A DNA stretch of 64,000 nucleotides from Sipunculus nudus (Eukaryota > Annelida > Sipuncula > Golfingiida > Sipunculidae), in NCBI GenBank assembly GCA_026874595.1, contig CM049309.1:67314926-67378925 (forward strand). Reading direction: 5' to 3'. A model generated the notes under the pieces. That model did not search any database, was not told where the DNA came from, and worked only from the letters and a program-made list of their open reading frames with translations. Below, in pieces: positions 1 to 64,000 of the stretch. Both the position numbers and the translations under genes were made by a program. How positions within the stretch are numbered: the stretch's first letter is position 1; each line of letters starts with the position of its first letter.

Positions 1-838
1 ATAAGACCCGAAATGCTCCTTCACAGAAGGGTTTCCATGCCCATGGTTGCAAGAGCTCTTTACAGCACAATAGTGAAGTCACAAAGGTCAATGACGTATT
101 ATGTTGCATTGATGACGTTATCAACTGGAATCGCAATATCTCTGTTCTCAAGTGTTGAGTATATTGCAGTCATTGTGAACTTTTTTGCTATATTTTGGAT
201 TATTTGTCTAATACAAATTACACGCCAGGTAAGACATTATCATTAACTCCGTAGTCGGAGGATTGACTCTTGCAACCTTTGGCCAAGAACATTTTAAACT
301 GTCTCCTTTGTCAAAAAAAAAAATTATCCAGGAAAACATGCCGACTAGAGAGTAGGGTACTGGTACAGACTACTCATGTTCTGTTTGGGAGAGATCTTAC
401 TGATAAAGCAAATTTTGTAATTGTAAGGCAACTGATGGTTTACAATAATATCAGCGACCTGATTGGCTGCATGGAACACGCTCATGATTATTCAATAAAT
501 GAATATGCTATTTAGGTCCTGTAAAGTTCATGGTGAGGTCAATTGCTACCAGGCAGCCATCTCAAAATTTGAGAATAGCTTGGTGTTATTATTACTGTTA
601 ATACAAAGTTAATCTTAAACCTCAGTGTGAAAAGCAAATTACAGTTTCTAGTCATATACATTTTCTTGCTCTCCATAACTTTGGGAAAGTTGTATGACAT
701 TAAGACAAAAAAAGATGCATTCAAGTAAAATTTATATAGCAGTAAAGTAAAGCAAGCAAAGATAATGTAATTGTTGATAATAACAAAACATAAGGATAAC
801 CCACTGTAAAATACCTGTACATCATCATCGTTTCATGA

Positions 839-900
<62 letters not shown>

Positions 901-1242
901 TCTCCAAACATTGGAAAGAGAATGGATGCCCTATATAGGCAACCTTCAAAATATTTTCAACACAAGCTTCTATGCCATGAAGCAGTAAGTATGAGTAGAT
1001 TTAGGTACTCTAAAGGGAATATTGCCTTTGATCTAGATAAAAAATAAATATCAATACTTCCTCATGATTCCAGATGAGTCAAACATTCAAAATTTGTGTA
1101 GATAATGTATGTTTACAAACACAGGTGAAACCATATCCCTCCTTACCAGAAATGAAGATATTACCAACTCTTGCCTTTCAAACTTTAATATCACTTGCAT
1201 ATTTTCAGAAATTAAATTTGATGTATTATATTGTATCCAAAG
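1..1242. other. TRAPPC13 intron, upstream part
   Basis: No exon of TRAPPC13 or any other gene was recognised here. It contains a (TA)n run at 842-898. Short open frames here show no family resemblance. Confidence 0.6.
842..898. repeat. (TA)n microsatellite
   Basis: An uninterrupted 57-base alternating TA run. Translated frames of it read as YIYIYI and are not genes. Confidence 0.95.
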
Positions 1243-1376
1243 GCTGACCTGCAGACCAGCTCACAGAGAATATCACTGTCAGGTAATAACTGTACCCAGT
1301 CCGTGAGCGAACTTGTCCCAGAGCAAAGCATTGATGATGTCATCCACCATGAGGTCAAGGAACTTGGCACACACAT
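1243..1376 (+). CDS. TRAPPC13: TRAPPC13 exon (first visible)
   Basis: Starts with [14 protein letters not shown] and ends [15 protein letters not shown] plus two bases of an Ile codon. The acceptor is AAAG at 1239-1242 and the donor is gtgagt at 1377. An in-frame TGA at 1219-1221 caps any upstream extension, so the start at 1243 is well bounded. The Lys before ADLQ, expected from the family, presumably comes from the previous exon outside the window. Confidence 0.88.
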
Positions 1377-4300
1377 GTGAGTATGATGAATAGTTAAGAA
1401 TCAGCATATGTGGACCCTTATTTATAGTAATCCCTCTGCCAAGAGTTATGTTTTTGTTTTGCTTGGTTGGTTGGTTGCTTGGTTTGTGTGTTAACAACTT
1501 TACTCACTTTGTAGTGTAAGGGTAATGCACAAGGAAGAGTCCAAGGAAGTCAAATTTTGGAGGTGATCTGGATCACCATGATATATGTTTGCTACAGGAT
1601 TCTTCATCAGATTTTTCTAGATAATCAATACCATCATTATTCACCAGTATATGGCAGAGAAGTTTGTGAGAAGTTCTGAATTAGATGAATGAGCAGAGGT
1701 GTCACTTACACGGTCTCCAGCCATCCTGGAAATCAGGGAAAACAGCAAAAATTTTACATCTTTCCACTCCGGGAAATGTCTTAGTATTTCAAGAAAATTC
1801 CTCAGTTCAGGGATATGTTACAGAATTTGTTTGCCCCTAAAGAGACTTGTATCCTACATCATTTTCATATTTAAGGAAAGATACCATTTCCTGAAAATAA
1901 AAAAATGAGTAAATGGGGGGATAAGATGTCGTTGCCTATACATTTTGGTCCGCTGATTAAAATAACCTTAATTGCTTCCTTCTTTGTTTCAGTTTGGTGT
2001 GTGCTGTCAGCTACACTACTTCAACAGGGGAGAAGATGTACTTCAGAAAATTCTTCAAGTTCCAGGTGACAAAATCTTATGATCTAATATGATCTTCTTT
2101 CAGAGTAACTCATAACTGTGTCATGTCAGGGACAAATTCTGTTATAAGACATTAAGTAGATGGGTCACAGAGATTATTAATATTATGGGATACAGCTCAC
2201 AAGGTAAGTGTAGTAGGGTGTCACACTTCCTCATCTTTCTGGTCTGATCAGTCTTACTCTCTTTTTCAGTTCAAAAGAACCATAGAACCAAAGCTGCCTT
2301 TTGTAGCATTTTAGTATAATCTGCTAAACTGTCCCATTGTCAAACAGACTCCTGTGTGATGAGAAGGTAAACCTTGAGGTTAAGACCTCGTTCAGGGTAT
2401 TAGACTAGATTATGGCCGTAGATGTTGCATGCACATCGTTTCCTGATCAGTACTTGAGTGTGAGGGTAAGGTAAGGTATGTCTGTATGGTTATGACCTAC
2501 TGGATGGTCTTGTGTTTTTTTCAAGGAACAAAAGTTGTTGCAGAGCTGATCCCACAGCTTCAGAGTATCAAGACCTAAATCTTTGATTTCATGTTTTACA
2601 GGTATTAAAAAAAACTCTTGATGTCAAGACCAATTTTTTTTTCATTGTTCTGTTGGTACTTAAAACACTCAATGTCAAAACCAAATTCTTTCGTGTTTTG
2701 CTTTGTAGGTACGTAAACCCCTTGATGTCAGAACCAAATTCTTTGATTTTATATTCTACAGGTACTTAAACCCCTTGATGTCAGAACCAAATTCTTTGAT
2801 TTTATATTCTACAGGTACTTAAACCCCTGGATGTCAAGACCAAGTTCTATAATGCAGAGGTATGTCGTATCAGCGTGGTGAGCTTTCTTCATGACTGCAT
2901 CTTGCTGTTTACTTGGCTGTTTCTTTGTCTGCCTTGACTAGTTCTGCATACTCACATTTCTTCAGAATTTCACTTGCTTTAACATCCAGTCTGCTCATAA
3001 CATGCAGCACAGCAGCCAATTTTTTTTTTTTACTGTATATGAGTGTTATTATCTAGAGGCACAGGTAACTTGGATATTATAAGTATAACCAATATTGTAA
3101 TTACCATAAAATACCCTAGGAAACAATGATGTTTCATACACTTAAACATTAAGTAAGTCATGAAGTATATATTATGAAAAAGAAAAGCAGTATATATTCA
3201 TTGCTTATTTAAATATATTTCTTTTTATATAAGATGATAATATTTTTACCATGATAATATTTGTTTTACTTAAATGGTCTATATATAATGGATATTATAG
3301 TATAATGCAAAGCAGAATAATGAAGATTTTAAAAGGACTGAAATATAATCCCATGTTTCAAGGTCACAAAGAAAGGTCAAGGTGAAGGGTCAGATGAACC
3401 ACAGACTCCTCAGCCAAAATTTGTATGTAATGTCAAAGGATAGAAATGGCTTCTGAAATGTATTGATACAATTGTAATGTACACAGATCCCTTCCATAAT
3501 ATAAAACCTACCTAATTTCTGTTCAGGTGACAACCTGTGTGTTGTAAGAATAATGGAAAGTCCTCACAGAAACAAATTTATTGAACTGATTATGTTGTAC
3601 ATAGGTTGCTCAGCCATTCATAAGGACCCTTGAAAGATCTTTCATAATAGTTCCTGTTTATTTTTTATGTGACACCCTTGTCTTATTCAGTTCAAATCCC
3701 AGAAAAATCAAATCCATGGATATAGCAAATACAAAAATACATATGAGAAAATAGTGTCTTCAATGAATGGATGACTTGTAAAATCACTTCAGGTGTGTCA
3801 GCCAGGCACCCTGCCACATGCTTTTGCTACTATCACCTGTGTTAAAGGCTACGGACTAGCTCTGTTTGACCTGGTCATAACCCCATATTAATTCATCATG
3901 GCAAAACATGATGTTGACATGGTGTTGCATGGCTGTCCTGGATTAAACTTGAAAGTTTTTATGATAGCTACTGCAAAATATTTTCGATGCAATGTTATAA
4001 TTAATAAGTAGGACCCTGGTATATCACCGAGTATAATTTATAAAAACTTGTGGCAGATATCTGCTGACAGTTCATTCTGTTGGTAACCAGTGCCACTTTC
4101 TGTCCACATGTCTATATCTTGGTCTGGTGGGTGAATATTTGCTCGGTTATAAAGACAATGCCCTATTTAAGCCTGCATGTAATGTAGTTCTGTGTTTGTT
4201 GGTTACATACCTCTTGCGTCCAGACGTCTGCACCCAGGATATAATATGAAGGAATTTAATCTGACAGACAATATTCCATGTTCTCAACAATGCTGCAAAC

Positions 4301-7300
4301 CCCAATTCATTATAGTTCTTCTCTATAACTGATCAATATATATATTGACATATATTTTTAACTGATTTTATACCTCCACTTTAGGTCTCCTTCCAAGTAC
4401 ACATCCTTTCTCAGTTGAATTGATAGTTTTTAGTCCATCACCCTTCATGCCCGGCACTCCTTCATTAAGGAGACACACTTTGTTACCATTAGTGTAATGT
4501 TTGTCTTGTTTTTCACACAGAGGCCTTCATCAGTCCGGGCCACAGGGAAAACAAATTACAAGTTTCCCTGGCACCAGTAGTGTCATTGTTTTCAGCCCAT
4601 CGTTAATCTTATTCGTAACAATACAGACCAAGTTTTGGTTATTTTCAGCAAACATAATAGGACTTTAGAAAGATTATGCAATAAACATTATACACAATGG
4701 TCGGGCTGTTTTATTTTGGTTGAAGAGAAAGGTTATTGTAAAAATGTGGCATCATCATGGCAGAAGATAAAGAACTACCTTTCTCAGCTAGTGTAGACCA
4801 GGATTCACTTTGCATAGAAGGAAATAAAATAGAACATCCAATGTAATTCAGTGAATTCCTGCCAGTTGGATGGGATTAAATTATTCAACTAAAAATTGGC
4901 ATTCTAAGGAATGCAGGCCTCAGCCATGTGGGAGGACCTTATTGTGGGATGCACCCCAATGCATGTTTGTATCACTTATTCTACCCATTTTCCCAGGCTC
5001 ATTAGTGCATAAGTGACTTAAATTTATAACTAATCCTTGATGATGTTCCTGGACCCAGATCATGAGCCAGATCCACATCAAAATCTAATCGATCCTTCAT
5101 TGAAACTTATACTAAATGTCCTGAAAATTTCATGAGATCTCAGTCATGATTGTGTAAGTTGTTTTTTAACAAACAGACAACACACAAACTTGATGAATGC
5201 ATACCCTACTGGCAGAGGCAACAATCCCAAACTCATTCTGTTTATTGTCATTGGTACCAACACATCAATACTAGACAGCATGGGTCAAGTAAATAAACTG
5301 ATAATTCATTTCTGATTATGGATTGATCCAAAATGAACATGCAAATCACATCATTTGGTCTGTTGGCTTGAGGTTTTTTTACAAACATATTTTACAGTTT
5401 TTGAGCCTTAACCTTTGTATAAAAATTTATAGTCAATGTCAGAGGTCTCAGTTTTTGTCTTTTTAATAATTGTAACTATTCTCACAATGAGTCTCGTTAA
5501 AAACTCAAATGGGGCTGTGCATCTCATATTTAATATTTTTAAACTAATTTTGTGACCTGGACATTATATTTAGTTAATTTTTGATGTATTATAGATGCAT
5601 GTATTCACATACTAATTTAAATCATACAGTGTGGTACATAGTTAGGAAGTCTTTTTGTTTAAATTGACAGTAGGTTGCAATAGTAATAACATTTTAAAAT
5701 CAAGGAAATCAAATTCATATTACATTAATTATTGAATCAGTTATGTCATGACTTGATTTGTTAATCAGAGTTATTACCTTGACTTTCGTTTATTTAATCA
5801 TTTTAATCATCAGAGCTAAATTTATCACTGATTTATTATTCATTTCAATTAAGCAAATGTGCAATGAATTAATTAATAGCATTCATTATACTCATCAATC
5901 AGGTATCTAAATAAGACAGCATGCAGATGGGTAGTTAATTAATACTTGTGCATTTTGTCCTTTTTCATGGCATATTTCTCTGTCAATCTTCACAATTTTT
6001 AGTAGGGCACTATTTTCTCATTCTTTCCCTTTATCACCCTTAAGCTAGCCACAAAATAGTACAAATCTGTAATTAAAAGACTACAGATATTTCTGTAAAA
6101 TATAATCAGTTGATTTCAGCATGTCTGCACAGTTTCTGCTGCCTCTCCTGACACAACATAAATTTACTTTTCTATTTTAATTTCACAGTTTGATTTAATA
6201 GTTTTTTTTTCCTTTAAAATGAGAATTTGAAATTAAAATTTAATTATTTCGGTAGATTCCATGGTGGTGATGGGTTATATTTAATTATTTTTGGTGAAAT
6301 AATATGTGAAATAATTTTTCCAGTAACAAATAATTCATATACTACTTTAAATCATTTGTGAAATTTTTCAATTTCAAAATTTAAAAAATATATTTATTAG
6401 AATCTTAGTTATTTACTTCTAAGTTCGAAATTAAAGGATAGGTAATTACTAATTGTATCCTTAAGAGCTATTAGTAATTAAATTCACACTTTCTTTATTT
6501 TATTTACTGGTAAATACATTTTGAATTAAGTGTCAAAAGTGTGTTGCTCTATTCTGTATAAACTGGAATGTTGATGTAATTTGCTATGTAACGAGATTAT
6601 ATGCATGTACCAGATGGTATAAACCATATAGACTGGAATGTTTAACAGTAGTACATTTTCTATGCAGCTTATTTTGAGACATTTTAGTGAGGTTTCTATG
6701 GAACCTGCAAAGGACATTTCATTGGAAGGAGTTGTAGCATTAACAAATTTCTTTTGCAATGTTACCAGTTAATTTGGTGTTTCACTGTGGCATAAGTATT
6801 TTTTTTTTTGGCTTAAGATCATGCACTTTTATATTCAAAGCCATCATTTGGGGGTCATGGTCAAGTAAATGTTCAAAATCCCATCATGTTGTCATATAAC
6901 ACACACAAAAAATATAGAAATAAAATCAAATGAAACCTACTCCCCTTAACAGCTTACTCTAGATCTGACACTGTCAGCACTAGATCTGCAGGACAGAATA
7001 CAAACAACATCTATTGCCAGGTTTAAGAAATTTCTAAATTCAGACCATGACATCACATTTGCATCTGGCCAGCCAATCGCACCATGGCCTAGTCTATGTG
7101 CAATGGTCATGTCACATAAAAAAAAAAACACATTGGAATATATTATGTGAGTGTGACCCTTTATGGGTCAATTGGTCCGGACAAACATATATTGAAGCAG
7201 AAAATTACAAGGCAACATGATCAGCTCATGCTTTTGACAAAAGAGAAATTTTCAGGTTACACAAATTTAACACAACATGGATTTATCACATTTTCTTTTC

Positions 7301-10300
7301 ATGACAGTTTCCCTGTCTGTTCAGTGAAATGTCCTTTGAAAGGTTCTGTAGGTTTTATACAGTTTTGAGACCAGCTTGTTATGCATGATCTTTGACTAAT
7401 AGACCTTGTTGTATGTTTTGTTTCCTTTGAATTTCCATCCCGTTATGCATGCCGGATTTGCAGGACTATGTAGTAAGTGGCCATTTGCCTTTTTTATCCC
7501 ACACAAATATTGTTGTGTGACTCAGGGTGCAATTCCATGTATATGTGGATCCCATGTGGGATCACAGCTAGAAGTCTCCAGCTAGTTGATAATCATTGTC
7601 CAGTTTCTGGATTTTTGTGGATCCCACATGCTATACATAATTGCCCTGTCTTTTGAAATATGGAAAGATGCTTTATAGATTGCAAGGCAGCATGAAAGGC
7701 TACAAATCCAGTGTTCTTATTGGAAATGAAGTTGTGTAACAGGAGATGGTTCCTATCATACTATTGTATGACCACTATCATACAATATTTATCCTCCACA
7801 ATGAACTTTGTCTTCCTATTATAATTGTTTACAAATGCATAACATTGGATAAATAATTTAAAAAGAAATGAAAAAAAATAAATAAAACATATTTTTATGA
7901 GCAAATGAACTTACCACAAGAAATTGATTATCAATCAACTGCGTGCATGACTCACACATGCAGAATCTATCTGCATGGAAGTCCCAGCATGAGGTTTGTA
8001 CAGGTCCCACATGGGCAAAAATCTGCATAAACGGAAATACACCCTTGTCATGAAATTACATTTTGTAGTGGCTAATGTCAGATCTTAATTTACAGAGAAG
8101 AGGGCTAAGTCTCCTTTTTAAATAGTAGGATTTGGAAAATTCTTAATGTACCTGAAATTTATTCATGTGAATATCAAGGCAACAATATTCTTTGTTTTTG
8201 TCTCAGCTGTTATCTGAAATTTGACCATGATTAGCAGCAATAAACATGGAAAAAATCTGGTCAGTTTCCAATCATGTTTACTTGTCCCTTTTTAAATCAC
8301 ATGAACTGCAAATGAACATGGCAAGAGACTTTGGAAATATCTAAATAATTAATTCGAGTTTCTTTCATGCACTTGTACAAAAATATTTTATTACATGATA
8401 CAAATATCAGTGTTTTATTTAATTGATTTACTTTATATAAGTTTTGATAATTTTTGTAATTTTTATTTAAAATATAATATAGGGTGTTCCAACACCAAAA
8501 GTAACAGCTGATATATCCATTATTTTTCCCATGTATTAAAATGTATAAGAATGTGTAAAGTGATCTGTAATCTCATGTTGTAATATATATCTTCAGTCTG
8601 ATGAAGTGTACCTGGAAGCACAGATACAGAATATCACACCCGGTCCAATCTATATGGAGCGTGTGGCCCTGGAGCCATCTGATCATTACGACGTGGTGGA
8701 ACTCAACACGTCAGGCCCAAAGGACAGGTGAGCCATCACACAAATTTATGTATCAGAAATACCAGTCCTGGTAGCCTGGTAGGTAGCCTGTCAGAGCTCA
8801 GCTTCACCGTCATTTCATGTCATGTCCACCTTAAACAGGTTCAGGCAAACTCGGCTGATTTTACTGAAGCTGCTGTAAATTCTTTAAGCTTAAGTGGGCC
8901 AATTTTTTTTAATCAATTTTTCCTTAATCAAGAAAAAAATATGGTTTTCCAAAAGATGAAACCCATATAAAGGCCTCCTAACCCACATCTGTTACAGTGT
9001 ATGATGTTTTATTGTATCGCCAAAGTCTGGAGATACTATGGTTTAGTCTCCACCGCTGCCGCCACCGCAGAGATGGACACGATAACTCAAAAATATTTCA
9101 CGGATCTTTACCAAACTTGACATGTACAAAGATATGGGTCAGAGGATAAAGCCTTTTTAAAATGGGGTCATGATCTTTACTAGGAGAGTGACCTAGACCT
9201 TGAATATTTCCATTTTGGGGGAAAGTCACACAAATTCTGAAATATCTCAAGAAATCTTGCATGGATTGATCCAAAAATCTACTTGATGGAAGATCTTGGA
9301 TAGTGTTGTCATGTGCTGGAAACTGGTGGTGCCACCTGGTATCCTTTTCTTGTTTTCGTGCTGTTAAATACCCCCTTCATTGCCACTTAACAATACTCTG
9401 AGCATTATAAGTCAAAAACTAATGGACAGAATTCTATCATATTATGCATATACAAAGACATGGGTTATTGGATGATGTATTTTTAAAGTGGGGGCATGAC
9501 CTTTCCTGTGAGAATGGCCTTGACCTTGAATATAGCCATATATGGTGAAAATCACACTTGATCATAAATATCTCAATAGGGGATGCCTGGATTGGTCCAA
9601 AAATCAAATTGACCAAAGATCTTAGATAGCTTTGTCTTTTGCGGAAGACAGGTGGTGCTACTTTCTGTCTTTCTCTTGTTTTCTTGCCTTTTTATACCCC
9701 TTCATTGCCACTTGACAGTACTGTGAGCATTAAAAATCTAAAACTTATGTACAGATTAGGCTGAAATTGTGCATATACATTGATCTTGGATACCTCCATC
9801 TTGTATTCAAAACTGGTGGCGCCATCTGCAGTTGTTTGCCTTGGTGTCCATCTGTACATGTGCTTTAGGTGAAAATTGCTTATATCTCTGGAGTGAATCA
9901 AGGTATTGGTCTGAAATTTGACGTGTCCGTCCATCTAGGAAAGTTTTCTGGTAAACCCGACAGGTGGCGCCACCTGTCTTCTCGTTTATGTTGAATAAAT
10001 TAATGCCTTTTTCTGAGGAGTGATTTTTCCTATTGGCCTGAAATTGTGCATATCCATAGATCTTGGACTCCTCCATCTTGTACATAAGACTAGTGGTGCC
10101 ATCTGCCATTTTTTTGTGTAGTGTCCATCTGTACATTTGTGTTAGATGAAAATTGCTCATATCTGAGGAGTCCTTCAATGTGTTGGTCTCCAATTTGGCA
10201 TGTACATTCATCTTGGAGTGTTTTCTCATCAACCAGACAGGTGGCGCCACCTCTGAGTGTTTTCTCGTCAACCAGACAGGTGGCTTCACCTACCTTATGA

Positions 10301-13300
10301 TTTTTAGCTCAGCTTCCTGAAAGTCATCTGAGCTATAATGATCACCCTTTGTCCAGCTGTTGTGATTATAACCTGGTCCAGGATGCATTGATGACAAACT
10401 TACAAGTCTCTCAGTTGATGTAAAAGATTCTTTATTTTAACTATACAGGAGAGGGTATGCCAAGACCCTTTTCAGGGCTTGGACCCCAAGTTTGTAACTA
10501 CCTCTACCCCAACAGCATATCTTCAAGCAAGATTCATAAACCATAATAAACCAATCAGAGATTTCCCTGACTTGTCACATAGTTTCAATTAAAGAAAGGT
10601 GTGCAAAGGAGCTGAATGAAAGTGCAATTAGACTGAATAGAGTTGCCATGTAATCAAGGCTAAGCAATTACAGTCATTATGTAAATACCTGGCAACTCAG
10701 CTCTGACATTTGAATACACAAAAGTCCCAATTAACTTAAACACCTGCAACTTACATAATATATAATAATGATGAAATACAGAGAGGGAGAATTGTAGTAA
10801 TAGACTGGCCTTAGTACATTACACAGCGTCCGTCCGGCCATCCGGCCGGCCGTCTGTTAACAGGGCACAAATCATAACCTTTAGACCTAGAAACTTCTAG
10901 TTGTACATCCAGGGAGGTCCTGGGCATATCTACTTGGAAACCTGAAATTAGGTCATGGTGACCTATATTTTTTACTTACGGCCGAATTGATTTTGAGGAC
11001 CCAGACAGTCAGATTGGGCACAAATTGTATCCATTAGGCCAAGAAACCTCATACCTGACATTTTGGGATATCCTAGGCAAATGTCCTTGGAAACCTGAAA
11101 CTAGGTCACTGTGACCTATATTTTGTGACTTGCAGGCTGAAAACATGATTTCAAGCAACCTGAATGTCAGATGGGGACAAATCATATCTGAGCCTAGAAT
11201 CTTCTACACACAATATCCTGGGAGTTTCTAGGCAAATCTCCTTGGAAACCTGAAATACGTTCATAGTGACCTATATTTTGTGACCTTCGGGCCGAAAACA
11301 TGATTTTTATCATCCAGACAGTCAGACAGGGCATAAATTGAATTGATAAAGCCTAGAATCCTTTAATGTGACTTTTAGGGAGGTCCTAGGCAAATCTCCA
11401 TGGAAACCTGAAATTCGGCCATGGTGACCTATATTTTGTGACTTGCAGGCTGAAAACATGATTTCAAGCACCCTGAATGTCAGATGGGGACAAATTGTAT
11501 ATGTGAGGCCTAGAATCTTTTAACTCAATATCCTGGGAGTCAATAGGAAACCTGAAATACGTTCATAGTGACCTATATTTTGTGACCTATGGGCCTAAAA
11601 CTTGACTTTGAGCACCCAGGCAGTCAGAAGGGGCACAAATAGTATCCATTAGGCCTAGAATCCTCCAACAGGACATTTAAGGAGGTCCTAGGCAAATCAC
11701 CTTGGAAACCTGAAATTTGGTCATGGTGACCTATATTTTGTGACTTGCAGGCTGAAAACATGATTTCAAGCACCCTGAATGTCAGATGGGGACAAATTAT
11801 ATATGTTAGGGCTTGAATCTTTTAACTCAATATCCTGGGAGTCAATAGGAAACCTGAAATACGTTCATAGTGACCTATATTTTGTGACCTATGGGCCTAA
11901 AACTTGACTTTGAGCACCCAGGCAGTCAGAAGGGGCACAAATAGTATCCATTAGGCCTAGAATCCTCCAACAGGACATTTAGGGAGGTCCTAGGCAAATC
12001 ACCTTGGAAACCTGAAATTTGGTCATGGTGACAAACATTTTGTGACCTACAGGCCAAAAACAGGAATTTGGGTATCCAGAAAGTTAGTCAGGGCACACAT
12101 TGTATTTGTTAGGCCTAGCATTTCTAATGTAACATTCTGATGTCTGATGTCTGCAAATGTCTGTGGAAAACTGAAATTAGGTCACTGTGACCTATATTTT
12201 GCGACCTTTATGAAAAGAAGTCATAAAGGCACCCAGACAGCCAGTCAGGGCACACATTGTATCTGTTAGGCCTAGAATCTTCTAATATTACATTCTGAGA
12301 CGTCCTTGGCCAATGTCCTTGGAAAACTGAAATTAGGTCACCGTGACCTATATTTTTTTACCTATGGGCTGAAAAATGGTTTTGAGCACCCAGACAGACA
12401 AGGCACAATTGTATCCATTAGCCCTAGAATCCTCTAACATGACATTCAGGGAAATCCTTGGCAATTCTCCTTGGAAACCTGAAATTGGATCATGGTGACC
12501 TATATTCTGCCAGCTATGGACCAGAAACATGATTTTGAGCACCCAGACAGACAGGGTACAAATTGTTACCATTTTCCTTGGAACCCTCTATTGGGAAATC
12601 TTGGGGGGCTCCTGGGCAGGTCTCCTATGAATCCTGAAATTTTATTTTCTGTCCATTTTTTCAACACTGTAACTTTAGCCATATGCTATTCTCACAGACA
12701 ATATATAACATTAAAAAAATGAGCACCCAGTCTAAATTAGCTGAGCATCATGGCCAGTGGGCCACTTGTTATAGTATAAATTTATCCCCTTTTCATAAGA
12801 GTGATTCTCTGTATTGGCCCCCAAATTTGGTGAAAAATATTGTTCTCAAGGTGATAGATGTTCTATAGTGGCTTGCCAAGTGACAGTATATGCTGATGAA
12901 GATGGGGGATTCTAAAGGGGGGGGGGGATTAATTGTCTGGCAATACTATGGCACCTGCGGTGCCAAGACATATCTGGTTGTTATTTGTTTCTTAAATGTT
13001 CAGTTTTTGGGGTGTGTTTTATATCTGAATACTGTTTTCAACTTAGTGTGTCAATCATAGTTGTAGTGGCTGATGTAAGTACAGTCATACAGTTGACAGT
13101 CTGTAATCACGGAAGGGGTGGATAAAATTTTTCAGACTTCAAATAGATAAAATGAATAACTTGTGAGATTGCAGAGTCTATGGAGTTTACACAGTCTGTC
13201 ATCAAGGATAGGATTGATCAAATTTATCAAACTTAAAATAGATTAAATAGATAAGAACTTGTGACATTGCCATATTCTCCCCAGTCATTTGAAGTTAACC

Positions 13301-16300
13301 AATTTTTTTCAAGGTTAATATGAGTCATGACATCCTTTTGTCAGATGTCATTTCTACTCAAAATGAACCTCTTCTGTTTGGGCACTGTGGGACAGGGACT
13401 AATAAATTGTCTCAACTGTCAAACTTCAAATTCAAAATTTGTTACATTTCAAGGAAAAACCTGCTGTTTACATTTCTCAACCACAGTTTTATAATATATG
13501 AGGAGAATATTGGAAACCCTTGCTTTCTGGAATACGGGATATCGCTAATACTGATACTCTTGTGTGTTGAGGCAGTAAATGACTGCATGCTTGAAAAACT
13601 GCAGGCAAACAACTAGTGCCCCCTAGCGTCCAACCTGACCAGCCCATTCATTCAACACAGCAGTGTGGACACTGGACATAGTGGTTTTAATTTCCGATCA
13701 TCCTGATGCTTATTATTCATCATATTCATTTTGCCTCGTTAAACCATAATACAAAACATGAAAAGACATAAGAAAATTCTCCATTTGGCTTGGTTTGCAT
13801 TAGAACTTGATCTTGAATCAACTGCCTTGTAGCGGATGATATAAGGGTAACATACACAGGGTCTTTAGTCATTGATAAACGTCATATTTGCAAGTTTTCT
13901 TGAGTTATGATGCATTATGGTACGAAACAATTGTAACCTCGTATTTATTCATATTAATTAAAGAGATTCCATAGCGCGTATAAGCTGACAAAGTGGGGAC
14001 TGTCAGTTTCGTCCGTGTTAATGAGTGTCCAGCTGAATCACGCTTGCCTGTACAAACAAGCTTCCGGCTGTGCCAGCCAGTTGTTTTTCTCCTCCATCTA
14101 AATGAGAAGCTGCATTAGCGATATTCCGTTTTATGCTTGCCCCAGCCTAATGGGGACATAGGAGGGCACTACTCCAGTGGACCAGAGATATCAGGCTGTA
14201 TTACAGCATGGCCAGGTTCTCTGCCATAAACCAAGGGTAGGCTAATCGGTTTAAACTGATGTTGGGTGGTTCAGGGTGACACTTGGGGTACACTTAAAAT
14301 GTTACTCTGACTAGTCACACAGTAAAGCATGTCCACATACAAACTTCATAGATAAGAGTAGATGACATCTATTAAAAATGAGGTCATTATCTCCTAAAAA
14401 TGTTTCACAGATGACATCTTGGCTCCAATGCACAACCAGTCACCTGAGACAAACAAAACTACCCCAGAGATGAAGTTCTCATGTCAGTGTCTGCAAATTG
14501 TACTGCAAAACATATGAAAAATATGTAAAATATTTTATCTTTATAAAAAAATGTCCACTTTACTCATTTTCATTTTTTCAATAACATCAATAATGAATTT
14601 TTTTGGGTTTCGGACACATTTAAAAAAAATTTATACAAAGCTAGGTTTCACTGAATTTAATATGCAATACATGATTTAATACTTCTGACAAGTAGCTGAA
14701 TTCAACAAATTATGATTTCAGGTTGACCATGTGCAGGCTTGCTTTTATTTATGATATAGATGTCAAAGTGGTTTTGATAAAGTAAGGTTTCTGAAAATGT
14801 AGCTGCCAGAGCTTATTATCAAGAAGATAAGAGAAAGAAGTAATCTGTTGAGTAAATATTATGTATCTGCTTCCAGTTTCTAAACGACACAAGCATTTAA
14901 TGATGTTCTAACACCACAACCAAAGTTCTCAATAGGTTTTTGAATATCTGTTCCTAGCTTCTTTAATCATTCTGTTAACAAACACATACACATGGGAGGA
15001 AACATAACCTTACCGGGGGAAATTACAAGATGAAGAGTAGGAATATCAGTCATCATTGGTAATTTCACCCAAAGCTGACCCTTTCTAAAAAGGATGTACT
15101 AATAAAGTGAAATAAAATGTTGAGATACAGAATTTTGTCATTTTTATTCATATAAATATTATATTCCTTGCCAAAATAATATCTCAGGCATGACCTGCAT
15201 AGTAATCATGGGTTTTCATCATTCCAGGCAGTTTTTGCGGAATATGTCATCCCTTTGTAATTGCTAATTATAGAACTGAGCTTCACATTTCAAGTTTCAT
15301 CCCAGATGAGATTTCTGCTGCAAAGCAAAACAGAGTGTTTTCAGCTTTCTCCTAATTGCAGTACTGCAAAACTCCAGACACTCAAGATCAGATGGGTGCT
15401 TCAACTGTAAGCCTTTACCTCAAATTAGCTGAGACTTTCTGTTCTCATGAAAGGTATACATTGAGTGTTTTTATTTGAAGGATAGAGAGGGTTCTGTTGG
15501 TGTTATAACTCCGTCACATCTGAATTGTTCAAATTGATTATAGTTACATTAATATGATGTATTAATCTATTGTTCATACTGCATAAATATATTCAAAACT
15601 TTTTATCTGGTTATGCTCACAAAATCTGGGGAAGATGCATGTGAAATGGGGTTTCTAGAATCAGTAATTCAAAGCCTGCTATTAACCCTTCTTATTTTGA
15701 GAATGTATGTTATTTCTGGTTTATTCTGCATATGTATTGATATTGTTACTGCTGAGAAAGGTTCATACCCCCAGCAAATGAGTTATGAGCTTGTTTATCC
15801 ACAAGCTGTTAGCAGTGAGGTAGTCGAGTCCTCACCATCCAGGTCTGAGTGCAAGTCCAAGTCCAGGCCACTCAAGTCTGATCCTGTGTCCTTGACATTG
15901 GAGTCCAAATCCACCTTCTTCCAGTCTGAGCGGTCGGTCTTTTTACCGAGCGTACCGAGCGCTACCGAGCGCTAGCGCTCGATAGGACTTTTTACCGAGC
16001 GCTACCCTGGATTCACACCAGGCATTGCTCTGACCCGCGTAGGGCTACCGAGCGCTCGGTCTTTTTACCGAATGCTACCCTGCTCTAACAACGGGCAGTG
16101 TACTTACATGCTTGGAACTACCGAGCGCTAGGAACTTTTTACCGAGCGCCACCATCGCGCACATGACAACTAGTTTTCTAACCGTATTCAGCACAAAACA
16201 TCATATTCATGTTATTTAGAATAAAGCACAATTCTCAGTTAGTCCAGCAAACAAAATAACTAACAATGCATATAACTTGGATGATGTCGGATGATTTCTC

Positions 16301-16601
16301 ACCAAACTGTGTAACACCTTTTGCATAAATTTCTTTAAATGACGGTTATATACCTATATATAAATATGTATGCTGACTACCTAACGCCATCATCGGAGCC
16401 ATGGAGAGTGCCGCGATTAGTTATAATAACTTTTTGTACAATCCATGTAAAATAAATAAGATTATATTTATGTATATATGAAGTTATTTAATGTTATGAT
16501 ATACATACTTATAAATTGGAGATATATATATGTATACATATATTCATATATCAGTATATATATATATTATTTAATATTATGCTATATATTTACATATATC
16601 A

Positions 16602-16687
<86 letters not shown>

Positions 16688-16773
16688 GGTAGTGTTACCC
16701 TTCGATGTAAAGTGCTCTATGGCCTACAGACTAGGCCAGAGCGGTATAACGTGTGGTTTTTCATCATGCAGAG

Positions 16774-16858
<85 letters not shown>

Positions 16859-16997
16859 GCGAAGGTAAAGATAAACAGTGACTTTTTTAGATAGACTAAC
16901 TAGACTAAATAGTTTATTAACATATGAGCTTTCGAAGCACACAGGCTTCTTCGTCAGGTGGTAATTCAACTACAGACTATAACACGGCTATACCGCT

Positions 16998-17037
<40 letters not shown>

Positions 17038-20000
17038 GGAGTGAGAGAGAGAAAAAGAGACAGAGAAAAGATAAAGTGAAATAGAAAGAGAGAGCCATAC
17101 TATATAAAATATTTATCCGATATATAAAGGAGAGAGAGAAAAAAAGAAAGAAAGAGAGAGATAGAGAGAAAGAGAGACAGAGAAAGAACCTGAATCAGAA
17201 GGAAAAGTAACAAAGACCTATACTTTATATAATATTTATTCGATATAGGGATAGAAAGAAAGAAAAGAGAGATAAAAAGAGAGATAAAGAAAAAGGAAGA
17301 GAGTAAGAAAGAGAGAGAAAGTAAAAAAAAAAAAAAAAGAGAGAGAGGGAGAGAGAGAGAGAGAATGATTGGGAAAGATAACATATATAAGCCTATATTT
17401 ATTCATGGTCTATAAAATTAAACAAATACAATGTAAATAATTAAACATGATTTTTTATGTTTGAATGCATTTGTCATGTGCGCGATGGCAGCGCTAGGTA
17501 AAAAGTCCTTAGCGCTCTGTTGTACCAAGACGTTTGAATTAAGTATGTAAGAACACTATACCCATGTAAGAGCAGGGTAGCACTCGGTAAAAAGTCCCTA
17601 GCGCTCGGTAGCCCCACGTGGGTTATACCATTGCCTGGGGTGAACCAAGGGCAGCGCTCGGTAAAGAGACCGAGCGCTCGGTAGCCCTACGCGGGTCAGA
17701 GCAATGCCTGGTGTGAATCCAGGGTAGCGCTCGGTAAAAAGTCCTACCGAGCGCTAGCACACGGTAGCGCTCGGTAGCGCTCGGTAAAAAGACCGACCCA
17801 GTCTGAGTCATTTGGAACTTGAGTCTAAGTCTGAGTCCAATACAAATCTTCTTATTAAAAGAAATTTAAAAAAGGATATTTGAGATAATCATGGAAATTT
17901 TATGTTAGTTTAAAAGTGTCCCTTTATTTAAATGTTTAATTTCATTTACCCCTCTGATGCAGAGCTAAAACATGGTATATATAGTCTTTTTTTTTTTTGG
18001 TAATATTCTGTTGGAAGTCCCCCCCCCCCCCCCCCCCCCTGTACAGTCTTTATTTAATTTGTAACAGATTGGTTCTTACTGGACTCGAGATGGACTCAGC
18101 TTAATCTCTGGATTCCTTATATCAAAGTCTGAGTCCAGGCCCCTCGATTCCAAGTCCGAGTCCTTAAGAAGTTGACTGGAGTCGGACTCAAGTCCAAGTC
18201 CAGACTCAAGTCCTACATTACTGGCTGTTATTAAATATGGCCCATGTGCCCAGGTTGACAAAGAGAAAAAAGCATGAAACCAAAGATGGTTGATTGCACT
18301 TGTGGGGAAGCTGAAAGTTGCCTAGTTTTTGGTGATGAGAATATCTGAAGCAACACAGTCTTTTATAATTTGCCAAGTCTGATTTACTGCTAGATGTCAA
18401 TGATGGACATGTTTTGATTTTGACAAGCAGCCATTTAAGCATTCCTGTTACATGTTATAAGTGGATATAAATGAAACAGACAGCATTTGCAATGTGGGAT
18501 ATTTTGACTTATATTTTTGTAAAAGGTTCAAGGGGTTATCTTTATTTAATAGATGTCAGGTATTGGAATAGTTCCCTTTTAGGTATAGGTTGTAGTCTAA
18601 GCCTAGTGGTTAAAGAGTTGAAGGTCTTTAATTTCCATCCCCTCCAGAGCCTCAAAGGTAAAAATGTGATATCTTGATAGAACCTTAGAGACTGGTTCTA
18701 ATGTGTTAATGATTGATTGTAGCTTTTGGATTTTTCTTTACCCCACTGAAATATAACTGGACAGTCTAGTGGTATTACAATCAACTCTCTCCACTGGAGA
18801 CCTGTGTTTGATTTCTGCCATGGCTGTTCTAGAGGCTCATGGAACTCATAAGAGGGGGATGGTTATCTCCTTGATCTCTGGTTTCTTCACCTCTAGATAC
18901 TACAAAATACCACCAGCTGAGCCATGGAGACTGCCTCTATTAGTTATAAAAAATAGTTGTACAATCCATGTCAAATAAATTTTAAACTCCAGAAGACTTA
19001 AAGATAACATACAAGTATTAGTGTCATAGTATTGGTACTTCACCCTCATGCAGTATACGGTCCCATCTGTATTTTTCTTTCTTAAAAAACAAGACATTTA
19101 ATCAGCAATAAAGAAAACCTGAATAGAGAGGACCTTAAATCCAGTTATTGGCACCTATATGCCTTTGATCTATCCATAGAAAAAGTATTTTTATAAATCT
19201 GTATTTTTCTATTACAGTGAGGAGAGTATTTTTGGGAAGGTGGACTATGTTAATGCTATGGACATCAGACAGTATTTGTACTGCCTAACACCAAAGGCTG
19301 GGGTGTACACAGACTCCAAGTCCTTGAAAGGGGTGACACATATAGGCAAACTGGATATTATCTGGAAAACTAATATTGGCGAAAAGGGGCGCTTACAGAC
19401 TAGTCAGCTTCAGCGGGTGGTAGGTATTTTTGCTTCCTATTATGATGCCTCATGTTTTATGTTATCACATTTTCCCACCTTGTTAATAATGTTTGAACTT
19501 AACACACACACACAGTCATACACAAACAGACAGGCAGATATGTGTCTGCATATCCTGTTCCGGAGTACAAAAATACCTTACATGATTTACTTTTAAGCGA
19601 GTAGCAGCATACCTCCTATTGATGGTGCCATGCCAGAGGAGAAGGGGGTCAAGATTAATCTTCCAATGTATGAGAGTCCCAAAGAAAGTATTTATTTTAT
19701 GGCATACCTCAAGGTAGTCACGCAATGGATGCACAATTTACAAACACATATTCAAAGATTACCGTAAATCTTGTTTTTATGGCCGCACATGTATTTATAG
19801 CCGCACCCTGAGTTTGCAAGGTCTCTTAAAGGAGCTCCCACGGAGGGCCAAATACTCAAAACCCCCCTTAAAGGCCGCACCTAGACTCCGTCTCTGGCCT
19901 GAGGATAAGAGTATTAGCAGCACATAGCAAAATAAATCACGACATAGCTGCTTTAATGAAGACTAGAATAAAAAGTATTAATTACAGAGGTTATATATGT

Positions 20001-22411
20001 TGCCAGATTACGTATATTAAATATATTTAACGCTCGAGATAGGGACAAAATATCTGTATGTTACTAACGACTTTTGCACATGGATTGGCAGGCATTTATT
20101 AGAAAAAGAAAGATTCCCCGAACGATCGTTTCGTTTGAATGGTGGTTACGCAAAACGATTCTTGTATGCATCAAAACGCTTCTTTGCATGTACGTCGATT
20201 GTCAAATACCATAGTATGAACACTGAATTGAAGTTTATATGTACATTTATTGAAGCAAAAAGCCTGAATACTATCCGATATTATGTACAACCACGCAGTA
20301 GCGTTCAGGGGGCGACATGATGGCTATAAAGACTGCTGAAACTGTCAGATTTTCAACCTGCAGGAACTTAATCACGGCTCGTGGTATACATATTAAAATT
20401 TTAATGTAGAACTTTGACATGTATATCTTTCGTGCGATATATAACTTGTTATAAAAAATCTTCGTAATTGTCTCCAAATAATACGTTTAAAACACCCCTG
20501 CTGTAACACAGCGGCCCACTTCAGTGGGCATGGTCAAGCAATATATTCGTGATTGTATAAAAAAAAACAAAGATTAAACAGAAGTAAATGACCGCCGGGC
20601 TATACGCATTCAAGGATGAAGGTTTTCCAGAAACATGACATGGGGGCGAGAAGATGGGCTATTCAATATTGAGGTACATGTATCAGACATTATAAAAAAT
20701 GTCAGTAAGTAACCTGCTAAATTTGAATTTTTTATAGAGGTTTTATAGTGTTCTAAATTACATATTTTGATTTTCTGAATTCATTTTATAAACAACATAA
20801 ATTCCAAGGCAATCCGGCTCCGTCAAAGGTATGACCGGTAATACCGATTTTTTTTAACAGACGTCACCACTAGTCCTCACCATGAATAATCTCATTCATT
20901 TTAATCTCGTAATAAGTGTTGTTATTGTTCAATGTTTATTGTTATTGTTCAGTTGATTGCATATAATTATTATATTTTATATGAACATTAAGACTATACA
21001 ATTTAATACAATAAATCTGTGACTACAAAGAGTATTTCCTGTGGTGTGCTTGATCTCCTATTATCGCCCAAAGGAGCGCCATGTCCGGGAGAGAGTTCTT
21101 CTCACAGTTCATTTCTGATAAACCATCTATTTATGGCCGCATCCCGAGTTCAGAAAAAAAGTCAAGATTTTCGATTTTGAGTTTGTTTTTAAGGCCGCGG
21201 CGATAAAAACAGGATTTACGGTAATGCTACACAACTAAAAAAACAAAGGTGCCATGTAGCATTGCACTCACAATCTATACAGAAAAAGAAAAATGCCATT
21301 TTAGTTATACATGTATAAGAGACAGTTTTCAGACATGTCAAGCTGTATTATCTTAATTATTTTAATTTCAGGCACCAGGTTATGGTGATATTCGGTTAAC
21401 TGTGGAGAAAGTACCAGATACCGTCCCAGTCGAAAAAACTTTTAATATCACATGCAGAGTCACAAACTGCTGGTAAGTTTTCAAGTTTTATTGTGTTTTC
21501 AAAGGAGGGTATTTGTTTTATATGTAGTCTGATAAAAGATAGCACATGGAAAATCAGTTTACTTTATTTATTATGTTGTCAAATTTATTCCCATCTCTAA
21601 TTGGAGCAATAGAATTGCACACTATATAGACAGATGACTTTTCCAGATTTAACCCCTATCATCTTTTCTATTTGAACATCTCACTGCCAGCATTTTAAAA
21701 GTTCAGTTAGCCATTCCTACATCTATTGGAAGAATGTTGTACTATCTCGATCTTCAGATAGTCCTAAGGTTTTGATTAAATATTGCAAATTGATCAGGCA
21801 AAAATCCTGCCATAGCTAAGGTACTTACTGCTGTGTGTTTATGTCACCCAAAAACAGTGTCTTGCCAACTCTTTCAGCTCCTTTCAGGCCTTATGTTATT
21901 TGAGAATTCAGTGGCAAGTGAATTGGAATTGATTGGAAAATTTAAAAAAACTGGAACTGAATGAATTTGGAAACAAATAAATAAAATGAGTTGGGATTTA
22001 AATTTTACAAACTCACTTGAACTAAGCAAAATTTATGAACATATATTCCAGCTCTTACATTTCTTAGTGTCTTCTAAGAATTAGCTGTTGCCTTGGAGAG
22101 GCTCACTTTCTAGATCAGAAGAGAATTGTTTGAAGTAAAACACAGGTACCTTTAATGGGTTTCAAAGAGAACATGTAGTTGAATTTTTATATATGAAATT
22201 GTGCTAATGAAACGACTTGTATTCAAAAGATTGCCACTTTATAAAGTGTAAATTTTAATTTAATTGTATAAATCTATTTCAGTTTAATTGAAGTTTCATA
22301 GATATTCTTGCATTAAAAATCTTAATTTACCCCAGGTTTGACTTTTTTTACAATGACAATGTATATTATACCACTGCAGGAATACATTGTATATAACACA
22401 CACACATACAC

Positions 22412-22485
<74 letters not shown>

Positions 22486-24878
22486 CATGTATGTATATAA
22501 TATTAGCAATGTATCTTTAAGATAATATACGTCCCCACCTTTTTTAATAAAATTGTTACACGAGTGCTTCGATGATCACTCTGGGTAAGACATGTCCAGT
22601 ACTTTCCCCTATATCACACGTTATTTCAGTGAGAGGACAATGGACCTAATGATGATTCTACAGAACAGTGACACAGGCGGGCTCATGTGGTGCGGGGTGT
22701 CTGGACGACAGCTCGGCAGACTACCACCCAATGAGAGCACAGTTCTGAATCTGACATTATTACCAGTCACTCCTGGGCTACAGGTGGGATGCCAACTTCT
22801 CCACTTGATGTTGTGGCTATAAATAACTTTTTGTCATGGGTGTGAAAGGCCAGATTTTTTTAATGGGGGGAGGGCATTGATCATTCTGCATCAGAATTCC
22901 TTAAATTGAAAAAAAAGGAAATTTAAAATTTTATACTTTTGGTCACCGGGTTAGTTAAATGCATTGAGAGCATATCCATGTGATGGAAAAAGACCTGATA
23001 CACCAGCAACTGATCAGCAATAGTTAGATAAAAAAAACATAGTTTAGCTGATTGCCTGCTCCGTTCTGTCAGGAAATGCTTATTTATATATGTGCACCAT
23101 AAATATAAGCAGGTTATTAAGTCTACAGCCCTGACACAATATAATTTGCTCCTGGTTTATTTTTATAATGCTTACTGGAGATTTAAGCTCAGCTTTAGGA
23201 GTCATTTCAGATTTGCAATTAAAGCCAGCTATTCACCTGCCTTATCTATAGAACTTACATGATTTCTGGCTGACTCTGTGTACATATCAATGAACTGTAG
23301 GTAATTACTGCTAAGAAAGGTTCTTATAACACCTCTGTGATATATGTATGACACTGTTTATCTAAACACAATGCATGTGAACAAGTTGGCAAACGACACA
23401 AATTATATAACCGAATGCGGTTGGTTGCACAAGTGCGGAAGTTGAAGGTCACAAATTGCAAAATGCCATGTGCAAAACTCTGGGTTATCTTGGAATTTTC
23501 TGGCCTATTTTTAATGCAAGCTTCAAGGGATTATCTTAAGTCAGTAGACGTTAGATATCCAAATAGGACCATTAAACATATGCTCATATATACATGTACA
23601 CATCTTTAATGTGAGTTAACATCATCATTTGACAGTTCAAATTTCATTCCAGCCTTCTACTCTCAGCTCCTCAACACAACATTCATAAACCAACAATTTT
23701 AAAAAGTCTGCCGTGACCCATTAATCAGACATTTTGAGTGTTACCACCTCCCAGCTTTGTGTAGACTGACGGTGATGTATCAGGTCAGGGATTTGGGATG
23801 GCTGTAATGCCATCTAGAACTTTGTACTAATGAGGTCTAGCTCCCCAGTCTCCTATATCTCCAGGCTTGGTATGAAATTGCCCATGTAGTTACAGCCCTA
23901 CTGTTAATGGACCAAGCTTTCTTTTGCGTTAAAGATGTACCAATAGATGCGTACACAACAGAAATCTCTTCAAGAACAATATAGTGAATATGATGGAAGT
24001 TGCCACTGTGATGGAAAGACCGTTATTGAAGACAGTTTTTACACTGCTTGCGCAATTGATTTATTTATTTAGAAGCTAAATTGGAACCAGTCAGGTTCTT
24101 ATCTGTCCTTATAGAAAAGTTGTTAAAACTACAAAGATTAGACTGGTTCCAGCTTCATTTTATAAGGGATAGTTATGGCTTCAGGAGCTTGGCGTCTGCA
24201 GTTATAATTGGTTATTGTGTGACTATGAAGTAAACAAATGACTGTTCTGGGTATCAGCACATAGTAGATTATTAATGTCCACAATAAATTATTATACAGA
24301 GTCACACTGTAGATTAATAATGTCCACAATACGTTTTTTTACAGAGTGTGACATTCATTCTGTGACATTCCTGGTATTTCATTCATTCTATAGACACCCT
24401 TGAAATACATTAACTACTGTTAACAAGGGTTTAGATTGTTTTGTGCAATTTCATTGACCAGTTAACATGAAAATTACTGCAGATGCTCATGATGCTGCCA
24501 TCTCGGGAGTAAAGAGTGCACTAAAATTTAACATTTGTTTACCCTGTAAAATCTAGAATCTGGATTTTGGTGCTTTTTACCCTGTTTAAAATCTTCAAAT
24601 GAAATTGTTCTCTAGTTATGAAGTTGCAGGTCTGAACACACATGAATACAAACATACAGCTAGATGTAATTACAGTACCCTTGCACTTCCACTCAGGGGG
24701 AGGGTAATAATTGGGACAGTAATTATTTACAATTAGTTATATAAACAAACTTGCTTTATTATTTCAGACTGTGTGTGGCCTGCGGCTGACAGACATATTT
24801 TTGAAGAGGACTTATGAACATGATGAAGTGGCTCAAGTTTATGTATACTCAAATGACTTGCCAGAGAGTCCAAAATGA
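1243..24878 (+). CDS. TRAPPC13: TRAPPC13, trafficking protein particle complex subunit 13 (partial gene, 8 exons in window)
   Basis: Exons 1243-1376, 1993-2065, 2815-2859, 8597-8727, 19218-19419, 21372-21472, 22630-22783 and 24768-24878 join in one frame (951 nt, 316 residues plus stop). Family-typical stretches include [65 protein letters not shown] and [15 protein letters not shown]13 is an accessory subunit of metazoan TRAPPIII, which tethers COPII and autophagy-related vesicles and acts as a Rab1 exchange factor; it is cytosolic or peripheral on Golgi membranes. The vertebrate protein is slightly over 400 residues, so about 105 N-terminal residues must come from exons upstream of position 1. 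All visible introns are GT-AG. The gene converges on SGT. Identification is from family knowledge and the exon joins are read from the sequence. Oddities are decayed copies of the 45-nt exon in the preceding intron and a 10.5-kb repeat-filled intron. Confidence 0.95.
1430..1590 (+). repeat. Dispersed repeat D, copy 1
   Basis: Shares the order CTCTGCCAAG, a GTTTGTTAACA-like stretch, an AAAGTAATA/TTTGTAGTG region and GGAGGTGATCTGGATCACCATG with a reversed copy near 5035-5220 and a forward copy near 51730-51865. Boundaries are approximate. The type of element is unknown. Confidence 0.5.
1993..2065 (+). CDS. TRAPPC13: TRAPPC13 exon
   Basis: Completes the Ile codon and reads [20 protein letters not shown] followed by FKFQ. 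The acceptor is tttgtttcag and the donor is gtgaca. It is 73 nt long and ends on a codon boundary. This is a highly conserved beta-strand region of the family. Confidence 0.95.
2549..2859 (+). repeat. 53-bp tandem repeat made of TRAPPC13 exon plus acceptor (about 6 units)
   Basis: Units begin at about 2549, 2602, 2656, 2709, 2762 and 2815 (steps 53, 54, 53, 53, 53). Each unit resembles GTACTTAAACCCCTTGATGT followed by CAGAACCAAATTCTTTGAT and a pyrimidine-A tract ending in CAG. The last unit is the functional exon. The 2709 and 2762 units are closest to it and the 2549 unit is most decayed. Several copies keep an AG acceptor but none upstream keeps the GT donor. Confidence 0.9.
2815..2859 (+). 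CDS. TRAPPC13: TRAPPC13 45-nt micro-exon, [15 protein letters not shown]
   Basis: Fifteen codons, phase 0 at both ends, acceptor ttctacag and donor gtatgt. Four or five decayed tandem copies of this exon with its acceptor lie immediately upstream. Only this copy keeps the full coding sequence and a GT donor. Confidence 0.95.
2860..8596. other. TRAPPC13 intron, mostly unique AT-rich DNA
   Basis: No exon was recognised. The stretch is AT-rich, especially 5500-6500, with poly-T runs and a reversed copy of repeat D near 5035-5220. No other structured element was seen. Confidence 0.5.
5030..5225 (-). repeat. Dispersed repeat D, copy 2 (reversed)
   Basis: Contains CAGATCATGAGCCAGATCCA, a TTTTTTAACAAACAGACAAC stretch and CTACTGGCAGAGGCAAC, matching in reverse the order seen at 1430-1590. 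Confidence 0.5.
8597..8727 (+). CDS. TRAPPC13: TRAPPC13 exon
   Basis: Reads [20 protein letters not shown] and on to ELNTSGPKD, leaving two bases of a Ser codon. The acceptor is tcttcag and the donor gtgagc. A few residues present in the vertebrate protein between NAE-SD and DEV are absent, so a tiny extra exon is neither needed nor seen. Confidence 0.95.
8998..9780 (+). repeat. Diverged tandem repeat, about 326-bp unit (2 copies)
   Basis: The segment CTTCATTGCCACTTAACA near 9376 recurs as CTTCATTGCCACTTGACA near 9702, and matching blocks (caaagatatgggt, gaccttgaatat, ggatggtccaaaaatc-like) recur at the same spacing. Unit copies are imperfect. No coding sense was found. Confidence 0.7.
9790..10310 (+). 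repeat. About 275-bp tandem repeat with GGTGGCGCCACC palindromes
   Basis: Two units carry a GCCATCTGC block, a TGTCCATCTGTACAT block, a TGAAAATTGCT block and a final CAGGTGGCGCCACCT. The final motif is duplicated again at 10220-10290. The 9959-9978 copy is a perfect 20-bp palindrome. Reverse-frame translations of this repeat are not a gene. Confidence 0.7.
10306..10336 (-). repeat. Degenerate terminal hairpin of the Helentron-like family
   Basis: TAGCTCAGCTTCCTGAAAGT followed by CATCTGAGCTA resembles the conserved 31-base hairpin at 40255-40285, 41432-41462 and 50219-50249, with several mismatches on the left arm. It abuts the 275-bp repeat. Confidence 0.45.
10950..10964. promoter_or_regulatory. 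Perfect ERE palindrome AGGTCATGGTGACCT
   Basis: Matches the consensus inverted repeat AGGTCA-n3-TGACCT bound by oestrogen-receptor-class nuclear receptors. Sequence match only; occupancy unknown. Confidence 0.6.
11103..11117. promoter_or_regulatory. Perfect ERE palindrome AGGTCACTGTGACCT
   Basis: The reverse complement is AGGTCACAGTGACCT, identical to the classical vertebrate vitellogenin A2 oestrogen response element. Sequence match only. Confidence 0.65.
11719..11731. promoter_or_regulatory. Perfect 13-bp ERE core GGTCATGGTGACC
   Basis: Perfect IR3 core in another unit of the same array; the outer A/T pair differs from the 15-bp consensus on one side. Confidence 0.55.
12179..12193. promoter_or_regulatory. 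Perfect ERE palindrome AGGTCACTGTGACCT
   Basis: Second exact copy of the vitellogenin-type ERE, about 1.08 kb from the first. Confidence 0.65.
12335..12349. promoter_or_regulatory. Perfect ERE palindrome AGGTCACCGTGACCT
   Basis: IR3 palindrome with a CCG spacer, one repeat unit (156 bp) after the 12179 site. Confidence 0.6.
12773..15820. other. TRAPPC13 intron, no gene recognised
   Basis: Moderately AT-rich with a short G run near 12920 and a 15-base hairpin GGCACCTGCGGTGCC near 12950. No repeat family member with clear ends and no coding exon was recognised. Confidence 0.5.
16398..16457 (+). repeat. SINE tail fragment
   Basis: GAGCCATGGAGAGTGCCGCG, then TTAGTTATAATAACT and TGTACAATCCATGT-AAATAAAT, matches the 3' part of the SINEs at 18759-18982 and 25471-25690. 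Confidence 0.6.
16604..17024. repeat. (TA)n microsatellites
   Basis: Three long alternating TA runs at about 16604-16684, 16774-16852 and 16999-17024, inside the foldback element. Confidence 0.9.
17025..17365 (+). repeat. Polypurine (GA)-rich tract
   Basis: About 340 bases almost entirely A and G on the + strand, broken twice by a TATA-AATATTTAT-CGATATA segment (17100-17125 and 17218-17246). These two interruptions are themselves repeats, so the tract is a partial tandem duplication with a spacing of about 120 bases. Confidence 0.85.
18280..18600 (+). repeat. Dispersed repeat E, copy 1
   Basis: Shares TTGATTGCAC, a GAAGCTGAAAGT block, GTTCAAGGGGTTATCTTTA and a TAGATGTCAGGTAT block with 23410-23600 in the same order. 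The type is unknown and ends are approximate. Confidence 0.45.
18759..18982 (+). repeat. tRNA-derived SINE
   Basis: The head GACAGTCTAGTGGTATTAC resembles a tRNA A box and GTGTTTGATTTCTGCC a worn B box, followed by a body ending GAGCCATGGAGACTGCC...TGTACAATCCATGTCAAATAAAT. The same tail occurs at 16398-16457 and, reversed, at 25471-25690. Confidence 0.55.
19218..19419 (+). CDS. TRAPPC13: TRAPPC13 exon
   Basis: Completes a Ser codon and encodes the [33 protein letters not shown] and [10 protein letters not shown] segments. The acceptor is tattacag and the donor gtaggt. Together with the next exon it gives the family's SQLQR-x-APGYGD junction. Confidence 0.96.
19762..21221. mobile_element. MITE with CCGTAAATC terminal inverted repeats, TA target
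   Basis: The left end is TA-CCGTAAATCTTGTTTTTATGGCCGC. The right end is GCCGCGGCGATAAAAACAGG followed by ATTTACGG-TA. A second GGCCGCA...CCGAGTT block inside each end (19795-19815 and 21125-21150) is also inverted. TA dinucleotides at 19760-19761 and 21222-21223 fit Tc1/mariner-type insertion. About 1.46 kb with no transposase frame. Confidence 0.75.
21372..21472 (+). CDS. TRAPPC13: TRAPPC13 exon
   Basis: Reads [20 protein letters not shown] and on to [10 protein letters not shown], leaving two bases (TG). The acceptor is aatttcag and the donor gtaagt. It corresponds to the start of an immunoglobulin-like C-terminal domain of TRAPPC13. Confidence 0.95.
21473..22629. other. TRAPPC13 intron with (TA)n
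   Basis: AT-rich with a (CA)-(TA)n microsatellite at about 22400-22484. No gene recognised. Confidence 0.6.
22630..22783 (+). CDS. TRAPPC13: TRAPPC13 exon
   Basis: Completes a Cys codon and reads [29 protein letters not shown] and [10 protein letters not shown]. The acceptor is ttatttcag. The donor gtggga is weak. The residue joined at the splice is Cys where vertebrates have Ser, which follows directly from the TG|T split codon. Confidence 0.94.
22784..24767. other. TRAPPC13 last intron
   Basis: No coding exon or RNA gene recognised. A copy of dispersed repeat E lies near 23410-23600. The rest is unremarkable AT-rich DNA. Confidence 0.5.
23410..23600 (+). repeat. Dispersed repeat E, copy 2
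   Basis: Colinear with 18280-18600: GGTTGCACAAGTGCGGAAG, CTTCAAGGGATTATCTTAA and a TAGACGTTAGATAT block. Confidence 0.45.
24768..24878 (+). CDS. TRAPPC13: TRAPPC13 terminal coding exon
   Basis: Reads [20 protein letters not shown], then [16 protein letters not shown] and a TGA stop. The acceptor is ttatttcag. GLRLTD-FLKRTYE-D is the conserved C-terminus of the family; the last dozen residues are variable, as in other animals. Confidence 0.95.
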
Positions 24879-25093
24879 AAAACACTTCACCATATTTTAA
24901 CTCATCAATAGTGCAATGTTAAAGTCATTCCATGTTACATCACCAGTCAGGAAGATGGTTGCTTCATGCCTTCAGATGCATTAAAAATGCCAGAATTTTT
25001 GTGTGCTTTAATTAAATTCAATAGAATGCTACCAGTGCAGTGTTATGGAAATATTCCTCTAAGACTATACTTTGATATTTAAGTCATCACAGA

Positions 25094-25099
25094 AATAAA
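25094..25099 (+). terminator. Candidate TRAPPC13 polyadenylation signal
   Basis: AATAAA lies 216 nt after the TRAPPC13 stop codon. It is the first canonical hexamer after the stop, but no transcript evidence is available. Another AATAAA occurs near 26231. Confidence 0.45.
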
Positions 25100-25470
25100 G
25101 CAACCTTCAAAGATTTAACTATTCCTGAATGGCTAACACTTCAGTGAAACAAGCACAATTTTGAATATCAAGGGCAGTTCTAGGCATTTGATGTGCATGA
25201 AACTCCCTTCAGAATAACATTCTATGAAAATCTTCTGAAGTAAACCCATCCTGTTAGGTGCGCTTCATGTAACGCACCTTGCTTTGCATATAAAGCTTAT
25301 TCAACCATGCCAGTGTAGGGTTCAAGCTTTGAATCAGTCAGTCTTACATGATACAATGTTGAAGCGTTTATTAGTATTGTTCTACAGGCATTGATGCACA
25401 TGCCTTATTTTCCATTGCCAGACTCTCTTGATTTCAAATCCTGAAATGCATTTTGAGTAGTTATAAACTT

Positions 25471-25690
25471 ATTTTACATGGATTGTACCAGTCATAATAA
25501 CTAAGTGCAAAGCACTCTCCATGGCTTGGATAATGGTGTTTGGTAATTCGTAAGGGTGGAGGAATTTTCCAAAAACAGGAGAAAACCACCAGCCTTGGAT
25601 AAGGCCACTACAGTCCACTGTCATAGCCAGGCCAGGGATCAAAACCCAGGTTACCAGTGGGGTTTGTAAACATGCTTATTATTATTGTGC
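25471..25690 (-). repeat. tRNA-derived SINE (reversed)
   Basis: On the minus strand it starts with CCCACTGGTAACCTGGGTTT-TGATCCCTGG, where GGTTTTGATCCC fits a B box, and ends AGCCATGGAGAGTGC...TACAATCCATGTAAAATAA. Same family as 18759-18982. Confidence 0.6.
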
Positions 25691-26621
25691 CAATGAATTG
25701 ATAATATCAAGGACTGGCCGTTTTTTCTTCAGTCAATATAATTAGTCGCATGTTCATGAAATTTATTATCTGTGATGATGTGTACACGTCAACAAATCAT
25801 AAATGCAGGAAAAACCTCAGAAATCTGGCAAAAATATCCAATAGGGAAGGCTGAACACAGAGTATCAAAACTGCAGTGATATCTTGCAATTTAATTTTCT
25901 GCTGAGGTGTATCAGCAAACTAACGGTAATGTATCCATGCTGTCAGATTGGCCTTTCAGTGTTGTAAATATAATAGAGTAGGAATATACAATTATAGATC
26001 AATAATTGATCATCCAATGCATTTGTTTTAAATCAGCAGACGATTAATCAAACAGCTGGTTCCTAACACTAATGCCTATGTTGCAAGAGATCTGCATACA
26101 GTAGTGGTATCTTGGAATAGAATGTTAAAGTTCATTACTTTTTTTAATACACTCCTTTGGCATTCACCTGCCAGGAGCGTGCTGTGTATGTGTCCCATCA
26201 TGCATCTCTCCCATGACCTCTTGTGTATGAAAACGTCAATAAAAATGTCATATTATTCAGGTTTTGTGAATTTGTTTATCAGATAAATGAAAGGTACAAG
26301 GTTTATTGTCTGCTAGAGCAGATGTCAGTCATAGCCAATTTGACTTTGCGGTCTTTTTTTTTGTCACCATGACCAAATGTACACTTTCCATGCAGCTTTA
26401 CTAGGATCCCTCCTGATGGCAAGTTTGATCTATCTAGGTCTAATAGCTGTACACAGGTACATTGACAAAAACCCATCACTTTAGCTCAGCATGACTGACA
26501 TCTAACCGAGCTTAATATAGCAAACCCTGTACACCATTTATTAGAGGCTGGTACTCTTTGAAAAACTTCACAGGATAAACTTTGATAAGTAAATACAGAG
26601 GCACACTTACAATTGTGTATC

Positions 26622-26627
26622 TTTATT
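26622..26627 (-). terminator. Candidate SGT polyadenylation signal
   Basis: AATAAA on the minus strand, 300 nt after the SGT stop codon. Confidence 0.4.
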
Positions 26628-26926
26628 TTTCCATCATCTCGGTGCATGTGCACAGTACAAACAAACTAAAAAATGCTATCTCATTAACAGTGAATCTCTC
26701 AAATGTATACAATACATACAGTGTTCTCAGGGATGATAATTTAACATGGTTGTTCAATATTTTACTATCACCAATCAGATGATAATTTTTACATTCATGA
26801 CCAATGTCTTCATATTCTTTTTAGCATTTAATGCTAAGTTTATATTTTGTATCTCTTGGGGGGTAAGGGGGTATAATTCTTGAACGGGTTGTTGTTTTCT
26901 AAGAAATCCAGATCATTGGTTGCTGT

Positions 26927-26964
26927 TTATCCTTCCTCTTCCTTGTGACCTGATTGGTCACCAT
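26927..26964 (-). CDS. SGTA: SGT terminal coding exon
   Basis: Completes an Asp codon and reads [11 protein letters not shown], then TAA. The acceptor is cggtttcag. It gives a short acidic hydrophilic tail as in other SGT proteins. The tail is not conserved enough to prove this exon, but it is the only acceptor found in the right phase. Confidence 0.75.
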
Positions 26965-29900
26965 CTGAAACCGAATTATATTTATAATTAGATATATAGA
27001 TTAATAAATATTAATTGGCATTACTGGTATATAATAAATCCCAAGTTTAAACTACAATATATAAATAGTTTTCAATCACACCAAAATTAAGAATACAGGG
27101 GGAGAATTTTGGAAGAGAGGGGTATGTAAATTACGGTTAGGCCCTGGTACAAGGGTCCACAGCTCCAGGAAGTACTGGGTTTGACTTAAAAATTCAGAAA
27201 TATCATACAGAAAGAACATTACCAATTACCAAAAACATTCAGCTGCTGAATTTGAGGAATGGAGCAGTGAAATCCATTGGCTCCAGCCACGACAGATGGA
27301 GCATGCGGACTTGAGCTTGCTGAGCTCTCACTGGTCACCTGGGAAAATGCTGGTTAGAAAGCATGGGAATGAGAGTGCTTTTTGCTATTTCAGTATCTAT
27401 TCAGCCAGCCTCTCATATCATGGCTGGAGCAATAAGATATCATGGCTCAATTCCTTACTTTCAGCTAAATATTCACTGTAAATGGTAATCACTATGTTAA
27501 TTCTGTGCCTATCAAATGGGTGTAGTCAAAACTATTTGTGAGTTTTGTTAATGGCTTTTGAATCTCAATTCAAAAAGGATACATTTATTTATGACACAAA
27601 GGTCCTCCTGAGCTCGGTTTCATACCTTGAGTTTATGTATAGATAACATGTGACCTTGGGTTTTTTTTTTTAAATAATATTACTGATGATTTCAAGGGCC
27701 TGGGGGTATATATATACATGTATATATCCTTGGACTTCATTCCATTGTTAAGTAGTTCTGCTACACCAGCCTTGATGTAAAATTAAATCATTTTCACTTA
27801 ACTGCAGTCACCCCTGTATGTTCATAAAAACTGAACTGCTTAACTAAAATAATACATTTAAGCTTAACCCCTAACGAGCATTAAACTTTGCCCAGAACTG
27901 ACATTAAATATTACTACCTCCTCTCTATATCTATTTCACTGAAGAGAATTGTACCATCCACTTTTTTTTTAACAAGTTTCACTTCTTACCTTGCCTTGCT
28001 TGCTGTCTTAGTTGTTCTACAAGTTCTGGATTATTCTGTTGCATCTGCTGGGCTAACTGCTGCCCCCTGGTGATAACATGAGAAAACAAAATGTTCAATA
28101 GTTCCATTTATTTTTTTTACAACCAGCAAATATAATTCACTTTACCCTGTTACACAATGTATAAGATAAAGAAAACAATGCTTTCTTATCATGAATGCAT
28201 CACTTTGACACATAATAAAATACTGAAAATATAATTTTAAATTGATGTTAAAACATGCCTGTATTCAGCAATGTCATAAAAATGAGGATGTGTAAACCAG
28301 TGTTGCTCCTAGGCATGAAAAGCAAAGGGACATCAGGCCCCTTAATGTAATTTCTGGAGGACAACCAAAATTAGGTGGGGACAAGGTCTTTGAAGTAAAA
28401 TATAATCTTAAAAAATCTATGTAATATGAAAGAAGTATGTTTTGGTCATTTGGAAACGAATAAAAAAAATATTTTTTAAGTTTTACATGTTTTACATGTC
28501 ATCACTTTTAAGTCTTCATAAAATTGAAGGCAAAAGAATTCATGTCTCAGTATCAACCATTCCGGTACATCGATGTACAGATGGCAAACTGGTGACATAC
28601 AATCATGTTCATTGCTAATTGAGGAATCACACATCAACTGGTGCCATTCAAAGTGACAAATCAGTATTGAAACTTGTTGTGAACAACTCAATACAGATAA
28701 GGACATGCACATTTAGACAAGGGTTTATTCACCTTCGATAATTTTTATAAGGATAGATTATTCAGAAAGTCGGCTGTGCTTGGGTAAGTTGCCGTGGTCT
28801 GATGCAAATCTGTTGAATGTTGCTGCCGCCGTCACCATATTACACAACTGTTTGTATGAAAGTATGAAAGGAATAAATGTCTGAAATTCTGTTCCCAGTA
28901 AAACTAAAACCATGTCATTTATGCGCAGGCAATGCCTTGCAACAATGTTAGGCCTAAATGTCAGCCGGGAGAGTTTGCGGCCGGCGCTGCATTATTATAA
29001 TTCTTAGGCAAGTAACAAAAGACCAGAGATCACAATTTCTTTTAAAAAAAAATAAAGGATTCGAACTATTTATAACAGAAACTGAAAGTTTCTGTCAGTA
29101 TATACCTGGTTCCTGAAATTTTTGTGTTAGCCTATACGTATACGTAGCCGTGGAAACAATGTCAGCTTAACCGGGTAAATATGCTGCCGGGAGCAGCTTT
29201 ACCTACTTGTTTGACCAGTAACAAACATTTAAACGTCCATATTACTGGTCCAAGAAAATGTAAAACAACAAAAATGAAACAGTTGGGTTCTCCTAAGTTA
29301 TGACATTTTCATATCAATTATAACGCGAGAGTGAGTCATTCAGTCACAAGAAACATCGCACTCTCGGCGAAGTATATTCCCGGGCTCGGGCTTCTCTACA
29401 TACCGGGCAACAGAGAGGTCACGTGTCCATGCGGCTTGAATATTACGGGGAATTCCTATTCAAATGATAGTCATATGTCTATGATTCAAATTAAAAGTTC
29501 GATCCAGAATAAAAATATGCAAATATAAACAAGGCCTACAGGCCTAATGCGAACCTGTGCATATGGATATACACCAGGTATAACGCTTCAATGCTGAACC
29601 ACTACTTTTCATATATATGAACAATGCAAGTACTAAACATTTTGAACAAGAAATAATACACAAACATCACTGCTGAAATTCTGGCATGGGTGCACACAAC
29701 ACAAAAATTATTGTAGGTGGCACCACCAGTCTTGTATACGACAAAGCTATTTGACACGTATAAATATGCCCTATTTCAGGCTGATATATCAAATTCCTCC
29801 ATAGAATTAAGCAGGTACATACACTTTACAAAAGTCATTGTAGATGACGACACCTGTCTTGTGAACGAGAAAGCCATTAAAGACACATAGACAGGTCAGA

Positions 29901-32900
29901 ATATCAGGCCTTGAGTCTGATGCACCGGGCTGACCAGGCTTTGGTGAGAAAGGCTGTTGCCCCGAGTGTACTGTGACATATTACTGGCTCAGGCTACTGC
30001 ACTGAGTGAACTCTTGACCTGCACCTGGCTAGACTGAGTGCTTGGCTGCACTGAATGAACATGAGGTGATCACATGATACTCATGAGGTGATCACATGCT
30101 ACCCATGAAATGATCACATGCTGCCCATGAGGTGATCACATGCCTTGTGCTTGGCTGCACTGATTGAACTCTTGGCCTAAATCTGGCTGCACTGAATGAA
30201 CTCTTGATCTGTTGCCAAATCTGAAACAGTTGGCAGTTTCTCAACCTATTCAAGAAACATACACAATCTTGGCCTGTTATGTAACTCTGCTAAAATTTAT
30301 CCAACACAAACAATTTGAACAAACTTGAGAAGGCTCGCCTCTGGGATCATTTCTGTAAAATACTGAACAATTAGGCTGGACTCTTTACAAGAAGAAGAAG
30401 TTTTTATCAGCTTTTTCCCTGTAAAATCTAAGTAAATGCAGATAGCAAAAATAAGCTGAATCCATCAACATTTGATATGTGACTGATAATTGCATAAAAT
30501 TTGGGGGTGGTAGCTCCTGCTATTCCTGAGAAATTATGAATAATGTACAGATGATATGTAATATCATAAATCTACATTTTTTAAAAGCTTTTAAAAAACA
30601 TTCTTGTCAATATTTTCCATAGATTTTCTAAAATCTAAATGTCTAGAGGCATGATGTAATGGATGCTGATAAACTGGTGCTAGGCTAGATGTATCTGCTT
30701 CAAACAGCTAACATATATGGTAAAATGACTCAATTCAATCTTTATAATTCAGCCAAAATTCATTTTTTGGAACCATAAAAGACAATTATTATTAGAATGA
30801 TTCAGGGAATTATTCTTGCAAAATATTAAACAAACTGGCCTCAGTATCATCAGTCAAAAAACATTTTGTAGGTTTATAACTCATATGGGAAAATACAGCA
30901 AAATGGCAAAGTTCAGCTTCCCATAACTCAGCCAAAAATCATTGAACCAAAACCATTTGAACAAACTTGAATTATCAGCTTCTAAGGATAATTAATGTGT
31001 GAGATTTAAGAATTTGGCCAAGTGGTTTTTGAGAAGAAGATTTTTGTAGCCACTTAGCTAACATGGGCTGTCATGGCATATGACTAAATTCAGCTTCCCA
31101 TAACTCAGCCAAAAGTCACTGAACTGAGACCATTTGAACAAACTTGAATTATCAACATCTAAGGATAATTAATGTGTGAGATTTAAGAATTTGGCCCAAT
31201 GGTTTTTGAGAAGAAGATTTTTGTAGCCACTTAGCTTACATGGGCTGTTATGGCATATGACTAAATTCAGCTTCCCATAACTCAGCCATAAGTCACTGAA
31301 CTGAGACCATTTGAACAAACTTGAATTATCAACATCTAAGGATAATTAATGTGTGAGATTTAAGAATTTGGCCCAATGGTTTTAGAGAAGAAGATTTTTT
31401 GTAGCCACTTAGCTAAAATGGGCTGTTATGGCATATGACTTAATTCAGCTTCCCATAACTTAGCCAAAAGTCACTGAACTGAGACCATTTGAACAAACTT
31501 CAGAAAGCACTACCCTAGGATCATTTCTGTGCGATATTAAACAATTAGGCCATTTCGTTTCAGGGAAGAAGTTATTTTAGCTGTCAGTATGATACGGGCA
31601 CTGATGACCCCCGTACAAAAAAGGCCGATGCAGGTCGTGCCACCAATACCTCAATTTCAGATATGACTCATGTGACCTACATTGGCATAAAATTTGGTGA
31701 TGATAGCTCAAGCCATTTCTGAGATTGTAATTTTAGTATGCCTTTTTGGACAAATGACTAAGTTCAACTTCCTGTAACTTGGCCAAAAATTACCGAACTT
31801 AAACCATTCAAACCAACTTAAGAGAGATTGTTCCAGGAATCATTTCTGTAAATATTGGACAATATGGCTGAACAGATTTGAAGAAGAAGATTTTTTAAGC
31901 TTTTTTAGCATTTTCCCTATAAAATCAAAGAAAATGCAGTTAGCCAAAAAATAAGCAAAATCCGATAGAGTTTTTTAGATAACTAATTTTATGCATAAGA
32001 TTTCGTTATGCTAATTCTTGCGGTTTTCAAGATAGTTTGGGTTAACGTACAGACGACGGACGCCAGACGCCGGACGACGCCACACCATCGCATAAGCTCA
32101 CAGGTTCGCTAAAAAGAGCGGCTGTCGGTTGGCTGGTCTGCCATGAAACGGTGTCACGACAGACAAATACCCGTAGTTTGAGATTGTTAGAAAACCTGAA
32201 CGTAGTTGCTTTGAGCGAAATAATCATCTCAGCAATTGTTACAACGTCATCTGAGGCATTATAATGTAGTTTATGATCGACCTGGTATAATTCTAAACTG
32301 TTTAATGCTGTTGAGAACTGCTTGACATCATAACACGCGAACATTCAAAATGTCTAGGAGGCGAGTTTCCTACCATGCTTCATGGATTAACTTAAGGGGA
32401 AATGTCATAAAGATTGATCATGTCGACCGTGGGCGCACATTCTAAACTTCATTTAATCAAAAAAAATATATATATATATATCTGCTTTTTCATATTCCTT
32501 TATAAATGATTAAAATGCATCTTTATGTGAGATTATGTAGGCTTAACAACATCCCATCAAACATTGGACACTCGCTTGCAACTTTATTCAGACCACTAGA
32601 ACATTGATCTCTGTCAGAACATGCAACCCCTCCATGTGAATGGACCAACCCTGAGGTGATGCATTCTAGACATCAATGGTGTTACAATTGAACCAGTTTT
32701 ACAGCATGTGTATCATGTAATCCCGCATATATGGTTTTATCAGAGATCCCTACCGGAGGATTCCCGCAAATCTTTCTGAAGGGATAGATTAGTTTTGTTA
32801 AATGTAGACCTGAAACGTTTAAATTCTCATATAACTACGTTCGTTTTAGGGCTGCATAATTTAAACTTTTAGGGGACGCAAGTGGAAATAGTGCTTCCAC

Positions 32901-35900
32901 AAAGGCGTGCTTGCCTAAAAACAAAGGGACATGGCCAAAAAATTGCGGCATTGCCGCAATGCCGCGCTCTAGGAGCAACACTGGTAAACTGTACAAAAAA
33001 TATAAAAATTAAGAGAAAACGTACATAGAATAAACTTGCAATCAGTTTTCCAATCGTTTATGTTCCCATTTAAATGTGTGAGAAGTTCTGTAACCTGATC
33101 TCCACTCTGTAATGTTTAATTCTGGAACCCAGTTTTACTTCCTGGTATTTAAACTAGTAATTAGGTCTTCAATCAAATATCCCCATCTTGATGTTTAAAC
33201 CTGTAACCTGGGAAAATCATGTGAACAAAAGGAAGTCTGACCAAATCTAGTGATGCCTTAGAGCTAGCCCCTGGGTACCCAGCTTATGCTTACAATAATT
33301 TCTGTATTCCATGCTTGGTAAACACTTGTAATGGGTATTGTAATATCAACTTCCATCTCCTATGTTTTCACCTGTAATATGTTATGTTGTCCCATTTACC
33401 ATCCCTGATGTTTATCTCCTAATAATTTCTGTTAACATCTGTCCCCTCCCTGGTAGGTACCTAGAGTTGTAATATTTTCTGTATTCCCTTTTCCCCTCCA
33501 TGGTATTTATGCTTGTAATAAGTTCTGTATTCCCTTTTCCCCTCCATGGTATTTATGCTTGTAATAAGTTCTGTATTCCCTTTTCCCCTCCCTGGTAGTT
33601 ACATTTGCAATCAGTTATGTATTCCCTATTACCCTTAGTTTGTATTCCCTTTTCACCTCTGTGGTACTTACGCTTGTAATAAGTTCTGTATTCCCATTTC
33701 CCCTCCCTGGTTACCACCTGCAGCCTGCATCATGTTTGCCATCCTGAAATAAAACAAGTACTGTTTATTTCTGTTATCTTATCACGTTAACCTCCACTGA
33801 AATCTCTTTGTAAATTCTGTAATATTTAAACATGAATCAGCGAGCAAAAAAAGAGCTTTGAAAACAGAACATGGTATCTTTGGCATCTGCAGCTGACTAT
33901 AGCTAAACCAAGGCCAGGGACAGAGTCTGAGTGCAGCGTTTAATGGAGGTTTTGAGTATTTTGACTTTAGAGGAAACTTCTTAAAGGGTTCGGCTATAAA
34001 TAGACATGCAGCCATAAATTTGGAAACTACGGCAAAACCACATGACATTACAGTTGTCCAGCCATCCTAACCATACTAATGTCAGCCATCCTAACCCTAT
34101 GACATTTATCTTTGTTATGAACCTATGTTTCGTAAATGACTAATTATTAAGCATTCCACTCTGACATGTTAAGATTACTGATTTGCTCTTTGAAGAGTAT
34201 CACACTTTTGATATTTTATCACATGAAAATCACTTACATGCTTTGTGTTTGTGGATTTGACATCATCTGGGTCGCCTAAAATAAAAAAAAAATTATAAAT
34301 ATTAACTTACAAGTAAACTACTAGTATCTGAGATCTGAGTGGTCCTCTCCTACTAACATTTTTTTATATGATAAATATTTTGCTACTCACTTGAAAATAG
34401 CCAATATTTTAAAGTAAGATATTCATAATTTGAGCTCTAAATGGTTTAAACCGAAGATGACAAACTTTGTAAAATAAGTATAAGTGACAAATCCTTTCTC
34501 ATTCAATTTCATTTAAGTATCAAATTAAATTAAACTGTGGACAAGTTTGCTTAGATTTTATTGCTTTTTATTTCTTTTATATAAACATATTTTTTTTTCA
34601 TAATCCTTTGCCGAGTGTCTACTGGTCCTCTATACTTTCCATGTTCATAAGTGCTGGGTTGTTGAGGAAACTAGAGAAGTCCATCCTGCCCAGATTAAAG
34701 CCTCCCATGCCACCAGGCATGCCACCTAGTGGATCACCCTGAAACCAAACATAGCCATACAGAAACAAGGCACACATGCTTATGACATTCTAATACTAAC
34801 TGCTGTAAACATTCTTAATCTCATGTAATGTTACCTACTGTGATACTTTATACACAATATGAGTCATGATACAATTTACACATGGTATATTTCAATTTAG
34901 ATTCTGAACCAACCTTTCTCTTGTTCTCAAAAGGAATGCCAAACTTCCTCTCACAGATATATTCCCAAATCATTAATAAAATGCTGTTTGCCATTACACT
35001 GTCTGTGGCCTTCAGGAAAGATCATCATGCATAAAAAAACTTTTGTTTTTTAATCATGTGCACTAATCCAATCTGATGCCATACAGTGCACAGGTCGGCA
35101 TGGTTGTTTTGTGGGGCCTTCAAAGTCCAGTTCTGGACTGACTCAGTCGCAACCAACAACTAGCAATGGGTGATAAAGGTGGTCTCATGACAGTTGTAAG
35201 GCTATACCATGACCACATTTGATTGGTTGCTTGATTATCATTAGCAGTCTTACTCTGGTTGTAAGTCAAGTCGCAACAAGTTGCATGAGAATTGCAGGTG
35301 GTCACTGTTCATGCAACAGGCTTATCCCAATGTGATGGCCACTGATTTTATGCCAAAAAGTTTCAGGAAGTCACCATGACTGTCTGTTTTGTGATTAATT
35401 GTGGTCGCAGGTGATCATAACACAAGTGTGACTAGGCCCTGATAATCTTATCAGTTCATTTAAAAATGCAAATCTATTTTAGATAAATGAATCAATCACT
35501 CACTTGTGAATATCTGAAGAGATACAAAAATCAAATTAAGCAATTATTATTGCTTCAAACCAAAAGATACCATGTAATACTCACCCCTGGACTTGCTTCT
35601 CTTAACTTCTGCTCTGACACGGCTAAGTTGTTTTTATAGCTCTGGTTGTCTGGATCCAACTTCAATGCCTTTTCATAACATTCTTTGGCTTCTCGATGGT
35701 TGTTCATCAGACCACAGGCAATGCTGAAACAAACAGAATATGACATAACTGTGGATGAAAGAGCAAGCAGGAGCATCCATTTTACCAGGAGTGCACCTCA
35801 GTAATGTGTATATAGAGGGGAGGCAATTATTGATTAACCCTTGTCCAGAGCATTTTTGGGTTAATCATAGTTTAACATTTATATTCAATCCTGATATTCA

Positions 35901-38900
35901 TCTGTCAAACAGACAAAACTAGAACAAGAGCACCACAAATGGTGCATAATATGCCAGACACATATCTTGTGACCTCTGACCTTATTAAATATTCTTTAAT
36001 TTTGCTGAGAATGTTATTCTGGTGAGAAACTGTATTGCTGAATATTCATAATGGGTTTAATGAAAATCCATAAGATTTGTGGTATGTCATCACGGTGCCA
36101 CCAAAGTCTAGTGACCATTGACCTCATTAAATACGCATGGATTATGCTGGAAATCAAACTTAGGTGAGATTTTATATTGATTAATATTTCTGTTGAGTTT
36201 TATCAAAATCCATCATATTTCTGGTAAGTTATCGCTAAGATAATTTAATTATCTATTGGTAAGTAGTTATGGTGAGTTTTGTGAAAATCCATCTAAGTTA
36301 TCGCAGCGACACTAAAAGTTAACACACCCCATAATCTTAATCAACACAAAAAATATATGTAACATTTCATGAAACCTTTTAATTAGACACACAGTATTGT
36401 GATCTTGAAGACTTAAACAATTTAATGGATTTTTCCTTGAGTGTAACCCTAAAAATGTCCATCTGTCACTAAATGTTTAAACTAAAAGTTAAGAAACTGG
36501 TCACATGTGAATTAGAATTTTTGTCTTACCCTTTCCTTCCATATGCTTTGCTGTAATTTGGATCAATTTGTATGGCTTTGTCACAGTCGTGGACTGCATC
36601 TTCATGCTGATTTAACTTACTGTAGGCAGCAGCTCTGTACAAAGGGAACAAAACTGTGTAAATCATAATGCATGATGTTAGATACAATACAAATCACCTG
36701 AAATACCTATAAAATAATCATTTCTGATGTTACATAACTATTCTTCTACACAGGATATACAATTTTTTGTATCATATGATATTTAAACAGCATAAAAAAC
36801 AAAGAGTGATCCTTCATTTCCCAAACTGCAACATATTCATATCGTCAATAATTATACATGTCAACTTGTTAATTTGTTAAAAGTAAAAGAATTAATACAC
36901 ATTTGTACCAAAATTCATACTTAATCATTTAGGAAGTATTTGAAAAAGAAATATATCATATATGAAATATTATATTTATCAAATAGGAAATATTATCTAG
37001 GATATTCCAAAATGTTCCCCTCATCATGTTCTAAACTACAGACGAGAGGAAAGGAAGAAGTGAAAACCAGTGAAAACCATTATTTTAAAGGTCAGTACCT
37101 GTTACAATAGTATACTGCATTGCTTCCATCACAGGCAATAGCTTTAGAGTAGCACTCAACAGCTTCATGGTATTTGTCTTGTTTCATTAAATCATTTCCT
37201 GTAAAAATGAAACGTTTGAAAAACTCTGATCATTTTACTAAATGACAAAATCAGACATATGGTCAATGAAAATACAATGATAATAAAAGGTTTTTGTCTG
37301 ATAAATTTAAGCATAAAATTAAATATGATGCATCTCTGAGCATTTTAGATTATTATTTTCTTATTGAAGTCACATGTAATGAACTCAGCCAGGTACTCAG
37401 GCATTTATATATAAGGAAACTGCCACCATACCTTGAAAATAATTTCAAGGAGACATTATTTAATTTAGTCCATTTTAGAACTCTTTTAGGGAATTCGTGA
37501 CATAGCACTAAGTGGCAACATCTCCAAGGACCTGGTCTTCATTTGCAAAATAAAATTGATCCCCAAAAGATGGGATTGGTGAATCTACAGAACAATGAAT
37601 CTCTTTTGAGGGGCCTACCTTTTTGTTTTTCTTTCTCTGCTTCTTCTTTATTTGCTGGTGAGACATCAGGGACAGCGCTGGTGGTCTCTGACACTGACCG
37701 AGTCTATAATGTTAACATATGACATATCAGATCATCAGGCATCTTTTATTCATATCAATTTATGTTCAACTTAAGATTAAAAATATAAAAAAAAACTAGG
37801 GACCGAGGGGCCTCGACGCTCAGCTGTATTTGTCTATAAGGTTATTTTGAAGAAATTTTTTAGAATAACAGTCCTGTGACTTTCACCTTTGACCTCTGGA
37901 TCCTGAAAATCAATATGTTTCTTACCTAAGTTGTGGGTCATTAATAGATAACGTTTGAAGCCAATCTATCTAGCCAAAGCAGAATTATCATCCATGAACT
38001 AATTTGTGAATGGATGGGCCCTGTGACTTTGACCTTTGACGCTATGACCCCAAATCGAAAAGAATCTTCCCCTATTGGCAGGTGAGTCATATCTTGAAGA
38101 TGGCTTGTTTGTGATGTTGAGTTTGGCTTAAAATGCATACATATTCCTTTTAAAGAAATGGGTCTGTTGACCTTGACCTTTGGACACCAAAATTGACAAG
38201 GCTCTTTCTTTAGTTGTGAGCCATAAATAAGCTAAGTTTGAAACCAACATGTCAAACTATACTCGAGATATCATCTGGAAACAAATTTGTTAGCAGATGG
38301 CCCCTGTGACCTTGACCTTTGACCTTGTGACCCCAAATTCATTAGCTTTCCCCATACTGGCAAGTCAGCTGAATGTGCAAGATGAAAAGTTTGGGATGAA
38401 AAGCTTAGCTTAAAAATGAAGCCATAACCTTTTAAATACAGTGAAACCTCATTGTGTCAAAGTTGAAGGGACCCTCAGAAAACTTCGACATATCCAAGGT
38501 TCGACACAAGCGGGTTTTATTTGGTAGTTATTTAACTAGAGTTTTCCGGAATATCGAATTGGTAACTTCGACATAAGTGGGGTATTCGACTTAAGCGAGT
38601 TCGACGCAACGACGTTTCACTGTACATATGTCTTGTGACCTTGACATTTGACCTCCTAAACAACAAGGGACCACTGGGTCACATCGCTCAGCTGAATTTT
38701 GGAAAATATTAGTAACTGCAAAATATTTTTATTACTTTTGGTTTTTAATGTATATTTTCATCAGAAAAGCTATGAGAAAATGGCCCTGCTAAAATGAAAC
38801 TCCGTAAATTATAGAATAATGGACATGAGCTAAACCATTTAGTGATGCACCAAGGGAACAAACAGGCCTACGGTAAGTGTTATACAAATAAAGTAACATT

Positions 38901-41900
38901 TCATAAAAAAATATTGTGTGAAGGTAATTAAGTTTTCAAAAGTTAAATATATGGCCATACGAGTTAAAAATTAATCTAACAAAGTTTGACCAATATTCCT
39001 TATTTTAATACTAAGTTAACAGTGTTATTCACACCTAGGCCCTGCCAACTTTAAGAGATAAGAATGAAATGCTACAAAGTATTTATATCTTCTTAAATCT
39101 TGTCAGTAAGCACTAACATTAGATCCTAATATTTTATCACATTTGAATATTAGGATTAAATTCCTGAATTTTTTTTCTTTAAAACAATCAAAATTGTCTA
39201 AGTTCCATCAAAAAGAATTAAATTAACATTAAAATTATATGATTCATCTTGTTTATTATTCCTGTGTATTGAAGGGGTGGGTGGGGGAAGGGGTCTCTGT
39301 TGTTACTGCTCATTGCTGTAAAAAATGTTAATTTTAAGATTCATCTAGTTCATAGTACAGGTCTGTCAACAGAATGGGGGGGGGGGGGGGGGGGGGGGGG
39401 GGAGCTGGGGTTGCCAGAGAAAAAGGCTCCCTGTGGTATGGTATGCAGACAGCCTGATCAAGCTCAACTCAGTGGAGAGAGCTGCACTGAATGACCTACA
39501 GTCACCAAAGTGGACTGCTTGACAATGTAAGGGAATACAACAAGAGCCTCCAAAATAAGTTCAATTACTAGCCTAATTTTGCAGCTTTTATTTTCAAATT
39601 TCAGATTTTAACAGATTAAATCCTTATGTGCACATGCTGTGAAAATTAAATCCACAGTACTTACATGAAAAAAACATGCTGTGGCCAAAGTTGGGCTAAA
39701 TTTAAGGTACCAATTTTTATTTTTGCTAATATTTTAAAAAATTTAAAAGATTTTGATCTAATTTTGGGTATACAATTAAATTTTGATTAATTAAAGTTAT
39801 ATTACTGGAAAAAAGTCCTTAGCTTTAACACGTTTTGTGTTAGGCGATCAAATATCTTTCCTGATTTTTTTACAAAGTGCATTATGTTTGGGCCCATAAC
39901 TTTTTAAAATTAAATAATACTGACTTAATTTCTGGCATGTACATAGGAACTATATAGAGGAAAATTTATGGTAAATATGAAGAAAACCAGATGAGTGGTT
40001 TTGATATTAGGCAGTCCTGAAGTGTGAAAATAGATTTCTATTAAAAAATTGAGGATTTTCCTTAATATCTCGAAGGAACGAAGTCCTATTGAACCAATTT
40101 TTTGCAGGGTAGGAGATTTTGGGGACATCTAACTGTATGCCGAATTTCAGATTTATAGGTCCAATGGTGTCGAAACGTGCCAGTCTTACGGATGACATAT
40201 GGACGGACGGACAGACAGACAGACGGACGGACGACGGACAATGGACCACGACTATAGCTCAGATGACTTATAATCAGCTGAGCTAAAAATCTAACAGGTT
40301 CTTTCTTTAGTGATAGGCCATTTATAAGTCCTGTTTGAAATCCATATGTCAATCCAACCTAGAATTATCAACTGGAAACAAATCTGTGGATATAAATGGA
40401 TGGACAGACAAACAGATGAACAGACAGACAGACAAAGTGATTACTATAGGACATCCAATTGTGATCAATAAAGACACCAGGTTTTGGGACACTAGATGAA
40501 ATCACAGCTGAGAAACAGACATGGAGGTTGTCATTTTATAGTAAAAAAAAAATAGAAAAGTATTCGTAAAAATATGAAAAAAATACTGGTGGGGCCGCCC
40601 CTTTTCGGGAACTGACAAAACTAGTCATGGTCAATATTCAAGGCAAGTTTCATGGCAATACATGCATTAATTATCAAGATATTGGCGGTTTTGTATCAAT
40701 TTTTTTTATTATTCTTTGGGGTACTTACAAGCCCAATAACTCAGAGGATATAGGTTGCAGTGACCTTATTCAGGTTTTCAAGGAGATTTTTTATTGACCT
40801 CCTTGGATGTTCACTAAGAAATTTCTATGACTAGCAGTTACGATTGGTGCCCTGCTAATGGACAACTGGACAGCCAGATGGAAGACGGACAAAGCGCCAT
40901 TCCTATACCTCAGTTGACTTAACAGTCAGCTGAGCTAATAAAAACTTGAAGTGTCAGAACGACACGAATGCCCCCGCCTGGGGCAAATTAGACACATTTG
41001 TTAAATTTTGTAAAAATTTTTTAAGTTCAGGAGGTGTCATATGGTCAAAAGAAGGTCAACAAGGGCAAAATGCAAACTCGATCTATAACTGGTCATTATC
41101 AAGCAACACACCAAAAATGAGGCCAGTATCTGCAGGCATTGTGAAAAAAAATCCATACGTGCATTTTCATAAAAATTTTTGAAATTTTCTATGTTCAGGA
41201 TCTGTCATATGGTCAAAAATAAGTCAACTCGGACGAAACGGGAACTCGATCTGTAAGTGGTCATCATGTGCCAACAGACCAAACATTAAGCTAGTATCTG
41301 TAAGCATTGCATTGCAAAACTAGAATATTAGCAAAAGCTGATAATCAGTTATAAATTTAAATTGGAGAGGTATGTACCATGTTTCATAACAATCCACCAA
41401 ATGCTTCCTGAGAAATAAGCTCCTAAGTTTTTAGCTCAGCTGACTATAAGTCATCTGAGCTATAGTCGTGGTCCATTGTCCGTCGTCCGTCCGTCTGTCC
41501 GTCCGTCCGTCCGTCCGTCCGTCCGTCCGTCCGTCCGTCCGTCCGTCCGTCCGTCCGTAGATGTGGCACGTTTTGAAACCGTAAGACCTAGGAATCCAAA
41601 ATTCAGCATAATGTTAGATGTCCCCAAGATCTCCTACCAAGCCAAAAACTGGGTCTTTGAGACTTCATTCCTTTGAGAAATTAAGGAAAAACCTCAATTT
41701 TTTATTAAAAACCTATTTTCACACTTTAGGACTGCCTAATATCAAAACCACTCATCTGTTTTTCCTCATATTTCCTATAAATAATCCCCTATATAATTCC
41801 TATGTACATGCCAGAAATTAGGTCTGTATTATTTAATTTAAAAAAGTTATGGGCCCAAACATAATGCATTTTTTAAATAATCAGGAAAGAAATTTTATCA

Positions 41901-44900
41901 CTTGACACAAAACTTGTTAAAGCTAAGCACTTTTTTTCCAGTAATATTACTTTTATTAATCAAAATTAAATTGTATACCCAAAATTAGATCAAAATCTTT
42001 TAAATTTTTAAAAATATTAGCAAAAATAAAAAATTGGTACCTTAAATTTTGCCCAACTTTGACCATGGCACGTTTTTTTGCTGTAACTGCTGTGGATTTA
42101 ATTTTCACAGCATGTTTTTGTTAGCATTTCAACTGTTAACACCAAAAATTTGAAACCAGTTGATCAAAAACTGTAGATTTTATTCAAGTTTTCAAGCACC
42201 ATGTCACATATTGCTAGTGTTATGCAGTTTGCTAGAGCTCAGCTCCCGAGCTTCAGCTCTAAGTTCCTTAAATTTGGCATACAGTTAGATTTCTCCAAAA
42301 TCCCCTACCATGCCAAGAATTTGGTCACTAGGACTTAATTCCTTCGAGATATCAATGAAAAACTTAATTTTTCCATTAAAAACCCAATGTTACACTTTAA
42401 GACTGCCTAATATCAAAACCACTGATCTGACTTTGATCATATATAATATACATATTTTTCTATACATTCACTATGCACATGCCAGAAATGATGTCAGTAT
42501 TGTGTATTTTTTTTAAGTTATGGGCCCAAACATAATGCACTTTGTAAAAAATCAAGAAATATATTTACTCCCTTAACAAGGGCATTGCTGAAGCTAGAGA
42601 TCTTTTTTGTCAGGGATGTAACATTATTTAATCAAGATTCAATTGAATACCCAAAATTAGTTCTGAATTTTTCAAATTTTATAAGTTATTAGTATAAATA
42701 TAAAATTAGTACCTTAAATTTTGCCCAACTGTGACCATGGCACGTTTGTTTCCCGTGAGCACTGTTGATATAATTTTCATCTCATGCACACATAAGGATT
42801 TCAGCTTTTTAGTTTAGAAAGCTGAAAGAAATTTGCCAAATATTGTAGCTTTTATTAATGTTTTTTATGAGACCCTGTCAGACTTTGGCTCTCTCCAGCC
42901 CCTCTTGAGTCACCTGTATGTTGACCTTGTTGACCTTTCATCAAATTATGCACGCTTGAGGGGAGAATCCAGGCAGCTGATGGCCAGCCACAGTTGATCC
43001 AGGTGTTCAACCCAACTCATCTAGTAGTTTAAACCAACAACATAACAATAAACAATAAATTAATAAATTTTTATTGGTTTTTAATAACAAATTAAAGAAA
43101 AATAGAAAAGGAATTTGTTAGTTTATAATAACAGGAAATTAACTTGCAGTTACTGATGATATAAGAATCTTGTATCGATGGGTAGAATGTCACATATTCC
43201 AAATAACACCATGCAGTCACGTATGGCATTTTTCAGTTCATTTTTAATGATAAAGAAGTAAATCATATTATTCATTACTAATCATTAAGGATTATATGAA
43301 GGAAATTAATGATAGACAAAGATGCAGTTGATAATATTAATCTAGATTCCTACTGTGTCTAGTGTGTACATTGATGTGAAATTAGTCCAAAATGAATTCT
43401 TACAGTTATTTTTTAATATAAATAAAAGCCATAAAACCAGGTACTTATGATCATTATTTAAATGTGTGAATTTTGTATATCCTGGATTCTCAACATCATT
43501 GTTTGGTGAAAACTGAATAAATACCAGACATGGTGCGAATACTTTGTAATTGTATTTAAATACGAATATGATAATGTGTTCCATTATAAAATTTCTTGCA
43601 TAAAGAATGGGAATTCAGGTAAAAATGAAAGTATATGAATACTCGTGCAAATACTTTCAAAATGTATTCATGAATGCATTCATGAATATATTCTTTAATA
43701 TTATTTTAATAATCATATCAATTATATTTCATTTTGAAAAAATCATATGATTCTCTTATTATTTTTAATAAAAATTATATTTGGGACAATATTTGTAATT
43801 TTTTTAATAAATAGTTAAACTCTTATATTATATGTTCTGCTTATAAGTTATATGGCCAAGTCAAAATCTGTGTGACAGTAGTACTCCATTTGTTAATAAA
43901 ATAAATGAAATCAATCCTCTTCCCTGTCTCCAAAGGTACTATCAAAATCATACATAAGCTAAACAACAACAACTCATAATACAGCTTATATTTATTACCA
44001 CACAAAACCAGCATGTGCCTCATTTCTAAATAATATTTTTTTATCATATATAACAGCTGAGCGTCGTGACCCATAGGTCCCTTGTTTCTATACTAAGCTC
44101 TGTGACCTTGAAAAGTAGGTAAAGATCACCCATCTTTGAACTTGACCAAAATTTTGTAAATATCACGCATTAGCACTGAAGAAATTAAGTTCCTGTGTTG
44201 AATACCTTTGCAGATATCCTGCACAAAAGGCAAAAATTGAAAAATCTGATAAAAATTCATTAAAAAATCAGAAATTGTAGGTGGTGCCACCAAAATTGTG
44301 CAGCACGCACAGACCATCATTCCAAATGATCATAGTAAGTTTTGTGAAAATCCACACAATGGTTCCTGAGATATAAGCTTCTGAGTGTTTTTGTATAATC
44401 AGCTCTAAAACAAAGAAAAATAGGTCAAGGTCACCCATCTTTGCATTTGACCAAAATTTTGTTGATATACATCTTCACTGATGAAATAAAATTCCAACGG
44501 TGAATCCTTTTAGAGATATCCCGCTCACAAGGCCAAAATTGAAAAATCCAATAAAAATGGATTAAAAAATCAGAAATAGCAGGTGGCACCACCAAAATTG
44601 TGCAGCACGTACAGACCATCAGTCCCAATGATCATAGTAATTTTTGTGAAAATCCACACAATGGTTCCCGAGATATAAGCTTCTGAGTATTTTTCTATAA
44701 TCAGCTCTAAAATGTAGAAAAATGGGTCAAGGTCACCCATCTTCGAACTTGACTGAGATTTTATCGATATACATCTTCACTAATGAAATAAAATTCTAAC
44801 TGTGAATCCTTTTAGAGAAATCCTGCTCACAAGGTAAAAGTTAACAGACGCGGACGGACGGACGTCAGACGGACAGACAGACAGACTGACTGCAAGATGG

Positions 44901-47900
44901 ACGGACAGATGGACAGCTTGGGTGATGACAATAGCCCATCAGCCTATGAGCTGAGGGCTAAAAATGGCTGTACATGTACATTTGTCATGAAAATTTATAT
45001 TTTTCATACAATTTTCTATGTTTAGGAGCCGTAAAACAATCAAAAGTAGGTCAACTGTGACGAAACGCGCACTCATTCTGTAACTGGTCATTATCTGTCC
45101 ACACACCAAAAATCAGGCCAATATCTGCAGGCATTGCGAAAAAAAAGTCCATACAACTGTTTGATTTCGGAATGATGGACATGGGTAAAACTATATGCCC
45201 CGGCCACTTTGTAGCAGGGGCATAAAAATCAAGTTTGACTGAAACCTAACCAGGTTAGGAGACCCATAAATACCCTTGTAAACTTGATTAAGATATACAA
45301 AATTTAAACTTTTGATCTGTAGAAAGTAAAGTGTTACAAAATAACAGTGATTTCTTCTTAACAACATTTTGAAACAGTATATCACAATATAAAAGAATTT
45401 ATACTATAGAGGAACTTCAGCATAAACAATTTGAAGAATTTTCATTTTTTACTTGAAATAGACATTTTATAATTATAATAAAATGCTGTATTTTTTAAAC
45501 ATATATTATATGCATGTGTATGTTGTTACACAGACTTTCACATCTAATCATGCTGCCGAGTGTCATATCACTTTCTTAGCACAATTATGCTAATCAAACA
45601 ACAGTATCTCATCTGAGTACTCATAAAAATATAACTATTCAACTAAGTAACAATGGTCAGTGAGGGTGACCATTAATTGTAATTATATTAAATCTGAATT
45701 TAAGCAAATTTCAAACCCATCATTTGAACTTTACTTTAAATATACACACGGGTATCTATATTAGACCAGTTGACCAAGATCTTGCACTTCTGTCACTATT
45801 CAGCCCAGTGTATACAAGTGTAAAACACTGTGTAAGCGTAAGAACACTTTTGAACAGGACACTTTTGAAAATATTCTCCTCATGAAAAATTCCATTATTT
45901 CTGGGACTTAAATGAAACACCAGAGCACAGTTTAATCAACAGTGCAAAGTTCCATCACCGGAGTGATCAGGGCTTGACATTAATATCTAGCTTTACTTGC
46001 CCTACAAAAATCAGTGATTGCAGCCACAAACATAAAAAACGTGTTCCATTTGATTATTTTGCAAAAAATGTTTGTTTTTTTAATAATGTGTGATGTTAGC
46101 ATTTGCACAGATAAACACAGGTAATTTGAAACAGATGTATTACAATATGATTTCATCTCTCCAAGAAAGAAAATGGCTAACTTAATTACAATTAAAGGCC
46201 TTAGGTGTGTTTATGTTGGACCCACTTACCCAGTAGGAGCCCACTTTTGGTTGCCCTACTATCATTTTATGGATCTTTTACTTGAACCAGGATTACCTGT
46301 AAATATCGAGCCCTGGTGATGATACAAACATCAGATATCCCTGTAGCAATACATTAGCATTAGCAAGCAAAAGTTCATGAGAAAAATGGACCACTACAGC
46401 CCTTTCATGAGAAAATGAACCACTACAGCCCTTATTAGGTGTCACATTACCTGGACTTGTGAGAAAAATATTGTCTGTAATGATTCTGGCAGGGGGTATT
46501 TTTCTGAGGCTCCTTCCTCACTTAAACTGACACCAAATGCTGACTCTAGGCACTGTTCGGCAACTACAAGCAGAGTGAGAGAGCAATATTATTAATACAT
46601 CAGGCATGTATAAAGCTTTCAAGCACACACTCATGAAAAAGTTGGGCTAAAGTTGGATTGGAAATATAGAAATAAGAGGGGATCAGAGAAATTTTTCTCA
46701 GAAACAAATTTATATTCTGGCTTTATGTCTGCTCACAAAACGAATTTCAAGTAAGGATTACATAGGGGTAAAGAAGAGGCTGTGAGATTTTTCAAGGTCA
46801 GCCCCAACCAAAGGGAGCACCCTGCAGGATCAATAGGAAGGCCATGCCCAACAAACAAGTTTCACTTAAAAATAAGTGCATTTTCAGCCTTTCTTTGGTG
46901 GTATTACCTAGAAATGGTGATGATTACACAAACAAGGAACCACAGGTGCAGTTGTCATCAGGCCTGGTTAACACTAGAATATAAAATAAGAGGAAGTGTG
47001 TGGTACTGCCCTGTCAGGTAGTCTGAAATTAAAATAAAATTAATACTTAGTTAAGCTAGCATTACAAAAACAAGGGACCCATGGGTCACGGCGCTCAGCT
47101 GATCGTGATTGGACTATAAATGTTTCTCCACTGTGATACTATATCGAGTCGATAAAGCTTATGAATATCATGTACATGTTGGGCTATTATAAAGGAATGT
47201 AATGTAATATGTGAGTAAATGATAAATGAAATTACCTGACTGATGGATTAATAGAGTCAAATAAAGTGGTTTATTTTTTATTTATTTAGGAGGGGTTGAA
47301 AATTGTGATATATTTGAGCAAATATGAATGCAATGACAGCAGTAATAAGCAGTAGTAGATGATAAGGCTTTTTGTTGAAGGATCTAAAGTGTATGGTAGT
47401 CTGCAAGCGTTCAATTTGACAGATATGATGTTATGATTAACTATGCTGATGAAGTGATTTATGAATATGTGACTGTATGACACAATATCTCTTTAGTCTT
47501 GACAAGGTACATTATTGTGATGCCCACTATGTCTACATATTACACAATATTGACATAATTTCTGGCATGTACATAGGTACCTATGGACGAATAGTTATAC
47601 AAAATATTAAAGTATGAATATATCCGATTCATCTTGTTCTTGCTTACTGAGGCTGACTTTGGGATGGGGTTCGGAGAAGGGAAAAGTGAGGGCAGCACGA
47701 AGGTGGATGTAGAAATATTCTATTGTAATGTTTTTCATTTATATAAGAATATGAAAAGCTAAGAGGAAAGGGGCCCTCCTACTTGGTTATAGTAAAGTTC
47801 TAAATATATGATTGCAAACTAATACTCTGACAAGACTGTCATGAAGAAAAACAGTAAAAGTTTTGAGATACTGTGTTGCATACGAAAATTTACAGATGGA

Positions 47901-50900
47901 CAGGCAAGTGGACAGAATGGACTAATACCTTTATTTCACTTTCAAGAGAATAATGCATTTAAGTTTATATATAATCCTATTTTTTTAAGAAGATCCACTT
48001 TTTCCATTAAGAAGTTTTTATCTGTATCATTTTTTTATTTACAGGTTTATAAATTTTTAATTAAAAAACCTGAAAATATAAGTTAAAATATTAGAATTGT
48101 TGCAAAAGTTGCAATCATTATATATACAGAGTAAAAAACATTGGGTCATATTATGCATACACATATATTTTATTATTTTTAAATCATAAATGTTTTAACT
48201 GATTTTTAAAAGAAAATAATGCCACAACATGGCATCTACAAGAATATTCCTTGAATCACTATTAAAAAGTTTTGCAAATTGGAGTTTTCAGGACATGCTT
48301 AATTTTATTCACCAAAATAAAATAAAAGTAAATTTGACAAAATAAAACATCTTTTCAAATAAAGTATACACACTGTTGGTTGAATGAGGGACAAACAATA
48401 TCATTGTGCTAATTACTATCCTAGTTTTAATTAATTACTGGAATTAATAGTCAATTTCACACCTGGTGAAGTTTTTACTCTTCTGAAGTAAGGAATTACT
48501 TGTCTCATGAACATCCAGACTTTCACAGCAATACACCACTTTGTGGACACAATTAAATGTACACTTTAATCATTGTAACCCTGGTGGTTCAATACAAAAT
48601 CTAAAATGTAGCATGTCCAAGAATAAAATAAAATACAGAAAAATTATAACATTCATCTAGTATATGCACCAGCTGGGGGGGGGGGGGGGGGGATGAGTGC
48701 AGGGCGAGGGGAAGCCTGCTAGTAGTGGCCAAGCTGGGCCAAGGTAAGCTGCCTGGGGTGGGTTACATAATGCAAGTGAAGGCTGTACTACTAGGTGGGC
48801 TAGATGTAAACAACACTTGACATGGTGTGTGAAAACATGAATAAAAGCTATTCATTCCAATCAATTTCTTTTGAAAGTTCAGATTTTAAAAGATTAAATC
48901 CTTATGCATATATGCTGGGAAAATTAAATCAACAGTGCCAAAGTTGGACAAAATTTAAGGTATTGTTTTTTATTTATGCTAATAACTTGAAAAATTTGCA
49001 AAAATTCAGATCTAATTTTGGGTAAACAATTGAATTTTGATTAAATAAAGTTATATTCCTGAAAAAAGGTCTCTAGGTTCAGCAATTCTCATGTGAGTAA
49101 ATATATTTCCTGATTTTTAAAAAAATTGCATTATGTTTTGGCCCATAACTTCAAAATAATATTCAATACTGACCTAATTTTTGGTATGTTCATAGAAAAT
49201 GTATAAAAGAATGTGAATACTAAATACGATCAAAAACAGATCAGTGGTTTTGATATTAGGCAGCCTTGAAGTGTAACAATGGTTTTTTTATGGAAAACGG
49301 AGTTTTTTTCCTTAATATCTCGAAGGAACAAAGTCCTAATGACCCAATTTTCGGTATGGTAGGAGATTTTGGGGACATCTAAAATTATGTCAACAGCCTG
49401 GGGAGCATAGAGATGTGCACTGAATGACCTACAGTCATCAAAGTGGACTGCTTGACAATGTAAGGGAATACAACAAGAGCCTCCAAAAAAATTCAATAAC
49501 TAGCCTAATTTTGCAGCTTTTATTTTCAAATTTCAGATTTTAACAGATTAAATCCTTATGTATACATGGTGTGAAAATTAAATCCACAGTACTTACAGGA
49601 AAAAAATGTGCCATGGCCAAAGTTTGGCAAAATTTAAGGTACCAATTTTATATTTTTGCCAATATTTAAAAAAATTTAACAGATTTTGATCTAATTTTTG
49701 GTATACAATTAAATTTTGATTAATTAAAGTTGTATTACTGGAAAAAAGTCCCTACCTTTAACACTTTGGGTCTTAAGTGACAAAATATCTTCCTGATTTT
49801 TTTACAAAGTGCATTATGTTTGGGCCAATAACTTTTTTAAATTATATAATACTGACTTAATATCTGGCATGTACATATGAACTATATAGAGGAATATTTA
49901 TGGTAAATATGAAGAAAACTAGATGAGTGGTTTTGATATTAGGCAGTCCTGAAGTGTGAAAATAGATTTCTAATAAAAAATTGAGGTTTTTCCTTAATAT
50001 CTTAAAGGAACGAAGTCCTATTGACCCAATTTGCCATGGGGTCAACATGCCCAATTTGGCATGGTAGGAGATTATGGGGACATCTAACTGTATGCCGAAA
50101 TTCAGATTCGTAGGTCCAACGGTGACGAAACGTGCCAGTCTTACGGACGGACATCCAGACGGACAAACGGACGGACGGACAGACAGACGGACGGACGACG
50201 GACAATGGACCATGACTATAGTTCAGATGACTTATAGTCAGCTGAGCTAATGAGGCAGCTTTTGGCCAGCATTAAAAAATGGAGGTGGTTACCTCAAATA
50301 AAAACAAAATTTTTTATAAAAAAAAAAGACGGTAGTCCATTCCACCACCCCTGTCCACCTTATTTTTCAAGATTATATTTTTTGCAAGTCAAAGAACACC
50401 AAACTTTTTCCCCTAAAACAGAAAGAAGAAATAATAGCTCATCTGATGTCATTTTCCTATAAACAATTGAAAGCCATTTTATGAGAGATCAGTCTATTCT
50501 GTAGCGACATCTTACCAGCAATATATAAAATGGGCATAGCAGGGAACAGTGATGATGTCATAATATATATGTGACACACAAAAGAGGTACCCATATTCAG
50601 GGGACTAATAATCAAAAGCTGCTGACCCCTGTTAACAGTGAGACTTGTATTCTCCTCAGGTACGGGCTTCACTGATAGGTCACATTTCTTCATATCCATA
50701 TCCATTGAGGATAAACAATGGTCACTTTTTAGATACGCAATGAACAATTGACATATATATGAGACATGTCAACCAGACTGTATAGCAACAATATTTATAT
50801 CATATGCAGATCTGTAGGGTACCAAAATTTATGCATTTTCCTCTTTCTTCGATTGGTGCAAATTTTGTTTGGAAGTGGAACAGACTATGAATACTCGTTT

Positions 50901-51120
50901 GAGTTTTCTATGCGAAAATAAATAATTTACAGGCATCAAAATTCTCTAATATTCCAACAAAACGCAATAAGACACCACTGTAACAACAAGTGCAAACAAA
51001 AATAAAAGAAGATAATTTACCTTCCAAGCTTTCCTGAGCATCCTCTGAGACTCCTGAGTTCTCCCTCTGCTCCTGGAGAAATTTGAGAATGGCAAACACC
51101 AGATGCCTGACGTCGGACAT
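26927..51120 (-). CDS. SGTA: Small glutamine-rich TPR co-chaperone (SGTA/SGTB orthologue), complete, 11 coding exons
   Basis: In transcript order the exons are 51120-51021, 46563-46451, 37703-37619, 37198-37099, 36634-36530, 35723-35585, 34738-34640, 34275-34238, 33743-33672, 28066-27990 and 26964-26927; they sum to 966 nt, 321 residues plus stop, in one frame. Residues 1-71 are the dimerisation domain ([20 protein letters not shown]) that in the family binds the UBL4A/GET5 and BAG6 ubiquitin-like domains. Residues about 95-210 form three TPR units that bind Hsp70/Hsp90 C-termini ([54 protein letters not shown]). The rest is Gly/Met/Asn/Gln-rich with NNP repeats and [20 protein letters not shown], a region that binds hydrophobic substrates. 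The cytosolic protein passes tail-anchored and mislocalised proteins on for insertion or degradation. Animals outside vertebrates usually have one gene, and linkage here matches human SGTB. Oddities are a GA-AG intron after 34640 and exon duplications at 33672-33743. Confidence 0.96.
26965..27989. other. SGT last intron
   Basis: No element with clear ends. A splice-like segment at about 27240-27342 (minus) is open but out of phase with the flanking exons (see rejected items). Confidence 0.5.
27990..28066 (-). CDS. SGTA: SGT coding exon 10 (Gln-rich)
   Basis: [20 protein letters not shown], then QQARQ. This Gln-rich helix is the most conserved part of the SGT C-terminus. The acceptor is atcaccag and the donor gtaaga. 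Confidence 0.95.
29690..29895 (+). repeat. Diverged direct repeat within the 4.7-kb element
   Basis: ATTATTGTAGGTGGCACCAC near 29708 and CATTGTAGATGACGACACC near 29837 start two similar blocks (CTTGTATACGACAAAGC versus CTTGTGAACGAGAAAGC), spaced about 130 bp. Blocks resemble the GGTGGCGCCACC-bearing repeat at 9790-10310. Confidence 0.5.
30060..30144 (+). repeat. 22-bp tandem repeat, four units with TGATCA palindromes
   Basis: Units start at 30060, 30082, 30104 and 30126, consensus CATGAGGTGATCACATGCTACC. Each carries GTGATCAC or TGATCA. Confidence 0.9.
30900..31620 (+). repeat. 177-bp tandem repeat, about four units
   Basis: CAGCTTCCCATAACTCAGCC recurs at about 30914, 31091, 31268 and 31446 (steps 177, 177, 178), with highly similar bodies (CATTTGAACAAACTTGAATT and TTTGTAGCCACTTAGCT). 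Looser relatives extend from 30290 to about 32060, where the stretch ends in ACGACGGACGCCAGACGCC. Confidence 0.88.
33050..33720 (-). repeat. 46-bp tandem repeat derived from SGT exon 9 and its donor side
   Basis: On the + strand CCCCTCC[A/C]TGGTA...TGCTTGTAATAAGTTCTGTATTCCCTTT repeats with starts at 33443, 33493, 33539 and 33585, a truncated unit near 33629, then 33653 and 33699. The last two overlap exon 9. Weaker copies seem to trail back to about 33050. In the intronic copies the position of the donor reads ATAAAT, so only the exon copy retains GTAAGT. Confidence 0.85.
33672..33743 (-). CDS. SGTA: SGT coding exon 9
   Basis: [20 protein letters not shown], then NLLQA. The acceptor is atttcag and the donor gtaagt at 33671-33666. 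The LLQA|GQQ junction with exon 10 matches the family's LIQAGQQ. Much of the exon is itself one and a half units of a 46-bp tandem repeat that continues into the next intron. Confidence 0.9.
34238..34275 (-). CDS. SGTA: SGT coding exon 8 (38 nt)
   Basis: [12 protein letters not shown] plus two bases of Met. The acceptor is tattttag and the donor gtaagt. It matches the MSNPQ/NNPQ repeat of the SGT C-terminal domain. Confidence 0.9.
34640..34738 (-). CDS. SGTA: SGT coding exon 7 (Gly/Met-rich, non-canonical donor)
   Basis: [20 protein letters not shown], then [13 protein letters not shown]. The acceptor is ggtttcag. Continuing the family sequence [17 protein letters not shown] requires the exon to end after ATG at 34640, but the intron then begins GAAAGT instead of GT. 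The nearest GT (after GGAAA) would put exons 8 and 9 out of frame and hit a stop. Confidence 0.88.
34739..35584. other. SGT intron 6
   Basis: No repeat family with clear ends and no exon recognised. Confidence 0.5.
35585..35723 (-). CDS. SGTA: SGT coding exon 6 (TPR3)
   Basis: [34 protein letters not shown] and [15 protein letters not shown]3 and its capping helix. The acceptor is tttgtttcag and the donor gtgagt. Confidence 0.96.
35724..36529. other. SGT intron 5
   Basis: Contains loosely repeated blocks (GAAAATCCATAAGATTT..., GAAAATCCATCATATTT...) near 36050-36300, spaced about 130-150 bp. No gene seen. Confidence 0.45.
36530..36634 (-). CDS. SGTA: SGT coding exon 5 (TPR2)
   Basis: [20 protein letters not shown], then [14 protein letters not shown]. 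The acceptor is tttgtacag and the donor gtaaga. The K-x-x-x-R clamp (K-AYGR) is intact. Confidence 0.96.
37099..37198 (-). CDS. SGTA: SGT coding exon 4 (TPR1)
   Basis: [20 protein letters not shown], then [13 protein letters not shown]. The N at the start and the CN-R at the end are carboxylate-clamp positions in the family. The acceptor is ttttacag and the donor gtactg. Confidence 0.96.
37619..37703 (-). CDS. SGTA: SGT coding exon 3 (charged linker)
   Basis: [20 protein letters not shown] followed by EAEKEKQK: the variable linker and the charged helix that leads into TPR1. The acceptor is acattatag and the donor gtaggc. Confidence 0.9.
37870..38650 (+). repeat. About 140-bp repeat rich in TGACCTTGACCTTTGACC motifs
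   Basis: The motif appears near 37877, 38022, 38166, 38304 and 38634. Read in reverse it gives GGTCAAAGGTCAAGGTCA, so each copy holds AGGTCA half-sites. The copy at 38313-38325 is a perfect DR1 (AGGTCAAAGGTCA in reverse). Confidence 0.75.
38437..38624. mobile_element. 188-bp MITE, TACAGTGAAAC ends
   Basis: TACAGTGAAACCTCATTGTG at the left and GACGTTTCACTGTA at the right are terminal inverted repeats bounded by TA. Internal TTCGACAT/ACTTAAGCGAGTTCGAC stretches are also inverted. This is a typical Tc1/mariner-type MITE. Confidence 0.8.
38661..40286 (+). mobile_element. Helentron-like element (nested copy)
   Basis: 5' end AACAAGGGACCACTGGGTCA-CATCGCTCAGCTG. 3' end is a (GGAC)n/(CAGA)n microsatellite (40200-40233), GGACAATGGACCACGACTAT and a 31-base hairpin at 40255-40285. 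The body is alignable by eye with 47070-50250 and, inverted, with 41431-44085. It holds a 27-base G run at 39376-39402. Confidence 0.7.
41431..44085 (-). mobile_element. Helentron-like element (reversed), inserted in repeat C
   Basis: Left edge: hairpin at 41432-41462 (TAGCTCAGCTGACTATAAGT, then CATCTGAGCTA), GTCGTGGTCCATTGTCCGTC and a (CCGT)n run to 41558. The right edge read in reverse is ACAAGGGACCTATGGGTCAC-GACGCTCAGCTG. The matching empty site at 54600-54640 shows insertion into a T run without duplication. The 5' GCTCAGCTG and the 3' CAGCTGAGC are inverted repeats of each other. Confidence 0.75.
41484..41558 (+). repeat. (CCGT)n microsatellite
   Basis: About 18 units of CCGT next to the element hairpin. 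Its frames read RPSVRPSV and are not protein-coding. Confidence 0.95.
45230..46450. other. SGT intron 2, left-over part
   Basis: AT-rich, with the small hAT-like MITE at 45968-46315. No exon recognised. Confidence 0.5.
45968..46315. mobile_element. 348-bp hAT-like MITE
   Basis: CAGGGCTTGACATTAATATC at the left and ATATCGAGCCCTG at the right are imperfect terminal inverted repeats. AGTGAT before and GTGATGAT after suggest a partly decayed 8-bp duplication. Confidence 0.6.
46451..46563 (-). CDS. SGTA: SGT coding exon 2
   Basis: [20 protein letters not shown] and on to [15 protein letters not shown], completing the dimerisation domain. The acceptor is ctgcttgtag and the donor gtaatg. It joins exon 1 as SLE|VAEQCLE, the expected family junction. 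Confidence 0.93.
47070..50250 (+). mobile_element. Helentron-like element (forward), SGT intron 1
   Basis: 5' end ACAAGGGACCCATGGGTCAC-GGCGCTCAGCTG. 3' end has (GGAC)/(CAGA) repeats to 50202, GGACAATGGACCATGACTAT and the hairpin at 50219-50249, followed by T (CTAA|T). The segment 48640-49400 is a diverged tandem copy of 49400-50100, so the body is a dimer. An 18-base G run is at 48675-48692. No protein frame found. Confidence 0.7.
51021..51120 (-). CDS. SGTA: SGT coding exon 1 (start codon)
   Basis: [20 protein letters not shown], then [13 protein letters not shown]. The donor is gtaaat. The ATG is the first in the exon and matches the family's start. It is preceded by one base and a good acceptor (tttttataacag), so a non-coding 5' exon must lie upstream on the minus strand. 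Confidence 0.95.
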
Positions 51121-51729
51121 CCTGTTATAAAAACAAAATAATCCTCATAGCTCTGGCAAAGCTGGACTTTATACACATTTTTTTCATACTTAAATAGTAT
51201 GAGAACTACTTGCACCCAAGACTCTACCCTTTGACAGTACAATATTTTCCCATCAGATGGCAGCACCAGCTGGACCAGCTTTGAATTTCATAAACTCATC
51301 CCTGTCTAAAATTATCTCAACACACACCTCATTTTTAGGGGCATGTATGACAGTATCAATCCTAGGGTTTTTGCACCTCAAGCCAAAAGAAATTCCAGTA
51401 CCTTTCTAGGACTTTTAGGACCTTATTGAGTTATAACAATTTTCAATGGCCTAAGAGTAAGTTACACATAAAATTTTGTTCCAGACTAAATGATAATTTA
51501 ATGATTAATACCATTCAGTTTACATTCTGACAGTGTGGATATGTGCAAACACATATTGCAGTTCAATGTTCACAGTTATTCTCCCTTTATATTAAAATAG
51601 ACAGTACAGGCAAAATTTCAAGGACCTGAAAAGCAATAACCAAAATTTCAAGGTTTCAAATGCATGAATATTCTTAGAACAGATTTTACAACTCTTCTTG
51701 GTGAAGATATTGTTTTAGTCTTGGTCAGC

Positions 51730-51865
51730 TACTTTGTTTGTTATTTAACTTGCTTGGTTTGTCTGAAAGCAGCTTTACTCAGAAAGTAATAGAGAACATT
51801 TTGATGATATTTTGTGAAGGAACAATCCACTACAGTTTGGAGGTAATTTAGATCACCATGCTCTT
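51730..51865 (+). repeat. Dispersed repeat D, copy 3
   Basis: TTTGTTTGTTATTTAACTTG, AAAGTAATAGAGAACATTTT and GGAGGTAATTTAGATCACCATG follow the order of 1430-1590. Confidence 0.5.
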
Positions 51866-52284
51866 TTCAATATATACGGTACTTTACCATTACAAGAAAA
51901 GAAAGGCCCGGGTCATAAACTGGTATTAGCGGCTGTATTTGTTCTGGTAGACATAGCTCTCCTTTGATGCAATTATATTGGTTAATCTTAACACACCTAT
52001 CCCAGGCCCAGTTATATACTTAAATATATACTTTATTACATACACACCAACATCTGATCAGGTTACTGTGGAATTACAGCATGCATTTTCAAGGCATGGC
52101 AAAATTGGGTGAATGATTGTTTCATTTGCCTGGAGGTTACCCAAACTGGATGTAGGGGGAATGATTAATCTTTTGCCAAAATTTCCTGGACAAAAGCTAA
52201 GGAAATGATTCAGATTTATTGACATTTCTTGCAGAAAAAATATTCCTTCAACTCATGTTCAATTTAACCAAAGTGTACCCTTTG

Positions 52285-52600
52285 CATGCAGAATGACGGG
52301 GCTTATCCGGTAACCTATTCACAAATGTCTGCTGGCAGTTCCATGATTTGCTTCAACCCCACGGTATTATATGACCAGTATGGACACCGCCGTACAGCGG
52401 ATGCGTTTGTGTGTTGGAATAGCCAAAAGAACCTGGGTTGTTCTCATATGCTGCACTGTTCACTGACGAACTTTGTGACAATGGCAAATTCCTTCGCTTT
52501 AATTTCCCGCGAAAATCAGCAGTTGCTTGAGTTTATATGCATTCCCATATGATTTCTTCAGATATATTTTGACCTCACCGTTCACTCACAGGGCAAATTG
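52285..52600 (-). promoter_or_regulatory. Candidate SGT promoter / CpG-enriched segment with E2F-type palindrome
   Basis: CpG density is visibly above the surrounding AT-rich DNA. TTTCCCGCGAAA at 52503-52514 is a palindromic match to the E2F consensus TTTSSCGC. The position, about 1.4 kb upstream of the SGT start exon, suits its 5' end. An 88-codon + strand open frame overlaps it but resembles no known family. No transcript evidence. Confidence 0.35.
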
Positions 52601-54132
52601 TTTTCAAATGCACTCCAAAGAAGTGACATCGAACAAGTGATCTTTCAATGTTTTTGGTGCAATAATCTCTTCGGTCTTTGAGTGATTATAATTTATATAA
52701 AAAACTTTCAGACACAATAACGGATTAGAATTATTTAAAATCTTGAAAATTAGCAAAAATATCAAATATCATATTCGGATTATCAGTTTTTTTTGAGAAT
52801 CTGGACACTGACAAGCTGCTTTGACCACACCGACGGCCAACCACTGGCCAACATAATTATTTTCAAGTGTCTTGGTTTTATAACATATAATTTCAAATAA
52901 CAAAACAGTACATCAATTTAAATAAATATCATTGAACATTTGATTTTTTAAACACTAAACGTGTTGTTAACATCAAGTATTTTAATTGAGACAGCAAAAG
53001 TGCGCGGGAACAGGAATCAAAAGGCAAAAACATTTAAATTTGTTGGTCTTCAAATTAACTTTTTTTATAATTAAATAGAAAAAAAGTACAGATAATAGTC
53101 TTAATTTCAACATTTGTTACATTTTCACAAATTTGTAAGGCACATGGAAGGCAGCTTTCATCTGTCCAATTTGCTTGTACAAGTTGGTGCACATGTTTTA
53201 CAGTGCTCTTATTAATTTTGAATAGCACCAGCTGCTACTTTATCAGCATAACAGTTACACACATGGGGTGGGTACTGATACATGTTTTATGTTTGAAAAA
53301 CCCACAAAATGCTTACTTTAGGTAAATGAAGGAATATGTCTACCTTGTTGATGGTTTATTGAATAAACCGTATAAAACGATTTTTAATTTAATCTTTACT
53401 CCAATTTTAAGTTACTAACAGTCACTGGTTCAATCACATATTGCTTGTTGCAGCTCAGTAAGTTGAATGTTCCAAGTCGATGTGATCTGAAACATGGAAT
53501 TGGTTACCCAAACAAAATGGGTTACCCAATTTCTAAATTGTGTAACCAAAAAATGGGTTACCTTAATTTGAAATTTGGCCATGCCTGATTTTCTTTTTCT
53601 AGTTTAAAGTTATCTTTTCAAGGAAATCCGACAATTAATGATGTACAATAGGATGTGATGTTTTATTACATTCTTATAAAAGAAGAATCAGCTGTCTTAG
53701 TCTCTTAATATGATAACAAGATTTTGAAACATTTCAGTCATATGGACCTTGAAGATCTGATTATGGCATGCTTGGTTTGAAATTGATGAACATGTGCTGT
53801 TATGAATTTTTGTCCTCTGAATCTGATAAGTGATATATCATGCATAGTGTCATACATGCAGGTCTATGTCATCTAATATTCAGCAACCTAACCTGGACAA
53901 TTTTCTATAGAATTCGTGCAAGTGCATATTGTATAATTATATATAATTTAGTGTTATTGCAGTACACAATTTTATCGTGAAGCCCTCTTTTGGACACAAC
54001 ATGAACATAACTGATCATGAAAAAAATGTTGGTAAAATTAGTTGCCGCAGTGTGATATGGGAGGGTATAATTTGCTGTTCAGTAACATATTAAAAATGGT
54101 CACTGGAATGGATAGGTTGCGTTTCATGTTTA

Positions 54133-56056
54133 ACTAGATGTGTCGGTACAACACGAATGCCCCTGCCTGGGGCAAATTAGAAACATTTGTTAAATTTTGT
54201 AAAATTTTTTTTAGTTCAGGAGGTGTTGTATGGTCAAAAGTAGGTCAAGAAGGGCAAAATGCAAACTGGATCTGTAAAGGGTCATTATCAAGGAACACAC
54301 CAAAAATCAGGCCAGTATGCAGGCACTGTGAAAAAAAGTCCATACATGTGCATTTTTCATAAAAATTTCTGTCTTTCATGAAAATTTCTATGTTCAGGAT
54401 ATGTCATATGGTGAAAAATAAGTTAACTGGGAATGATAGCGAACTCCACCTGTAAGTGGTCATTATGTGCCCACAGACCAAACATTAGGCCAGTATCTGT
54501 AAGCATTGCATTGCGAAACTAGAATATTAGCAAAAGCTGGTAATCAGTTATAAATTTAAATTGGAGAGGTATGTACCATGTTTTATAACAATCCACCAAA
54601 TGCTTCCTGAGAAATATCCCCCTAAGTTTTTTTTCTATACTCAGCTCTGTGACCTTGAAAAGTAGGTCAAGACCACCCATCTTTGAACCTGACCAAGATT
54701 TTGTAAATATGATGCAAAAGCACTGAAGAAATGAAGTTCCTGTGTTGAATACCTTTGAAGATATCCTGCACAAAGGCCAAAATTGAAAAATCCAATAAAA
54801 TTTCATTAAAAAATCAGAAAATGGCAGGTGACGCCACCAAAATTGTGCAGAACGTACAGACCATCAGTCCCAATGATCATAGTAAGTTTTGTGAAAATCC
54901 ACACAATGGTTCCTGAGATATAAGCTTCTGAGTGTTTGTCTATAATCAGCTCTAAAATGTAGAAAAATGGGTCAAGGTCACCCATCTTCGAACTTGACCG
55001 AGATTTTATCGATATACATCTTCACTGATGAAATAAAATTCCAACGGTGAATCCTTTTAGAGATATCCCGCTCACAAGGTAAAAGTTAACAGACGCGGAA
55101 CGGATGGACGGACACCCGACAGACAGATGGACGGATAGACGGACAGCTTGGGTGACGACAATAGCCCATCAGCCTATGAGCTGAGGGCTAAAAACGGCTG
55201 TATATGTACATTTGTCATGAAAATTTATATTTTTTATGAAATTTTCTATTTTTAGGAGCTGTAAAACAATCAAAAGTAGGTCAACAGGGACGAAATGCGA
55301 ACTCAAACTGTAACTAGTCATTATCTGCATACACACCATAAATCAGGCCAATATCTGCAGGCATTGCTGTAACTGGTCAATATCTGCATACACACCAAAA
55401 ATCAGGCCAATATCTGCAGGCACTGCGAAAAAAAGTCGGTACATGTGTATTTGTCATGAAAATTTCTATTTTTCATGAAATTTTCTAAGTTAAGGAGCCG
55501 TAAAAATCCCAAAAGTAGGTCAATCGGGAGGAAACGCGAACTCGATCTGTAACTGGTCATTATCTGCCCACACACCAAAAATCAGGCCAATATCTGCAGG
55601 CATTGCGAAAAAAAGTCCGTACATGTGTATTTGTCATGAAAATTTCTATTTTTCATGAAATTTTCAAGTTTAGGAGCCGTAAAACACTCAAAAGTAGGTC
55701 AACCGGGACGAAACGCGAACTCGATCTGTAACTGGTCATTATCTGCCCACACACAAAAAATCACGCCAATATCTGCAGGCACTGCGAAAAAAAGTCCGTA
55801 CATGTGTATTTGTCATGAAAATTTCTATTTTTCATGAAATTTTCTAAGTTTAGGAGCCGTAAAACGCTCAAAAGTAGGTCAACTGGGACGAAATGCGAAC
55901 TCGATCTGTAACTGGTCATTATCTGCCCACACACCAAAAATCAGGCCAATATCTGCAGGCATTGCGAAAAAAAGTCCGTACAACTGTTTGATTTCGGAAT
56001 GACGGACATGGGTAAAACTAATGCCCCGGCCACTTTGTGGCGGGGGCATAAAAATG
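54133..56056 (+). mobile_element. Repeat C, copy 2 (uninterrupted)
   Basis: Begins CGAATGCCCCTGCCTGGGGC near 54155 and ends ATGCCCCGGCCACTTTGTGG-CGGGGGCATAAAA. Inside are a GGTCAAGGTCACCC-bearing module with an ACGGAC microsatellite and CAGCCTATGAGCTGAGGGCT near 55170, then the 180-bp array. Colinear with 40943-45229 minus its insertion. Confidence 0.75.
55200..55985 (+). repeat. 180-bp tandem repeat, about four units
   Basis: AGGAGC[C/T]GTAAAA recurs at 55254, 55493, 55672 and 55852 (steps 239, 179, 180; the first step includes a 60-bp internal duplication). Each unit carries CGATCTGTAACTGGTCATTA, a TCTGCCCACACACC block and ATATCTGCAGGCA. Confidence 0.9.
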
Positions 56057-56456
56057 ATTATACAACTAGACCAAAAAATGGCACTGCAGAAAAAATACAA
56101 ATCTATATGTCTTTTAAATTTTTAGTCACACATAATTGTAATATAATTGTCAGGGGTAACTCTGCAAATCATTATTGTTTTAAACTTTAATGTTAAATGC
56201 ATTGAAATAAAAATCAATTTCAAAATAAAAACTGAAAAAACTTAATTGTTTAAAGAACTTTGCTCTATAAATATGTTTCTGTCTAATGTCCCAGCTGTCC
56301 CTGTCAACAGTTGTGTCTATAGAAGTACTTGTGAGAGGATTTTGTAAAAAGTAGCAATTATTAAACTATGTTTGTCACTGGTAATGAATAAACACCCAAG
56401 TTTCGGTCACTTAAACTGCCAAAATTCTCAATACTTTACCAGCTTTTATCACAAGG

Positions 56457-56544
56457 GGGAGTGGAAATAAGCATCCCTTATTTCCACTCCCGGGGAGTGG
56501 TAATAAGCATTCCTTATTTCCACTCCCGGGGAGTGGAAATAAGG
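56457..56544. repeat. Tandem perfect hairpins (GGAGTGGAAATAAG arms)
   Basis: GGGAGTGGAAATAAG at 56457-56471 pairs perfectly with CTTATTTCCACTCCC at 56477-56491 over a 5-base loop. A second hairpin at 56493-56527 has one mismatch, and a third left arm follows at 56529-56543. The unit is about 36 bp. Confidence 0.9.
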
Positions 56545-57039
56545 CCTGCCTTAAAAATTTAACACAAAAAATATATACATGTTTGAAAAAACGTAATACT
56601 GATACTGGTCTTTTAATCATATTTAATCACAAAATATTCAACGGTTGCTTTATGGGTGCTAATTTGCCTGAAATTAATACTTTAAATTAATTAAAAGGTC
56701 CCTGATCAGCACTGATCAGCGAATTATACCCTCCCGTGTGATATGGTGTACATCATGATTGTATTTTTCTGGTAAGTTATAGATGATTCTGTAGTTTAAT
56801 TATGGTATACGTGCTCAAAAATTATTAATAATATATTAAATATATTAAAATAATCCATACTGACAAGCAAACAGCCAGTGAGTAATTCCCAGAGAGAGCC
56901 AGGCTCTTTAATTTACTTTAATAGACTCTTATGGATAGGCTATATTTTATAATCATAATTCTGTCAAAAACTGGTTAATTCAAATGATTAAAATTTGAGA
57001 AGGTTCAATAATAACTGAATACTGCAACTGTAACAAACC

Positions 57040-57225
57040 TGTACAATTTTCAAGAATTCTGTCTAAATACTGCAAGACAAGCTTTTGATCTCTATCACGA
57101 CACCTGGGTCTCACTTCACGAAGCAGGCGAGCCGGCTGATTACCGGAACCGGAAACAGGGGTCCTGACTAACGTGTCTTTGCAGAAATGTTTGTGATGTC
57201 TTAAAGAATGCCAAACCAAAATTTT
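57040..57225 (-). CDS. Possible coding exon of an unidentified gene
   Basis: On the minus strand an open stretch runs from an acceptor-like tacaatttcag (near 57226) to a donor-like ACAG|gtttgt (57039). It reads KILVWHSLRHHKHFCKDTLV, RTPVSGSGNQPARLLREV, RPRCRDRDQKLVLQYLDR and ILENCTG. It is more GC- and CpG-rich than its surroundings. I do not recognise the family. It could be a true exon, an exon remnant or chance. No partner exon was found in the window. Confidence 0.3.
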
Positions 57226-57394
57226 TCGAGCTGAAATTGTATATATGATTAACTCTACAGGTTAGTTTAAAATTAATTAAATAAATTAATGGCAAATTTG
57301 GTATGTATACGGTTTTGTACGTTAGTTGCGGAGGAAACATAAAAATTGACATACTTTCAATCTTTCTTGGAGACAACAAGGGCGGAACCAGGAT

Positions 57395-57930
57395 TTAGGA
57401 AAAAGGGGAGGGGGGGGGGGGGAGGCTGTCCAACCCATGAGGACTAATGAAAAGCCAAATCAAAAGGTCATCAGGTCCGGAAAAGGGGGGATCCAGGCCG
57501 CAAAATTTCGTCTAAAACCCCTTAAAAAGGTTGCTTCGGGTGAAAAAAAGGAGGGGGGGGGGGTCGGGACGAAATGTTGTTCAAATTTATCGGTTTGAAA
57601 AAAAATGACTGTCTTGATCGAAGGGAAATATGGCCAAGCATTTAAAACTTGGAAATATTAATTTACGGACACTATATCGTAAAGAGATATAAGAGAAAAA
57701 AATAAGCAATAAAACAGTTAATTATTAATTAGGCCTAATCAAAAGAAACTTATACAGTGAGTAATGTAAACGTGTGTACAGGGGGGGTCCAGGATATCGT
57801 AAAGAGAAATAAGAGAAAAAAATAAGCAAAAAAAAAAAAACAGTTATAATTAGGCCTAATCAAAAGAAACTTTTACAGTGAGTAAAGTAAACGTGTGTAC
57901 AGGGGGGGTTGGGGGAGGGGGGGGGGTCCA
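57395..57930 (+). repeat. 120-bp tandem duplication with G runs
   Basis: ATATCGTAAAGAGA at 57674 recurs at 57794. Both units run through TTAGGCCTAATCAAAAGAAA and ACGTGTGTACAGGGGGGG, and a third partial unit follows. Several G runs of 9-14 bases occur between 57405 and 57930. Confidence 0.8.
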
Positions 57931-58387
57931 GGATTCTTTTTTGGGGGATTTACCATTAACAACGAGGAATTATATAATACTTTTTACTGTCAACGAAACC
58001 TGGAGTACGGGGAGTTCTACAGAAATGGTATAATTTCCATCGTGCGAGGGAGAGTTTTAATCCCACAACCAAGGAGACCTTGGATCCTCCCTTGGTATAA
58101 ACATTCGCTCTGCATATGACAAGCCAACCAGCATCATAATTAACAAGGGCCTGCATGCAGATGTTTGTCCAGGTGGATTTCCGTTGTTTTCTTTTCTCTC
58201 TATCCAGTATGGAGCGAGACTTTGTAATTGGCTTCCCATTGGCAAATATATGAGTAATGTAGAGGAGTCAGATGCTTTGTATACGAGAGGCCAGCACTGG
58301 ATTAGGCTGAAGAAAACAGAATCTTGGGCGAGGACACCTTCGGATTCAGAAAACCAAAATTAAATTTAGTAGCGTCTGACCACGAGA
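57931..58387. other. GC-richer stretch without recognised gene
   Basis: Several overlapping open frames of 60-75 codons exist on both strands, but none resembles a family and none is flanked by convincing splice sites. Confidence 0.4.
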
Positions 58388-60550
58388 AGCTACGGAGCCA
58401 TGGTGGAAAATATTTATTATTTCGTGCGCTGAAATTACTAATCCTTATGCACGAATTACTAATTCGTGGCCACGAATTTTTAATTCGTGCGCACGAATTA
58501 GTAATTCGTGCGCACGAATTACTCGGTGTGAAAAAATAAATTTCCAAGGTGGAAAAAATATTTATTAATCCGTGCGCACAAATTACTAATCCGTGCGCAC
58601 GAATCGCTAGGTGTGAAAAATATATTTCCAAGGTGGAAAATTTTTTATTTCAATAGGATAACTAAGTAGCCGATAAGGCTAATGCAATTGCTCTCCTGCA
58701 TAAAAATTAAAAGAAAGTGAAAAATTAACATGAATGTATATATGTATTTATAAAGGATCAGATTAGAAAAGTGCAAATATATTCACACACGATAAGATAT
58801 ATATATATATATATATATGTATTTACATATATATATTTATATATATATATATATATATAAATAATATACGTTAATACAGATTGACATTCCACATACACTG
58901 ATACTTATACATATATTATTACAGGTATAGGCGTAATACAATAAAAATAAACGTCTCAGTCCATATCGAGCATATCAATGAGATTATAACCATCAGTTTT
59001 TCAATTGAAAATAGGTATAGATTTAAGTAACTGGCACCTAGTCGTAACCGAGTATGGATAATTTCATGTTGACGATGATTGTCGCGATAATAAACTGTAT
59101 ATTTCTCGAGAGGCAGGGTTTAAATAGTCACGAACATTTTCCTAAAAGGAATCGATTGAAGTAGATTGAATTACAGGAAACTGTTCAAAAGTTTGCAGGC
59201 TATTGAAAGGAAAGAAAAGAAAATTGGAAGGAAAGAAAAGAGTCAGTCTTTCCGTGTGAACCTCGGTATCTTTAGCAAATGCGATTTGCTCGGACTGTAT
59301 AGGGCTGAGCATTAGACAGAGTTTGAGTTAATATATTAGCAGATAATGTGGAGCTAGTCCGTTAATCATTTCATAAAGTGTGGATTGTTTAGCCAGCTCT
59401 CTTCTTATTTTTATACTTGACTATTATAACTCTTTTACCATAGCTCCAGTGCTGGAAGTTGAGAGCGCTCCAGTACATGTTAAACATGCTTTCCGTTGTA
59501 TACTCTCAAGCTAGTATGACTGTCTGACAGAACAATTGTTAAATATTAAAACACCACACTCAAGTACAAACATATTAATGATTTGTACATACGATCTAAA
59601 ACTTTCATAGAGAAATGGAATATATATTTTTTTTAAGAATTTCCAAACGCTTATTTGCTTTCAAACATATCATGTTTGTGTTCCTGTCAGGAAAACGAAT
59701 CCCAAATATGACATGAGAAGTTCTGTGAAGTTCATTTCACCTAGTTTATGCATGAGTAATTTGCAATTTAGCATCATCGTCAATGGCGATTGAGAACTGC
59801 AACTGCATGTAGTTACTTTGTGAACCAAAGTAACAGTAAAAAAAATTTCAGCCTGATCGGCTTTGTCTAAAATAATGTTCCAATTATGCTCCAAAGATTA
59901 TAAGGTTGGTTGTTTTTTTTTTTTTTTGTTTTTTTTTTTACCAGAGAAAGCCTTAGAAATTTTCCACCATGCACGGCAACTGGGTCTGTGAATTTTATAT
60001 CTAAATTCTTTAAGTATCACTTAAAGCCCTTTCTATTTTCAATATACAGAGTTCCGAATTTTCCAAGGTAGGAAGTCATGGAACTGTCGGAAGGCGCTGG
60101 GCTCCATTTTGACAACCGTGTGTGCCCGCTGAAACTGCCAGCCTGTGCCTATAGACTGAGTCGATGTGTGCTTGCTTCTCATTGGCTAGTAATTCGTGCG
60201 CGCGAATTAATAACTCGTGCGCACGAATTAGTAGCCAATGAGCATTGAGCCAGCAACTTAAGAGAGCTTTCTCATTTGTCACTAATTCGTGCGCATGGAT
60301 TAGTTATTCGTGCGCACGGATTAGAAATTCGTGCGCACGGATTAATAAATATTTTTTCCACCATGGAAATCTATTTTTCACACCTAGTAATTCGTGCGCA
60401 CGGATTAGTATTTCGTGGCCACGAATTAGTAAATCGTGCGCACGGAATAGTAATTCGTGCGCACGGATTAGTAATTCGTGCGCACGGATTAGTAATTCGT
60501 GCGCACGAATTAATAAATATTTTTCACCATGTCGTCTCCCGGGCTCCGTA
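58388..60550. mobile_element. Foldback element with AATTCGTGCGCACGAATT subrepeats
   Basis: Left arm (about 58388-58640): CATGGTGGAAAATATTTATT, a cluster of TTCGTGCGCACGAA palindromes, GGTGTGAAAAAATAAATTTC, CAAGGTGGAAAAAATATTTA, more palindromes. The right arm (about 60270-60550) is the same order in reverse complement, ending TAAATATTTTTCACCATG. CTACGGAGC lies outside the left arm and GGCTCCGTAAG outside the right. The interior (58640-60180) has (TA)n at 58798-58858 and no transposase. A smaller inverted pair sits at 60184-60242. Confidence 0.75.
60184..60242. repeat. Nested inverted repeat ending in CCAAT motifs
   Basis: CATTGGCTAGTAATTCGTGC and ...GAATTAGTAGCCAATG flank two palindromic units, so TAGCCAATG is present in both orientations at the edges. 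Confidence 0.7.
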
Positions 60551-61313
60551 AGAAACAGATATCATTTTTATTGTTCTAGAGGCGATTTAAAAACTTTACC
60601 TCATGCCAGACAATCGCCCGCTGCTTACGTGTTACGCTTGTTGTTGCGTTTTCTTCCATGTATTGTACATAAACGATAAAGCTTTCCCACAATTTAGATT
60701 TTAAATATCATTTAGATTCATCTCTTCAAATTGCCCTTTTTCATACACTTGGGTTCAATTAACAAAGATCGAAATAAAAGTGAAAGGAATATCTCTATAG
60801 TCACAAGCTGAGTTTCCTGGGGAAAAAACAGATAACGTTGTATACGATATTGAAGTCCATGTCAGGTATACGTGTCCATAGATTGCATGTGTTTTCATGT
60901 TTACGTATATGCGTGAAAAATCGCTAATATGATTTTGTTACTATGGTACGTGTTTCTATGTGTCAGCGTATGCGTATAATGTTCGTATATGCATGAAAAT
61001 CGCCACATGACAGGAGCGCTTTTTACGAATAGGGTCTGCGTGAACTCAGGGTTTTGGGGCAAAAGGACATCATTCCATGCACAATAGTTTTGAGGAAGAC
61101 CTTCTACATCCACTGTTACCTTATATACGTCTACAAATTCACGCACATTCGCCTATACGCGCACATGGAAACAGAGCTATTTTTTTCACGCATATAAACG
61201 CACATATGCATATATTTAATCGCGGCGCACTTGCAAACATAGCTTTACGCCCGTTTACTTAAAATCAATTGTTATATTCCTTTTTAATTTCTTTCTATAA
61301 TTGCACCACAAAA
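60551..61313. other. No gene recognised
   Basis: Contains scattered GCGTATATGCG-like and CGCATATACG-like words near 60900-61200 but no coding exon or RNA gene. Confidence 0.45.
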
Positions 61314-61355
61314 CAGGGGCGTAGCCAGGATTGAGGGAGGGGAGGGGGTCATGAT

Positions 61356-61449
61356 CAGTGGCGGATCCAGAAATTCGAAAACGGGGGGGGGGGTGTTAAT
61401 ATGCATGTATCGGTATAATGAAAACTGTTATATATACGTGAATATGTAA

Positions 61450-61483
<34 letters not shown>

Positions 61484-62666
61484 CGTTATATATTTTATTG
61501 TATCAATACATTTTTTGTTTTTAAATTTTCAGTTATAAACCATGGTTTCATTAAGGTAAGTTACAAGTACACGGGGAGGGTATGCTTAAGGGTGCTAATA
61601 TGCATGTATGGGTACTATGAAAACTGTTATATACGTGTATATTTATGTATTTCTTATCATTTTTATTATTATTACTATTATTATTATTACTATACGTTAT
61701 ATATTTTAGTGTATGAAAACATGTTTTTGTTTTTTAAATTTTCTATAATGAACCACGGTTTCATTAAAGTTACTAACAGGTACCCCGTCCCATGTTTGGA
61801 ATTTTTTTGAATATGAAGTGTATAGAAGACGTTTTGAGGCAATTTTAAAAAAAAAAGAGGATTTCCTGTTACTGAAAAACTGTTGCCCTATGTCTTTGCG
61901 TTATGTAGTCACACTGTAGAGAAGTTCAATATTTACTATTTATATTTCTTCAAAATTAGTATATATAATTTCAATCGTTTATAACATGTGTAAGTCAATA
62001 TGGCGCAAAGGCGCATTTACGTTTATAACTTGCATAATATTATCTTTAAAATGTAATGCTCGGAGTGAAAAAACTGATATGTTGAAGTCTTATATTAGGC
62101 CAAAAATAAGGTTTGGTTCTCAGGCACCTTTTTCCAGAAATCAGCACGGCCGGGCGATATTTTATTTTTTACTTTTTTTTGTATGTTTTGATAAAAATGT
62201 CATATGATAAGGCAAAAGCTTGAAAATAACAGAAATTTTTGCTAAACAGGTAAAAACACTACATAAGGAAACCTTATCAAAATTGTATTATTTTATCTTC
62301 TTGAAAGACGAAAATCAAAATTAAACATTTTGATAGCGGTGCCTGAGGACCAGACCTTTTATTATTTATTTTTTTAGCCTTTAACTTTGCATTTTACCGG
62401 TGCCGTGAGATTGTTCACGGTCGACCCCAACCAGGGTCTTGTGCTCTGCAGTTGTTCTGCTGCTGTTCATTAATACCTAATCCTCAACTAATGAATTTGA
62501 AAGTAATAAACTGCATATAACTTGAATAAAATCTAATTGCTAATTAATAAAAAGAAATATAAAAAAAGAAAATTAATCACGATAATTGGGAAATTAGATG
62601 AAAGGAGAGATATTGCAGCTCAGCGGGGGCCGCGCGCCGAAGGCGCCCCCTCCAGATCCGCCACTG
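61356..62666. mobile_element. Inner hAT-like element (CAGTGGCGGATC ends)
   Basis: CAGTGGCGGATCCAGA at 61356 is mirrored by TCCAGATCCGCCACTG ending at 62666. It is nested inside the previous element. The interior holds a tandem duplication of about 197 bp (61393 and 61591) with (ATT)n, and no transposase. Confidence 0.7.
61393..61790 (+). repeat. About 197-bp tandem duplication with (ATT)n
   Basis: CTAATATGCATGTATG and CGTTATATATTTTA, then CATGGTTTCATTAA-type blocks recur once at about 197-bp spacing. (TTA)n at 61453-61482 is shorter and imperfect in the second unit. Confidence 0.8.
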
Positions 62667-63429
62667 ATAGCAAAGGCCATTTAATGCATATATATATATA
62701 TATATTAGTATTAGCTTAAGTGAAATTTCGAAAGGACAGCGAGGACTGGATGCGACCGGTGGGGGGGGGGGGGGGGGCTTGGCCCCCTGATGCCCCTCCT
62801 GGCTACGCCCCTGCAAAAACCAGCCCATTTTTTAAAAAGTATTCTGATATATATATAAAAAGCTTCAAACTAATGGGGCCTTAGTAAAAATAAATGATAA
62901 ATATATGATCATTTATATCACAAATGTTAACGTAGAAATAATGATCCGTTAATTTGAATAAACCTATATTGAAACGACGTTTTGATAGCACACTTGTAAT
63001 TATTCTGTATCACGGTAATCTGATATTAGATAAAGAGGTTTTTCTAACATTTTCGAAAATCGAAGCTTTATTATTGCCATGGATATCATAACAAAATCCA
63101 GATTGCGTTGGTTTATATATTTATACATGAATTATAGTGATGGCTACACCCTTGAAGATAAACACCCCGTTTTTTAAAAAAACCGCTCAAATGAATATTA
63201 TCGGTTGACAAATACGATATTCAATTAAACGGGACCGACTGTGTATATGTGTGTGTGTGCTAGCTTATTTCTAAACATATATTTCAAGACTGAATATTTT
63301 TAGAATCATTATTAAACTTATAAAACTATTATGAGGCACGGTGGTAATACTTACATAGGTCCTACAAAAAATCGTCAACGTAAGTCATATTTTAAAAAAT
63401 AATAAAAGGGAAAATAATTCTCCTGGAAA

Positions 63430-63576
63430 AGAGCAATTCCCTCCATGTTTTATTATCACGCACTTGCGGACGTCAGAGGGCGCAATCAACATCCGGTAAT
63501 CGAAAAAAAGAAGCGTTCGAGAAACGTGAGCCAAACAGAGAGACAGCCAGTTCACTTTTCTCTGTAATTTGCCATC
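63430..63576 (+). promoter_or_regulatory. SREK1 5' region / promoter-proximal segment
   Basis: Clearly CpG-richer than the preceding DNA. It contains GGACGTCAG (CRE-like), CATCCGGTA (ETS-type core) and GCGTTCGAGAAACG, and leads into the ATG in the context GCCATCATGG. The transcription start cannot be placed. Confidence 0.45.
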
Positions 63577-63698
63577 ATGGCAGACGATACAAGAGTAATC
63601 CAGATCACCAATATTGCCCCGGCTGCAACAAGGGATCAGATGAAAACTCTGTTCACCTACCTGGGCAAATTAGACGAGGTCAAGCTGTATCCCGAGGG
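63577..63698 (+). CDS. SREK1: SREK1 (splicing regulatory Glu/Lys-rich protein 1), first coding exon
   Basis: Reads MADDTRVIQITNIAPAATRD, then QMKTLFTYLGKLDEVKLYPE, and is cut by a GTAAGT donor at 63699 with two bases of the next codon. It is the start of an RRM: VIQITNI is RNP2-like and MKTLFTYLGKLDEVKLYP covers helix 1 and strand 2. This matches the N-terminal RRM of the long SREK1 isoform (VIQVTNLS...LFSFLGEIEELRLYP). SREK1 is a nuclear SR-related protein that modulates splice-site choice. The rest of the gene lies beyond the window. Other RRM proteins with the same N-terminus cannot be fully excluded, but linkage with TRAPPC13 and SGT supports the call. Confidence 0.85.
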
Positions 63699-64000
63699 GT
63701 AAGTCGACCAGCAAGACACAAGTCCAACATCCAAACGGTGTGACTATTTACCGTACGACACTGTCCCTAAATACCGTCCGGGACCCAGCTGTACCGTCCG
63801 GGGCTCAAAGACACTGTTCGAGACACCAGAAATAGCGTTAAAATATTAGGAGCCACTATAGAACGCGGGCTTCGCTTCTATTGAGGAACATATAAATAAA
63901 ATTGTCTCCTCTCATTCCCTATTTTAACTCCTACTTTTCCCTGTAGATGTCCCTACACTCAACTCTTCTAACATAAACAAGTACTAAGCATCAGAAGTCG
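63699..64000 (+). other. SREK1 intron 1 (start)
   Basis: Begins GTAAGT. Contains a short direct repeat TACCGTCCGG at about 63772 and 63792 close to the exon, with CGGGA/CGGGG cores. No exon. Confidence 0.6.

Follow-up and report, generated by a model that had tools for sequence, protein, structure and literature searches.

A tandem array of oestrogen-response-like palindromes in a TRAPPC13 intron of Sipunculus nudus as the probable central repeat block of a Helentron-associated element

The tandem array that fills part of a TRAPPC13 intron in Sipunculus nudus is very probably the central repeat block of a Helentron-associated interspersed element (HINE) of the pearl type, lying in sense orientation and truncated on the left, with an IR3 box that its units inherited and that would be inert for TRAPPC13. 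The stretch of DNA analysed here, hereafter the window, comprises 64,000 nucleotides of contig CM049309.1 (assembly GCA_026874595.1, positions 67,314,926 to 67,378,925). An initial annotation had described the array as carrying perfect oestrogen-response elements (EREs) at nucleosome-like spacing; the five striking motifs are here traced to a single feature inherited within a mobile element.

The array and its position in TRAPPC13

Exon-sized TRAPPC13 matches were obtained by tblastn at 8597–8710 and 19225–19419 on the forward strand, the query being the human protein. Since these matches lie on both sides of the array and on the + strand, the array is intronic and in sense orientation, in agreement with the placement given initially. 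TRF detected a tandem array at 10860–12554 in the window, with a period of 158 and 11.0 copies, in addition to a two-unit period of 302 bp. The array extends to about 12634 and contains 11 core-bearing units, with partial units at both ends (Table 1). The unit measures about 155 bp and neighbouring cores are spaced 144–159 bp apart, so that the array described previously is real and its count of twelve units is to be replaced by 11 core-bearing units plus partial ends.

Exact matches to the palindrome GGTCAnnnTGACC number five in the window, all inside the array, as had been claimed. The six imperfect cores each carry one change among the ten half-site bases of GGTCAnnnTGACC; one-base variants had thus been described correctly for the remaining units, and two-base variants had not. 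Units 5 and 7 of the window share 96% identity, and unit 6 lies closer to unit 4 of the majority sequence of genomic copies (0.91) than to majority unit 6 (0.84); by sequence, units 6–7 look like a duplicate of units 4–5. Elsewhere in the window, a 53-bp tandem repeat at 2655–2848 (3.7 copies) repeats a TRAPPC13 exon piece, PLDV(K/R)TKF, which was matched in three different frames and represents a tandemly multiplied exon fragment.

Table 1. Coordinates, in the window, of the element, its repeat cores and the intron that contains it
Feature	Position	Strand	Basis or remark
TRAPPC13 intron containing the element, ~10.5 kb	8711..19224 (approximate ends)	+	tblastn
Probable HINE (pearl-type non-autonomous Helentron) copy, 5'-truncated	10827..12770	+	17-sequence alignment
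GTCC-type microsatellite-like left-flank segment GCGTCCGTCCGGCC...	10827..10858	+	aligned with GTCC-type segments of other copies
Central tandem repeats, 11 core-bearing units	10860..12634	+	TRF, unit alignment, genome copies
Perfect IR3, spacer TGG	10951..10963	.	exact match to GGTCAnnnTGACC
Perfect IR3, spacer CTG	11104..11116	.	exact match to GGTCAnnnTGACC
One-base variant GTTCATAGTGACC	11259..11271	.	perfect in majority sequence of copies
One-base variant GGCCATGGTGACC	11417..11429	.	perfect in majority sequence of copies
One-base variant GTTCATAGTGACC	11561..11573	.	perfect in majority sequence of copies
Perfect IR3, spacer TGG	11719..11731	.	exact match to GGTCAnnnTGACC
One-base variant GTTCATAGTGACC	11863..11875	.	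unit 96% identical to 11561 unit (local duplication)
One-base variant GGTCATGGTGACA	12021..12033	.	perfect in majority sequence of copies
Perfect IR3, spacer CTG	12180..12192	.	exact match to GGTCAnnnTGACC
Perfect IR3, spacer CCG	12336..12348	.	exact match to GGTCAnnnTGACC
One-base variant GATCATGGTGACC	12488..12500	.	likewise imperfect in majority sequence
Last partial unit, repeat/right-flank junction	12635..12651	+	box flanks run on, palindrome between them missing
3' subterminal repeat TTAGCTGAGC	12737..12746	+	17-row alignment
3' terminal palindrome, TGGCC/GGCCA stem	12751..12764	.	window row of alignment

A dispersed element with HINE flanks

The array block (1,781 bp) was searched against the genome to which the window belongs, 153 contigs totalling 1.43 Gb, and gave at least 62 matches, the window's own included. 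Of the other locations, at least 23, spread over 13 contigs, align with 1,600 or more of its bases at 77–85% identity; both counts come from the 40 candidates that were scored out of 8,533 at first look. Sixteen copies aligned with their flanks to the window (17 rows) share sharp common ends, and the flank features described below were counted by eye across these rows. A GTCC-type microsatellite occupies the left flank in 16 of the 17 rows, among them the window. About 45–50 bases to the left of this segment, 14 rows carry a subterminal repeat (TTAGCTCAGCTGA or a close form), and its inverted copy (TCATCTGAGCTA or a close form) is found in 15 rows, being missing in the window copy and in copy L040, which has no matching left end. 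The window copy is also devoid of the left subterminal repeat itself, the sequence before about 10827 being missing.

At the right end, 16 of the 17 rows carry TTAGCTGAGCGTCATGGCCCATGGGCCACTTGTT or a near variant, made up of a subterminal repeat and, behind it, a palindrome. The former (TTAGCTGAGC or a close form; 16 rows, one gapped) is kept in the window copy, and its reverse complement agrees at 9 of 10 bases with a segment within the left subterminal repeat. The latter (TGGCCCATGGGCCA or close forms) is likewise present in 16 rows, the exception being L026, which has no matching right end; it reads TGGCCAGTGGGCCA in the window, where homology stops sharply after CTTGTT at 12770. The predicted fold of its majority form is no better than those of 45 of 200 shuffles. 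By eye, T runs precede most left ends of the copies and further T comes after about half of the right ends, and no target-site duplication was seen at the copy ends of the 17-row alignment.

This element architecture has been described (PMC7492417 and PMC5139131), and the HINE-defining parts, as described in bivalves, are the same flank features as in the aligned copies (PMC7492417); GTCY, GTCC or GTCK motifs are reported in the left flank of several Cg_HINE elements (PMC7492417). The entire block is found, colinear and with HINE flanks, at other places in the genome, and the array is best regarded as a HINE central repeat block. Rfam returned nothing at the gathering score, and a box pattern with 24 fixed letters occurred neither in viral_contigs nor in genome_contigs.

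Other repeats were observed in the window. A second array at 44110–44909, with a period of 302 and AGGTCAAGGTCACC boxes beside a GACGGACAGACA microsatellite, resembles a HINE in reverse orientation, and the unit profile gave no match there. A single diverged unit of the same superfamily as the array units, with the core GGTCACTGCAACC, lies on the minus strand at 40731–40832. Tandem repeats of 21 bp based on the palindrome CGTGCGCACG or similar forms occur at 58414–58640 and 60190–60516, and TACCGAGCGC / AGCGCTCGGTA repeats are scattered over 15944–17786.

One inherited feature rather than five sites

The majority sequence derived from the copies shows a perfect IR3 in 10 of the 11 units, the last alone being imperfect (17 rows; the same ten with 31 rows), from which it follows that the five 'EREs' of the window are one inherited feature; five of the majority's ten perfect cores have been lost in the window copy. 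The palindrome is the inner part of a conserved repeat-unit box, CCTGAAATTA-GGTCAnnnTGACC-TATATTYT, common to at least two large unit subfamilies. As copies of one unit kind, the five matches are not independent events, and the proper chance question therefore concerns one 10-base match in one unit of about 155 bp. The earlier argument from chance improbability is right in that GGTCAnnnTGACC has a shuffled-sequence expectation of 0.01 in the window against five observed, and it errs in counting copies of one unit as separate events.

Five independent EREs are accordingly ruled out by the genome copies, the majority sequence and the unit comparison, which indicate a single ancestral unit type. 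A nucleosome-phased design, the sense in which the spacing had been presented, was dropped as well, since the spacing is the plain unit length of a satellite-like HINE repeat. Of the readings offered by the initial annotation, the last, fixation of the motif in an element followed by its amplification, agrees best with the data. We are confident that the observation is non-random and that a HINE central repeat whose IR3 box was inherited explains it.

Five perfect IR3s in one intron might also suggest that the array is kept by local selection as a TRAPPC13 regulatory element. This reading is highly improbable: 20 of 30 other fetched copies exceed the window's five perfect cores (range 2–11, some of the 30 stretches being shortened or containing extra units), and the window copy, at 11.1%, is more diverged than 14 of the 16 other aligned copies.

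Genome-wide abundance of IR3 and of repeat units

A genome-wide count against a control, which had been proposed initially, was carried out with the reversed pattern as control and gave 18,988 perfect IR3s against 1,150, a 16.5-fold excess, whereas the same half-sites at spacing 4 gave 1,973 against 1,506, part of them from one 47-bp tandem array. With a strong excess at spacing 3 and little at spacing 4, the enrichment is specific to spacing 3 among the two spacings counted. A 47-bp tandem array at C1:2351836–2353776 was seen to carry the IR4 palindrome GGTCATACCTGACC in each unit among those listed.

Exact-flank patterns identified 1,861 units of the first subfamily with the core left blind (reversed control, 3) and 7,385 units of the second (reversed control, 1). 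A core-masked profile matched 7 of 10 sampled IR3 sites on C1 and three lay outside it, these ten having been hand-picked from 50 listed places with odd spacers included on purpose; on that sample, perfect EREs returned by scans of such a genome would mostly be HINE repeat. The IR3 sites of L001–L003 also match the unit by profile, and in L061 the IR3 itself falls within a stretch matched only at E 2.7e-4. A manual tally of spacers among the 50 listed places gave CAG/CTG at 29 and TGG/CCA at 8; the former is the spacer of the vitellogenin A2 ERE. The unit and core places listed are those met first along the genome (C1, once also C2) and not a random draw.

Sequence taken at fixed places on ten contigs (L005–L024, 200 kb) held no perfect IR3, about 2.7 being expected from the genome count, and two fragmentary units, a sample too small to gauge family size. 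AGGTCA is over-represented there (200 occurrences against an expected 107; 32nd of the 1,812 hexamers retained), and k-mers such as CGAGTCCG are far more so (70 against 0.8), derived from some abundant repeat.

Decay of the palindrome and the hairpin alternative

Across 17 rows, half-site divergence is 4.2% against 7.5% in all other array columns, with 14.8% in the spacer. Strong core sparing on this evidence was rejected as largely artefactual: exchange or misregister between units raises divergence solely at positions where the units are not alike, and this biases a comparison with all columns. Set against unit-invariant columns, the half-sites stand at 4.2% versus 5.1% (p 0.43; 17 rows, no base matching) and, in 26 of 31 copies, at 4.8% versus 5.0%, with spacers at 12%. 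Base-matched comparisons in the 26 copies gave 4.8% versus 6.0% for fully invariant columns (p 0.038) and 4.8% versus 6.5% for columns at 90% invariance (p 0.014), p values being from column resampling and uncorrected. The five copies left out exceed 13% divergence and have unaligned unit registers, and the copies compared are the best matches to the window and not a random draw. Palindrome loss in dispersed copies is thus close to the background rate, the first half of the outcome that the initial annotation had set against its own proposal; as to its question of whether unit divergence spares the core, a slight sparing of the half-sites is found and a strong one is not. Judged from these columns, the half-sites may be under constraint, and subfamily differences together with inter-unit exchange may inflate the divergence of other columns.

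In a sample blind to the core, 867 of the 1,861 flank-selected units are perfect, equivalent to a loss of about 7% per half-site base. Both halves are intact in 49 of 99 listed cores, where independent loss predicts 47.4 (one of 100 was dropped as unrelated), and in 192 of 312 boxes, where it predicts 189.9; these boxes were kept from 385 profile matches, gapped or inserted boxes being omitted and a few of those kept coming from loci fetched for IR3. The second subfamily behaves alike, with 24 of 49 printed cores perfect (49 of 100 listed) and 23.5 expected. With the right flank held constant, an intact 10-base core occurs in 2,467 units and an intact 8-base left flank in 1,861. These counts hint at better retention of the core than of the rest of the box across subfamilies; left-flank subfamily differences could, however, produce them too. 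CpG decay of CTGCGACC was rejected as the source of TGACC, as CGACC (4/49) and CAACC (1/49) are too few in the second subfamily. Taken by sequence, the palindrome is without clear maintenance at landing sites, and constraint in the active lineage is possible.

A different basis for keeping the box would be folding. In single-stranded DNA AAATTAGGTCAnnnTGACCTAtATTT is predicted to form a stem of 11 bp, closed by a 3-base loop and interrupted by one bulge, at -6.1 kcal/mol, with none of 200 shuffles as stable, and such a hairpin may mark repeat junctions or stall rolling-circle replication, thereby expanding the array. The outer AAA and TT (offsets -6 to -4, 17 and 18) are among the least-diverged bases in the 17 rows, the last unit stops at the right-flank junction with its palindrome missing, and for DTC84 of Donax a palindrome conserved close to the repeat junction has been described (PMC5139131). 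However, compensated changes at the seven inner pairs number 5 against 4.0 in shuffles (218 distinct boxes), and a hairpin kept by compensatory change was dropped on this count; moreover, the pair -2/14 is more variable than most columns (0.114 and 0.083, 17 rows), the array does not start at the palindrome on its left side, and junctions are reported without a statistical link to the conserved BIV160/Cg170 motifs (PMC5139131). A hairpin that helps to copy or expand the repeats is a tentative suggestion from modelled folds, rather unlikely as the whole account, and stands as a live rival or a complement to the HINE reading.

On the preferred HINE reading, a copy would have inserted in sense orientation in the TRAPPC13 intron, its units having received a perfect IR3 as the inner part of the conserved box. 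After insertion, the palindrome of each copy erodes near the background rate, with no sign of joint retention of its halves. The IR3 would have no role at TRAPPC13 and the five perfect sites would be survivors; any function of the box would presumably belong to the element's own active lineage, in replication, repeat amplification or its own expression, and not to individual landing sites.

Receptors and the prospect of receptor binding

ERR is encoded in the genome: a DBD query matched at 87% (C3:3612695–3612808) and 72% (C3:3600414–3600563), corresponding to two exons on one strand. Human ER-alpha and an approximate mollusc-type ER DBD retrieved no ER-like DBD among the matches listed, in an assembly whose gaps or masked stretches could hide an ER. 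The best first-finger match of the ER queries over about 36 residues was that same ERR exon (70–72%), matches of 24–27 residues reached 73% (e.g. C14:53564886) and were equally good with the ERR query, and full-length matches did not exceed 57%.

Mollusc ERs that have been tested bind EREs and are constitutive (PMC2529310), consistent with what the initial annotation stated, and ERRs are thought to bind EREs (PMC4388693). Its further idea of an ER decoy or enhancer is not supported, and neither is a functional binding of ER at TRAPPC13; no ER-like DBD was found among the matches listed, and the halves are lost independently.

A broader possibility is that HINE units constitute a dispersed platform on which ERR, ER or another nuclear receptor binds at the IR3, providing genome-wide enhancers or a sink. 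The strong excess at spacing 3 with little at spacing 4, the CAG/CTG spacer at 29 of the 50 listed places, the presence of ERR, the binding properties reported for mollusc ERs and ERRs, and slightly spared half-sites around variable spacers are in line with it. Nevertheless, an ER-like DBD was not found among the matches listed, about half of the flank-selected units are already broken, and the halves are lost independently, which is unlike selection on a dimer site; we consider this platform improbable. Slightly less probable still is a specific form of it, in which the Helentron lineage kept the IR3 in at least two subfamilies and spread most of the roughly 19,000 sites, ERR or another receptor binds them, and the element may hook a host receptor so as to be expressed in the germline, serving at the same time as a receptor sink across the genome. 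Should a receptor indeed bind the units, they would amount to a large Helentron dispersal of nuclear-receptor sites in an animal in which no ER was detected. Among the matches listed in a literature search, no paper that links EREs to HINE or satellite repeats of bivalves was apparent.

Comparison with known systems

Mammalian MIR and ERV1 are transposable elements that bind ER, a link drawn from ChIP-seq (PMC3478180). They resemble the present case as repeat families that spread nuclear-receptor motifs, the difference being that what is shown here is the spread of the motif.

The closest likeness by described architecture, as opposed to sequence, is to the Cg_HINE elements, non-autonomous Helentrons of Crassostrea gigas (PMC7492417), as far as the excerpted account goes. 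It includes a left subterminal repeat with its inverted copy and a GTCC-type microsatellite, satellite-like repeats (140–180 bp in the most abundant Cg_HINE clusters), a right subterminal repeat with a palindrome, an apparently T-rich target and dispersal that extends to non-coding parts of genes (PMC7492417). The two differ in unit number, with 11 here and at least five units in just 15.64% of the arrays surveyed for Cg_HINE, and in the IR3, which is present here and is not mentioned for Cg_HINE in the excerpts of that source (PMC7492417). DTC84 of Donax trunculus, with its conserved palindrome near the repeat junction, is likened by description and not by sequence (PMC5139131). The bivalve satellites BIV160 and Cg170 are comparable, again by description, in a monomer near 160 bp and in conserved segments despite divergence. 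The pearl family likewise carries central satellite-like repeats, of about 160 bp (PMC7492417).
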